Source: an uncultured Pelagibacteraceae bacterium (lineage in GTDB: Bacteria > Pseudomonadota > Alphaproteobacteria > Pelagibacterales > Pelagibacteraceae). Taken from it: 64,000 bases of DNA. The DNA is taken from the NCBI GenBank assembly GCA_902592985.1, contig CACJGR010000001.1, positions 124,001 through 188,000 of the forward strand, in the 5' to 3' direction. Below, one piece after another: positions 1-64,000 of this stretch (position 1 is the stretch's first letter; the number at the start of each line of letters is the position of its first letter). Under the pieces are notes generated by a model. That model was not told the DNA's origin, ran no database searches, and saw nothing but the letters and a program-made list of their open reading frames with translations. The position numbers and the translations under genes are program-made.

Positions 1-12
1 GATTATAAAAAA

Positions 13-564
13 GTGGCTGAAGTTCATCTAGTAGCTGGTTTAGTTCCAAAAAATGTTTCAATTGATGAGTTTGCTCAAGCTCTAAGGTCAATTGGTGAAC
101 CAATTTTTGGGCAATCTGTTAAAGACATTTCTGGTGGTAACTTACTTAAACAACTTTTTGAAATTACAGAAAAATTTAATATGCAAACACAGCCTCAATT
201 ATTGTTGCTTCAAAAAACAATGGTAGTTGTAGAAGGTGTAGCAAGACAATTAAATCCTGAAACTAATATTTGGAAAACTTCAAAACCAGTTTTAGAAAAT
301 TGGTTAAAAGAAGCTAAAGATCCCATAAATTATTTAAATGAAACTATTGAAAATACCTCTGAAGTTATTAAACGACTACCAGAATTGCCCGAAATTATGG
401 ACAAAGCAAACCAAGCTTTAACTTACTTTGCTAGTGGTCAAATACCACAAAATTCAAATTCTTATTTAGCCCTAAACGAAAAAAAATCAGAAATGATAAC
501 TATAAGAAATCAGACAGTAATTGGTTTATTATTACTTGTAATTTTAGGTCTATTAGTATTTTAA
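13..564 (+). CDS. ubiB: UbiB-family (ABC1 kinase-like) ubiquinone biosynthesis protein, C-terminal part; gene probably starts upstream of the window
   Basis: UbiB-like C-terminal region with terminal hydrophobic segment; followed by coaBC and dut as in many alphaproteobacteria. Confidence 0.8.
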   Translation: MAEVHLVAGLVPKNVSIDEFAQALRSIGEPIFGQSVKDISGGNLLKQLFEITEKFNMQTQPQLLLLQKTMVVVEGVARQLNPETNIWKTSKPVLENWLKEAKDPINYLNETIENTSEVIKRLPELPEIMDKANQALTYFASGQIPQNSNSYLALNEKKSEMITIRNQTVIGLLLLVILGLLVF

Positions 565-572
565 TTCCCTTT

Positions 573-1772
573 ATGAATAATATTGATACAAAAAAAATAT
601 TACTAATAATTAGTGGAGGAATTTCAGCATATAAAAGCCTTGAAGTTATAAGATTGTTAAAAAAAAGTGGAGCTACTGTAAAAACTATTCTAACAAAAAG
701 TGCTAAAGAATTTGTTACTCCTTTATCAATTGCATCACTTTCACAAGAAAAAGTTTATGATGATTTATTTAATGCTGAAAATGAAGCAGAAATGGATCAT
801 ATATCACTTTCAAGATGGTCAGATTTAATATTAGTTGCGCCTGCTACTGCAAATACAATTTCTAAATTAAGTGTTGGATCCTCTGATGATTTAGCATCGA
901 CAGTAATATTAGCTTCTAATAAGGAAGTTTTTTTGGTACCTGCGATGAATGTTAGAATGTGGAGTCATGCTTCAACTAAGGAAAATCTCCAAAAGTTAAA
1001 GAATTTTGGATATCAAATTATTGGACCAGAGATTGGTGATATGGCTTGTGGTGAATACGGCCAAGGAAAAATGACCGAACCAAAAGAAATAGTTAGCAAT
1101 ATAGAGCAGTATTTTTTTAACTTAGAAAAAAATAAAAAATTTAAAGCTTTGGTTACCGCAGGTCCAACTCATGAATATATTGACCCCGTAAGATATATCT
1201 CAAATAAATCAAGTGGAAAACAAGGTTATGAAATTGCAAAATCACTAAAAAAGAATGGATTTGAAACTACTTTAATTTCTGGCCCTACGAGTTTAGAGCC
1301 AATTTCTGGAATAAATCAAGTTAATGTCAATTCTGCACGAGAAATGTTTAATGCTGTTTTAGATTGTCTTCCTACAGATGTGGCTATTTTCTCTGCTGCA
1401 GTTGGTGACTTTAAAATAAAAAATAAACAAAAACACAAAATAAAAAAGAAAGAAATTTTGAATTTAAATTTAGAAAAAAATATAGATATTTTAGGTCATA
1501 TATCCAAACATAATTCACTTAGACCTAAAATGGTAATTGGGTTTGCTGCGGAAACAAATAATTTGAATGAATATGCTAAAAAAAAACTATCTGAAAAAAA
1601 TTGTGACTGGATAATTGCTAATGATATATCTAATCCTAGTATTGGGTTTGAATCCAACTATAACAAAGTTTCAATTTTTTATAAAAATGCAAAATACGAA
1701 AAACTTCCAAAAATGAAAAAATCTCTTTTAGCAGATAATATAGTAAAAAAAATTATTTCTCACTTAAACTAA
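573..1772 (+). CDS. coaBC: Bifunctional phosphopantothenoylcysteine decarboxylase / phosphopantothenate-cysteine ligase
   Basis: Flavoprotein N-terminus (LLIISGGISAYKSLEVIRLLKK, PAMNVRMW) and CoaB domain (VTAGPTHEYIDPVRYISNKSSGKQGYEIA). Confidence 0.97.
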   Translation: MNNIDTKKILLIISGGISAYKSLEVIRLLKKSGATVKTILTKSAKEFVTPLSIASLSQEKVYDDLFNAENEAEMDHISLSRWSDLILVAPATANTISKLSVGSSDDLASTVILASNKEVFLVPAMNVRMWSHASTKENLQKLKNFGYQIIGPEIGDMACGEYGQGKMTEPKEIVSNIEQYFFNLEKNKKFKALVTAGPTHEYIDPVRYISNKSSGKQGYEIAKSLKKNGFETTLISGPTSLEPISGINQVNVNSAREMFNAVLDCLPTDVAIFSAAVGDFKIKNKQKHKIKKKEILNLNLEKNIDILGHISKHNSLRPKMVIGFAAETNNLNEYAKKKLSEKNCDWIIANDISNPSIGFESNYNKVSIFYKNAKYEKLPKMKKSLLADNIVKKIISHLN

Positions 1773-1776
1773 CTCA

Positions 1777-2214
1777 ATGGTAAAAGTTTTAGTTAAAAAG
1801 CTTCATCCAAAAGTTCAGTTGCCATCATATAAAACAGAAGGCTCTTCTGGTATGGATCTAATGGCTTTTATAGAAAACTCCATAAAAATTTTTCCAAATA
1901 GTTCTGCTTTAGTTTCAACTGGAATATCAGTGGCTATTCCAAATGATGTTGAAATACAGATTAGACCTCGATCAGGACTTGCTGCAAAATCAAATATTAG
2001 TGTTTTAAATACACCTGGCACAATTGACAGTGACTACAGAGGAGAAATAAAAGTAATATTATTTAATCATGGTTCAAAAGAATTTATTGTAAATAACCAA
2101 GACAGAATAGCCCAAATGATTTTAATGCCTGTTTTAAAAATAGATTTTGAAGAAGTAGATAATCTACCAAAAACAATAAGAGGATCAGGTGGTTTTGGTT
2201 CTACCGGGAAATGA
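1777..2214 (+). CDS. dut: dUTP diphosphatase
   Basis: dUTPase motifs SSGMDL, RPRSGLA, GTIDSDYRGEI, RIAQM, RGSGGFGSTG. Confidence 0.97.
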   Translation: MVKVLVKKLHPKVQLPSYKTEGSSGMDLMAFIENSIKIFPNSSALVSTGISVAIPNDVEIQIRPRSGLAAKSNISVLNTPGTIDSDYRGEIKVILFNHGSKEFIVNNQDRIAQMILMPVLKIDFEEVDNLPKTIRGSGGFGSTGK

Positions 2215-2966
2215 ATAATAACTTAAATAAAAATCTCATTGAAAGATATTCACGACAAATTGTTCTTAAAAATGTTGGAGTTATCGGTCAAAAAAAAATA
2301 CGCAATTCAAAAGTATTAATAGTTGGTGCTGGTGGATTAGGTTGTCCAATAGCAGATTATTTAAGTAGAGCAGGGGTAGGTAGTATCGGTATTGCTGATT
2401 TTGATAAAATTAATTTATCAAATATTCACAGACAAAATTTATACGATTCAAAAGATATAGGTCAATACAAAGTTGATATCGTAAAAGCAAAAATTAAATT
2501 AATAAATCCTTTTACAAAAATAAAAATTTATAAAAAAAAAATTTCTAATAAAAACTTGAACAACATAATTAAAAACTTTGATATTATAATTGATGGATCA
2601 GATAACTTTGAAACAAAATTTCTACTTAATAAATATTCAATTAAATATAAAAAAATTTTAATTGTTGGAGCTATAAGTAAATTTGATGGCCATATTTTTA
2701 CATTTGATTTTAAAAATAAAAAAACACCTTGTTTAAAATGTTTTTACCAGTCTGAGCCTTCAGACGAAATATTAAATTGTGAAGTAGAAGGTATTGTTGG
2801 ACCTATTGCAGGAATAATAGGTAGTATTCAAGCAAACGAAGTTCTTAAAAAAATTTTAAACATTGGAAAAGATCTTAACAAACATATTTTAATTATAAAT
2901 TTACTTACACTCGATTTTAGAAAAGTGTCTTTTAAAAAAAAGAAAAATTGTGTATGCAAAAATTAA
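2211..2966 (+). CDS. HesA/MoeB/ThiF family adenylyltransferase
   Basis: RYSRQIVLKNVGVIGQKKI, VGAGGLGCP nucleotide-binding loop, Cys pairs CLKCF and CVC. Confidence 0.9.
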   Translation: MNNNLNKNLIERYSRQIVLKNVGVIGQKKIRNSKVLIVGAGGLGCPIADYLSRAGVGSIGIADFDKINLSNIHRQNLYDSKDIGQYKVDIVKAKIKLINPFTKIKIYKKKISNKNLNNIIKNFDIIIDGSDNFETKFLLNKYSIKYKKILIVGAISKFDGHIFTFDFKNKKTPCLKCFYQSEPSDEILNCEVEGIVGPIAGIIGSIQANEVLKKILNIGKDLNKHILIINLLTLDFRKVSFKKKKNCVCKN

Positions 2967-3403
2967 TAATTTTATCCACACTTATTATTATATTTTCTTT
3001 AAATACAATTGCGAACGAAAATGAATATTTTTTGATGTTAAAATATAAAGAGGCTAATTTAAGATATGGACCAGGTTTTGATTATCCAATTAAATTTATT
3101 TATAAAAAAAAATATTTACCAATTAAAGTAATTGATAAAAAAGATGAATTTAGAAAGATAATTGATATAAAAAATAATAGTGGTTGGATTCATAGAACTC
3201 AATTAAGAAAAAATAAATCTTTTATTTTACTAGAAGATCAATTGTTATTTTCAAAACCAACAAAATATTCAAAACCAATATTAAAAATTTCAAAAGGAAG
3301 ACTTTTATTTGCAAAAAGATGCAAAAAAAAATGGTGTGAAGTTAAAACTGAGGAGTATGAAGGATGGATAACTAATGATAATTTATGGGGTAATATTAAA
3401 TAA
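2948..3403 (+). CDS. Secreted bacterial SH3-domain protein
   Basis: Signal peptide (MQKLIILSTLIIIFSLNTIA), SH3b-type repeats (ANLRYGPGFDYPIKF, GWIHRTQL, CEVKTEEYEGWI). Confidence 0.8.
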   Translation: MCMQKLIILSTLIIIFSLNTIANENEYFLMLKYKEANLRYGPGFDYPIKFIYKKKYLPIKVIDKKDEFRKIIDIKNNSGWIHRTQLRKNKSFILLEDQLLFSKPTKYSKPILKISKGRLLFAKRCKKKWCEVKTEEYEGWITNDNLWGNIK

Positions 3404-3407
3404 AATT

Positions 3408-5662
<2,255 letters not shown>

Positions 5663-5736
5663 GTAGAGTCAATATGGCAGAGTTGTCTCACCCAATTTTA
5701 TTTTAATTTAATTTAATTATTTTATAATATCTGAGC

Positions 5737-6153
5737 TTAGCTATTATTTACAACTTTAACTAATACTTCTATTGACTTAATTTTTTTTCCAGGCAAAGTT
5801 TTTTTTATTTTTATTTTTCCTACATGTTTGTCATCTAAATCTATAAGCTGTCTTTTATTTTCATCAAAAAAATGGTGATGATTTGAAACATTTGTATCAA
5901 AATAAGTTTTATCACTGTTAATTGAAATTTCTTTTAAATAACCTTTATTTTTAAAAGCATGAATTGTATTATAAATTGTAGCTAACGAAATTTGTTCTGT
6001 AGTTATACTTTTTATAGAATTGTTCAAATCATTAATAGTAAAATGAAAAGTATCTTTTCTATCAAATAACAACTTACAAATTTTAATTCTCTGTTTAGTT
6101 GGCCTTAAACCTGAAGATCTTAATTTTTCAGCAAATATGTCTTTATTATTCAT
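5737..6153 (-). CDS. irr: Fur-superfamily iron response regulator, Irr-like
   Basis: Fur fold with LRPTKQRIKI, TIYNTIHAFKNKGYL, TYFDTNVSNHHHFF; divergent from fabA-fabB-fabI as often seen for irr. Confidence 0.82.
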   Translation of the reverse strand: MNNKDIFAEKLRSSGLRPTKQRIKICKLLFDRKDTFHFTINDLNNSIKSITTEQISLATIYNTIHAFKNKGYLKEISINSDKTYFDTNVSNHHHFFDENKRQLIDLDDKHVGKIKIKKTLPGKKIKSIEVLVKVVNNS

Positions 6154-6165
6154 TTTTTCGCCTAA

Positions 6166-6182
6166 TTTATAACTATTCTATA
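6166..6182. promoter_or_regulatory. Second candidate Irr box, upstream of irr
   Basis: TATAGAATAGTTATAAA (minus strand), strongly similar to the katG upstream element. Confidence 0.45.
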
Positions 6183-6233
6183 CAATTTGTATATTATAAA
6201 ATTGTCCTAAATAAAGTATTAAAGATCTAGTTT

Positions 6234-6737
6234 ATGAAAAAAAAATCATCCTATAACTACGAAGAGCTTATTAGCTGTGGGAATGGTAAACTTTTTGGTC
6301 CAGGTAACGCAAGATTACCTCTTCCACCAATGTTGATGTTTGACAGAATAACAGAAATTAGCGAAAATATGGGAAATTTTAAAAAAGGCTCTATTAAAGC
6401 AGAGCTGAATATAAAAGAAGACCTTTGGTTTTTTAAGTGTCATTTTAAAGACGATGCGGTAATGCCAGGCTGTTTAGGATTAGATGCAATGTGGCAATTA
6501 GTTGGTTTCTATTTAGGTTGGCTTGGAAAACCAGGTAAAGGAAGAGCTCTAGGAGTTAATACTGTAAAATTTACTGGAGAAGTATTAAAAAATATTAAAA
6601 TGGCTACTTATGAAATAGATATGAAAAGAATCCTTATAAAAGAAGGCACTACTGTAGGACTAGCAAATGGTGTTCTTAAAGCTGATGGAAAAAAAATATA
6701 TTCTGCCGAAAATTTAAAAGTAGGATTATTTAAATAA
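6234..6737 (+). CDS. fabA: 3-hydroxydecanoyl-[ACP] dehydratase/isomerase
   Basis: [42 protein letters not shown]. Confidence 0.97.
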
Positions 6738-7948
6738 TGAAAAGAGTTGTTGTAACAGGCATTGGTATCGTTTCTTGCTTAGGCAATAATCAAGAAGAAG
6801 TTTATCAATCTTTACTTAATTCAAAATCTGGAATTACATTTTCTGAAGAATACAAAGAATACAATTTAAAAAGCAATGTTCACGGTAAACCAAATATTAA
6901 AATTGAGGAATATGTTGATAGAAAATTTATGAGATTTATGGGTCCAGGCTCAGCATATAATTATATTTCTATGGCTGAAGCTGTTAAAGATTCAGGATTA
7001 GAAGAAAAAAATGTAAGTAATATTTTAACTGGCATGATTATGGGATCTGGTGGACCATCAATTCAAAATGTTATTTTAGCAGCTGATAAAACTCGTGAAA
7101 AAAATCCAAAAAAAATGGGACCATTTGTTGTTCCAAGAACCATGTCAAGCACTGCGTCTGCTACATTAGCTGTACCATTTAAAATTAAAGGTGTGAACTA
7201 TACAATTAGCTCTGCATGTGCCACAAGCGGGCATTGCATTGGAAATGCAATGGAATTAATACAACTAGGAAAACAAAAAATTATTTTTGCCGGTGGTAGC
7301 GACGAAGTACATTTCGCAATGACTGCAATGTTTGATGCAATGACTGCATTATCATCAAAGTATAATGATACTCCTGAAAAAGCTTCAAGACCATATGATA
7401 AAACTAGAGATGGATTTGTAATATCTGGCGGAGGAGGTGTTTTAGTTCTAGAGGAGTATGAACATGCAAAAGCAAGAGGTGCAAAAATGTATGCAGAATT
7501 AACTGGGTATGGTGCTACTTCTGATGGATATGATATGGTTGCACCCTCAGGAGAAGGAGCTGTTAGATGTATGAAAATGGCTTTAAGTACAAGCAAAAAT
7601 AAAATTGATTACATAAATACACATGGGACCTCAACACCAGTGGGTGATATAACTGAGCTAAAAGCGGTAAGAGAAGTGTTTAAAGATTCAGTCCCTAAAA
7701 TAAGTTCTACAAAATCTCTTTCTGGTCATTCGTTAGGAGCAACATCGGTACATGAAGCAGTTTACAGTTTGATTATGATGAAAAATAATTTTATCTCTGC
7801 TTCTATTAATATAAACGAAATGGATGAAGAAGCAAAAAAATATCCAATAGTAACAAAGGTTGAAAAAGATGTTACTTTAAATTCAATAATGTCTAATAGT
7901 TTTGGTTTTGGTGGAACGAATGCAACTTTAGTCTTTGAGAAAGTTTAA
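6737..7948 (+). CDS. fabB: Beta-ketoacyl-ACP synthase I
   Basis: [55 protein letters not shown]. Confidence 0.97.
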
Positions 7949-7951
7949 TAT

Positions 7952-8737
7952 ATGAGCTTAATGAAAAGTAAAAAAGGATTAATAATGGGAGTTGCTAATG
8001 AAAGATCTATTGCCTGGGGTATATCTCAAAAGTTAGCAGAGGCTGGGGCAGAATTAGCTTTTACGTATCTAGGTGATGCATTAAAAAAAAGAGTAGTTCC
8101 CTTAGCAGAGAAATTAAATTCAAATGCCACATTTAGCTGTGATGTTGAAAATAAAGAAGAGGTGATAAAATTATTTGAAGATATTAAAACTAAGTGGGAT
8201 CAAATTGATTTTGTTGTTCATGCGGTTGCTTTTTCAGATAAATCAGAATTATCTGGTGAATATTTAAACACTACTAGAGAAAATTTTTTAAAAAGCATGC
8301 TAATTTCATGTTTTTCATTTACAGAAGTTGCTAAAGAAGCTTCCAAAATCATGAAAAAAGGTGGCAGTATGCTAACCTTAACATACGAGTCTACCAAAAC
8401 TATTCCAAACTATAATGTAATGGGAGTATGTAAATCAGCGCTTGAAGCAAGTGTTAAGTACTTGGCAAGAGATTTAGGAGAAAAAGGAATTAGAGTTAAT
8501 GCAATAAGTGCTGGTCCAATTAAAACTCTAGCGGCTTCAGCAATTGGTGATGCAAAATTTCTTTATAAATGGAATGAAGATCATTCATTACTAAAAAGAA
8601 ACGTTGATATTCATGACGTTGGAAATTCAGCTTTATATTTATTAAGCGATCTTGCAGGTGGAGTTACAGGTGAAATTCACTATGTAGATGCTGGTTATAA
8701 TAAAGTTGGAATGCCTAATCCAAAAAATATAGTTTAA
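7952..8737 (+). CDS. fabI: Enoyl-ACP reductase (NADH)
   Basis: KKGLIMGVANERSIAWGIS, Tyr/Lys SDR catalytic region, C-terminal HYVDAGYNKVGMP. Confidence 0.96.
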   Translation: MSLMKSKKGLIMGVANERSIAWGISQKLAEAGAELAFTYLGDALKKRVVPLAEKLNSNATFSCDVENKEEVIKLFEDIKTKWDQIDFVVHAVAFSDKSELSGEYLNTTRENFLKSMLISCFSFTEVAKEASKIMKKGGSMLTLTYESTKTIPNYNVMGVCKSALEASVKYLARDLGEKGIRVNAISAGPIKTLAASAIGDAKFLYKWNEDHSLLKRNVDIHDVGNSALYLLSDLAGGVTGEIHYVDAGYNKVGMPNPKNIV

Positions 8738-8842
8738 TATTCATTTTTTATCTCTGTAATAAATCTTTAACAAGTAAAGTTTAAACAGTCGTTATAATTA
8801 AACTATTAAAAAAAAATAGGATAATTGTAAGGCTTGGCTAAA

Positions 8843-10915
8843 TTAAGCGACAGCTTGTTTTATAGATAGCTTAACTTTACCTCTATCAAACCCAATTACT
8901 TTGACCGAAACTTCATCACCTTCTTTAACAACATCAGTAACTTTTGCTACTCTTTTTGCGGCAAGTTCTGATATATGAACTAGACCATCTTGTTTTCCTA
9001 AAAAATTAACAAAAGCTCCAAAGTCCATTATTTTAATTACTTTGCCTTTGTAAATTTTATTTATTTCAGGCTTAGCAATAATATCTTTAATCATATTCAT
9101 TGCTTTAAGTCTCGATTCCTCATCTGGTGCTGCTACGGTTACTTCTCCTGTATCTTTTACATCTACTTTAGCTCCTGATAATTCTACAATCTCTCTAATT
9201 GTTGCACCACCTTTTCCAATTACAGCGGCAATATCTTTTTTATCAACCATGACGGTTTCAATTTTTGGAGTATACTTAGAAACTGCTTTCCTTGAACCAG
9301 TTAAAGCTTTTGCCATTTCATCTAAGATATGAATTCTTCCTTCTTTAGCTTGAGATAATGCTTGATCCATAATTTCAAAAGTTATTCCAGTTATTTTAAT
9401 ATCCATTTGTAATGAAGTTATTCCATCTTTAGTTCCAGCAACTTTAAAATCCATATCTCCCAAATGATCTTCGTCACCTAATATATCTGTAAGTACTGAA
9501 AATTCATTTCCTTCTTTAATTAATCCCATAGCAATTCCTGCCACAGATTCATTCATTGGCACTCCTGCATCCATTAGTGCTAAAGAAGATCCACAAACTG
9601 TCGCCATTGAGGATGAACCATTTGACTCAGTAATTTCAGAAACAATTCTAAAAGTATAAGGAAATTTTTCCTGTTTTGGCAAAGATGACTTAAGTGCTCT
9701 CCATGCCAATTTTCCATGACCAATCTCTCTTCTTCCAGTGCCAATTCTTCCAACTTCTCCGACTGAAAAAGGTGGAAAGTTATAATGAAGCATAAATCTA
9801 TTACGCTTTAATCCATCAAGACTTTCTACTCTCTGTTCATCTTCTGAAGTACCCAGTGTTAAAGTAACTAAAGCTTGTGTTTCGCCTCTAGTAAATAAAG
9901 CAGAACCATGTGTTCTTGGAAGAACACCAACTTCACAGCTAATTTGCCTTACGTCTGTTAAAGAACGACCATCAATTCTAGATTTATTTTTTAAAATATC
10001 AGTTCTAACAATTTTCTTTTCTAGTTTTTTTAGAACCATTAAAACATCTAAATCTGCATAATCTTCATCATCTTCAAACATTTCTTTACATTTTGTTGTA
10101 GTTTCTTCAATTAGATTAGATCTTTTTTGTTTATCTCTAATGGCAAATGCTTCTTTTAGACCTTTAGTGAATTCTTCCGAAATTTTCTTTTCTAGTCCAG
10201 ATAAGTCTTTTTTTTCAATAACCCATTTTTCTTTTCCACAGTCTCTTACTAATTTTTCAATTGCTTCAATTACTGGAACAAATTTTTCATGACCAAATTT
10301 AACAGCATCTAACATAACTTGCTCTGATAAACCTGAGGCTTCAGATTCCACCATAAGTACTGCTTCTTTAGTCCCAGCAACTACTAAATCTAATTTTGAA
10401 TTTTCTATTTCTTCTTTTGTTGGATTTAAAAGAAATTTATCATCTATGTACCCAACTCTTGATGCTCCAACTGGTCCTTGAAAAGGCATTCCTGATATTG
10501 CTAGAGCTGCAGAAGATGCAATTATTGATAATACATCTGGTTCATTTACTCCATCGTAAGAAAGTACTGTTGGTAAAACTTGAACCTCATTTCTAAATTC
10601 TTCTGGAAACAATGGCCTGATAGGTCTATCTATTAATCTTGAAATCAATGTTTCAGCCTCTGTTGGTCTTGCTTCTCTTTTAAAATAACCTCCAGGAATT
10701 TTTCCTGCAGCATAATATTTTTCTTGATAACTTACTTGTAGTGGAAAATAATCTACATCAGGATTAACTTTTTTTGCTCCAACTACAGTTGCGATTACTA
10801 CTGTTTCACCACAAGTTGCAATAATTGCTCCATCTGCTTGTCTTGCTATTTTTCCTGTTTCTAAAATTATTTTTTTTCCATCAACTTCTACTTCTTGTCT
10901 TGATACTTTAAACAT
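8843..10915 (-). CDS. pnp: Polyribonucleotide nucleotidyltransferase
   Basis: Two RNase PH domains, KH ([14 protein letters not shown]) and S1 ([28 protein letters not shown]). Confidence 0.98.
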
Positions 10916-11164
10916 TTATTTCCTTAAATTTAGTTTGGTTAATACATTTTTGTATGAATCTATTCTGTTTCTTTTCAAATAATCCAACAATTTTTTTCTT
11001 TTATTTACTGCTTTTAACAATCCAACTGAAGAATGTTTATCTTTTTGAAATTGCTTAATGTGTTTTGAAAGATTTTCAATTTTTTCTGTTAGCAATGCTA
11101 CTTGAATCTCGGAAGATCCTGTATCTTTTTCATGTAGTGCTAATTCTTTTGCTTTTTTTGTCAT
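10916..11164 (-). CDS. rpsO: 30S ribosomal protein S15
   Basis: DTGSSEIQVALLTEKI, KHIKQFQKDKHSSVGLLKAVNKRKKLLDYLKR. Confidence 0.97.
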   Translation of the reverse strand: MTKKAKELALHEKDTGSSEIQVALLTEKIENLSKHIKQFQKDKHSSVGLLKAVNKRKKLLDYLKRNRIDSYKNVLTKLNLRK

Positions 11165-11177
11165 ACTATATTTTTTC

Positions 11178-11546
11178 CTATTTATTTGTTTGTTTTATTA
11201 AATTTTCTATTTTTTCTGCATATTCAAATGAATCATCTTTAGTAAAAATTAATTTTGGTAAAAATTTCATAAAAATTTTCTTAGACAACGTTTTTCTAAC
11301 TAAAAATGAATATTCTTTCAATTTTTCAATTTTTTCATCAGCATCTTCACCTCCTAAAGGGAGTACATATGCTTTTGCAATTTTAAGATCCTGACTCATT
11401 TTTACTTCAGTTACTGTAATACTATTTGTTTCTAAATTAGGCACCTTAGCTTCATTTCTAACAAAAATCATTCCTAATGATTGTTTTATCATCTCGCCAA
11501 CACGAAGTTGTCTTTGAGATACGGGCTTTCCTAGCTTATTTCCCAT
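11178..11546 (-). CDS. rbfA: Ribosome-binding factor A
   Basis: SQRQLRVGEMIKQSL, TEVKMSQDLKIAKAYV; adjacent to infB. Confidence 0.93.
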   Translation of the reverse strand: MGNKLGKPVSQRQLRVGEMIKQSLGMIFVRNEAKVPNLETNSITVTEVKMSQDLKIAKAYVLPLGGEDADEKIEKLKEYSFLVRKTLSKKIFMKFLPKLIFTKDDSFEYAEKIENLIKQTNK

Positions 11547-13762
11547 TATATTGTTCTTTCAGTTACAGTGGAGTTAAATGCTTCTATTATGTCTTTTTTT
11601 TGATAATCGCTAAAGTCTTTTAGTGTTATTCCGCACTCCTGTCCTGCAGCTACTTGCTTAACTTGGTTTTTTTCCCTGTAGATACTAGCTATTTTTCCTG
11701 TATAAATAATGTTACCATCTCTTATTAGTCTTGCATTAGATGTGCTTAAAACCTCACCATCAGTGACTTTAGATCCAGCAACTTTTCCAGCTTTAGAAAC
11801 TTTGAATATCTCTAGTATTTCTGCTGATCCTAATACTTGCTCACTTATATCTGGCGATAACAATCCAGACATTCTTTTTTTGATAAAGTCCAAAACTTCG
11901 TAAATTATATTATATGAAGAAATTGTAATCTTGTTTTTTTCAGCTAATTGTTTTGCTTCTTTTGTTGGTTTAACGTTAAACGCAACTAAAACAGCATTAG
12001 ATGCTTTGGCTAAAGTAACATCCGTTTCGGTTACCATGCCAATATCAGACAATATAATATTAGGCTTAACTTCCTCATGTTTTATTTGAGAAATTGCTCC
12101 TTTTATAGCTTCTGATGATCCATGAACATCAGATTTTATAATTATATTAAGTTCCTCTGAAATTTTATCTTTAAAAGCTGATTCCTGAGTAGCAAATGTT
12201 AAAGGATTTTTTCCATCTTGGGTTTCTTGGACTCTTGCCTCGGCTAAAGATTTAGCTTCTTTTTCACTATCTAAAACTAAAAAATCATCTCCAGCTTTAG
12301 CTGCTCCATTAATTCCAAGTATTTCAACTGGTGCAGCTGGTAAAGCCTCATTAACATTTTTTCCCAAATCATTTATCAATGCTCTAGCTTTTCCCCACTT
12401 TAAACCACTCACAAAATAATCACCTTTTTTTAATGTTCCTGAGGTAATAATAACTGTTGCAACCGGACCTCTTCCTGCATCTATCTTTGATTCTAAAACT
12501 ACACCCGTTGCTTTTGACTCAAAATTAGTTTTTAAATCTAAAATTTCAGCTTGCAAAACTATAGATTCAACAAGTTTATCTAAATTTTGTTTTGTTTTAG
12601 TAGATATCTCAACCATTAAAGTATCACCAGATAGTTCTTCAGCAATTAGTTCATGTTCTAATAGTTGATTTTTAATTTTTTGTGGATCTGCTTCTGGTAA
12701 ATCACATTTATTGATGGCCACAACTATTGGTACCTTTGCTGCTTTAGCATGTTTTATAGACTCGATTGTTTGTGGTTTCACACCATCATCTGCTGCAACT
12801 ACCAATACGACTACGTCAGTTAATTTTGATCCTCTCGCTCTCATTTCTGTAAACGCAGCATGGCCGGGAGTATCTATAAATGTTAATTTATTTGATTTAT
12901 GTTCAATCTGATAAGCTCCTATGTGTTGAGTAATTCCACCAAATTCACCTGAAACAACATTTGCACTTCTTAAAACATCTAATACTGATGTTTTGCCATG
13001 ATCTACATGCCCCATAACTGTAACAATTGGAGGTCTATTTTTTAAATTTTCAGATCTGGAATCTTTAATTTTTTGTATAATTTCTTCTGCTTTAGTTTCT
13101 TTTATTGGATTGTGTCCAAACTCTTTAACTAAATATTCAGCTGTATCTGATGCAAGGCTCTGGTTAATTGTTACCGTAACACCCATACCAAGCAAATGTT
13201 TAATCAAACTACTAGATTGTTCTGCCATTCTATTTGCTAAGTCTCTAACAGTTATTGACTCAGGAATATTTACATCTCTTTTTACTGGTTTAAAATTTTC
13301 TTGATTTTCTTCTTTTTTAAGGTCTCTATTTTCTTTTTGTTTTGCTCTCTTTAGGGAAGCTAAACTTCTTGATCTTATTTCAATTTCATCACTTAAAGCC
13401 CTAGAAACTGTAAGTTTTAGCTCTCTTTTTTTCGATCCTGTTCTTGGTTTTAGATCTTTAGATAATAATTCACCTTTAACTCTTCTAGTGGCTCTCTGCT
13501 CAGCAAGTTTACGTTTTTCAAAATTATTAGTAATTGGAACTGAATGTTTAGATAATCCCGTTGTTCTAGGTGCTGAAAAAGATTTTTTGTGCGGTTTATT
13601 ACTTTGATCATTAGATCTATTAAATGAACTTTTACCTGTAAATCTACTTGTTTTTTTTTCAATAACTACTGTGTTTTTACTTTGAGTTTTGGCTAACTCA
13701 ATATTTTGTATAGATTTTTTGGCAATTCCAGTAAGTGTTAATTTTGTTTTTTTGTTTGCCAT
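11546..13762 (-). CDS. infB: Translation initiation factor IF-2
   Basis: [39 protein letters not shown]2 C-terminal domains. Confidence 0.98.
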
Positions 13763-13772
13763 ATTGCATCAC

Positions 13773-15326
13773 TCAATCTTTATAAATTTTATTTCTTGCT
13801 GACATAATTAATTCATCTGCTTCATTTTTTGATAAAGCAAATTCCTCTAAATATCCTTTAATTTTAATTCTCTCACCCTTAACTATATCATAACCTCCAG
13901 TTAATTCATCAGATGCAAGATCTGCAAAGTCTGATAATTTTAAAATTTTTTGTTCACCTAGTGTAACTAACATGCCTGGCGTTAATCCTTCATGATTTAT
14001 TAGTGTATTTTCTAACCCTAAATCTTTAATCCTGTTTGAAATTTCTTCCTGATCTTTTTGATGAAATTCTTTTGCTCTTTCAATTAATGCTTTAGCAGTT
14101 TCTTCTTCAATTCCTTCAATTTTTGTTAAGGCTTCCGGTAAGCTATCTTTAATATCATCTATTGATGAAAAACCTTCAGCAACAAGCAACTGGCCTAATG
14201 TTTCATCTAATTCTAAATTTTTTACAAAATTCTCAGTTTTTTCTTTAAATTCTACCTGTCTTCTTTCGGAGTCTTCTTGGTCAGTCATTATATTAATTTC
14301 ATAATTCATTAATTTAGTTGCTAGCCTAACATTTTGGCCTCTTCTGCCGATTGCCTTACTTAAATTTTCTTCAGTTAAAATTACATCCAATTTTTTTGAA
14401 ATAGTATCAACATTCACTCTTTGTACTTCTGCAGGAGATAATGCATTTGAAACTATAATAGCAGGGTCTTCTGACCAATTAACAATATCAATTTTTTCTC
14501 CTTGTAATTCATTGACCACCGCTTGAACTCTTGATCCTCGCATACCTACGCATGCACCAACAGGATCTAAAGATGTATCTATTGCTTTAACACAAATTTT
14601 TGCTCTACTTCCAGGATCTCTTGCTGACGATTTAATTTCAATTAGTCCATCATAAATTTCAGGAACTTCTTGAATAAATAATTTTTCCATAAATTTACTA
14701 TGAGCTCTAGATAAAAATATTTGTTGACCTCTAGTTTCTCTCCGAACATCATAACAATAAGCTTTTATACGATCCCCAGCTTTTATATTTTCTCTTGGAA
14801 TCATTTCATTTTTTTGAATTATAGCTTCTGCCTTTCCAAGATCAACGATCACATTTCCGAATTCTAAACGTTTTACAATGCCGCTTAGAATTGAGTCTTT
14901 TTTATCTATAAAGTCATTATATTGTCTTTCTCTCTCAGCTTCTCTAACATTATAACTAATTACTTGTTTTGCTGTCTGTGCAGCAATTCTTCCAAAATCA
15001 AAAGAGGGTAATGATTGTAAAATTTCATCCCCAATTTTTTTAGTTTTATTTTCAGCATCCAAAATAATTGCATTTTTAAGAGTTATTTCTGTATTAATAT
15101 TTTCTGTTTTTTCAACAATAATTAGTTTTCTATAAACTCCAATATCTCCGTTATCTCTATCAATTAAAACTTTAATTTCATTGTCTTGACCAAATTTTGA
15201 TTTTGCAGCTTTTGCGATACCTGTTTCCATAGAACCTATAATTAATTCTTTATCTATAGATTTTTCTAAAGCTACAGCTTCGGCTATTCTTAATAGTTCT
15301 AATTTATCTGCTCTTTTATTTAACAT
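13773..15326 (-). CDS. nusA: Transcription termination/antitermination protein NusA (start corrected from the ORF-track start at 15365)
   Basis: S1/KH NusA domains (ACVGMRGSRVQAVVNELQGEKIDIV, IGRRGQNVRLA); ATG at 15326 preceded by GGAAG. The longer ORF would translate through a terminator hairpin. Confidence 0.95.
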   Translation of the reverse strand: MLNKRADKLELLRIAEAVALEKSIDKELIIGSMETGIAKAAKSKFGQDNEIKVLIDRDNGDIGVYRKLIIVEKTENINTEITLKNAIILDAENKTKKIGDEILQSLPSFDFGRIAAQTAKQVISYNVREAERERQYNDFIDKKDSILSGIVKRLEFGNVIVDLGKAEAIIQKNEMIPRENIKAGDRIKAYCYDVRRETRGQQIFLSRAHSKFMEKLFIQEVPEIYDGLIEIKSSARDPGSRAKICVKAIDTSLDPVGACVGMRGSRVQAVVNELQGEKIDIVNWSEDPAIIVSNALSPAEVQRVNVDTISKKLDVILTEENLSKAIGRRGQNVRLATKLMNYEINIMTDQEDSERRQVEFKEKTENFVKNLELDETLGQLLVAEGFSSIDDIKDSLPEALTKIEGIEEETAKALIERAKEFHQKDQEEISNRIKDLGLENTLINHEGLTPGMLVTLGEQKILKLSDFADLASDELTGGYDIVKGERIKIKGYLEEFALSKNEADELIMSARNKIYKD

Positions 15327-15341
15327 AATTTCGTTGCTTCC

Positions 15342-15368
15342 AAAAAAAAATGGGCCGAGGCCCATTTT
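15342..15368 (-). terminator. Intrinsic terminator/attenuator between metK and nusA
   Basis: Minus strand AAAATGGGCC-TC-GGCCCATTTTTTTTT: perfect 10-bp stem and 9-nt T tract. Confidence 0.85.
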
Positions 15369-15390
15369 GAAATTTCAACAATGTACGGTG

Positions 15391-15418
15391 AATATATTTA
15401 TTTTTTTTTAATTTTCAA
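15391..15418 (-). promoter_or_regulatory. Candidate sigma70-type promoter upstream of the nusA hairpin
   Basis: Minus strand TTGAAA - 16 nt - TATATT immediately after the metK stop; each hexamer 5/6 to consensus, but in an AT-rich genome. Confidence 0.4.
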
Positions 15419-15422
15419 CTTA

Positions 15423-16586
15423 TTACTTGATAAAAATACCTTTTTTGTCAGTATTTTCCCAAGAAAAAGATCCATCTGATTCAGAATCTCTTCCAAAATG
15501 CCCGTAGGCTGATGTTTTTTGATATATTGGCTTATTTAAACCAAGCATTTCTCTTATGCCTCTTGGGCTTAAATCAAAATTCTCATTAATTAATTTTTCC
15601 ACATATTTATTTTTCTCTTCATCATTATCAAAAAGATCAACATAAATAGAAAGAGGTTTGGACACACCTATCGCATAGGCTAACTGGATTAAGCATTTAT
15701 CTGCAATCTTAGAAGCCACAACATTTTTAGCAAGATATCTTGCAGCATAAGCTGCCGATCTGTCTACTTTTGTTGGATCCTTTCCAGAAAAAGCTCCACC
15801 GCCGTGAGGTGCGGCACCTCCATAAGTATCAACAATAATTTTTCTTCCTGTTAACCCGCTATCACCGTCAGGGCCTCCTATTACAAAATTACCAGTTGGA
15901 TTAACATAAATCTCTGTATCATCTAATCCATTTATTAAATTTTTTGGAATTGATTTTTCAATATATGGTTTCACTAATTCTCTTACTTGTGATTGATTTA
16001 TATCAGCTGAATGTTGTGTTGAAATAACAATTGATTTAACTGATGACGGTTTTCCATCTTTATATTCAATCGTAATTTGACTTTTAGAATCTGGTTCAAT
16101 ATTTTTTAATTTTCCTGACTTTCTATCTTCTGCCATAAGTCTTAAAATTTTATGTGAATAATGAATTGGTGCTGGCATTAAAACATTCGTTTCATTGCAA
16201 GCATAACCAAACATTATACCTTGATCTCCTGCTCCTTCATCTTTATTTCCAGATGAATCTACTCCCATAGCAATATCTGAGGATTGCGAATGAAGATGGC
16301 TTTCTATTTTAGTTGCTTCTTTCCAAGTAAAACCTTCTTGATCATAACCAATATCTTTAATGCATTCTCTAACTCTTGAAATTAAATCATCTTTATGAAT
16401 ATTTGGACCTCGTGTCTCACCTGCCAATACAACTTTGTTTGTAGTTGTTAATGTTTCACATGCTACTCTTGATTGTGGTTCTGAACTTAAATAAGTATCA
16501 ACAACCATATCTGAAATTCTATCACAAACTTTATCTGGATGTCCTTCTGAAACTGATTCACTTGTAAAAAAATAATCTTTCTTCAT
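15423..16586 (-). CDS. metK: S-adenosylmethionine synthetase
   Basis: [53 protein letters not shown]. Confidence 0.98.
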
Positions 16587-18055
16587 TTATTCTCCCATCT
16601 TTTAATTAAAAAAATTGTAAAAACATAAAATAATATTATATAAAAAAATATCTTGTTACCAAATTTTGAAAAAAGAGTCTCATTAAATTTTTTATAATTA
16701 TTTATTTCAATTACTCCCTTTTTGGTTGACTCTAGCTTAGAAATTATAATTCCATTACTGTCAATATATGCCGAAATACCATTATTTGTTGATCTAATTA
16801 TATTTTTACCTTCTTCTATGGCTCTAAAAATAGTGTGTGAAAAATGTTGATGTGGACCTATAGATTCTCCAAACCAACCATCCTCAGAAATATTAATAAT
16901 AAAATTGGTTTCATCTGGCAATAAACTAATGTTACCAGAATAAATTATTTCATAACAAATCAAGGGTATAAAGCTCAGATTATTAAAACCAAAAGATATA
17001 GATTTTCTTTCTTCTCCAACACTAAATGACTGATAGCCATAACCAATTTTTTTTAATCCAAATTTTTTAAAAAAATTTTCAAAAGGTAAAAATTCACCAA
17101 AGGGAACTAGCTTAATTTTATTATACTCACTTATTAAATTTAGTTTATTGTCTAAAACAACCATCGAATTATATATTTTAGAAGAATTTTCTGTTCTTTT
17201 TTCAGTATTTATTCCCATTATAATTTTATGTTTTTCTGAAAATTCTTTTAAAAATATTTCTTTAAAAGTTTTTAATTTATTAAGATTAACACCTGCTAAT
17301 GCCCCTTCAGGAAAAACAAATATAGTATTATGCAAAATGTTAGGATTGCTTAATTCAATTAATTCTTCAATTATAATAGCTTCATTATTAGGTTGAAAAA
17401 ATCTATTAATAGATATTTTTGGAGAGATTATCTTTATTTTAAAATCTTTAAGTTCTGTATATAATTTTTCATCGTTTTTAATTTTTGTATAGCCATAAAA
17501 ACTATTACAAATTAATATAAATAGTAAAAGTAAAACTACAAATACTTTGAATTTTATTTCTTTTTTAAAAAAAATTAAAAAAGGTAATAAAAAAATGGTT
17601 ATAGATATTAAATTTAAAGAATAAGTTCCAATTATTGAAAGTATTTGTATATAATTTAAATAATTCGTCCAGCTATAAACAATTATATTCCAAGGAAAAC
17701 CTCCCAAAATAAAACCTCTAATAAACTCAATTACAGAAAAAATGGTTGCAAAGATTAAAACTGTTGAAAAATTTTTTTCTAAATTGAAAAGTGAACAAAT
17801 TAAAGTACCAAAACCATAAAAAATTCCTAAAAATAAAGGAATAAGAATTAATGCAAAAGGAATCAAGGGTTTAAAAATTTCCTCAAACGTAAGAGCGTTG
17901 GTTATCCAATAAAGATTTGAAACAAAATAACCAAAACCAAATAGCCAACCTATTTTAAACAAAATCCATTTTGATTTCTTAAAATTATAAATAAGAAAAA
18001 ATAATAAAAATGGAAATGTAATAAAATTTATTATTAAAAAATTATAAGGCGGCAA
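16583..18055 (-). CDS. lnt: Apolipoprotein N-acyltransferase (N-terminus uncertain; TTG start)
   Basis: Multi-TM N-terminus plus CN-hydrolase domain ([51 protein letters not shown]). Confidence 0.93.
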
Positions 18056-18127
18056 ACTAAATGATGTAAATAAACCTAAAAAAAAAAGGTATTATATATA
18101 TAAAAAGTTTATGAGCTAATATTGATT

Positions 18128-18574
18128 TCAATTTTTTTTGTAAAAATAGTTTAATATTAAATTTTCTTTTTTATTCATTTTTTTGAAATTTTTTAATCTT
18201 TTATGATCATATCCGAGTATATGCAAATATCCGTGTATCCACATTTTATCAAATTCTATAAAAAAATTTGATTTGATTGATCTCTTATTAACAATTTCAT
18301 AGCTTATAGCTATATCACCCAAATATGGATTTTTTGTAAATTTATAATTAAATGGAAATGAAAGAACGTCTGTTGTTTTATTTTTTTTTCTAAATTGATT
18401 ATTTAAACTTTTCATTTTTTTATTATTCGTAAGAAGAAGAGTAAATTCGTGTATCTTATTTTTAAAAGGATTTAATTTAGAAAGTAAATTCAGTCTTTTT
18501 TTAATATAAATATTCGGACTTTTTATTTTTGTTTTCCAGATAGGATTATCTAAAACTACATTGGCTTTAATCAT
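18128..18574 (-). CDS. ybeY: Endoribonuclease / rRNA maturation factor YbeY
   Basis: TDVLSFPF, LGDIAIS, HGYLHILGYDH zinc motif. Confidence 0.95.
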   Translation of the reverse strand: MIKANVVLDNPIWKTKIKSPNIYIKKRLNLLSKLNPFKNKIHEFTLLLTNNKKMKSLNNQFRKKNKTTDVLSFPFNYKFTKNPYLGDIAISYEIVNKRSIKSNFFIEFDKMWIHGYLHILGYDHKRLKNFKKMNKKENLILNYFYKKN

Positions 18575-19574
18575 TACTTTGATCTGAATAAGCCTTAACT
18601 ATCTTCGATACTAAAGGATGTCTGACTACATCGGTATGATCAAAATCAACAACTGAAATTTCTTTCATATGACCTAATAATCCTTTCGATCGATTAAGTC
18701 CTGATAAAGATTTATTTGGTAAATCAATTTGTGATGGATCTCCATTAACAACAATTTTTGAATTTTCTCCAATTCTAGTTAAAAACATTTTTATTTGAGT
18801 ATCTGTTGCATTTTGAGCTTCATCTAAAATAGCAAAAGAATTTTTTAATGTTCTTCCTCTCATAAAAGCAAGAGGTGCTATTTCAATATCTCCTATTTCA
18901 ATTCTTTTTTGTATTTTTTCAAAATCTAAAAGGTCATAAAGAGAATCGTATAATGGTCTAAGATATGGATCAACTTTCTCACGCATATCACCGGGTAAAA
19001 ACCCTAATCTCTCTCCTGCTTCAACAGCCGGTCTTGATAAGATTATTCTTTCAATTTTTTTATCAAGCAACATGGTTAAAGCAACAGCAACAGCTAAAAA
19101 CGTTTTTCCAGTACCAGCTGGGCCCGTGGATATTATTATTTCACTTTCTTTAAGTGCTCTTACATATTTTTTCTGTTTCTCTGATCTTGGAATTACAGAT
19201 TTTTTTGGGGTCTTAATAATATACTCAATATTTTTTCCAAAATTATTTATTTTTTCATCAATCATAAACTTGTTTACTGATGAAATTATATCTTTTTTTT
19301 CAATTGTTCCATTAATAATAAATTGTTCTGCTAAAAATTTTATTGCATTTTTAACCAATTCATTTTTTTTTGGATTGCTTTTTATTAAAATTGAATTTCC
19401 TCTTGAAGATATGCTTGTTTTAGTAATTTTTTCAAGTTCTCTTAAATTGTCATTAAATTCACCAACAACACCTAATAAAAGATCATTATTTTGAAAAATA
19501 ACACTCAAAGTGCCATTGCCTGAGTAAACAAATTTTAAATTAGAAACTATTTTTTTTTGAGGAATTTTACTCAA
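18567..19574 (-). CDS. phoH: PhoH-family ATPase
   Basis: STGPAGTGKTFLAVAVA Walker A, ILDEAQNAT Walker B; adjacent to ybeY and miaB. Confidence 0.94.
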   Translation of the reverse strand: MSKIPQKKIVSNLKFVYSGNGTLSVIFQNNDLLLGVVGEFNDNLRELEKITKTSISSRGNSILIKSNPKKNELVKNAIKFLAEQFIINGTIEKKDIISSVNKFMIDEKINNFGKNIEYIIKTPKKSVIPRSEKQKKYVRALKESEIIISTGPAGTGKTFLAVAVALTMLLDKKIERIILSRPAVEAGERLGFLPGDMREKVDPYLRPLYDSLYDLLDFEKIQKRIEIGDIEIAPLAFMRGRTLKNSFAILDEAQNATDTQIKMFLTRIGENSKIVVNGDPSQIDLPNKSLSGLNRSKGLLGHMKEISVVDFDHTDVVRHPLVSKIVKAYSDQSND

Positions 19575-19575
19575 A

Positions 19576-20913
19576 TTATGCAGCTTTCATATCTTTACTG
19601 TTTTCAATTTTTCCAAACAAACTGTTTTGATTTGTACTTTCTATTTTAACTTTAACAGTTTTTCCAATATTATTTTCATCTCCTACAAATATTACAGAAT
19701 TGTTAAATTTATTTCTGCCAAACAATTTTAACTGATCTTCAATTCTATTTTCCACTAAAACCTCTACTGATTTTCCTTGAAAAGATCTATTTTTATTTAT
19801 TTGATGACTAAATAAATATTTTTGAATTTCATTTAATCTTTCTTTAGATGTTTTATTATCTATTAATTTTAATGTTGCTGCTTTAGTTCCCGGGCGAGGA
19901 CTAAATATAAATGAATAAGAGTTTATAAATTTAATTTTTTTGACTAAGTTTAATGTATCATCAAAATCATTATTTGTTTCACCTGGATAAGAAATAATAA
20001 AATCACTTGAAAATTCAATTTTGGAATTTATTTTTTTAAGCCTTTCATAAATATTTATATATTCTTCTACTGTATGTTTCCTATTCATCAGTTTTAATAT
20101 TTTATTTGAACCACTTTGGATAGGTAAGTGAACAAAAGGCATTAATTTTTTATTATTTGCATAACAATCAATTAAATCATCTGTCATATCTCTTGGATGT
20201 GACGTAGTATATCTTATTCTTTTTAGCTCTGAAAATTTTTCAAGTTCATTAATTAAATTAGAAATTCTATATTTTTTTGAATTTTCAATATATGAATAAG
20301 CATTAACATTTTGACCTAGTAAGGTAATTTCCTTGGCACCATTTTTAATTAAAGTCTCTGCCTCATGTAATATTTTTTTTAATGGTCTAGAATATTCTGG
20401 TCCTCTAGTAAAAGGCACTACACAAAAATGACAAAACTTATCACATCCTTCTTGAATTGTTAAAAAAGTAGAAACTTTATTACTTTTATTTTCTATTTTA
20501 TCAAAATATTCAAATTTAGAAATTGTATCAAATTCGGTCTCTTCTTTTTGTGTATCTGGTACAAATTTTTTTAACACTTCATTAATTTTGTGATAAGATT
20601 GAGGGCCAATTACAATATCAATATAAGATTCTCTTTTTAACATTTCCTGATTTTCTGCTTGTGCTACACAGCCTGCAATAACCATAATCGGTTTATTTTT
20701 TTGTTTATATATTTTTTTCACTCTACCAATTTCATGATAAACCTTTTCTTTTGCCTTATCTCTTATATGGCAAGTGTTTAAAACAAAACAATCTGCATTT
20801 TTATAATCATCAGTTTTTTGAAAACCTATTTTTTTTACTGAGTCATAAATACGATTAGAATCATACTCATTCATTTGACAGCCAAATGTCTTAATAAAAA
20901 TTTTTTTTGCCAT
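19576..20913 (-). CDS. miaB: tRNA-2-methylthio-N6-dimethylallyladenosine synthase
   Basis: KTFGCQMNEYDS, radical SAM EGCDKFCHFCVVPFTRGPE, C-terminal TRAM. Confidence 0.97.
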   Translation of the reverse strand: MAKKIFIKTFGCQMNEYDSNRIYDSVKKIGFQKTDDYKNADCFVLNTCHIRDKAKEKVYHEIGRVKKIYKQKNKPIMVIAGCVAQAENQEMLKRESYIDIVIGPQSYHKINEVLKKFVPDTQKEETEFDTISKFEYFDKIENKSNKVSTFLTIQEGCDKFCHFCVVPFTRGPEYSRPLKKILHEAETLIKNGAKEITLLGQNVNAYSYIENSKKYRISNLINELEKFSELKRIRYTTSHPRDMTDDLIDCYANNKKLMPFVHLPIQSGSNKILKLMNRKHTVEEYINIYERLKKINSKIEFSSDFIISYPGETNNDFDDTLNLVKKIKFINSYSFIFSPRPGTKAATLKLIDNKTSKERLNEIQKYLFSHQINKNRSFQGKSVEVLVENRIEDQLKLFGRNKFNNSVIFVGDENNIGKTVKVKIESTNQNSLFGKIENSKDMKAA

Positions 20914-20916
20914 TAA

Positions 20917-21327
20917 TTAAGATTTTTTCTTAACTCCATATAGTTCAAGTTTATGATCTACTAAATCATATCCATATTTTTCAGCTACTTTTTTTTGAAG
21001 TTTTTCTATTTCTTGATCAACAAATTCAATAATTTCTCCTGATTTTATATCTATTAAATGATCATGATGACTTTCACTTAATTCTTCATAACGTGCTTTG
21101 CCACCTTTAAATTCATGCTTAGTGAGTATCCCATATTCTTCAAATAATTTTACAGTTCTATAAACTGTTGCAATACTAATTTTGGAATCAATTTTTGACA
21201 CTCTATTATAAAGCTCATCAACATCAGGGTGATCATTTGACTCTGACATTACTTTTGCAATAATTTTTCTTTGATCTGTAAGCTTAACTCCTTTTGCTAT
21301 ACATTTTTGTTCAATAGTTTCTGACAT
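20917..21327 (-). CDS. fur: Fur-family transcriptional regulator (Fur/Mur)
   Basis: GVKLTDQRKIIAKVM, SIATVYRTVKLFEEYGIL, ESHHDHLIDIKSGEIIEF. Confidence 0.9.
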   Translation of the reverse strand: MSETIEQKCIAKGVKLTDQRKIIAKVMSESNDHPDVDELYNRVSKIDSKISIATVYRTVKLFEEYGILTKHEFKGGKARYEELSESHHDHLIDIKSGEIIEFVDQEIEKLQKKVAEKYGYDLVDHKLELYGVKKKS

Positions 21328-21335
21328 AATTTATT

Positions 21336-21722
21336 TTAACTTAAATAAAGAGGTTTAATCAAATTTTTTTTAATTTTAAATTTATCACATAAAACAGGGA
21401 CATCTTCATATTTAATATTAGTAGATTTATTAAAATCAAGAAAACTAAAACAATAATAATCTATTTTTTGTGTTAAAAATAAACCCTTAACAATAGAAAG
21501 AGAATTTCTAATGCCAGCAAAGCTCCCCGGGCCTCTATTTACATAAATTCTGTCTATTTTATTAATAGAAGTTTTATTTTGATTTAAAAAATTAGTGATT
21601 AAAATAATAAGTTTTTCAAAATTACTTTTGCTATTCTCATGACTACAGGTATAAATATTTTTATCAATAATGAGTGATAAAAAGATTTTTTCTGTAGCAG
21701 CATCTATAATTAGATTATTCAT
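21336..21722 (-). CDS. tsaB: Short TsaB-like t6A biosynthesis protein (start corrected from 21773)
   Basis: MNNLIIDAATEKIFLSLI and VNRGPGSFAGIRNSLSIVKGL match the TsaB N-terminal lobe; C-terminal lobe largely missing. Confidence 0.8.
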   Translation of the reverse strand: MNNLIIDAATEKIFLSLIIDKNIYTCSHENSKSNFEKLIILITNFLNQNKTSINKIDRIYVNRGPGSFAGIRNSLSIVKGLFLTQKIDYYCFSFLDFNKSTNIKYEDVPVLCDKFKIKKNLIKPLYLS

Positions 21723-22731
21723 AATATTAATATTGTTTATTTCTAATTCTAAGGCAGAAGAAAATAATATCAAATACTATTCTAATGATATGGGAACACT
21801 TGCATTAATGTACCATAGATTTAATGAAAATAAATATCCTTCTACTAATATTGAGATGGATGTCTTTAAACAACAAATCAAAATTATAAAAGATAATAAA
21901 TATAATTTTTATAATCCCAAAGAATTCAGTTTAAATTTTAAAATACCTAAAAAAGAAAAAAAAATTTTAATCACCGTTGACGATGGATTTACCTCATTTT
22001 ATAAAAATGCATGGCCTTTTTTAAAAGAAAACCAAATACCTTTTATTTTATTTATATCGACAAAAGCTGTTGGAAATTTTGGTTATATGACTTGGGATGA
22101 AATAAAAGAAATTGAAAAAGAAAAATTTGCATATATTGGCAATCATTCTCATTCACATGATTACTTGGTTGATTTAAATGAACAAGAATTTTTAAAAGAC
22201 ATAGATAAATCAATAAAAATTTTTAAAGAAAAACTTGGATATAACCCTATATTTTTTTCTTATCCATTTGGTGAATATAGTAATTTTATTAAAAATTACA
22301 TAACACAAAATTTTAAATATTCTTTTGGCCAACATTCAGGAGTAATAGACGTAAATAAAGATATTTATGAATTACCTCGTTTTCCAATCAATGAAAAATA
22401 TGGTGATCTTGAAAGATTTAAATTTTTAATTAATTTGCAACCTTTGCAATTTAAAAAAATAATTCCAAATGAAAAATATATAAATATTAAAAATAATCCT
22501 CCAAATTTTTCTGTTGAATTTTTTAATAATCAAAAAAATCTTAAAAATATTAATTGTTTTTCTGATGAAGGTAATAAATGGGAAAAATCCTACACATCTA
22601 TTAATAATAATATTTTAAAAATTAAATTTAGAGATAAATTCTTATTTCGCAGAGGAAGAATAAATTGTTCATTAAATGATAATGGTATTTGGCGGTGGTT
22701 TGGCGTTCAATTTTCTGTAAAGACTGATTAG
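21670..22731 (+). CDS. Secreted polysaccharide deacetylase (NodB homology domain)
   Basis: Signal peptide; ALMYHRF, ITVDDGFTSFYKNAWPFL, IGNHSHSH, FSYPFGEY. Confidence 0.88.
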   Translation: MSDKKIFSVAASIIRLFIILILFISNSKAEENNIKYYSNDMGTLALMYHRFNENKYPSTNIEMDVFKQQIKIIKDNKYNFYNPKEFSLNFKIPKKEKKILITVDDGFTSFYKNAWPFLKENQIPFILFISTKAVGNFGYMTWDEIKEIEKEKFAYIGNHSHSHDYLVDLNEQEFLKDIDKSIKIFKEKLGYNPIFFSYPFGEYSNFIKNYITQNFKYSFGQHSGVIDVNKDIYELPRFPINEKYGDLERFKFLINLQPLQFKKIIPNEKYINIKNNPPNFSVEFFNNQKNLKNINCFSDEGNKWEKSYTSINNNILKIKFRDKFLFRRGRINCSLNDNGIWRWFGVQFSVKTD

Positions 22732-23864
22732 ATGAGGCTCTTTAATTGAATACTAGAGGGAAGTAATTTAACATCATCAAAATCTGTTAAATTATTTTGT
22801 TTAATTATTTGCTTTATAATTTTTACATATTCTGTTCCAGTCGCTGCATATTTGTCTAAATAAGTTGCAAGAATTAAACCATCTAAATTTCTTCCATTAT
22901 CTCTTAACTCAGCTCTTGCCATTCTAAATTCTTTATAACCAGAATGAGTATTTAAATTTCTTTGATATGCTCTTACTGATGATTTTAAAATTTTAAATTT
23001 CATAATTTTATGAGTAGCATTATTATCAACATCAGCTGGTTTTATACCTTCGCCAGACCAAGTCCATTGACCAAATAGAGCATTGCCTTCTAAAGCAAAT
23101 CTTGATGTTCCCCATCCTGTTTCTTTTGCTGCTTGAGCTATAGCTAAAGAAACAGGAATCGTATCCATTCTTACTTTTAAAGTAGATAAATCTTTATTAA
23201 GGACTCCATATTGTTTGAACTTTCCATTTAACCATTTCTTTTCAGCCTTGGAATTATTATTTTTATTTAAAATGTTAAATAATTTTTTACGATTTAATTT
23301 AATTCTATTATTTTCTTCAACAATTAAAGGCAAAATAATTTGTATAAATAAATTTTTTCTCTTTTCAGTACTTTCAATCATTTTCATCTCATTTGGAAGA
23401 AGTGAAAGTTGAACTGGTTTTACAAGTTTTGTTTTTCTTACATCTTTTAAATTATAGTTAGTTTCTTTAAATAATTGCTCAATTGTTGAGGCATTTAATC
23501 TCACTGTATCACTTGGTAAATCATCAAATTTAAATACATCATCAAATAAATTTTTTAAATTAAGGCCTTTATCTGTCTCAGAATCTTTTTTTAAAACTTC
23601 TCCATCTAAAATTTTTTTAAAATTACTTTTAGAAGTATTTTCAATTTCTATTGAAGTAAGAATTACATTATTTTTAAATTCGATAATAGTAGGAAGTGCA
23701 AAAGAAAACACAACAATACCTAAGCTGCTTAAAAAAGTTAAATATAAACTTCTTGTTGGATTGCTATTTGGAAAATTTATTTTTTTTTTTTTCCTTACAG
23801 GAAAGAATTTTTTAAATAAAAAATCTTTAGCTTGATTCAGTTTTAATATCTTTTTTCTACTCAT
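22728..23864 (-). CDS. Bax-like / glucosaminidase-family protein with N-terminal membrane anchor
   Basis: IPVSLAIAQAAKETGWGTSRFALEGNALFGQWTW, LATYLDKYAATGTEYVKIIKQII. Confidence 0.85.
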   Translation of the reverse strand: MSRKKILKLNQAKDFLFKKFFPVRKKKKINFPNSNPTRSLYLTFLSSLGIVVFSFALPTIIEFKNNVILTSIEIENTSKSNFKKILDGEVLKKDSETDKGLNLKNLFDDVFKFDDLPSDTVRLNASTIEQLFKETNYNLKDVRKTKLVKPVQLSLLPNEMKMIESTEKRKNLFIQIILPLIVEENNRIKLNRKKLFNILNKNNNSKAEKKWLNGKFKQYGVLNKDLSTLKVRMDTIPVSLAIAQAAKETGWGTSRFALEGNALFGQWTWSGEGIKPADVDNNATHKIMKFKILKSSVRAYQRNLNTHSGYKEFRMARAELRDNGRNLDGLILATYLDKYAATGTEYVKIIKQIIKQNNLTDFDDVKLLPSSIQLKSLI

Positions 23865-23897
23865 TAACTTATCTATATATAGTAAATTGTTATTATT

Positions 23898-24437
23898 TTA
23901 AACTGCGATAACCTCTTTTACTTCTGGTATATAGTGGCATAAAAGATTTTGGACACCTTGTTTTAAAGTCATAGTTGAGCTTGGGCACCCTGAACAACTA
24001 CCTTGAAGTTGTACTGTAACTACACCATCCTTAAATTCTTTAAATTTTATATCTCCACCATCTCTTGCAACTGCAGGCTTTATTTTTGTATCTAAAATTT
24101 TTATTATTTTTTTTTCTACTTCATCAAAACCTTTTTTTTCATTATCTAATTTCTTATCTATAACAAATTCTTTTCCATCAGAATAAAATTCATTAATCAA
24201 TGAAATTATAATATGTTTTACATCTTCCCATTTTGTATTTTCTTTTTTATTTACAGATAAAAAATCTTCACCTAAAAAAATTCCCGTCACACCATTAATT
24301 GAAAGTATATTTCTTACTAAATCATTATTAACTTCATCTTTGTTGTTAATTTCAAATGATCCACTATTAGAAACTATTTTACCAGGAATAAATTTGAGTG
24401 AATTTGGATTTGGTGTTTTCTGAGTTTGAACAAACAT
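23898..24437 (-). CDS. NifU/NfuA-type Fe-S scaffold protein
   Basis: Nfu N-domain (MFVQTQKTPNPNSLKFIPG) and NifU C-domain (VARDGGDIKF, LQGSCSGCPSSTMTLKQGV). Confidence 0.95.
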   Translation of the reverse strand: MFVQTQKTPNPNSLKFIPGKIVSNSGSFEINNKDEVNNDLVRNILSINGVTGIFLGEDFLSVNKKENTKWEDVKHIIISLINEFYSDGKEFVIDKKLDNEKKGFDEVEKKIIKILDTKIKPAVARDGGDIKFKEFKDGVVTVQLQGSCSGCPSSTMTLKQGVQNLLCHYIPEVKEVIAV

Positions 24438-24491
24438 ATAATGTGTATATAATAATTAATTTATCAATTAAAACTTAGTATCAAAAATTGT

Positions 24492-25493
24492 TTAAAAACC
24501 TATTAATTGCTTAATTTCTTTAATTTTTTTAGATGCAATTTTATCAGCTTTTTGTGATCCATCAAATAAAATTTTGTCCAAATGTTTCTCATCATTTAAT
24601 AATTTTTTTATTTCTTTTGAAATTGGATCAATTTTTTCAACTAATAGATCAGAAAGCTTTTTTTTAAAGTCTGAAAAATTTTTTCCATTAAATTCTTTTT
24701 TTGATTGTTCTAAGGTTTGATTTGATAAACTTGAATAAATTCCCAATAAATTTTCAGCTTCTGGCCTTTGCACTAAATTTTCATCATTAGTCGGCATAGG
24801 CATAGAATCTGTTTTCGCCTTTTTTATTTTATTAACTATTAAATCTTTTTCATCTGTAAGATTAATTCTACTCAAATCTGATGGATCAGATTTGCTCATT
24901 TTTTTCATACCATCTTTAAGACTCATAATCCTTGAAAAATTTTTTTGGATTAAGGGCTCTGGAGTTTTTAAAAAATCTGGGGCTTTAAAGTCACTATTAA
25001 ATCTCTGAGCAATATCTCGACATAGTTCAAGATGTTGTTTTTGATCATGACCAACAGGTACATGCGTTGCATCATAAAGTAATATGTCAGCCGCCATTAG
25101 CACCGGATAAGCATAGAGCCCAACGCTAGCTTTTTCTTTATCTTTCCCAGCTTTTTCTTTGAATTGTGTCATCCTATTCATCCAACCCATTCTTGCAACA
25201 CAACTTAGTATCCAGGCTCCTTCGGCATGAGCAGAAACTGATGATTGATTAAAAATTATACTTTTTTTATGATCTATGCCGCTAGCAATAAAAGTTGCCA
25301 AAGTTTCTCTAATATTTTTTTTTAATTCTTTTGGCTCTTGTATTACTGTAATTGCATGAAGGTCCACTATACAATAAATACACTTAGTTTCTTTTTGATT
25401 TTGAAGATCAACAAAATTCTTTATTGCTCCCAAATAATTGCCTAAATGTAGATTGCCTGAAGGTTGGACTCCTGAAAAAATTTTTTTACTCAT
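24492..25493 (-). CDS. trpS: Tryptophan-tRNA ligase
   Basis: [41 protein letters not shown]. Confidence 0.98.
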
Positions 25494-25497
25494 AAAG

Positions 25498-27027
25498 TTA
25501 ATACTTTAGATTAATATCACTGATTTTAAAAGCCTTGATCAAAACTGCAATTAACAAATAAAAAATTAATCCAATTAATACCAATCCAACTAAATATGCT
25601 GATTTATAACTTTGTTCATAGGCCAGATTCGTCGAAAAATAAATAGTCAAATAATTAAATAAAAAACCCATAATAATTACAGAAAAAATTATTCTTATAA
25701 ATCTAGAAAAAAAAATTAAATTAAATTTAAATAAATTTTCTTTCTTTAAAAAAAGAAATAGTAAAATAGAATTAAACCAAGATGATATTGAAGTAGCAAT
25801 AGGAATAATTATAAATCCAATTTTTTGAAAAAAAATGACACTAATAATAACATTTAATAGAACCGATATTAATGAAATATAAAATGGTATTTTAGTATTG
25901 TGTCGTGCAAAGAAAAAACTTGAAAATACCTTTATTAGTGAAAATGCTGGCAAACCTAATGCAAAATAAAATAAAGCTTTTGCAGAATTTTTAACTCCCT
26001 GTTCATCAAAAGAACCATAACCAAATAAAGCTGATATAATTTGCTCTGAAGCTATTAATAAAGCTACCGTAGCAGGAATACTTAAAAATAAACTTAGCTC
26101 CAATGCTTTGTTTTGTATTATAATTATTTTCTCATTTTCATCATTTTGAATATATTTTGAAAGTTGTGGTAAAATTACTGTTCCAATTGCAATTCCGGCT
26201 ATTGCTAAATTTATTTGATAAATTCTATCTGCATAATAAAGATAAGAAACTGCGCCTGCTTGAAATGATGCAATAATAGTTCCAATTAAAATATTGATTT
26301 GAGTTACACCTGATGAAAAAATACTAGGTAGTAATTTTTTAAAAAATTTATTTACTTTTTCATCAATAGAAATTTTAAATGAAAACTTTGGTAAATAAAA
26401 TTTTTTTACATATTTATATAAAAACAAAAATTGAATTAATCCTGCAATAGTAACAGCGTAAGACAAATAATAGACAAGCTTATCTCCTAAAATATTTCCA
26501 TATAGTAAAACTGATATTAAAAAAATATTTAAAATTATTGGAGCCGCTGAAGCAATTGCAAATCGATTATGTGAATTTAATATGGCTGAAAAAAAAGATG
26601 ATAAACTAACAAATAACAAAAAAGGGAAAGTTATTCGTGTTAAATTAATTGCTAAATTCATTTTGTCTTCACTTCCACTAAATCCAGGAGCAATAAGAAA
26701 TACAAATAAAGGCATAAATAGTTCAATAATTAAAACTAAAAAAAGTAAACTTAAAATTAATAAACTAAAAACACTTGTCGCAAATTTTTCTGATTGTTCT
26801 TTTCCATTTGCTATCTCTGAAGCATAGCTCGGAACAAAGGCTGCATTAAAAGTTCCTTCAGAAAATAACCTTCTAAATGTGTTTGGAATTCTAAATGCTA
26901 CGAAAAAAACATCCGCAAGTGGTCCAGATCCAAGAAATATAGCAATTAAAATGTCTCTTAGATAACCTAATATTCTGCTGATTGTCGTAAAAAAACTAAA
27001 TGTGCCTGTTGACTTAATAAGGTTCAT
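25498..27027 (-). CDS. murJ: Lipid II flippase MurJ (MviN)
   Basis: [47 protein letters not shown]; about 14 TM. Confidence 0.96.
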
Positions 27028-27077
27028 AAATCATATTAGTCTTAAAATTGCTCCAATTGTATAGCTAATTACCTTAA

Positions 27078-29366
27078 ATGAAGAAAACAAAAATTGATCA
27101 TTACACAGATAAAGAAGCTTTAGATTTTCATAATAGTAATAAATCTGGCAAGATTGAGATCATTTCATCAAAGCCTATGACAACAAAAAGAGATTTGGCT
27201 TTAGCTTATTCTCCTGGTGTTGCAGCGCCTGTAAGAGCAATATCAGAAAACCCTGACGCCGCTTACGATTATACAAGTAAAGGAAATTTGGTGGCCGTAA
27301 TAAGCAATGGCTCTGCAGTTTTAGGAATGGGTAATTTGGGAGCTTTAGCATCAAAACCAGTAATGGAAGGAAAAGCAGTATTATTTAAAAGATTTGCCGA
27401 TATCAATTCTATTGATATAGAAATTGACTCATCAGATCCAAATGAAATTATTAAAAGTATTAAAAATATTGCTGGTAGTTTTGGTGGAATAAATTTAGAA
27501 GATATAGCTGCACCTGATTGTTTTGTTATTGAAGAAAAACTAAAAGAAATATTAGATATTCCGGTATTTCACGATGATCAACATGGTACAGCAATAATAA
27601 CTAATGCAGCATTAATTAATGCACTTGATATATCAAAAAAATCAATAAAAAAAATTAAAGTAGTTGTAAATGGAGCTGGAGCCTCAGCTGTGGCTTGTAC
27701 TAATTTACTAAAAAATACTGGTGTTCCTCAAAAAAATATAATTATGCTTGATAGTAGAGGTGTTTTATATCGAGGTAGGGATAATCTAAATCAATGGAAA
27801 TCTGCACATGCAATTGAAACAAAAAAAAGAACTCTAGACGAAGCTATCGTTGGTGCAGATGTTTTTTTAGGATTATCTTCTAAAAGTATTTTATCAAAAA
27901 ACATGGTAAAAAAAATGGCAAAAAATCCAATTATTTTTGCATGTGCAAATCCTGATCCAGAAATTACTCCAGAAGAAGTCCAAGAAGTTCGTAAAGATGC
28001 AATTGTTGCAACTGGAAGATCTGACTACCCCAATCAAGTAAATAATTTAATTGGTTTTCCATATATTTTTAGAGGAGCTCTAGATGTTAGGGCAAAAACA
28101 ATAAATGAAGAAATGAAAGTTGCTGCTGCTCATGCAATTGCGGCCCTTGCACGAGAAGATGTTCCTGATGAAGTGGTAGCTGCAATGGGTGGCGAAAGAC
28201 CAAAATATGGAAAAGAATATATTATTCCTTCAACTTTTGATCCAAGATTAATAAGTGAAATACCAGTAGCTGTAGCAAAAGCTGCTATTAAAAGTGGTGT
28301 TGCAAGAAAGGAAATAAAAAATTTTGAAATTTATAAAGATCAGCTTAAACAAAGACTTGATCCTTCTGTGACTATTATGCAAGGAATTAATTCTCAAATA
28401 AAAAAAACACAAAAAAGAATTGTTTTTGCAGATGGCGAAGATGAAAATACTTTAAAGGCTGCAATCGCATTTAAAAATGGCAAATTAGGTATTCCAATAT
28501 TAGTAGGTAAAAAGGATAAAATAAAAGAACAACTCAAAAATATTGGATACAGTGAAAACTTTAATATTGAAATAGTTAATTCAAATGACAAAAAAAAGAG
28601 AGAGAAATATGTAAATTATTTGTTCAAAAAATTACAAAGAAAAGAAGGTTTATTAGAACGGGATTGTGACCGATTAGTAAGGAATGACAGAGTAATCTGG
28701 TCATCTTGCATGGTTTCATGTGGTGATGCCGATGGTGCGGTTACTGGAAATACTAGAAAATATGCAACTTCATTAGAAAAAATAAATAAAGTAATAGACG
28801 CAAGACCTGGAGAAATAATGTTTGGTTTAAATATGGTTGTTAATAAAGGTAAAACTGTATTTATAGGAGATACCAGTGTACATGAAAATCCAACCGCAGA
28901 ACAACTTTCTGAAATAGCAATTTCATCTGCCAGGGTAGTAAGACTGTTTGGTTTTGATCCAAAAGTTGCGTTTGTATCTCATTCCACCTTTGGACAGCCA
29001 GCAACAAGTAGTACAAAGCATATAAGAGATGCTGTAGAAATATTACAGGATAAAAAAGTCGATTTTCAATTTGATGGTGATATGCAACCTGATGTAGCCT
29101 TAAACGAAGAATACAAAGAACTATATTCTTTTTCTGGAATTGTAGGAAATGCAAATATATTAATTATGCCTGGTCAACATAGTGCTGCCATTTCATATAA
29201 GATGATGAAATCATTAGGTGGAGCAAAAGTTATAGGGCCATTATTAATTGGATTAGGTCAACCAGTTGAAATTGCGCCTTTAAGATCTTCAACATCAGAT
29301 ATTCTTAATTTAGCTTCTGTTGCTGCTTATTCTGCAGGTGTAATTAATTATGGTAAAAAAAATTAA
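27078..29366 (+). CDS. maeB: NADP-dependent malic enzyme with C-terminal phosphotransacetylase domain
   Basis: AYSPGVAAPVRAI, HDDQHGTAII; PTA-like second half. Confidence 0.96.
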   Translation: MKKTKIDHYTDKEALDFHNSNKSGKIEIISSKPMTTKRDLALAYSPGVAAPVRAISENPDAAYDYTSKGNLVAVISNGSAVLGMGNLGALASKPVMEGKAVLFKRFADINSIDIEIDSSDPNEIIKSIKNIAGSFGGINLEDIAAPDCFVIEEKLKEILDIPVFHDDQHGTAIITNAALINALDISKKSIKKIKVVVNGAGASAVACTNLLKNTGVPQKNIIMLDSRGVLYRGRDNLNQWKSAHAIETKKRTLDEAIVGADVFLGLSSKSILSKNMVKKMAKNPIIFACANPDPEITPEEVQEVRKDAIVATGRSDYPNQVNNLIGFPYIFRGALDVRAKTINEEMKVAAAHAIAALAREDVPDEVVAAMGGERPKYGKEYIIPSTFDPRLISEIPVAVAKAAIKSGVARKEIKNFEIYKDQLKQRLDPSVTIMQGINSQIKKTQKRIVFADGEDENTLKAAIAFKNGKLGIPILVGKKDKIKEQLKNIGYSENFNIEIVNSNDKKKREKYVNYLFKKLQRKEGLLERDCDRLVRNDRVIWSSCMVSCGDADGAVTGNTRKYATSLEKINKVIDARPGEIMFGLNMVVNKGKTVFIGDTSVHENPTAEQLSEIAISSARVVRLFGFDPKVAFVSHSTFGQPATSSTKHIRDAVEILQDKKVDFQFDGDMQPDVALNEEYKELYSFSGIVGNANILIMPGQHSAAISYKMMKSLGGAKVIGPLLIGLGQPVEIAPLRSSTSDILNLASVAAYSAGVINYGKKN

Positions 29367-29956
29367 TCTTTCTGAATTCTTAAATCTTCCACTAGCAAAA
29401 TACTAGCAACCACCTCTTCAACATCAAGTATTTGTTTTGCTTCATTAATCACTTCTTTTCTTTCATCAGAAATAATTGCAATACCATAAATAAAAACTTT
29501 TTTTTTATAAGTATCAATATTGTAATTTGCTGATTTTATTTTTTTGTTTAACACTAATGCAGTTCTTAACTGTGAGGTTATTAATAAATCTTTTGCTGAA
29601 CGTTTAAAATTAAATTCCTCTTTAATCTTAATATCATTTTTAACAGATCTAACTCCGGCTGTTTCCCAAGCTGATTTTGTAATTTGTAGTTTTTCTTCTG
29701 GATTATCAACTTTACCTGTCAAAAATATTCGTCCATCTAAAACTTTGGCATTAATTGATAAAAAATAATTTTTATTTAGTAATGTTAATCTTGTTACTAA
29801 ATTTTTTTGCATTATAGAGTCATCAATTTGAGTGCCTAGTGATCGTGGATCTAATGCAATACTTACTCCAGTACCAAAAACCCCTTTAGAACCTGTTCCA
29901 ACACAACCAGTAAGAACTAATAAAGTCAAAAAAATTAATACAAATTTATTTTTCAT
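29363..29956 (-). CDS. BON-domain lipoprotein (DolP/YraP-like)
   Basis: Lipobox LLVLTGC, two BON repeats; next to rsmI and lpoA-like genes as in the yraL-yraM-yraP neighbourhood. Confidence 0.82.
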   Translation of the reverse strand: MKNKFVLIFLTLLVLTGCVGTGSKGVFGTGVSIALDPRSLGTQIDDSIMQKNLVTRLTLLNKNYFLSINAKVLDGRIFLTGKVDNPEEKLQITKSAWETAGVRSVKNDIKIKEEFNFKRSAKDLLITSQLRTALVLNKKIKSANYNIDTYKKKVFIYGIAIISDERKEVINEAKQILDVEEVVASILLVEDLRIQKD

Positions 29957-30809
29957 TTTTGAGTTTTAAACAATAATTGTATATTTCTTTTTTAGAAATA
30001 TTTTTATTTTGACTAAGTAAATCTGTAATATCTTTTATACTTAAAGTTTTAATCATTTTTTTAATATTTTTTTTATCTGATTCGTTAAGATTTTTGTAAA
30101 CATTTTTTTTAATATCTTTCTCAGATAAAACAACAGTCAGCTCACCTTTGGGCAATTTATCAAATAATTTAAGTTCGGTAACATTTGTTCTTATGTGTTC
30201 CTCATAAAACTTGGAAATCTCTCTACAAATTAATATTTTTCTGCCTGAAAAAAAATTTTTAATAACCCCAATGGCTTTATTAAACTTTTGTGGCGAAATA
30301 AAAAATACAATTGAACAGTTTAAATTTGATAAAATTTTAAAATCCTCTTTTAAATTTTTATTTTTTTGAGGAAAAAAACCATAAAAATAATACTTTTCAG
30401 AAAAACCGCTAATTGAAACTGCGGCTGTTACTGCCGACGCCCCTGGCACTGGATAAACATTAATATTATTTTTAATACATTCATTTACTATAATTCTACC
30501 TGGGTCTGAAATGGCTGGAGTTCCGGCATCAGAAATAATTGATACAATCTTTTTAGACTGTAAAATTTCAATTATTTTATTTATATTTTTTTTTTCATTA
30601 AATTTATGATTAGAAATCAATTTAGATTTAATGTTATATTTTTCTAATAAATTTTTTGAAACTCTAGTATCTTCACAAAGGATGTATTCTGATTGTTTTA
30701 AAATTTTGATAGCTCTTAAAGTTATATCTTTTAAATTGCCAATAGGAGTGGATACGACGTATAAAGCATATTTTAGTTCATTAATTTTTTTGTCTCTTTG
30801 TGGAATCAT
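29946..30809 (-). CDS. rsmI: 16S rRNA (cytidine1402-2'-O)-methyltransferase
   Basis: LYVVSTPIGNLKDITLRAI, CEDTRVSKNLL, ISDAGTPAISDPG, VPGASAVTAAVSISGF. Confidence 0.96.
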   Translation of the reverse strand: MIPQRDKKINELKYALYVVSTPIGNLKDITLRAIKILKQSEYILCEDTRVSKNLLEKYNIKSKLISNHKFNEKKNINKIIEILQSKKIVSIISDAGTPAISDPGRIIVNECIKNNINVYPVPGASAVTAAVSISGFSEKYYFYGFFPQKNKNLKEDFKILSNLNCSIVFFISPQKFNKAIGVIKNFFSGRKILICREISKFYEEHIRTNVTELKLFDKLPKGELTVVLSEKDIKKNVYKNLNESDKKNIKKMIKTLSIKDITDLLSQNKNISKKEIYNYCLKLKNEK

Positions 30810-30841
30810 TAAAATATAATCATTATAATAATAACATTAAA

Positions 30842-31993
30842 ATGAGAATATTTATTAAAATTATAATTTTCTTTTGTATAACTTCAGTTTTAAACATTCA
30901 GCAAATATCAGCAGAAGAAAAAATTAAAATTGGTCTCTTAGTTCCTATAACTGGAAAAAATAGTGATATTGGCAAATCAATTATTAAATCTGTTCGACTT
31001 GCTATCAATAAAATTGATAATTCATCTATAGAAATATTTCCTAAAGATACAGCTTCAAATCCAGATATAACTTTAAGAAATGCAAAAAAACTTTATGAAA
31101 ATGGTGTTCAAATAATTATAGGACCTGTTTTTAATAAAAATTTAATTTATTTAAATGAATTACAAGATGTTACCTTCCTTTCATTAACAAATAAAGTTAT
31201 TGATAATCCAAAAAATATTATCAGTGCTGGAATCAATGCGGACTCTCAGCTTAAAACAATAATAAAATTTCAAAAATTAAATGAAATTAATAAGACAATT
31301 TTTTTAATACCTAAAGAAAATTACAAAGAAGAAATTGAAAATGCTATTAAACAATCCAAAATTAAAATTAAGGAAGTTTTTTATTATGATTCTGATCCAA
31401 CTAAACTTACAAATCAAATTGAAAAAATAACAAAATATTATCAAAGAAAACAAAATCTAGAAGACGAAATTAAAAGATTAGAAAACTCTAATGAAGTAAA
31501 TAAAGAAAAAAAAATTAAAACACTCGAAAAACGAGATACACTTGGAAAGGTTGATTTTGACTCTATCATAATTTCAGATTTTGATGAAAGTTTAAAGAGC
31601 ATCACAACATCGCTTTTGTACACGGATATTTCTCCGAAAAAAATTTATTTTATAACTTTAAATCAATGGTTTGATGAATCATTGCTTAAAGAAAAAAACT
31701 TGCAACCAATATACTTCCCATCAATTAACAAAGAAAACTATGATGTATTTATAAATACTTATTATAAAACATTTAACGAATACCCTAATCAATTGTCATT
31801 TTTAAGTTATGATTTAGTTGGATTAGTCTATTATTTGGCTCTTCAAAATAATTTGATTATTAATAAAAAAATGTTTCTGAAAAAAAATATGTTTAAAGGA
31901 AAAATGGGCGTATTTGAAGTAAAAGACAATAAAATTAATCATACTCTTAATTTCTATAAAGCTGAAGATAGCAATTTTAAAAAAATTTTTTAA
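30842..31993 (+). CDS. LpoA/LppC-like penicillin-binding protein activator (start corrected from 30800)
   Basis: Signal peptide MRIFIKIIIFFCITSVLNIQQISA, periplasmic binding protein fold IGLLVPITGKNSDIGKS; divergent from rsmI. Confidence 0.75.
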   Translation: MRIFIKIIIFFCITSVLNIQQISAEEKIKIGLLVPITGKNSDIGKSIIKSVRLAINKIDNSSIEIFPKDTASNPDITLRNAKKLYENGVQIIIGPVFNKNLIYLNELQDVTFLSLTNKVIDNPKNIISAGINADSQLKTIIKFQKLNEINKTIFLIPKENYKEEIENAIKQSKIKIKEVFYYDSDPTKLTNQIEKITKYYQRKQNLEDEIKRLENSNEVNKEKKIKTLEKRDTLGKVDFDSIIISDFDESLKSITTSLLYTDISPKKIYFITLNQWFDESLLKEKNLQPIYFPSINKENYDVFINTYYKTFNEYPNQLSFLSYDLVGLVYYLALQNNLIINKKMFLKKNMFKGKMGVFEVKDNKINHTLNFYKAEDSNFKKIF

Positions 31994-32579
31994 TTTTCTT
32001 AAAAGCTTGAAAACGATGATCTATTTTATATTTGTCTTGAGGTCTCATTTCACCAAAAGTAAGTCTTTTACTTAATGGCTTAAAGATTGGATCATAACCA
32101 AAACCATTTTTTCCTTTTTTCTTATTTAAAATATAACCTTTTACTTTTCCAATAGAATTTACAAATTTACCATCAGGCCAATAAATAGTTAAAACACAAA
32201 TAAATCGAGCTGAAATTTTTTTATTTTTCCAATTTACATCCTTTTTATTCAATTCATTGAATACTTTATTAATTGCAATATTAAAATTTCCCTTAGGTCC
32301 TGCCCATCTAGAGGAAAAAATTCCTGGTTTTTTATGTAAAATATCAATCTCTAGTCCCGAATCATCCGCTAAACAAATCATTCTTGTTTTTTTTGAAAAA
32401 AATTTAGCCTTAATCAAAGAATTCTCTTCAAATGATTTTCCACTTTCTTTCGGGCTTCTAAGTTTAAGGTATTTAGGTGAATAAACTGTTAAATTTTTAG
32501 GCAGCAACTCCTTTATTTCTCTTAATTTTCCAGGATTATTTGTACCTACAATTAAATTAATATTTTTTTTTCGTTTCAT
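31977..32579 (-). CDS. rdgB: RdgB/HAM1 non-canonical purine NTP pyrophosphatase
   Basis: VGTNNPGKLREIKELL, ADDSGLEIDIL, GPKGNFN, GFGYDPIF. Confidence 0.96.
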   Translation of the reverse strand: MKRKKNINLIVGTNNPGKLREIKELLPKNLTVYSPKYLKLRSPKESGKSFEENSLIKAKFFSKKTRMICLADDSGLEIDILHKKPGIFSSRWAGPKGNFNIAINKVFNELNKKDVNWKNKKISARFICVLTIYWPDGKFVNSIGKVKGYILNKKKGKNGFGYDPIFKPLSKRLTFGEMRPQDKYKIDHRFQAFKKIKKFF

Positions 32580-32615
32580 CTAGCAATTATCAAATTTCTT
32601 ACCATATAAGACTAC

Positions 32616-33224
32616 ATGGAAAAAGAACAAAACTTAGAGACTGAAGAAAATACAAATAAAAAAACACAACCTTCAAAGGTCTCAGAAGATAATAAAAAAC
32701 CAAAAGAAGTAGAAAAAGTTAAAATTTCTCCTGAAGATCAAATCAAAGAACTTGAAGAAAAACTTGCTAGAACACTTGCAGAAATGGAAAATCAAAGAAG
32801 AAGGTTTGAAAAAGAAAAAGATGATGCCTTTGAATATGGAGGATTTTCATTTGCAAGAGAATCTTTAAATTTAATCGACAACTTTGATCGAGCTAAACAA
32901 TCTTTAGAAAACGACGAAAAAATTAAAGGTTCAGACGCATTAAAAAAAACATTAGAACATCTTGATATAGTTAAAAAAGATTTAATTTCTATTTTTAAAA
33001 AAAATAACATTGAAGAAATAGTAGCAGTAGATAAAAAACTTGATCCAAATTTACATCAAGCGATGATGGAAATAGAAGATGATAATAAGGAGCCGGGAAC
33101 TATAGTTCAAGAAATTCAAAAAGGTTTCAAAATGAAAGACAGGTTGTTGCGTCCCTCTTTAGTGGCTGTTTCTAAAAAAACTGAAAAAAAAGGCGAAAAA
33201 AGTGAGGAAAAAAATAAGAAATAG
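32616..33224 (+). CDS. grpE: Nucleotide exchange factor GrpE
   Basis: ENQRRRFEKEKDDAFEYGGFSFARESL, LHQAMMEIE; upstream of dnaK. Confidence 0.95.
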   Translation: MEKEQNLETEENTNKKTQPSKVSEDNKKPKEVEKVKISPEDQIKELEEKLARTLAEMENQRRRFEKEKDDAFEYGGFSFARESLNLIDNFDRAKQSLENDEKIKGSDALKKTLEHLDIVKKDLISIFKKNNIEEIVAVDKKLDPNLHQAMMEIEDDNKEPGTIVQEIQKGFKMKDRLLRPSLVAVSKKTEKKGEKSEEKNKK

Positions 33225-33281
33225 TACTTACAGGTGCTTGTACATCAATAATTAACACTTATATGAAAAAGAGGAATTAAA

Positions 33282-35210
33282 ATGAGCAAAGTAATAGGAA
33301 TTGATTTAGGAACAACAAATTCATGTGTATCTATAATGGAGGGTACACAGGCAAAAGTTTTAGAAAATGCTGAAGGAGCAAGAACAACTCCTTCTGTTGT
33401 AGCATTTACTGATACCGATGAAAAATTGATTGGTCAACCAGCTAAAAGACAGGCTGTAACAAATCCTGAAAATACAATTTTCGCCGTTAAAAGATTAATT
33501 GGAAGAAATTTCGAAGATCCCACAGTAAAAAAAGATATTGAGTCTGCCCCTTTTAAAATAATTAATTCAGAAAAAGGTGATGCTTGGATTGAAACAAAAG
33601 GAAAAAAATATTCACCATCCCAAATTTCTGCTTTTATACTTCAAAAGATGAAAGAAACAGCAGAAAAGTATTTAGGTCAAGAAGTTACAAAAGCAGTTAT
33701 TACCGTTCCAGCATATTTTAACGACGCTCAAAGACAAGCAACAAAAGATGCAGGTAAAATTGCCGGTTTAGAAGTTTTGAGAATTATAAATGAACCAACT
33801 GCCGCTTCTTTAGCTTATGGACTAGATAAAAAGGCAAATAAAAAAATTGCTGTATATGATTTAGGAGGAGGAACATTTGATGTTTCAATTCTTGAATTAG
33901 GTGATGGAGTATTTGAAGTTAAATCAACTAATGGAGATACTTTTTTAGGTGGTGAAGATTTTGACAATACTATAGTTGATTACTTAGTTAGTGAATTTAA
34001 AAAAGATAATGGTGTAGATTTAAAAACAGACAAATTAGCTCTACAAAGATTAAAAGAAGCTGCTGAAAAAGCTAAGATAGAATTATCTTCTGCTACTCAA
34101 ACTGAAATTAATTTACCTTTTATTACGGCTGATAAAACTGGTCCTAAACATATCAATTTAAAAATGACTAGAGCGAAATTAGAAGCTTTGGTGGAAGATT
34201 TAATTGCAAGAACAATACCTCCGTGCAAAACTGCATTAAAAGATGCAGGTTTAGCTGCTGGTGAAATTAATGAAGTTATAATGGTTGGTGGTATGACTAG
34301 AATGCCAAAAGTTATTGAGCAAGTTAAAAATTTCTTTGGAAAAGATCCAAATAAGAGTGTTAACCCTGATGAAGTTGTTGCTATGGGAGCTGCAATACAG
34401 GCGGGGGTTCTTCAAGGTGATGTTAAAGATGTACTTCTTCTTGATGTTACTCCTTTATCACTTGGAATTGAAACTTTAGGAGGTGTATCAACAAGATTAA
34501 TCGATAAAAATACAACAATACCAACTAAAAAAAGTCAAGTTTTCTCAACAGCTGAAGACAATCAACCCGCTGTATCAATAAGAGTTTTACAGGGAGAAAG
34601 AGAAATGGCATCTGATAATAAATTGCTTGGAAATTTTGAATTGGTTGGAATTGCTCCGGCTCCAAGAGGAGTTCCTCAAATTGAAGTAACCTTTGACATT
34701 GATGCAAATGGAATAGTTAATGTTTCAGCCAAAGATAAAGGAACCGGAAAAGAACAAAAAATTCAAATTCAAGCCTCTGGTGGTTTAAGTGAAGAAGAAA
34801 TTAACAAAATGGTTAAAGATGCTGAGGCAAATAAAGAAACTGATAAGAAAAAAAGAGAGTCAGTTGATGCAAGAAATCAAGCTGATACTCTATTACATTC
34901 TACTGAAAAAAATCTAAAAGAACATGGTGGTAAAGTTTCTGAAGCTGATAAAAAAACCATAGAAACATCAGCTGCAAATTTAAGAAATGCTCTTAAAGGA
35001 ACTGATTTAGAAGAAATTAAAAAGAAAACTCAAGATTTAGTACAATCTTCTATGAAATTAGGCGAAGCAGTCTACAAATCTCAACAAAAAGATGCAAAAC
35101 CTGATGCTTCTAAAGGTGATGCTAAAAAAGATAAAGGAAAAAAAGACGATAATGTTGTTGATGCAGACTTTGAAGAAGTAAAAGACGAAAATAAAGAAAA
35201 AAGCGCTTAA
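33282..35210 (+). CDS. dnaK: Chaperone DnaK
   Basis: [31 protein letters not shown]; full-length Hsp70. Confidence 0.99.
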
Positions 35211-35240
35211 GACTAACAACTTGTTTGTCTTTGACTAGTT

Positions 35241-36371
35241 ATGTCAAAAAGAGATTACTATGATGTCTTGGGTGTTCAAAAAAATTCATCTCCAGAACAA
35301 ATAAAAGCAGCATATAGAAAATTAGCTGTAAAGCATCATCCTGATAAAAACCCAGGAGACAAATCTTCAGAAGAAAAGTTTAAAGAAGCCAGCGAAGCAT
35401 ATCACGTTCTTTCTGATAAAGAGAGAAAGCAGAATTATGATAATTTTGGCCATGCTGCATTTGAAAATGGAGCTGGTGGTAGAGGTGGTTTTGGAAATTT
35501 TGATTTTTCAAGTCATTTTTCAGATATTTTTGAAGATTTCTTTGGTGATTTTGGTGGCACTGGCAGAGGAAGAAGAAGTAGAAAATCAAATTTTAGAGGA
35601 TCAGATCTTAGATATGATTTATCAATTACATTGGAAGAAGCTTATAATGGAAAAAAACAAGACATAAAATTTTCTACATCGGAAAAATGCAATACCTGTA
35701 GTGGAAGTGGTTCTAAACCAGGGCATGATGCAGGTTCGTGCTCAATGTGTGCAGGCCATGGACAAATAAGATCTAATCAAGGTTTCTTCACAGTTCAACA
35801 AACATGCCCTCAATGTTCTGGAACTGGAGAAGAAATTACTAATCCATGCAATAGTTGTGGTGGACAAGGTAAAAAACAAGCTTCGAAAAGATTGTCAGTA
35901 ACTATTCCCAAAGGTGTGGATGATGGAACGAGAATAAGATTGGCTGGCAAAGGTGAAGCAGGTTCTAGAGGTGCAGGTAGCGGAGATTTATATTTGTTTA
36001 TAAATGTTTATTCACACGATTTATTTAAAAGATCAGATGAAAATTTATTTTTTGAGTACCCTGTATCTATTGCAGACGCTGCTTTAGGAACCTCTTTAGA
36101 AATACCTACAATAGATGGTGCAAAGGCTAAAATTAAAATACCTGCTGGAACACAAAGTGGAAAACAATTTAGGCTGAAAGGTAAAGGTATGCCATACATG
36201 AGAGGTAGTGGAAATGGTGATCTTTATGTTCAAATAAATACAGAAGTTCCTGTATCACTTAATAAAGAACAAAAAGAATTGCTTGAAAAATTTAGAAAAA
36301 TTGAAAACGAAAAATCAAATCCAAGTATTAAAAAATTCTTTCAAAAAGCAAAGAGTTTCTGGAAAAACTAA
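35241..36371 (+). CDS. dnaJ: Chaperone DnaJ
   Basis: J domain with HPD, G/F region, four CxxCxGxG-type zinc repeats. Confidence 0.98.
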
Positions 36372-36395
36372 ACAAAATTAATATAATGGTAATTA

Positions 36396-36563
36396 ATGGA
36401 ATTAGAACAAATCGTTCCAGCAATATTTTTGATTGCTGTTCTAGTATCGGTGCTCCCCACTTTCTTGAGAACTAATTCAAAATTAAAGCAGTTTTTAATT
36501 AATTTATCTATTTGGGCTATAATTGTTTTAGTTGTTATGATAGTTTTATATTTCATCATTTAA
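36396..36563 (+). CDS. Small (55 aa) predicted membrane protein, absent from the ORF track
   Basis: ATG at 36396, TAA at 36561-36563; MELEQIVPAIFLIAVLVSVLPTFLRTNSKLKQFLINLSIWAIIVLVVMIVLYFII, two hydrophobic helices; directly abuts dapB ATG. Confidence 0.65.
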   Translation: MELEQIVPAIFLIAVLVSVLPTFLRTNSKLKQFLINLSIWAIIVLVVMIVLYFII

Positions 36564-37340
36564 ATGAAAAAAATTAATTTAGCTATTACCGGATGTATGG
36601 GAAGAATGGGTCAACAACTCATTAAATCTTCTAAATCTGATAAAAACTTTAGATTAATTGCTCTTACAGAAAATAGAATAATTAATAAAAAAATTAGTGG
36701 AATTAGACCTGATTTAAATACTGAAAATGCATTTAAAAAAGCTAATATAATAATAGATTTTACTATTCCAAAATGTACCTTAGAAGTGCTTAAAATTGCA
36801 TCTAGACTAAAAAAAAGAGTGGTTATTGGCACAACGGGTTTTTCTAAAAAAGAAGAAAATTTAATAAAAAAATATTCTAGAAAAATACCTATTCTTAAAG
36901 CTGGTAATATGAGTCTAGGAATAAACTTGTTGATGTATTTAACTGAAATTGCTTCAAAATCACTTGGAAATAATTTTTTAGGTAAAGTTTTTGAAGTACA
37001 TCATAGACATAAAAAAGATTACCCATCAGGCACAGCCTTAATGCTTGGAAAAGGTATTGCGGTTGGAAAAAATAAAGATTTTTATAAATTACTAGGAAAA
37101 AAATATTTAAATAAAAAAAATTTTCCTTACAGCAAAAAAATTAATTTTAATTCAATTAGAAAAGGTGAAATCATAGGAAATCATAAAGTTCATTTTTCAA
37201 GTGGAAAAGAAACTATTACTTTAGATCATGAAGCATTTGATAGAGCTCTTTACTCTGAAGGTGCATTTACTGCAGCCAGATGGTTAATGAACAGAAAACC
37301 TGGTCTTTATTCGATGAGAAACGTTTTGAATTTCAAATAA
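36564..37340 (+). CDS. dapB: 4-hydroxy-tetrahydrodipicolinate reductase
   Basis: ITGCMGRMGQQL, VIGTTGFSKKE, EVHHRHKKDYPSGTALMLG. Confidence 0.96.
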   Translation: MKKINLAITGCMGRMGQQLIKSSKSDKNFRLIALTENRIINKKISGIRPDLNTENAFKKANIIIDFTIPKCTLEVLKIASRLKKRVVIGTTGFSKKEENLIKKYSRKIPILKAGNMSLGINLLMYLTEIASKSLGNNFLGKVFEVHHRHKKDYPSGTALMLGKGIAVGKNKDFYKLLGKKYLNKKNFPYSKKINFNSIRKGEIIGNHKVHFSSGKETITLDHEAFDRALYSEGAFTAARWLMNRKPGLYSMRNVLNFK

Positions 37341-37360
37341 ATTTTAAATAAGCTAATAGT

Positions 37361-38473
37361 ATGAAAAAAATACTATTATTCACATTTTTATTATCTATTA
37401 ATTTTAGTACAACAATTTTTGCTAAAGAATGGAAAGGCAAAGGAGAAAGAATTGAGTTTTCTTCAATGCCTACAATCACTATAAGAGACTTTTTAGAAGG
37501 GAATAAGCCCAATAGAGAAATAACAATTTGGGGAACATTAAATTTTCCAGATAATGCATCTAACAAAAATGTTCCAGTAGTAGTTATACTACATGGTGGT
37601 GGTGGAATTACTGAAATTGAAGAACATTGGATTAATGTATTTAATACTATGGGTCTTGCAACTTTTATGGTGGATAGTAATTCAGCGCGCAAAAAATGTA
37701 AAAAAGATAATGGTTTTAAAAAAGCTGTTCCTTTTTGTAATGCTATAAATCGTGGAATGAATAGAATTATAGATGGTTATGGTGCACTAGCACTTTTATC
37801 AAAACATCCTCGTATAAATCCAAAACGTATTGGTTGTTTAGGAATTTCACTTGGAGCTAGAGGATGTCTGTATTTAAATGTTAAACGATTTCAAAAAATG
37901 TGGGGAACGCCTGGTATAGAATTTACGGCAAGTGTTCCAATGTATCCACCATGCAATGTTATTTTCAAAGAAGATGATGAAATAACAAATACGGCAATTC
38001 GTATTCATGTAGGTGAGAAGGATACATATTTTCCAGTAGAATCATGCATAAATTATGTTGAACGCCTTAAAGCAAAAGGAAAAGATGTAAATATTAAAGT
38101 TTATCCAGGGACTCATCATAGTTTTGAAAAAAAAATTGGTGGTAAACAAACTATTAAAATTCAAGGTCATAATGACGGAAGATGTTATTATGAAGAAAAT
38201 ACTTCGCTGCCCGTTGCAGAAATGGCTGCAGATGACGTTGCTATAATATCCCAAATTGGTTTTAGCGAATGGTATGTCAGCGCAACAAAAAAAGATAAAA
38301 AAAAGGTTTTTAAAAGACTTAAAATGCGTCACAAAATTGGATGGAGAATTCCACAAATATGGCATGACAGAAGTTGTATAAGTAAATTAAATACATTGGC
38401 ATACAATAAAAAATCATCAGATGAAGCCAAAAAACTTGTAATTGAATTTTTTAATTCTACATTAAAACAATAA
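37361..38473 (+). CDS. Secreted dienelactone hydrolase-like alpha/beta hydrolase
   Basis: Signal peptide MKKILLFTFLLSINFSTTIFA, VVILHGGGGITEIE, GCLGISLGARG nucleophile elbow, VYPGTHHSFEKK. Confidence 0.78.
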   Translation: MKKILLFTFLLSINFSTTIFAKEWKGKGERIEFSSMPTITIRDFLEGNKPNREITIWGTLNFPDNASNKNVPVVVILHGGGGITEIEEHWINVFNTMGLATFMVDSNSARKKCKKDNGFKKAVPFCNAINRGMNRIIDGYGALALLSKHPRINPKRIGCLGISLGARGCLYLNVKRFQKMWGTPGIEFTASVPMYPPCNVIFKEDDEITNTAIRIHVGEKDTYFPVESCINYVERLKAKGKDVNIKVYPGTHHSFEKKIGGKQTIKIQGHNDGRCYYEENTSLPVAEMAADDVAIISQIGFSEWYVSATKKDKKKVFKRLKMRHKIGWRIPQIWHDRSCISKLNTLAYNKKSSDEAKKLVIEFFNSTLKQ

Positions 38474-38520
38474 GTTAAAAAAAATTTTAGGAATTTTGAT
38501 TGTATGTTTGTTGTGCTGAA

Positions 38521-39156
38521 ATGAAATCTGGAGAAATAAATTCTCTATTTAAGAATTTAAGCAAAGCTATAAAGAATCCTAAAAGTGATCTTAAATACAA
38601 AAATAAATTTACCCTTTTAGTATCAGTTGTTCTTTCAGCTCAGTGCACTGATGTTAACGTTAATAATGTCACTAAAAGTATTTATCCAAAATACAATAAG
38701 CCTGAACATTTTATTAAATTGGGACGGAAAAAAATTGAAAAATTAATCAAAAGTATTGGTCTTTTTAGAAACAAAGCTAAAAGTGTTTATTTATTATCAA
38801 AGCAATTAATCGAAAAACATGATGGAAAAGTTCCAAATAATTTTGAAGATTTATATGCTTTACCAGGAGTTGGAAGAAAAACTGCAAGTGTTGTATTAAA
38901 TGAAGGTTTTGGATTGCCTACAATTGCAGTGGATACACATGTGTTTAGAGTTAGCAATAGAACAGGTTTAGCCTACGGAAAAAATCCTGATGAAGTTCAA
39001 AAAAAATTGTATGAAGTAGTTCCTAAAAAATACTTAAAAAAAGCTGGTCATACTATATTGCTTCATGGAAGATACACTTGCAAAGCAAGGGCACCTTCAT
39101 GTAAGACATGTGTAATAATCAAATATTGTAAATACAACAGCAAGGAACTTAGATGA
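38521..39156 (+). CDS. nth: Endonuclease III (start corrected from 38500)
   Basis: LPGVGRKTASVVLNEGFG, VDTHVFRVSNRTGLA, C-terminal 4-Cys Fe-S cluster. Confidence 0.97.
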   Translation: MKSGEINSLFKNLSKAIKNPKSDLKYKNKFTLLVSVVLSAQCTDVNVNNVTKSIYPKYNKPEHFIKLGRKKIEKLIKSIGLFRNKAKSVYLLSKQLIEKHDGKVPNNFEDLYALPGVGRKTASVVLNEGFGLPTIAVDTHVFRVSNRTGLAYGKNPDEVQKKLYEVVPKKYLKKAGHTILLHGRYTCKARAPSCKTCVIIKYCKYNSKELR

Positions 39157-40082
39157 AAATATTAGGAATTGGAAACGCAATAGTAGATGTAATTTGTAAA
39201 GTAGAAAACAACTTTATAACTGATAATGGTTTAACTAAAAGCACAATGAAACTTGTGGATGAAGCTGAATTTAAAAAATTATTATCCAGCTTAAAAATTG
39301 AAGAAACGGTATCTGGTGGATCTGTTGCAAATTCTATCGTAGGACTATCTCAACTAGGTAATAAAGTAGGATTTATTGGCAAAGTAAATGAAGATGATCT
39401 TGGTGGTAAATATGAAGATGGATTAAAAAAAGAAAATGTAGAATATTTTTATTCGAAAAAAAAAGAAGAATTGCCAACCGGAACTTGTTTAATATTAATT
39501 ACTCCAGACTCTGAAAGAACTATGTGTACATTTCTTGGTATAGCAGGAAAAATAAATGAAAATGATGTTGATGTTAATGCTGTTAAAAATAGTGAAATTA
39601 CATTTTTAGAAGGATATTTGTGGGATGAGGGTGATCCTAAAAAAGCTTTTAATAAAGCAATTCAAAACTCAAATAAAGCGGCAATGTCATTATCAGATTT
39701 ATTTTGTGTAGAAAGACATAAACTTCATTTTTTAGATCTGGTTAAAAATAAATTAGATATTATTTTTGCCAATGAACAAGAAGCTCTATCTTTAATTGAC
39801 TCAAAAAATTTTGATGAAGTAATTTCATTTGGCAAACAGCTCGGAAAACTAATTGTTATTACTCGTGGAGAAAAAGGAAGTATAGCAATTCAAAAAAATG
39901 AAGTAGTTGAATGTGCTAGCAAAAAAAATTTAAAAATTATTGATTTAACAGGAGCTGGCGACCTTTTTGCAGCAGGTTTTTTGCATGGTCATGTTAACAA
40001 TTTATCTTTGAAGGAAAGCCTTGAAAAAAGCACTGAGATGTCATCTAAAATCATTCAAAAAATTGGAGCAAGATTAAATTAA
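39153..40082 (+). CDS. PfkB-family carbohydrate/adenosine kinase
   Basis: GNAIVDVICKVE, GGSVANSIVGLSQLG, DLTGAGDLFAAGFLHG. Confidence 0.93.
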   Translation: MKILGIGNAIVDVICKVENNFITDNGLTKSTMKLVDEAEFKKLLSSLKIEETVSGGSVANSIVGLSQLGNKVGFIGKVNEDDLGGKYEDGLKKENVEYFYSKKKEELPTGTCLILITPDSERTMCTFLGIAGKINENDVDVNAVKNSEITFLEGYLWDEGDPKKAFNKAIQNSNKAAMSLSDLFCVERHKLHFLDLVKNKLDIIFANEQEALSLIDSKNFDEVISFGKQLGKLIVITRGEKGSIAIQKNEVVECASKKNLKIIDLTGAGDLFAAGFLHGHVNNLSLKESLEKSTEMSSKIIQKIGARLN

Positions 40083-40186
40083 CTTTTTTTCCTTTTAAAA
40101 CTTCCTTTTCCTTTTTTTGGTTTAACTATTCTAGATCGGTACTTAGGAGATCTTAAATTCTTTGCAATTAAATTTTTTTTTTTCAT
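40079..40186 (-). CDS. arfA: Candidate 35-aa ArfA-like alternative ribosome-rescue factor, absent from the ORF track
   Basis: MKKKNLIAKNLRSPKYRSRIVKPKKGKGSFKRKKS; LRSPKYRSRIVKPKKGKGSFKRK aligns by eye to the ArfA core (..[23 protein letters not shown]..). Confidence 0.75.
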   Translation of the reverse strand: MKKKNLIAKNLRSPKYRSRIVKPKKGKGSFKRKKS

Positions 40187-40773
40187 TTGATAAAATATCC
40201 ATCATCATTACTTAAAATAAAATTATTATCTTTAAATTTATCATTGATTTTTTTTCTTAATCTATAAATATGTGTTTCAACTGTATGTGTTTCAAGTTCT
40301 AAAGAATAGCCCCAAACTTTATTTTGAAGAATGTTAACTTTTTGAGGTTTTTCATGATCATTAAGAAAAAGAATAATATCAATTTCTTTTTGTGTAAGTT
40401 TTAAATTTTGATTATTTTTTGTAATTTTTCTTGAATTTAAATCTAATATATAATCTTTAATATAAATATTAGATTGATAATTATATTTTTGTTTAATTAA
40501 GTTAACATTTAATATTTCCACTAATTTATCTATTTTTATTGGATATTCTGTAATAGAAAAAATTTTTTTTCTACTGATTTTTCCATTATTTAAAAAAACT
40601 TGTTTATCAGATTTTACCAAAATTAAAGAATCATTGAGATTCAAATTATTAGAATTTAAAAAATTTTCTTCATTTTTATAGTGTAAAATTTTAAATTTTA
40701 AATAATCCTTAATTTCATCCAAAATATTATATAATATTTTAAAATCAATAATGTGAATTGTTTGTTTGGCCAT
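40183..40773 (-). CDS. OmpR/PhoB-type winged-helix regulator with degenerate receiver-like N-terminus
   Basis: C-terminal trans_reg_C: LTQKEIDIILFLNDHE...VWGYSLELETHTVETHIYRLRKKI...GYFIK. Confidence 0.85.
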   Translation of the reverse strand: MAKQTIHIIDFKILYNILDEIKDYLKFKILHYKNEENFLNSNNLNLNDSLILVKSDKQVFLNNGKISRKKIFSITEYPIKIDKLVEILNVNLIKQKYNYQSNIYIKDYILDLNSRKITKNNQNLKLTQKEIDIILFLNDHEKPQKVNILQNKVWGYSLELETHTVETHIYRLRKKINDKFKDNNFILSNDDGYFIK

Positions 40774-40786
40774 TTAAAATAAAATT

Positions 40787-41278
40787 ATGAAAATAACTTT
40801 AAAAAATAAATATACTTTAAAAATTGATGATTTTAAATTTAAATGTTGCATTGGAAAGAACGGATTAAAAAAAAATAAAATTGAGGGTGATAAATGTACT
40901 CCCAAAGGAACATTTAAATTGGGTAAGCTTTATTACAGAAAAGATAGAGTAAAAAAACCCTTAACGAGCTTAAAGTTAAAAAATATAAAAAAAAACATGG
41001 GATGGTGTAACGACGCAAAAAATAAACTTTACAACAAAGAAATAAAGATCAATAAAAACATCAAGCATGAAAAATTGTTCAGAAAAGATTATAAATACGA
41101 CTATTTATTAGTAATTGAATATAATACAAAAAAAACAAAACCAAATAAAGGTAGTGCAATTTTTATTCACTTAACAAAAAATTTCAAACCAACAGTGGGA
41201 TGTATAGCATTATTGAGAAAAGATTTTTTAATTATGGCAAAATTAATTAATAAAAAATCAACAATTAAAATTTACTAA
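40787..41278 (+). CDS. L,D-transpeptidase catalytic domain (YkuD-like) protein
   Basis: KCTPKGTFKLGKLYYR, AIFIHLTKNFKPTVGCIAL. Confidence 0.85.
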   Translation: MKITLKNKYTLKIDDFKFKCCIGKNGLKKNKIEGDKCTPKGTFKLGKLYYRKDRVKKPLTSLKLKNIKKNMGWCNDAKNKLYNKEIKINKNIKHEKLFRKDYKYDYLLVIEYNTKKTKPNKGSAIFIHLTKNFKPTVGCIALLRKDFLIMAKLINKKSTIKIY

Positions 41279-41943
41279 TTTCTTTCTCCAAAAATTTTAG
41301 ATCCAATTCTAAAAAAAGTAGTTTTATATTCACAAGCTTTTAAATAATCACCAGACATGCCCATGCTCAATTCAGGTAAATTAATTTGATCAGATAATTT
41401 TCTCATTTTAGAAAAATAAATTTCAGATTTATTATCATTTGGAGGAATGCACATTAAACCTTCAATTTGTAAGTTAAAATCATTTATACATTTTTCGTAA
41501 AAACTAAATAAATTTTCTTCTAAAATTCCACTTTTTTGTGTCTCATTACCAATATTCACTTGTATAAAAATTTTAATTTTTTTTCCAACTTTTTGCTGTT
41601 CATTGGATATTTTTTCAGCCAATTTAATATTATCTAACGAATGGATATAATCAAAAAGTGATAAAACGTGTTTTACTTTATTGCTTTGTAACTTTCCAAC
41701 CATATGCAATTTAATATTTTTAAAATCGTTTTTAATATCTGTCCATTTTGCTATTGATTCTTGAACTTTATTTTCTCCAAAATGAACATGGCCATGATTA
41801 ATTAATGGCAGAACATCAGAAATAGGAAAAGTTTTACATATTGCAATAATTTTAGGGTTATAGTTCAAATAATTTAATTTTGAAATTTTTGATTGAATTT
41901 CTTTATTTATTAGATCTAAGTTATTAATAGTTTTATGAAACAT
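41275..41943 (-). CDS. YggS-type PLP-dependent homeostasis protein
   Basis: IIAICKTFP, HFGENKVQE, HMVGKLQSNKVKHV, LSMGMSGDYLKACEYKTTFFRIGSKIFG. Confidence 0.93.
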   Translation of the reverse strand: MFHKTINNLDLINKEIQSKISKLNYLNYNPKIIAICKTFPISDVLPLINHGHVHFGENKVQESIAKWTDIKNDFKNIKLHMVGKLQSNKVKHVLSLFDYIHSLDNIKLAEKISNEQQKVGKKIKIFIQVNIGNETQKSGILEENLFSFYEKCINDFNLQIEGLMCIPPNDNKSEIYFSKMRKLSDQINLPELSMGMSGDYLKACEYKTTFFRIGSKIFGERN

Positions 41944-42519
41944 AGTTTTTTAAAAATTTATCATTTTATTGATGATTTTAAAGAAAAGGATATTAAATAT
42001 TTACCTAAAAATATCGCTTTGATCTATAGAAACTATGAAAAAAAACCCTCTAAACTACTAATTACAAAAATTAGAAATTACTGTAAAAAAAAAAAAATTA
42101 AATTTTACCTAGCCAATAATTATAAAATGGCTCTAAATTTAAATTTAGATGGAGTTTATTTGCCGTCATTTAACAATCAAATTGTATTTAATATTTTTCC
42201 TAAAAGAAAAAATTTTTTAATTTTGGGATCAGCGCACAATATTCAAGAAATCAACATTAAACAAAAACAAGGGTGCAAATTAATTTTTTTGGCTCCTATA
42301 TTTAAAGTAAATAAAAAAAAACATTTTCTTGGTATTAACAAATTTAATCAATTATCTACTAATAAAAAAATTAGTTTTATAGCTTTAGGTGGAATTAATA
42401 ATTCAAATATTAAAAAAATTAATCTTTTGAATTGTTATGGTTTTGCAGGAATAAGCTGGATAAAAAAAAACGGCCTAAGAAAACTTAGGCCGTTTTTAAA
42501 TTGTTTAAATATTCAATAA
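41935..42519 (+). CDS. Divergent ThiE/TenI-like TIM-barrel protein
   Basis: LDGVYLP, ILGSAHNIQE, LIFLAPIFKVNKKKHFLG, IALGGINNSNI, GFAGISWI resemble thiamine phosphate synthase motifs with substitutions. Confidence 0.7.
   Translation: MKHSFLKIYHFIDDFKEKDIKYLPKNIALIYRNYEKKPSKLLITKIRNYCKKKKIKFYLANNYKMALNLNLDGVYLPSFNNQIVFNIFPKRKNFLILGSAHNIQEINIKQKQGCKLIFLAPIFKVNKKKHFLGINKFNQLSTNKKISFIALGGINNSNIKKINLLNCYGFAGISWIKKNGLRKLRPFLNCLNIQ
42462..42497. terminator. Bidirectional intrinsic terminator downstream of the porin gene, inside the thiE-like ORF
   Basis: A9-CGGCCTAAG-AAAA-CTTAGGCCG-T5: perfect 9-bp stem, T tracts on both strands. Confidence 0.85.
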
Positions 42520-42520
42520 C

Positions 42521-43597
42521 TTAGAATGCTAATCCGATAGATATCTCAGTTGCTGAATGTTTCTTAGCATCTGAATCATTTCCTGGATTATCACGTTCCA
42601 TTTGGTAAGCTTTAATTGACATACCACCCATAGAGTAAGCAACTTGAATTGCTTCACTATCTTGGTCAACGTCAGCAGTAGCAGTACCAGATGAGTTATG
42701 ATCTTGTGAGTCATAAGTATCTGAAGCATCTGTATATGAAATTGATAAATTATCATTTACGTTAAACGCAATTGACATTTGTCTCTCTTCATAAATACCA
42801 CCTGCTGTTCTAATTGCCTTAGCAGTAGTCGTAGATTCATTCGCAGCAGTACCAGCACCATAATCAAGGTAAGATTGAGATATACCAACAGATACGTTAC
42901 CCATTGCATATGTAGCATACCAAACACCGTTAAACTCATCATTAACTGCATCTTGACCAGCTGATATAGGAGTAGTGTTTTCTCTAGTAGCACCATAAAC
43001 ACCAAGTGTTAAACCCATGTCAGTACTAATAGTTAAACCAGCATCCTGAGCATTTGCCCAGTTACCTGATCTTGTACCTACACTACCATTGTTAGTACCA
43101 GCGTCGTCACCATTAGGCGACCATCCAAGTACTAAAGAAGCACTTGCACCACCTAATTCAAAAGATGGAAGAGCCCAAGTTAGTCCGCCGTTATCTGTGA
43201 AAGTACCAACCGAGTTAGATGAACCCGCAGCTGATAAATCAGATACTTGTTCATAAGCTTGAGGTACTTCTTCATCAAAACCTGTACTATTTCCACCCCA
43301 GCCTTGTCCAGCTGTGATTGTTCCTAATGAACCCATAGTCAGTGAAGTAGCGTGAGATGAAAGTGTCATCGTATCACTTAAGTATGTATACATTGAAAAA
43401 GTCCAACCATTATCTAACTCACCTGAACCAGAAACAGTCAATCCTTTGTCTGTACCAATACCTTTACCTTCTGAGGCACTGTTTGTTTTGTAAGTGAAAT
43501 TAGCTGAACCACTTACAGACATTTCACCTGCTTGAGCACTAACAGCCGCTAGCGAACCCGCTAATGCTGTTACACCCAATTTTTTTAAATTATTCAT
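42521..43597 (-). CDS. Outer-membrane porin, alphaproteobacterial type
   Basis: Signal peptide MNNLKKLGVTALAGSLAAVSAQA, EMSVSGSANFTYKT, repeated amphipathic beta-strands, C-terminal ISIGLAF ending in Phe. Confidence 0.9.
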   Translation of the reverse strand: MNNLKKLGVTALAGSLAAVSAQAGEMSVSGSANFTYKTNSASEGKGIGTDKGLTVSGSGELDNGWTFSMYTYLSDTMTLSSHATSLTMGSLGTITAGQGWGGNSTGFDEEVPQAYEQVSDLSAAGSSNSVGTFTDNGGLTWALPSFELGGASASLVLGWSPNGDDAGTNNGSVGTRSGNWANAQDAGLTISTDMGLTLGVYGATRENTTPISAGQDAVNDEFNGVWYATYAMGNVSVGISQSYLDYGAGTAANESTTTAKAIRTAGGIYEERQMSIAFNVNDNLSISYTDASDTYDSQDHNSSGTATADVDQDSEAIQVAYSMGGMSIKAYQMERDNPGNDSDAKKHSATEISIGLAF

Positions 43598-43781
43598 AAA
43601 TCTCCTTTGTTTAAATTATTCATATGAATATCGAAAAATTATCATTCTGATTTTTCAAATATATCATAAACCTATATATTGTTACTTTTTTATAGATATG
43701 TTGTATTTTTATCACTATTATTTAATTTTTTTTGTTGATATTATATAAAACAAGTGTTTTTTGGATAAAATTGACCTTTTC

Positions 43782-44351
43782 ATGAAAAAATTGACATTAT
43801 TATTAATAACTACAGCATTTATTTTAACCAATTGTGGAATTTACAAAAAAGCACCTGTGAAAGATGTTCCAGTTAATGTTGATGAGAGAGTTCAGAAAAA
43901 TATTGAAGAAGGTAGAGGTATTCGATTTGGAACTGGAGGTCAATCAGGTACTTTTGACTTTGCATCCTCTAATGAACTTTGGAGAGCCTCAATAGAAATT
44001 CTTGATTTTGTTCCTTTTACTAATGCAAGTTACTCTGGAGGAATTATCATTACGGATTGGTTCTCAGGCCCCTCTAAAGTTGAAAATGAAAAAAGAATGT
44101 TAAAAATTACTGTGCGATTTTTAACTAATGAAATCAGAGCAGATGCTTTAAATATTAACATACATGAAAAAATATGTAAGCTTGATACAGTAAATGATTG
44201 TAGTCTGAAAAAAATAAGTTCTAACCTTGAAAATGAAATAAAGTTAGCAATTTTAAAAAAAGCAGCATTACTTCAAAAAAATAAAGGCAAAAAAACTGCG
44301 GAAGAGTATCGTAAGAAAAAACCACAGGGTAATAGAAGTTTGAATCAATAA
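43782..44351 (+). CDS. DUF3576-like lipoprotein (start corrected from 43761)
   Basis: Lipobox AFILTNC; ASNELWRASIEILDFVPFTNASYSGGIIITDWF. Confidence 0.85.
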   Translation: MKKLTLLLITTAFILTNCGIYKKAPVKDVPVNVDERVQKNIEEGRGIRFGTGGQSGTFDFASSNELWRASIEILDFVPFTNASYSGGIIITDWFSGPSKVENEKRMLKITVRFLTNEIRADALNINIHEKICKLDTVNDCSLKKISSNLENEIKLAILKKAALLQKNKGKKTAEEYRKKKPQGNRSLNQ

Positions 44352-44375
44352 GTATTTTATAAAAAGATTCTTTTT

Positions 44376-46922
44376 GTGAGCAGGTATAATTTTAAAACAA
44401 TTGAAAAAAAGTGGCAAGATTTTTGGGAAAAAAATAACTCTTTTGAAAGTATTATTAAAAAAGATAAAAAAAAATTTTATTGTCTAGAAATGTTTCCTTA
44501 TCCCTCTGGTAAAATTCATATGGGTCATGTCAGGAATTATACAATAGGTGATGTATTAGCAAGATTTAAAATAATGAAGGGATATAACGTATTACATCCA
44601 ATGGGGTGGGATTCTTTTGGTTTGCCTGCTGAAAATGCTGCTAGAGAAAATAATTTAGATCCAAAAACTTGGACAGAGTCCAACATTTCGGTGATGAAAA
44701 AACAATTAAAAAAAATAGGTTTATCAATTGACTGGAAAAGAGAAATCTCAACTTGTTCACCTGAATATTACAAGCACCAACAGCTTTTTTTTTTAGAATT
44801 ATACGACAAAGGTCTAGTCTATAGAAAAGAAAATTATGTAAATTGGGATCCTGCTGAACAAACAGTTTTAGCAAATGAACAAGTAATTGATGGTAGGGGT
44901 TGGAGATCTGGAATACCTGTTGAAAGAAAAAAATTAAATCAATGGTTTTTTAATATTTCAAAATTTTCTGAAGAACTTCTTAAAGGACTTGACGAATTAA
45001 AAAATTGGCCAAACAAAGTAAAAATAATGCAAAAAAATTGGATTGGTAAATCTTTTGGCTGTGAAATTGACTTTAAAATAGAGGGTAATTTACCCATCAA
45101 TACAATTAAATGTTTTACAACACGACCAGATACTTTGTTTGGATTTTCTTTTCTAGCTGTTTCCGTTGATCATCCTATTTCAAAATATTTTCTGAAGGAT
45201 ACAGAGTTTATTAAATTTAGAGAGGAATGTTCAAAAACTGGTACGACTGAAGAATCTATTGCTCTTGGTGAAAAAATTGGATTCAAAACTAATTTATTTG
45301 CTGTTAACCCATTAGATGAAAAACAAAAAGTTCCTGTATATTTTGCAAATTTTGTTTTAATGGATTATGGTTTTGGAGCAGTTTTTGGATGTCCAGCACA
45401 TGATCAAAGAGATTTGGATTTTGCAAACAAATATAATCTAAAAGTCAAAACTGTAGTGAAGCCCTTAAATGAAGATGATAACTTTAAAGTTCAGAAGGAA
45501 GCTTATACAGGACCGGGAGTTGTTATTAATTCTAATTTTTTAAATGGTTTTAAGGTTCCAGAAGAGTCAATTGTTAAAACTATAAAAATACTTGAAAAAA
45601 GAAAGTTGGGAGAAAAAAAAATTAACTTTAGATTAAAAGATTGGGGTGTATCAAGACAAAGATATTGGGGTTGTCCAATACCAATGGCATATGACAAAGA
45701 TGGGAAAGCTTTTCCTATACCAAAAAAAAATCTACCAGTAAAATTACCAGAAAATATCAATCTTAATTGTAAAGGTAATCCACTAGATAGTGCTAAAGAA
45801 TGGAAGAAAATAAAAATAGATGGAAAAGAACTCACTAGAGAAACAGATACTTTGGATACTTTTGTTGATTCTTCATGGTACTTTATAAGATTTTGTTCTG
45901 CCAATAATAAAAAATATGGTTTTGATTACGATGAAGTAAAATATTGGATGCCTGTTGACCAATATATTGGTGGTGTAGAACATGCAATATTACATTTACT
46001 TTATTCAAGATTTTTCACCAGAGCGCTAGATTATAAAAATGAAAAATTAAATTTAAAAGAACCATTTGAAGGATTATTTACACAAGGTATGGTTTGTCAT
46101 GAAACTTATAAGGATGAAAATAATAAATGGTTAAGTATTGATGAAGTTGAAACTAAAGATGGCAAAAATTATTTTCTTAAAAAAAATCCAACAAAGAAAG
46201 TAATTGTAGGTCCCTCCGAATCTATGTCAAAATCCAAAAAAAATACCATAGATCCTGAAGAAATTATTGAAAATTACGGTGCAGATGCTGTAAGATTATT
46301 TATGCTATCAGATAGTCCACCAGAAAAAGATGTTCAATGGACTGAACAAGGAATAGCTGCTTGTTATAAATTTATTCAAAAATTATGGACTTTACATGAA
46401 AAAATTAAGGATAAATTAAATAAAATTGAAAAATCACAAGAAAACTCTGATGAAATTTCAAAATTTACTAACCAACTAATTAATAAAATAAATATTAACC
46501 TAGAAAAGTTTCATAACAATGTAATTGTGGCAAGCTTTTACGAAACATATAATTTTTTGATTAAAGAAATAGAAAAACCAATAAATAAAAAAAACTTAAC
46601 CAAAAACTATACAAAAATTCTTAAATTAATGTCTCCAGTTTTGCCTCATTTTGCATCAGAATGCTTAGAAGAATTGAAATGTGATAATAAATTTGATTGG
46701 CCTGTAACAGATAAAAATGTTCTAACAGTAGAAAACTATAAAATTGTAGTACAAATTAACGGAAAAAAAAGAAATGTAATTAATACTAGTTTAAATATGG
46801 ATGAAGAAACGTTAATAAATGAAATTAAAAATAATTCTAAAACCAATAAATTTTTTAAAGACAAAAATATTAGCAGGATCATACATATAAAAAATAAATT
46901 AATAAATTTAATTATAAAATGA
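44376..46922 (+). CDS. leuS: Leucine-tRNA ligase (GTG start)
   Basis: [40 protein letters not shown]. Confidence 0.98.
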
Positions 46923-47377
46923 AAAAATTAATTATTTTTCTTATTGCACTATTTATTCTTAACAATTGTGGATACACACCGATATACTCTTCAAAAGAAA
47001 ATAATTTTTATATAAAAGAAATATCACAAAAAAATATAAGCAAATTAAACTCAAAAATTGTAAATAATCTAAAAATATTTTCTAACCAAAATAGTAAAAA
47101 TATAATTCAACTAGAAATTAGCTCAAATAAAAAAATTGATATTATACAAAAAGATGACAAGGGTGATCCTACAAGGTTTAAAATGACAATTTCATTAAAT
47201 GTTAATACTCTTAGTAAAAATGAAAATGAAATAAATAAAACAAAAATTTTTGTATCAAGTTTTGATTACAATAATAATTCGAACAAATTTACATTAAAAC
47301 AATATGAAAAAGAAATTGAAAATATTCTAGTAAATAAAGTTGTAGAAAAATCCGTAATATATTTATCGGAGCTATAA
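46919..47377 (+). CDS. lptE: LPS-assembly lipoprotein LptE-like
   Basis: Lipobox [13 protein letters not shown]; between leuS and holA. Confidence 0.85.
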
Positions 47378-47378
47378 A

Positions 47379-48371
47379 ATGATAATAAAATCATATGAAT
47401 TGAACAAAATAAATTTAAAAAAAAATAATATTTACCTTTTATACGGTGAAAATGAAGGGCTTAAAAATAAAGTTATTAACGATGTTTTTAAAGAATTTTT
47501 AAAAAATACTTATAAATATGATGAAAAAGAAATTTTAGATAATAAAGAAAATTTTTTTAATAGCATTTTATCAAAATCATTTTTTGAAACAAAAAAATTT
47601 ATTATAATTTTAAGAAGTAGTGATAAAATTGTAAGTATTATTGAAGAAATTATCGAAAAAATTACAGAAGATACAAAAATAATTTTATTTGCTGGTATTT
47701 TAGAAAAAAAATCAAAATTAAGGTTATTATTTGAAAAAAATAAAAATACTATTTGTATTCCATTTTATGCAGATAACAATCAAACATTAAGTAGTATTGC
47801 TAATTCTTATTTTAAAGAAAAAAAAATACCAATCTCTCAAGAAATAATTAATCTTCTAGTTGCTAGATCCAGAGGTGACAGATTAAATTTAAATAATGAA
47901 ATTACTAAAATTGAAAATTTTACTAAAAATAAAAAAAGGATAGATATTAGTGATATTATAAAATTAACTAACCTTGCAGAAAATTACAGTGTAACTGAGT
48001 TAGTGGATAGTTGTCTTTCAAAAAATTCAACAAAAACTATAAATATTTTAAATGAAAATAATTACAGTACAGAAGACTGCATTTTAATTATTAAAACCTT
48101 TTTACTAAAAGCAAAAAGATTAAACAAATTACAAAACCAAACAAAAAACAACAAAAATATAGATCAAGTAATAACCTCATTTAAACCTCCTATTTTTTGG
48201 AAGGATAAAGAGATAGTCAAAGAACAAATTAAAAACTGGTCTTTAAATAAAATTGAAAATTTAATCTATAAAATTAATGAAATTGAGTTATTAATTAAAA
48301 AAAATTCTACAAACTCAATTAATATTTTATTTGATTTTATTATTACGCAATCTAGCAAAACTAATAATTAA
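47379..48371 (+). CDS. holA: DNA polymerase III subunit delta
   Basis: IYLLYGENEGLKNKVI, LVARSRGDRLNLNNEITKI; follows lptE. Confidence 0.92.
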   Translation: MIIKSYELNKINLKKNNIYLLYGENEGLKNKVINDVFKEFLKNTYKYDEKEILDNKENFFNSILSKSFFETKKFIIILRSSDKIVSIIEEIIEKITEDTKIILFAGILEKKSKLRLLFEKNKNTICIPFYADNNQTLSSIANSYFKEKKIPISQEIINLLVARSRGDRLNLNNEITKIENFTKNKKRIDISDIIKLTNLAENYSVTELVDSCLSKNSTKTINILNENNYSTEDCILIIKTFLLKAKRLNKLQNQTKNNKNIDQVITSFKPPIFWKDKEIVKEQIKNWSLNKIENLIYKINEIELLIKKNSTNSINILFDFIITQSSKTNN

Positions 48372-49209
48372 ATTTAATAACTTCAATTAGTTTATTTAAT
48401 TGTTCAATATTTTTATATTCAAGGGTTATAGACCCAGTATTATTTTTATTATTTTTAATTAAAACATTTAAACCAATTTTTTCAGCAAGATTTAATTCAA
48501 GATGTTTTAAATTTGGATCTTTTGCCTTAAATTTTGAAATTCCTTTTGTTTTAAAAATTTTAACTAAATTTTCAGTTTGTCTAACTGACAGTTGTTTTTC
48601 AATTATTTTTTTGGCTAAAAAAAAGGCATTTTCTAAACCAACTAATATTTTTGCATGTCCTTGAGATAATTTATTATTTTTAATTAAATCTACCACTTCA
48701 GTCGGTAAATTTAGCAGTCTTAAACAATTTGAAACATGGCTCCTACTTTTGCCAATAAATTGTGCTACCTTGTTTTGATCATAAGAAAAATCATCAATTA
48801 ATCGTTGATAACCTTGAGCTTCTTCAATTACATTAAGATCTATTCTTTGAACATTTTCCACAATAGCAAATTCAAGAGATTTAAGATCATCAGCTTCTGT
48901 TATAACAACTGGCACTTCATGAAGTCCAGCGTTTTGAGCAGCTAGCCACCTTCTCTCACCTGCAATTATTTCATATTTAAATTTTTGATCTGTGGACTTT
49001 CTAACTATGATTGGTTGTATAATTCCACGTTCTTTAATCGAATTTGTTAGTTCGTCTAAATTCTCTTGGTTAAAGCTTTTTCTAGGCTGATATTTATTTC
49101 TGACTAAAGTACTAATAGATAATTTATTTATATTTGTATCTACCTTTGTATCGCCAATTAAAGATGATAACCCTCTACCTAATCCTTTTTTAATTTTTAA
49201 TGCATCCAT
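48361..49209 (-). CDS. parB: Chromosome-partitioning protein ParB
   Basis: KKGLGRGLSSLIGD, RNKYQPRKSFNQENLDELTNSIKERGIIQPI, AGERRWLAAQNAG, IGKSRSHVSNCLRLL. Confidence 0.97.
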   Translation of the reverse strand: MDALKIKKGLGRGLSSLIGDTKVDTNINKLSISTLVRNKYQPRKSFNQENLDELTNSIKERGIIQPIIVRKSTDQKFKYEIIAGERRWLAAQNAGLHEVPVVITEADDLKSLEFAIVENVQRIDLNVIEEAQGYQRLIDDFSYDQNKVAQFIGKSRSHVSNCLRLLNLPTEVVDLIKNNKLSQGHAKILVGLENAFFLAKKIIEKQLSVRQTENLVKIFKTKGISKFKAKDPNLKHLELNLAEKIGLNVLIKNNKNNTGSITLEYKNIEQLNKLIEVIKFNY

Positions 49210-50012
49210 TATGCAGCCGTTTCAAACTGTTTTTCTTGGTTAATAAATTCATCTGTAAAGCTAAAATAAGATTTACTACCAGGACAAGTTTTATCATAAA
49301 TTAAAACTGGCACTCCATGAGAAGGGGCTTCTGACAATCTTACATTTCTTGGTATTACAGTTGTATAAACTTGATTAGTAAAATAATCTCTTGCTTCCTT
49401 TTCAACTTGAGAGGAAAGTTTATTTCTCTTGTCGTACATTGTTAAAAGAATACCTCTAATTTTTAAATTTGGATTTAGATTTACTTTTACTCTATCAATT
49501 GTTTTCATTAACTGTGTTAGCCCTTCAAGAGCAAAAAATTCAGTCTGCAAAGGTACTACTAATGAATGAGATGAAACTAAAGCCATTACAGTTAGAAGAC
49601 TTAAAGATGGGGGGCAATCTATCAATATATAGTCATATTCTGCTCCAAAATCATTTAAATATGCCATTAATTGATCTTTTAAAAGAAAAGCTCTTTTGCT
49701 ATCTCCGGCTGTTTCTACCTCTAACCCAGAAAGGTCAACATTTGAAGAAATTAATTCTAAATTTTCAAATTCAGTTTTTTTTATAACTTGAGAAATAGAT
49801 TTTGTTCCATTCAATACTCCATAGATTGTTTTACTAGAATCATTTAAATTTGATAAACCTAATCCGGTTGTTCCATTTCCTTGAGGGTCTAAATCTACAA
49901 CCAAAATCTTTTTATTTTGCTGTGCTAAACCTGCTGCAAGATTTATTACTGTTGTTGTCTTTCCAACTCCGCCCTTTTGATTTATTACAGATATGATTTG
50001 CGTTTTATTCAA
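49209..50012 (-). CDS. parA: Chromosome-partitioning ATPase ParA/Soj
   Basis: ISVINQKGGVGKTTTVINLAAGLA, IDCPPSLSLLTVMAL. Confidence 0.97.
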   Translation of the reverse strand: MNKTQIISVINQKGGVGKTTTVINLAAGLAQQNKKILVVDLDPQGNGTTGLGLSNLNDSSKTIYGVLNGTKSISQVIKKTEFENLELISSNVDLSGLEVETAGDSKRAFLLKDQLMAYLNDFGAEYDYILIDCPPSLSLLTVMALVSSHSLVVPLQTEFFALEGLTQLMKTIDRVKVNLNPNLKIRGILLTMYDKRNKLSSQVEKEARDYFTNQVYTTVIPRNVRLSEAPSHGVPVLIYDKTCPGSKSYFSFTDEFINQEKQFETAA

Positions 50013-50650
50013 AATTTTTTTTTTATATTTTTTATACTTACTAAAAAAGAATCATCACTTGTTAAACTCATCTTTTCCTTATACTCAAAATTCCATACCT
50101 TAAAAGCATCGTTCAAAGATTGTTTTCCATTTTTCCCCATAAATAAAATTAAATTTTTATATTTACTAAAATTTTTGCTCATTAATTCTAAAACAATGGG
50201 CAATGGTTTAAATGCACGGCCAATAACAGTATCTGACTTTAAATCGCTCTTTTTAAAAATATCTCCCTCAATAACTTCAATGTTTAAATTTAGTTTTTTT
50301 GAAACTTTTTTTAAAAAGACGCTTTTGTGATAACTTTTTTCATACAGTTTAAATTTCATGGTCTGATTTAAATTTTTCATCATAATTGCAAGAACTACTC
50401 CTGGTAGTCCACCTCCAGAACCCAAATCACTACATATAGTATCATTTATATTAATAAAATCAATGGCTTGTGCTGAATCTATTATATGTCTCTCTGTAAT
50501 TATGGGAATTGGCTCGGTTTTTTTGCTTATTAAGTTAATTTTTTTGTTTTTTTCTAGTATTAGTGAAATAAACCGTTCAAATTCTATACATGTTTCACGT
50601 GAAACATTAAATTTATCTAATTTTGAATATTTTGCTAAATTTTCATCCAT
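50009..50650 (-). CDS. rsmG: 16S rRNA (guanine527-N7)-methyltransferase
   Basis: FNVSRETCIEFERFISLI, RHIIDSAQ, DLGSGGGLPGVVLAI. Confidence 0.96.
   Translation of the reverse strand: MDENLAKYSKLDKFNVSRETCIEFERFISLILEKNKKINLISKKTEPIPIITERHIIDSAQAIDFININDTICSDLGSGGGLPGVVLAIMMKNLNQTMKFKLYEKSYHKSVFLKKVSKKLNLNIEVIEGDIFKKSDLKSDTVIGRAFKPLPIVLELMSKNFSKYKNLILFMGKNGKQSLNDAFKVWNFEYKEKMSLTSDDSFLVSIKNIKKKF
50591..50606. promoter_or_regulatory. parS: parS centromere site
   Basis: Exact 16-bp palindrome TGTTTCACGTGAAACA inside rsmG. Confidence 0.95.
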
Positions 50651-52521
50651 TAAGCTATATGCTTAATAGACTTTCTTTTAACATGTGACAACAGAATATA
50701 AACAGCAGCAGGAGTAATTCCATCAATTCTTAAAGCCTGTCCCATTGTTTTTGGCTGTATTTGTTTGAATTTAGCCTTTACCTCGTTTGATAATCCCGCT
50801 AAATCATCATAATTTACTTTATTAGGAATAATTAAATTTTCATCTCTTTTAAAAGCCAATATATCAGCTTTCTGCTTTTTTAAATAACCTCGATAATGGG
50901 CATTAATTTCTATTTGATCATCAACATCATTACCAAAAAAGGGAAGAGTAGGCCAAATTTCTCTAATTTTAGACATATTAACTCCTTTTTGAGACAAGAC
51001 CTCATTAGATGATCTTAAAACACCATCTTTTGCTATCTTAATACCAAATTGCATAACTTTTGAGGGGGATATACTTAACTTTGACATTTTGCTAGATATT
51101 AGAAAAATTTTATTCGATTTTTCCTTATAGAGTTTTCTTCTTTTATTGCTAATAAGCCCTATTTTTATCCCTCTTCCAGTTAATCTTTTATCTGCATTAT
51201 CTGCTCTTAGACTTAATCTGTACTCTGCTCTTGATGTAAACATTCTATAGGGTTCAGACACTCCTTTAGTAACTAGATCATCTATCATAACGCCAATATA
51301 AGCTTCAGAACGATCCAGAATAAAAGGTTCAGTATCTTTTAAAGATAAGGCAGCATTAATACCTGCTATTAACCCCTGTGCTGCTGCTTCTTCATACCCA
51401 GTAGTTCCATTAATCTGTCCAGCAAGATAAAGGTTATGAATTTTTTTTGTTTCAAGTGTTAAAAAAAGTTCCCTAGGATCTATATAATCGTATTCTATAG
51501 CGTATCCCGGTCTTAATATAGATGTATTCTCTAAACCATTGATATTATTAACTATTTCTTGCTGTACAACTTCTGGTAGTGAAGTTGATATACCATTTGG
51601 ATAAACTGTATTGTCATTCAACCCTTCTGGCTCCAAAAAAATTTGATGACGGTGCTTTTCAGAAAATTTTACGATCTTATCTTCTATTGAGGGACAATAT
51701 CTTGGTCCTACACCTTTTATGTTGCCAGAATACATTGCACTCTTATTTAAATTTTTTGAAATAATTTTATGTACTTTTTCATTTGTGTAAGTCATACGAC
51801 ATGACACCTGTTTGTTTAAAATTTTTTTAGTTAGGAACGAAAAAAAGTAAGGATCATCATCTGCAAACTGTTCTTCTAAACTTTGAAAATTTATTGTTCG
51901 TGCATCTAATCTTGGTGGTGTTCCAGTTTTTAATCTTCCAATTTTGAAATTATATTTTTCTAACTGTTCACTTAAACCAGTAGAGGGTGTCTCATCATAT
52001 CTTCCCGCTGCAGTCTTTTCGTCACCTATGTGTATCATACCATTTAAAAACGTGCCTGTAGTTAGTATTAACTTGTTACATGCAACTTTTTTCCCAGATT
52101 GAGACAAAAACCCCTTTATTACGTTTTTGTTAAAAATAAACTTAATTACTGGATCAGAAAAAATACTTAAATTACAGTAGTTTACAAGTTTTTCTTGCAT
52201 AAATTTACGATATAGTGATCTATCAGATTGGGTTCGTGGTCCTCTAACTGCAGGTCCTCTGCTTCTGTTTAGTAGTCTAAACTGTATTCCAGATTTATCC
52301 GCTATCTCTCCCATAACACCATCTAATGCATCTATCTCCCTCACCAGGTGTCCTTTCCCAAGTCCTCCTATAGCAGGATTACAAGACATCTCTCCGATTG
52401 TTTCTATTTTGTGAGTGAATAATGCAGTGTTAATTCCCAAACGTGCAGATGCAGTAGCTGCTTCACATCCGGCATGCCCCCCACCTATTACAACTACATC
52501 AAATGACAAATCATTTTTCAT
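50650..52521 (-). CDS. mnmG: tRNA uridine-5-carboxymethylaminomethyl modification enzyme MnmG
   Basis: [43 protein letters not shown]. Confidence 0.98.
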
Positions 52522-52597
52522 AATATTAATTTATAATTGATATTTTTTTTTACAAGAAATCAGTTAAAATTCTAGAAATAACTAGTAAAATTAAGGT

Positions 52598-53929
52598 TTA
52601 TTTGCCTATACAAAAATCATTAAAAATTGACCCCAATATCTCTTCTACATCAACTTTTCCAACGATAATTCCTAAGTGTCTAGTAGCTAATCTAAGGTCT
52701 TCTGCAGCTTTGTCAAAATCATCTGATTCATTTTTATTTTTAAAATCTTCAAGGTGCACAATACATTGTTCTAAATGTTGTCTATGTCTTTCTCTAGTAA
52801 TCAAAATGTCCTCAGAGTTTATAAATTGTTTTTTTAATTTTTCTTTAATTAAGAATATTAGTTGATCCAGATTTTTTTCATTTTTTAAAGAAATGAATAT
52901 TGGATTATATTTTTTAAATTCGTTAACCATACTATCAACACCCAAATCTGATTTGTTAATGACAAGTATAGATTTATCAGACATTAAATCCTTTAAAAAA
53001 CCTGTAAAATTGCCACTTTTTGGCTCTATTACTACTATATTTAAATCTGCATCTTCTGATCTTTTAAGTGCTAGTCTAATTCCTTTTTTTTCTATTTCAT
53101 CTTTTGATTCTCTTATTCCCGCTGTATCAGAAACTACTACAGGTAGACCGTCTATATTAAGATGCGTTTCAATAACATCTCTAGTGGTTCCAGCAATTTC
53201 TGAAACTATAGCAACTTCTCTACGTGAAAGATAATTCAATAAACTAGATTTTCCCGCATTTGTAGGTCCAACAATTGCTATTTTAAAGCCTTCTCTAATT
53301 CTTTCACCTACTTTTTGATCATTTAAAGTCTTTTTGATTTCTGATTTAATTTTCTCAGATTTTTCTTTTATTTCTTTCAAAATATCATCAGGTAAGTCAT
53401 CCTCTGGAAAATCAATTTTAGCTTCTACATTAGATAAAATTTTTATCAAACTTTCTCTCCAAGAGTTAAATTTTTTAGAATTAGCTCCTGACATTATTTT
53501 AATAGCTTGTCGCCTTTGAATTTCGGTTTCTGATGATATTAAATCAGCTATACTTTCTGCTTTAAGTAAATTTATTTTATTATTCTGAAAAGCTATTTTT
53601 GTAAATTCGCCAGGTTCGGCTAATCTGCAATTTTCTATTTGAGAAATTGAATTTTGAACTTCTTGTATAACTGCTCTACTACCATGAACATGAAATTCAG
53701 CCATATTCTCTCCAGTGTAGCTCTCTGGACCAGGAAACCATAATATTATCCCTTCATCAATTAGCTCAGAAGTATTGATATTGTTTATTTTTCTAAGTGT
53801 AGCTTTTCTTGGTGCTGGTAAATCTTTTCCAGTCATTTTCTTGATGACAGATTCCGTTTCTTTTCCAGAAACCCTAATAATAGCAATACCAGAAATTCCT
53901 GGGCCTGTAGATAAAGCATAAATTGTCAT
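52598..53929 (-). CDS. mnmE: tRNA modification GTPase MnmE
   Basis: TIYALSTGPGISGIAIIRVSG, IVGPTNAGKSSLLNYLS, DTAGIRESKDEIEKKGI, C-terminal CIGK. Confidence 0.98.
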   Translation of the reverse strand: MTIYALSTGPGISGIAIIRVSGKETESVIKKMTGKDLPAPRKATLRKINNINTSELIDEGIILWFPGPESYTGENMAEFHVHGSRAVIQEVQNSISQIENCRLAEPGEFTKIAFQNNKINLLKAESIADLISSETEIQRRQAIKIMSGANSKKFNSWRESLIKILSNVEAKIDFPEDDLPDDILKEIKEKSEKIKSEIKKTLNDQKVGERIREGFKIAIVGPTNAGKSSLLNYLSRREVAIVSEIAGTTRDVIETHLNIDGLPVVVSDTAGIRESKDEIEKKGIRLALKRSEDADLNIVVIEPKSGNFTGFLKDLMSDKSILVINKSDLGVDSMVNEFKKYNPIFISLKNEKNLDQLIFLIKEKLKKQFINSEDILITRERHRQHLEQCIVHLEDFKNKNESDDFDKAAEDLRLATRHLGIIVGKVDVEEILGSIFNDFCIGK

Positions 53930-53978
53930 AAAATTATTATATATTGTATTGAATTAATAAATATCAATAAAATATACT

Positions 53979-54797
53979 ATGATAATTTGGCTAGCATCAT
54001 ATCCAAAAAGTGGAAATACTTGGGTTAGATCAATTCTAACATCACTATTTTTTTCAAAAGATGGGAGTATAGACTTTAAACACCTTAATGCTTTTCCTAA
54101 ATATCCAAACCCTGAACATTTAGAAGAATTTACAAAAGATCTTCATAGCTATGACGAAATGTCTAAATATTGGATCGCTTCACAAGAAAAGTTAAATCTT
54201 AACAATAATGTCAACTTTTTAAAGACACATCATTTACTATGTGCGTGGAAAAATTTTAATTTTACAAATCCAAAAAATACTTTAGGAACCATTTATGTCG
54301 TTAGAGATCCGAGAAATGTTTTCACCTCAGTTAAAAACCATTTTTCATTCACAGATGAGGAAGCATTAAATATGATGCTAGATAAAAACTGGAGTTTAAC
54401 AAACGGAATAAAAACTATGTTAAGCTCATGGGGACTACATTATTTTTCCTGGACAAAAAATAACAAAAATGTGTTATTGATAAAATATGAAGATATGATG
54501 AATGATTTAAGAAAAGAAATATACAAAATCTTGGATTATTTGACCAAATTTAATATAAAAATTAATTTTTCTGAGGATAGAATAAATAATTGCATTAAAA
54601 CATCAAATTTTTCTAATTTTCAAGATATGGAGAAAAAAGGTCTTTTTGATGAACAAATTGTTGTTGATAATAATAAAAAAAAAACTTTCTTTAAATTGGG
54701 AAAAAAAAATGATTTTAATAAGCTTCTTAATGAAAAAATTAAATATCGCTTAGAAAAAGAATTTAAAAAAGAAATGAAAGAATTAAATTATTTATAA
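53979..54797 (+). CDS. PAPS-dependent sulfotransferase domain protein
   Basis: SYPKSGNTWVRSIL (5'-phosphosulfate-binding loop), VVRDPRNVFTSVKNHF (3'-phosphate-binding), LIKYEDMMND. Confidence 0.88.
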   Translation: MIIWLASYPKSGNTWVRSILTSLFFSKDGSIDFKHLNAFPKYPNPEHLEEFTKDLHSYDEMSKYWIASQEKLNLNNNVNFLKTHHLLCAWKNFNFTNPKNTLGTIYVVRDPRNVFTSVKNHFSFTDEEALNMMLDKNWSLTNGIKTMLSSWGLHYFSWTKNNKNVLLIKYEDMMNDLRKEIYKILDYLTKFNIKINFSEDRINNCIKTSNFSNFQDMEKKGLFDEQIVVDNNKKKTFFKLGKKNDFNKLLNEKIKYRLEKEFKKEMKELNYL

Positions 54798-54799
54798 TT

Positions 54800-56068
54800 C
54801 TAAGAAGGCTTATTCATAGAGTTAAAAAAATCTGCATTTGACTTTGTATTTTTTAACTTAGAATTAATAAACTCAATTGCATCCATAGTTCCCATAGGAG
54901 CTATAATTCTTCTTAAAACATTCATTTTTTGAAGATCATTTTTATCAAAAATTAATTCTTCTCTTCTTGTGCCAGATTTCGTTATATCAATCGCCGGAAA
55001 GATTCTTTTATCTGAAATTTTTCTATCTAATATAGTTTCACTATTACCAGTTCCTTTAAATTCTTCAAAAATTACTTCATCCATTCTGCTTCCTGTGTCT
55101 ATTAAAGCTGTAGAAATAATTGTTAAAGATCCACCCTCTTCTATATTTCTTGCGGCACCAAAAAATCTTTTTGGTCTTTGTAATGCATTGGCATCAACAC
55201 CCCCTGTTAAAACTTTACCAGAGCTTGGTACAACAGCATTATAGGCTCTTCCTAATCTAGTTATTGAGTCGAGTAAAATTACTACATCTTTTTTATGTTC
55301 AGTTAATCTTTTTGCTTTCTCTATAACCATTTCTGCTACAGCAACATGTCTTTGTGCTGGTTCATCAAAAGTTGAACTAATTACTTCACCTTTAACTGTT
55401 CGTTGCATGTCTGTTACTTCTTCTGGTCTTTCATCAATCAATAGTACCATTAAATAACACTCTGGATGATTGGCTGAAATTGAATTTGCAATACTTTGTA
55501 AAATCATAGTTTTTCCAGCTTTTGGGGGAGAAATAATTAAAGATCTTTGTCCTTTGCCAATTGGACTTACCAAATCAATTAATCTAGGTGTTAAATCAGG
55601 TTTTTTTTCAACCTTATTTTTTTCAACTTCCATTACTAATTGATTGTTTGGATATAATGGAGTTAAGTTATCAAATGCAATTTTATGACGCGCTTTTTCA
55701 GGATCCTCAAAATTAATTTTACTAACCTGAAGTAATGCAAAATATCTTTCTCCATCTTTTGGCGCTCTTACTGGTCCCTCTACTGTATCTCCAGTCCTTA
55801 AGCCAAATTTTCTTATTTGGCTTGGACTAATATAAATATCATCTGGTCCAGGCAAATAATTTGATTCTATTGCCCTTAAAAATCCAAAACCATCTTGAAG
55901 TAATTGTAAAACTCCTTGTCCAGTAATTTCTTCTTTTTCTGCAAGTTTTTTTAAAATTGCAAATAAGATTTCTTGTTTTCTTAAAGTGCTAGCATTTTCT
56001 ATGCCTAATTCTTCAGCTTGAGTAATTAACTGTTCAGAACTTTTTGTTTTTAATTCTTGAATATTCAT
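54800..56068 (-). CDS. rho: Transcription termination factor Rho
   Basis: [55 protein letters not shown]. Confidence 0.98.
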
Positions 56069-56129
56069 AATTTGGGATGGTTGTTAGAAGATGGGTTAAA
56101 TATATATACTGTTTAAAAAATTTCAATAC

Positions 56130-56564
56130 TTAGATTGGCTTAAAAACAACAATAAAAACAATCAAAATAAGCAATATAGTGGGTACTTCATTGATAATTC
56201 TATAAAATTTTGATGTTTTAGTATTTTTATCATTTTTAAAATCAATTAAACACCTGCCCAAATAGAAATGATAAGACGTCAAAAAAATAACTGAAATAAT
56301 CTTAATTTGCATCCATAAATCACTAAAAACAAAAAAACCCAAGTTATGTATTAGTAATAAACCAAATATCCAAGAGAAAATCATTGCAGGCATCATGATG
56401 TAGAAATACAATTTTTTCTCCATAGTTTTAAAAATATTTGTGGAGTTTTGATCATTTATATTTTCAACATGATAAACAAAAATCCTTGGTAGATATAATA
56501 AACCAGCCATCCAAGAAATAACCGCTATTAAATGTAAACTTTTAAATAATAAATAACTATTCAT
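56130..56564 (-). CDS. hemJ: Protoporphyrinogen IX oxidase HemJ-like membrane protein
   Basis: LFKSLHLIAVISWMAGLLYLPRIFVYHVE, FYRIINEVPTILLILIV; adjacent to hemH-hemE. Confidence 0.92.
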   Translation of the reverse strand: MNSYLLFKSLHLIAVISWMAGLLYLPRIFVYHVENINDQNSTNIFKTMEKKLYFYIMMPAMIFSWIFGLLLIHNLGFFVFSDLWMQIKIISVIFLTSYHFYLGRCLIDFKNDKNTKTSKFYRIINEVPTILLILIVFIVVFKPI

Positions 56565-57591
56565 AGTTTAAACAGGGGCATTTTTTTAAGTGAGATGGAC
56601 ATTTTATTTCTGGAGGACAAAGATAATCGTTAAATTTATATTCATCTTTTTTAATTATTAATTCTGACATGGACATTATAAAGTCTTCATTTGTACCTAA
56701 TGCTGGTATTCTTATATATTGTTTACATCCATTATCCATTGCTAGTTTTTTATACTCTATATCAAGCTCAACTAGAGTTTCTGAATGCTCAGATACAAAA
56801 GCTATAGGAACCAAAACAATATGTTTTCCATTTTTTGCATTCTCTATAATTGTGTCATCAGTCGAAGGTCCAATCCATTTTAATGGACCAACTCTACTTT
56901 GATAACTTAAAATCCAGTCTAAATTATGATGATTTAAATTTTCAATTATTTTATTTACTGATTGTTCCACCTGCCATTGGTATGGATCACCTTTTTTAAT
57001 ATTTTTTTCTGGCAATCCATGTGCAGAAAAAATTAATTTAAAGTTTTTTAAATCTTTTATTTTTTTATTTATTTCTTTTGTGTGAGCATTAATAAAATTT
57101 TTATCTGTTGGATAACAGCAAATAATGCTTGTTTTTATTTTATAATTATTTTTTTTACAAACATCATTCCACTCTTTAATTGAAGATCCAGAAGTCGCTG
57201 CAGAATATTGTGGATAAAGGGGCATTAATATTATTTCATCTGGATTATACAATTTAACATTTTTAATTATTTCTTCAGCTCTAGGGTGCCAACATCTCAT
57301 AACTACAAAACATTTATACTCCCCACTTTTTTCATTCTGGTTAAGCTTTTTTTCCAGGGCTTTTGATTGATCTTCTGTTAGTTTTAAAATTGGTGATGAT
57401 CCGCCTAATTCTTCATATATTTTTTTTGCAATAGGAGTCCTTCTATTTGCAATTAATTTAGCCAATGGATATCTTAAAAATGTAGGTAAATTTAAAATTG
57501 CAGGATCATTAAATAAATTAAATAAAAAAGGTTTTACATTTTCTAATTTATCTGGTCCTCCTAAATTAAATAATATTACAGCTTTTTTCAT
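56557..57591 (-). CDS. hemH: Ferrochelatase
   Basis: FNLGGPDKLENVKPFLFNLFNDPAI, FSAHGLPEKNIKKGDPY, PIAFVSEHSETLVELDIEY. Confidence 0.97.
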   Translation of the reverse strand: MKKAVILFNLGGPDKLENVKPFLFNLFNDPAILNLPTFLRYPLAKLIANRRTPIAKKIYEELGGSSPILKLTEDQSKALEKKLNQNEKSGEYKCFVVMRCWHPRAEEIIKNVKLYNPDEIILMPLYPQYSAATSGSSIKEWNDVCKKNNYKIKTSIICCYPTDKNFINAHTKEINKKIKDLKNFKLIFSAHGLPEKNIKKGDPYQWQVEQSVNKIIENLNHHNLDWILSYQSRVGPLKWIGPSTDDTIIENAKNGKHIVLVPIAFVSEHSETLVELDIEYKKLAMDNGCKQYIRIPALGTNEDFIMSMSELIIKKDEYKFNDYLCPPEIKCPSHLKKCPCLNYE

Positions 57592-58593
57592 CTAATAATC
57601 TTTTACAAGTTTGACTAAATAATCAACTTGTATTGGGTTGGTTTCGGGCACAACACCATGTCCTAAATTAAATATGTATGGATGATCTTTGAAAATATCT
57701 AAATATTTTAAAACTTCTTTTTTTAAATTTACTTTGTCTGCTAATAATGTTTTTGGATTAAGACCACCCTGTACTGGTATCTGTATTTCTTTAGATATAA
57801 AAATTGGATCTATCTCATAATCAATACTAATTACATCTGGCTTAACAATTTCACAAAATTTTTTATAATTTTTAATTCCTCTGGGAAAACAAATTACAGG
57901 TACATTTAAAGATTTAACATGGTTAACTAAATTTAATGTTGGTGTATAAACATAATTAGGTAAATCTTTTTCAGCTATCAATCCTGCCCAACTATCAAAT
58001 ATCTGTATAATTGTGGCTCCATTTTTAATTTGTTGTTCAATATGGATTTTAAGAAATTTTTCTAAAATTATTAATATTTTATTAATTAAAAATTTATCTT
58101 TAAAAAAATCTCTTATTAATTCTTTTTTGGGTGAATGTTTGTTAATCATGTAAACTAATAAGGTCCATGGAGCCCCAACAAATCCTATTACATCTTTATT
58201 TTTAGTTAATACATTTTCTTTAACTTTTTTTATTGATTTATAAATAGGATGTAACTTATTTAAAAAATCCTCTTCATTAATATTAGATATTTTTTCTAAA
58301 TTGACAGAACCTAATTCTGGGCCAAAATTTTTTTTAAATTCAATTTTTTGATTTAAACCATAAGGAACCATTAAAATATCAGAAAAAATTATAGCAGCAT
58401 CTAATTTAAATCTTTTAAGAGGTTGTAAAGTAATTTTAGATGATAAATTTTCATTTAAACATAAATTAATAAAATTAGGATTTTCTTTTCTGATTTCCCT
58501 AAATTCCGGTAAATACCTTCCAGCTTGTCTCATTAACCAAACAGGTTTATTTGTTGTTTTTTTGTTTATTATTGTTTCATAAATAGGAGTCAT
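57592..58593 (-). CDS. hemE: Uroporphyrinogen decarboxylase
   Basis: PVWLMRQAGRYLPEFREIR, ALIFSDILMVPYGL-like region, GHGVVPETNPIQVDYLV. Confidence 0.97.
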   Translation of the reverse strand: MTPIYETIINKKTTNKPVWLMRQAGRYLPEFREIRKENPNFINLCLNENLSSKITLQPLKRFKLDAAIIFSDILMVPYGLNQKIEFKKNFGPELGSVNLEKISNINEEDFLNKLHPIYKSIKKVKENVLTKNKDVIGFVGAPWTLLVYMINKHSPKKELIRDFFKDKFLINKILIILEKFLKIHIEQQIKNGATIIQIFDSWAGLIAEKDLPNYVYTPTLNLVNHVKSLNVPVICFPRGIKNYKKFCEIVKPDVISIDYEIDPIFISKEIQIPVQGGLNPKTLLADKVNLKKEVLKYLDIFKDHPYIFNLGHGVVPETNPIQVDYLVKLVKDY

Positions 58594-58879
58594 AATAATA
58601 AGTAAATATATAAGTATAGTATTTGTTATATGTCATGTGAATAAAGAGAATTATTTTTTATAAACAATTTATTCAGTTATTACTCACAGTAAATACTTAT
58701 TAAAAACACTTGTATATTAGGTAATTTGAAGCGTATTTTAGATTTATAAAATAAATGTATATTACTTAATTAACATGTTTATTTATGTTCATAAAATAAG
58801 GGTTTTTTCTTCATTAAAACAAAATAATTTTAATTATAAAAAATAAGCTTAATAATACAAAGATATAAACATTTTATTT
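58594..58879. other. oriC: Probable chromosomal replication origin region (oriC)
   Basis: About 286-bp AT-rich intergenic between divergent hemE and ppsR; TTATTCACA at 58636-58644 (minus) and TTACTCACA at 58680-58688 (plus). Confidence 0.65.
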
Positions 58880-59704
58880 ATGAATAATACATATCAAATA
58901 TATCTAATTTCTGATTCTACCGGAGAAACTTTAGACAGAATTTTTTTAGCTCTCAAAGCTCAATTTAAAAATTTTAATTATAAAATTCATCAATGTTCTT
59001 TTACCAGAACAAAAAATCAAATTTTAAAAATATTAGATATTTGTAAAAAAAATAAAAATTCAATAATTTTATATACAATTGTTGATAATAATTTAGCTAA
59101 ATTTCTAACTCAAGAAAGCAATAAAATTAAAATCCCATGCTTTGGAGTGTTAGGAGATTTAATTCTCAGTTTTTCAAAATTACTTAATCAAAAGGCTTCA
59201 CATATACCAAGCGGTCAACATGTTTTAAACGAAGAATACTATAATAGAATTGAAGCCATACAGTTTACAATGAATCATGATGACGGAAATTTAATAAACG
59301 ACATAGAAAAATCTGATATAATTTTATTAGGAGTTAGTAGAACAAGTAAAACACCAACATCTATTTATTTAGCAAATAGAGGTTTAAAAACTTCAAATAT
59401 TCCATTAGTTGATGAAAATTCATTGCCCGAACTATTAAAAAAAAACCCAAAAATAACATGTGTTGTTGGTTTAACAAGTGAAGCAGAAAGGTTAGTAGAT
59501 ATACGAAAAAATAGAATGAATATATTACAAGAGACCGAAAACATAAATTATATAAATTTTGAAAAAATTTCACAAGAAGTAGAGGATGCAAAAAAAACAT
59601 TTAAAAAATATAAATGGCCCGTAATAGATGTGACGAGAAAATCTGTGGAAGAAACTGCTGCGTCAGTTATTAAAATTTATGAAATTTCAAAAGAAAATGA
59701 TTGA
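58880..59704 (+). CDS. Pyruvate, phosphate dikinase regulatory protein (DUF299 kinase/pyrophosphorylase)
   Basis: IYLISDSTGETLDRI, GVSRTSKTPTSIYLANRGLKTSNIPLV, DVTRKSVEETAASVI. Confidence 0.96.
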   Translation: MNNTYQIYLISDSTGETLDRIFLALKAQFKNFNYKIHQCSFTRTKNQILKILDICKKNKNSIILYTIVDNNLAKFLTQESNKIKIPCFGVLGDLILSFSKLLNQKASHIPSGQHVLNEEYYNRIEAIQFTMNHDDGNLINDIEKSDIILLGVSRTSKTPTSIYLANRGLKTSNIPLVDENSLPELLKKNPKITCVVGLTSEAERLVDIRKNRMNILQETENINYINFEKISQEVEDAKKTFKKYKWPVIDVTRKSVEETAASVIKIYEISKEND

Positions 59705-60281
59705 AAAAATTGTTCTTGCATCAAAAAGTTTAGTTAGAAAAAAAATTTTAGAAGAAAATGGAATTAAATGTATTATTGAACCATCTAATATAGATGAAGA
59801 TTTGATTAAAGAAAGTTTATTAAAAGAAAAGGCAACACCTAAATTAATTTCAAAAAATTTAGCAGAATTAAAAGCCAACAAAATTAGTCAAAAAAAAAAT
59901 GCAGATTTGGTTTTGGGAGCAGATAGTATTATTAATTTAAATGAAGAAGTTATTTCAAAACCATCAAATAGAGATGAGGCTTTAGCCATTCTTCAAAAAT
60001 TAAATGGACAAAAACACCAATTAATAAGCTCTGTTTGCATATCAAAAAATGGCTCTATGATATGGAATTATACAGATATAGCTATTTTAACAATGAAACA
60101 AATGAGTGATGAAGAGTTAAAATCATATTTAGCCAAGATAAAAGATAAAGAATTATATTCTTATAATGTCTATCAAATTGAAGGAGAGGGAAGGTCTTTA
60201 TTTTCAAAAATAGAAGGAAATGAAAATACGATTATGGGTTTACCTATAAAACAAATAAAAGAATATTTAAATAATTTATGA
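59697..60281 (+). CDS. Maf-family nucleotide pyrophosphatase (start corrected from 59679)
   Basis: IVLASKSLVRKKILEENGI, VLGADSIINL, YNVYQIEGEGRSLFSKIEGNENTIMGLP. Confidence 0.95.
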   Translation: MIEKIVLASKSLVRKKILEENGIKCIIEPSNIDEDLIKESLLKEKATPKLISKNLAELKANKISQKKNADLVLGADSIINLNEEVISKPSNRDEALAILQKLNGQKHQLISSVCISKNGSMIWNYTDIAILTMKQMSDEELKSYLAKIKDKELYSYNVYQIEGEGRSLFSKIEGNENTIMGLPIKQIKEYLNNL

Positions 60282-60343
60282 TTACCAATAAATTAGATTT
60301 ATTTAGTATAGTGTTTTTAATTATTTTCTATGGAAACAATTAA

Positions 60344-61138
60344 ATGAAAAAATATTTAGTTATAGGAAATCCTATTGAACATTCCTTATCACCTAAATTA
60401 CATAATTATTGGATTAAAAAAAATAATATAGATGCAGTTTATGATAAAAAATTAATTAATGAAGGTGATATAGAAGATATAATTTCTCAAGTTAAAAATG
60501 GAAATATTAATGGAATAAATATAACAGTTCCATTCAAACAAAAAGTTATTCCTTTTGTTGATGAATTAACTTTTGAAGCTAACAAATCCCAGTCTGTAAA
60601 TACCATTTATAAAGAAGGTGACAAGGTAATTGGTCATAATACAGATATGGTAGGATTTGAACTTGGATTAAAGTATGCCAATTATAATGTAAAAAATAAA
60701 AAAATATTTATATTAGGTGCTGGAGGAGTTGTTTCTTCTATAATTTTGGCTTTAAAAAAAATGGAAGCATCTCAAATTATTTTAAGTAATAGAACTAAAA
60801 AAAAAGCAGAAGATTTAAAAAAAGTTTTTTCATACTTAGAAATAATAGATTGGGGTAAAACTCCGGAGTTTCAGATGATTATTAATGCTACAAGTCTTGG
60901 ATTAAAGAAGAATGATGAAATAAAATTAAATTATTCAGATATAGGAACTAACAAATTTTTTTATGATGTTATCTATAATCCCAAACAAACGATTTTTTTA
61001 AAAAGAGCTAAAATGTTTGGAAATCAAACTGAAAATGGAAAAATGATGTTTATATATCAAGCACATCAAGCATTTACTATTTGGCATAAAATTATGCCAG
61101 AAATAGATGATGAAACTATTAAATTGTTAGATTTATGA
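60344..61138 (+). CDS. aroE: Shikimate dehydrogenase
   Basis: VIGNPIEHSLSPKLHNYW, GINITVPFKQKVIPFVD, GHNTDMVGFE, LGAGGVVSSIILAL. Confidence 0.97.
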   Translation: MKKYLVIGNPIEHSLSPKLHNYWIKKNNIDAVYDKKLINEGDIEDIISQVKNGNINGINITVPFKQKVIPFVDELTFEANKSQSVNTIYKEGDKVIGHNTDMVGFELGLKYANYNVKNKKIFILGAGGVVSSIILALKKMEASQIILSNRTKKKAEDLKKVFSYLEIIDWGKTPEFQMIINATSLGLKKNDEIKLNYSDIGTNKFFYDVIYNPKQTIFLKRAKMFGNQTENGKMMFIYQAHQAFTIWHKIMPEIDDETIKLLDL

Positions 61139-61710
61139 TCAAAATTGGAATTCTTGGGGATATCGGTTCTGGTAAAAGTTATGTTGCAAAACAATTTGGT
61201 TTTCCAGTTTTTGATGCGGATGCTGAAGTTAACAAAATATATAAAAAAAATAAAATTTGTTTTAATAGATTGAAAAATAAACTTCCTAGATATGTTTCTT
61301 CTTTTCCAGTTAAAAAAAAAGAACTTGGAAAAGCAATTATAGACAATCAAAAGAATTTAAAAAAAATTATAAAAATAGTTCACCCGATTGTGCGAACTAA
61401 TATGAATAAATTTTTTAAAAAAAATAAAAATAAAAAAATGATTGTATTAGATATTCCATTACTTTTAGAAAATAAGATTAATAAAAAGAATTATATTTTG
61501 GTTTTTGTTGATGCAAAAACAAAAGAAATTAAAAGAAGATTAAAAAAAAGACCAAACTATAATGCAAAGATATTAAATAAGTTAAAAAAATTTCAACTTC
61601 CTTTAGAAATTAAAAAAAAAAAATGTAATTTTTTAATTAAAAATAATTTTAAAAGTTCTTATATTAGAAAAAATATTAAAGTGTTAAAAAGTAAAATATT
61701 AGAAAAATGA
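61135..61710 (+). CDS. coaE: Dephospho-CoA kinase
   Basis: IGILGDIGSGKSYVAKQFG, VFDADAEVNKIY, VLDIPLLLE. Confidence 0.95.
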   Translation: MIKIGILGDIGSGKSYVAKQFGFPVFDADAEVNKIYKKNKICFNRLKNKLPRYVSSFPVKKKELGKAIIDNQKNLKKIIKIVHPIVRTNMNKFFKKNKNKKMIVLDIPLLLENKINKKNYILVFVDAKTKEIKRRLKKRPNYNAKILNKLKKFQLPLEIKKKKCNFLIKNNFKSSYIRKNIKVLKSKILEK

Positions 61711-62378
61711 AAGAAGTAGTTTTAGATACAGAAACAACTGGTTTATCAGTTAAAGAAGGGCATAGAGTGGTTGAAATAGGATGTATAGAACTCGAAAATT
61801 TAATTCCAACTTCAAAGAAATTTCATTGTTATTTAAATCCAGAAAGGAAAGTTTCAGAACAAGCTCTTAAAGTTCATGGATACACTGACAAATTTTTATT
61901 AACAAAAAAAAAATTTAAAGAAATAGTAGATGATTTTTTAAATTTTATAAATAATAAAAGATTAATTATACATAATGCGGAGTTTGATTTGTCACATTTA
62001 AATAATGAACTTTTTTTATTAGGAAAAAATAAAATAGATAAAAAAAATGTTGTTGACACTCTTGAATTAGCTAGAGATAAATTTCCTGGATCATCTACTA
62101 GTCTAGATGCTCTTTGTAAAAGATATAGAATAGATAATTCTAAAAGAATTCAACATACAGCCCTTATTGATTGTGAATTGTTATACAAAGTTTATATTAA
62201 TTTAATTGATCAGAAAGAACCAACATTAGATTTTCAAAATCAGGAAAATGATAATTTAGATATTAATTTAATTAAAGATAATTTATATTGTAAAAAAGTA
62301 ATTAAACCAACTTCAGAGGAAGTTCAGTTACATAAAAACTATTTAAAAATAAATTTAAAAAAAAATTTTTTTAATTAA
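61707..62378 (+). CDS. dnaQ: DNA polymerase III subunit epsilon
   Basis: VLDTETTGLSVKEGHRVVEIGCIE, HNAEFDLSHLN, HTALIDCELL. Confidence 0.97.
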   Translation: MKEVVLDTETTGLSVKEGHRVVEIGCIELENLIPTSKKFHCYLNPERKVSEQALKVHGYTDKFLLTKKKFKEIVDDFLNFINNKRLIIHNAEFDLSHLNNELFLLGKNKIDKKNVVDTLELARDKFPGSSTSLDALCKRYRIDNSKRIQHTALIDCELLYKVYINLIDQKEPTLDFQNQENDNLDINLIKDNLYCKKVIKPTSEEVQLHKNYLKINLKKNFFN

Positions 62379-62802
62379 ATTTTTCATTATATAGTTTATT
62401 AAAATCAATTTTTTTATCAAATTGAACTTCTGTATAACCTGAATTATGTAGTATGTTTATAAATATCTTTTTTATATTAGAAGAAATTTTATTTTGAACA
62501 TCGCATAATAAAATTTTTTCCAATTCTTTTTTATTTTTAATTTTTTCATCAACCTTAACAATTGATGTATATGTCATTTCGAATTGAGATTTTTTTTCAT
62601 TAGGCTCTTTGTCTTCAAATTTTAAAGTTGTATTCACTTCAATAAGTTTGTTTTTTAGTGGTTTTGAAGTTATTTCAATGTTTAAATGATATTTTGATAT
62701 ATTATCTTTAACAAATAGATAAGTTTGTACATCGGGTGTTTCACATGACATATCTTTAACAAATTCAGTTAATATTTTAAAATTTTCTGTCATCATCTTC
62801 AT
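62371..62802 (-). CDS. secB: Protein-export chaperone SecB
   Basis: EFVKDMSCETPDV, SQFEMTYTSIVKV; opposite dnaQ as in other alphaproteobacteria. Confidence 0.88.
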   Translation of the reverse strand: MKMMTENFKILTEFVKDMSCETPDVQTYLFVKDNISKYHLNIEITSKPLKNKLIEVNTTLKFEDKEPNEKKSQFEMTYTSIVKVDEKIKNKKELEKILLCDVQNKISSNIKKIFINILHNSGYTEVQFDKKIDFNKLYNEKFN

Positions 62803-63202
62803 CTATATCTTCAAATTCACCATTAATGAAATCTTGTTTTTTTTTACTATCTTTTGAATATTTTGTTGATACTTTTTTAAGAAGTAATTTCCTTGTAGGA
62901 GGAAAAATAATTAAAAATCCTAAAATATCTGTTGCAAAGCCAGGTAGTATTAACAAGAAAGCCGCAAAAGCTAATGCAGCACCTGAAATTATTTCATAAA
63001 TAGGAATTTCATTTTTGATTATTTGTGACATTCCTGATTTAAGTGTATTAAAACCTTCATATCTTGCATAAATTACACCAATAAATGCAGTTATTAAAAT
63101 AAGGGATACAGTGTTAAAAGCTCCTATTTGAGATCCAATTTTTATAAATAAATAAATTTCAATCAATGGAATTGAAATTATTAATAATAATAATATGTTC
63201 AT
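62777..63202 (-). CDS. fxsA: FxsA-family membrane protein
   Basis: IPLIEIYLFIKIGSQIGAFNTVSLILITAFIGVIYAR, LLILPGFATDILGFLIIFPPTRKLL. Confidence 0.92.
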   Translation of the reverse strand: MNILLLLIISIPLIEIYLFIKIGSQIGAFNTVSLILITAFIGVIYARYEGFNTLKSGMSQIIKNEIPIYEIISGAALAFAAFLLILPGFATDILGFLIIFPPTRKLLLKKVSTKYSKDSKKKQDFINGEFEDIDEDDDRKF

Positions 63203-63260
63203 TTAAATTTAATGTAAATTGCTTGTTGAAATTAAGCAACATACTAAATATTATTTACTT

Positions 63261-63848
63261 ATGAATTATAGTTTTGAATATATTGATATAATACTTTTGG
63301 CAATGATAGCTGGTTTTATTTTTTTAAGATTAAGAGGTATATTGGGAAAAAGAACTGGCTTTGAAGGAAAATTGTCAACTGGCTTTAAGCAAGAAATTCA
63401 AAAAAAAGCAACCAATGAAAATCTTGAAAATCAAACCTTTGATGATTCAGCAAAGCTAGAGTTTTTAAACGGTGCAAAAACAGCTTATGAAATGATTGTT
63501 ACTTCCTTTGCTAAAGGTGATAAAAATGCTTTAAAACCTCTACTACACAAAGAAATATTCCAAAATTTTTCTAACGAAATAGATCATAGAGAAAAAGAAA
63601 AAGTTAAATCTGAACTGACATTTGTTAGTATTAAATCTGCGAAGATAAAAAATTTTGAAAAAAAAGATAATATTTATACTTTTACGGTGGACTTTGTTAG
63701 TGAAATTATTACTTGTAAAAAAGATAAAAATAATAAAGTTATAGAAGGAAATCCAGATAGAATTAAAACAGTTAATGATGTGTGGAAATTTTCAAAAAAT
63801 ATGTGGAGTAATAATCCAAATTGGTATTTGGTAGAAACACAGTCTTAA
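63261..63848 (+). CDS. Tim44/TimA-like inner membrane protein (start corrected from 63219)
   Basis: N-terminal TM, FLNGAKTAYEMIVTSFAKGDKNALKPLL, C-terminal NPNWYLVET. Confidence 0.9.
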   Translation: MNYSFEYIDIILLAMIAGFIFLRLRGILGKRTGFEGKLSTGFKQEIQKKATNENLENQTFDDSAKLEFLNGAKTAYEMIVTSFAKGDKNALKPLLHKEIFQNFSNEIDHREKEKVKSELTFVSIKSAKIKNFEKKDNIYTFTVDFVSEIITCKKDKNNKVIEGNPDRIKTVNDVWKFSKNMWSNNPNWYLVETQS

Positions 63849-64000
63849 TTGAATAATAAACTTTCAGATAAAGATAAAAAAGATTGGCAAAATTTTACAT
63901 CAAGTGAAGAAAAAGTTTATAATAAAGATTTATCCCTATCGCGAATAAAAACAGACAATGATCTAGTAAAAACTATTGATTTACATGGTTTTTCTTTGGA
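63849..64000 (+). CDS. Smr-domain protein, N-terminal part (TTG start, truncated by window end)
   Basis: Frame from TTG at 63849: LNNKLSDKDKKDWQNFTSSEEKVYNKDLSLSRIKTDNDLVKTIDLHGFSLE; DLHGFSL Smr signature. Confidence 0.75.
   Translation, partial: MNNKLSDKDKKDWQNFTSSEEKVYNKDLSLSRIKTDNDLVKTIDLHGFSL

Follow-up and report, generated by a model that had tools for sequence, protein, structure and literature searches.

The best described relative of the small gene reported here is Escherichia coli ArfA (YhdL, PF03889), a protein of 72 residues with a hydrophobic tail, whose gene carries an RNase III hairpin and overlaps at its stop with that of a convergent neighbour, mscL. The hydrophobic patch of this protein (L19, L24 and F25) binds Trp319 of RF2; W319, F217 and V198 of RF2 are the contacts that explain the RF2 dependence of ArfA, and truncation at N47 leaves ArfA active, whereas truncation after M40 inactivates it (PMC5378476). 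In Caulobacter the backup that has been studied is ArfB (YaeJ), which likewise rescues non-stop ribosomes in support of tmRNA but, unlike ArfA, has a GGQ hydrolase domain of its own. In a 2024 survey of 15,259 genomes, arfA was found in none of 2,376 alphaproteobacteria (PMC11633108). Among phages, gp30 of pelagiphage HTVC027P has been annotated as ArfA (PMC12753301), as has a protein of a Citromicrobium phage (PMC8953757). Among the papers searched, none links SAR11 chromosomes with ArfA, and the gene has probably been overlooked there because it is too short to notice.

In the window (the whole 64,000-nucleotide stretch of DNA analysed), a minus-strand open reading frame (ORF) of 35 codons at 40079..40186 translates to exactly MKKKNLIAKNLRSPKYRSRIVKPKKGKGSFKRKKS, followed by TAA. 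On one side lies a convergent gene for a pfkB-family carbohydrate kinase (39153..40082, plus strand; PF00294, E 1.3e-43), and upstream, on the minus strand, a gene for an OmpR-type winged-helix regulator (40183..40773; Trans_reg_C, PF00486, E 2.6e-11). The ORF occupies the whole of the gap between these two genes rather than being loosely placed inside it, because its start and its stop both overlap the stops of its neighbours: the start shares an ATGA with the end of the OmpR-type gene (40183..40186, minus strand), and its TAA sits with the stop of the kinase gene in one TTAA palindrome (40079-40082). The stops of arfA and mscL in E. coli K-12 also overlap convergently, by 4 bases (L274, 1932-1935), a likeness to the arfA-pfkB pair that is probably coincidental. 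In the OmpR-type product the PF00486 match covers residues 122-187 only, and a Pfam search recognized no receiver domain; this gene (40183-40773) is kept upstream of arfA in relatives. The initial annotation had described an unlisted minus-strand ORF of 35 residues between pfkB and an OmpR-type regulator, and its coordinates, translation and TAA were all reproduced.

Profile searches make it near certain that the ORF encodes a true ArfA, in the minimal form found in Pelagibacteraceae. In Pfam-A the 35-mer matched a single family, ArfA (PF03889; E 2.1e-8, 33.9 bits against a curated cut-off of 25.5 bits), in agreement with the ArfA core that the initial annotation had recognized; five shuffles of its residues gave no Pfam match, and a search of the NCBIfam library with the 35-mer gave none either. 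The PDB chains of ribosome-bound E. coli ArfA align with it without gaps (E 3e-4 for the single sequence, 1.8e-6 with a SAR11 profile as query), over E. coli residues 12-42, and both the tail signature KKGKGS[YF]xRK and the Pro-x-aromatic-Arg-x-Arg element are shared. The ORF is the sole ArfA match in the source genome (1.14 Mb in 44 contigs, 83% complete).

A scan of named genomes gave at least 478 confirmed relatives, and the best 80 of these all belong to Pelagibacteraceae or Pelagibacterales, so that the window can be assigned to SAR11. Nearly all of the best 80 sit between the same two neighbours and, wherever the neighbours fall on the stretch fetched, arfA follows the OmpR-type gene and faces pfkB in convergent orientation. 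An own stop codon is present in 80 of these 80; counted from the first K of KKGKGS it lies 11-19 residues on, and exactly 12 in 58 copies, which accords with the proposal that this ArfA is naturally short. Ten columns are invariant across 31 SAR11 copies, KKGKGS and R32 among the invariant positions; in 107 distinct sequences N5, L11, K22, KKGKGS and R32 are invariant in the protein despite differences in codon; pN/pS averages 0.245, and dN/dS is about 0.2. The ORF is under purifying selection, and the conservation in relatives that the initial annotation had proposed to check, with dN/dS, is present. The very short reading frame and six junctions that lack the gene (see below) might suggest that the ORF is what remains of a longer, degenerating ArfA, or that it is a lysine-rich frame that arose by chance in AT-rich DNA, but either reading is hardly credible: decay is ruled out by a dN/dS of about 0.2 and the fixed stop position, and chance by the negative shuffles, synteny, invariant core and coding selection.

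At a threshold of E 0.001, 45 of 101 genomes (source genome included) contain a match, all in one genus, with none in the other family of Pelagibacterales searched. The gene is thus widespread in SAR11, the most abundant bacteria in the ocean, in a class for which the survey lists none. Eight match-less genomes of the same genus had a readable pfkB junction (ten more gave no pfkB match, and their junctions were unreadable): two of the eight carry an arfA below threshold and six have no gene, and the equation of a missing match with a missing gene was accordingly rejected as a general rule. At the six arfA-less junctions the OmpR-type gene ends near pfkB in five; in one, from a SAR11 genome (L084), the place expected for arfA is taken by another gene, coding for 202 residues (890-1498). 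On the pfkB tree, a single gene tree with open forks and partly weak branch support that is a weak basis for loss counts, the absences require at least five changes; a single loss, with the arfA-less genomes as one clade, was rejected (AU p 4e-5). The gene thus seems to have been lost repeatedly in SAR11, and is therefore probably a backup that is not essential everywhere. Two genomes of another genus in the family, G198 and G475, have arfA at a different site, between genes that read as symporter-like and photolyase-like ORFs.

The source genome encodes a tmRNA of alphaproteobacterial type (223.7 bits; ARAGORN tag ANESYALAA) and SmpB. Only two of its proteins, RF1 and RF2, carry an RF-1 domain, and five complete one-contig Pelagibacteraceae genomes (three with arfA, two without) have two such proteins each; ArfB, a GGQ RF-1-domain protein of about 140 residues, was therefore not found in the source genome (83% complete) or in these five. 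RF2 keeps the switch-loop tryptophan W319 (in IGWG), F217 (in HTSF) and the neighbouring strand, with V198 replaced by Ile; RF1 has no switch-loop tryptophan. The genome-wide check proposed in the initial annotation thus yielded ssrA, smpB and an ArfA-compatible RF2, and no ArfB. Its view that an ArfA is noteworthy in a lineage centred on tmRNA and ArfB holds for the ArfB-less SAR11, a case in which ArfA, and not ArfB, is the only visible backup; it needs qualification, since arfA occurs in a few alphaproteobacteria outside SAR11 as well, and two of these show the classical in-ORF hairpin. Matches to ArfA occur in 10 of 385 sampled alphaproteobacterial genomes, three of these being Pelagibacteraceae.

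Residue i of SAR11 ArfA corresponds to residue i+9 of the E. coli protein. A putative RF2-contact region lies at residues 5-21 and a basic tail predicted to fill the mRNA channel, KPKKGKGSFKRKK, at residues 22-34. This tail is retained, with a higher density of lysine than in E. coli. The C-terminus corresponds to E. coli K44 and so falls between the inactive M40 and active N47 truncations; a protein ending here is for this reason likely, and not proven, to be active. E. coli residues 1-9, which include contacts to 16S rRNA and S12, have no counterpart here, and the hydrophobic tail of the E. coli protein is missing too. Unlike in E. coli, two residues of the RF2-binding patch are replaced: L19 corresponds to N10 and L24 to K15, and the aromatic alone is kept (F25, Y16); across SAR11 the two replaced positions hold Asn/Asp/Glu and Lys/Arg, and the position of E. 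coli L20 is an invariant Leu. These polar and charged residues could indicate a factor for stalled ribosomes with a different choice of partner, for example RF1 as well as RF2, as Francisella ArfT reportedly uses; such a choice is unlikely, however, given that RF2 retains its tryptophan, F217 and the neighbouring strand and that RF1 has no such tryptophan. A rescue function of the 35-residue ArfA is very likely on these comparisons, and its exact use of RF2 likely. On a ribosome that has stalled at a broken message, the basic tail would occupy the vacant mRNA channel and NLIAKNLRSPKYRSRIV, the N-terminal segment, would dock onto RF2, including its switch-loop tryptophan; release of the peptide by RF2 would then need no stop codon. 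The SAR11 gene offers a natural minimal ArfA.

Folding and a terminator search were applied to the 3' half of arfA with 38 downstream bases (40041..40140, minus strand). No RNase III-type hairpin was found by folding in the window arfA or in five SAR11 relatives, and no intrinsic terminator-like site in the window arfA region: fold z-scores were +1.4 to +1.8 for overlapping stretches of the window and -0.6 to +1.1 for the relatives, whereas the same procedure recovered the hairpin of E. coli arfA (z -3.7). These results agree with the earlier description of a TAA directly after the basic core and no obvious hairpin. By contrast, two arfA genes of other alphaproteobacteria (L071 and L073), which also match PF03889 and share a KGKGS/KGKAS core, have a longer ORF that contains a long hairpin with a U-run behind it, as in the classical non-stop design; z is only -1.7 to -1.8 for these hairpins, but their layout is clear. 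Alphaproteobacterial arfA genes therefore do not lack the switch in general. Nor is a hairpin-less ArfA unprecedented, since Schaub et al. (2012) reportedly noted a minority of arfA genes without a predicted hairpin. At the sequence level, the non-stop switch is lost in SAR11 arfA, and the protein may be constitutively active.

At 65 of 72 named loci with an adjacent upstream gene, the arfA start, set by rule rather than experimentally, either shares 1 or 4 bases with the upstream stop or comes immediately after it, which suggests that arfA is translationally coupled to the OmpR-type gene. An 11-A run (40173-40183) at the arfA start is a possible slippage site. Together with the start overlap, this run leaves some room for an ArfA still held in reserve and not constitutively active, through control of the OmpR-type operon, RNA decay in an AT-rich message or slippage on the run; the convergent pfkB overlap could moreover act antisense, as reported for E. 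coli arfA-mscL (PMC10070815). Such control is a real but less probable option, as neither hairpin nor terminator was detected and an own stop is always present. We consider it decidedly probable that SAR11 has a minimal, unswitched, RF2-dependent ArfA made from an ordinary stop-containing message and translationally coupled to the OmpR-type gene. Such an ArfA would be present while tmRNA works, as a standing second rescue route replacing the missing ArfB, and would provide a test of the need for a non-stop switch in streamlined genomes.

At least 191 confirmed relatives were found in IMG/VR. On two phage-like contigs the encoded protein is MKRKNIIAKDLMSKKYKPRIVKPKKGKGSFKRK, which ends at a stop codon of its own and resembles the host copies very closely, and cultured phages, pelagiphages among them, carry relatives as well; a tblastn search of cultured phages with the host 35-mer returned almost nothing, the longer phage version being needed as query. 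HTVC027P gp30 is likewise a PF03889 protein, carried by a phage of SAR11, but unlike the host protein it has 58 residues and a longer N-terminus (with relatives of the MPGKWDGRSR type), and its gene adjoins that for the small terminase. The comparison of host and phage copies rests on 30 residues, too few to settle the direction of transfer. Why viruses should carry factors for ribosome rescue is a question prompted by these copies. Other IMG/VR relatives belong to DUF7230 (PF23876), which has the first 25 residues in common with ArfA (hhalign 97.6%) but no KGKGS, and is probably a sister family. The close relatives on phage contigs and in phages from culture, and a related family without KGKGS, could also mean that the SAR11 protein came from a phage and binds ribosomes as a cationic peptide for some other purpose, for example to modulate translation in infected cells; that its place in the chromosome is fixed, and that most of the family conserves it, makes this quite improbable. 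A wider version of the rescue account is more tentative, and we hold it at somewhat below even: SAR11 would keep two non-stop routes standing, one by tmRNA and one by a minimal ArfA without the switch, instead of the tmRNA and ArfB of other alphaproteobacteria, and would share the gene with marine phages, where a larger ArfA-like family, DUF7230 included, would also act on the stalled ribosomes of the host. At L216, L220 and comparable viral loci, the phage proteins of DUF7230 have the N-terminal half (NLVAKDLRTPKYRMRVV) in common with ArfA, and at the viral loci L207, L217 and L231 an ArfA-type core is joined to a C-terminal NKAGNYTKPTMRKRLFEKIKAG...GQWSARKAQ segment.
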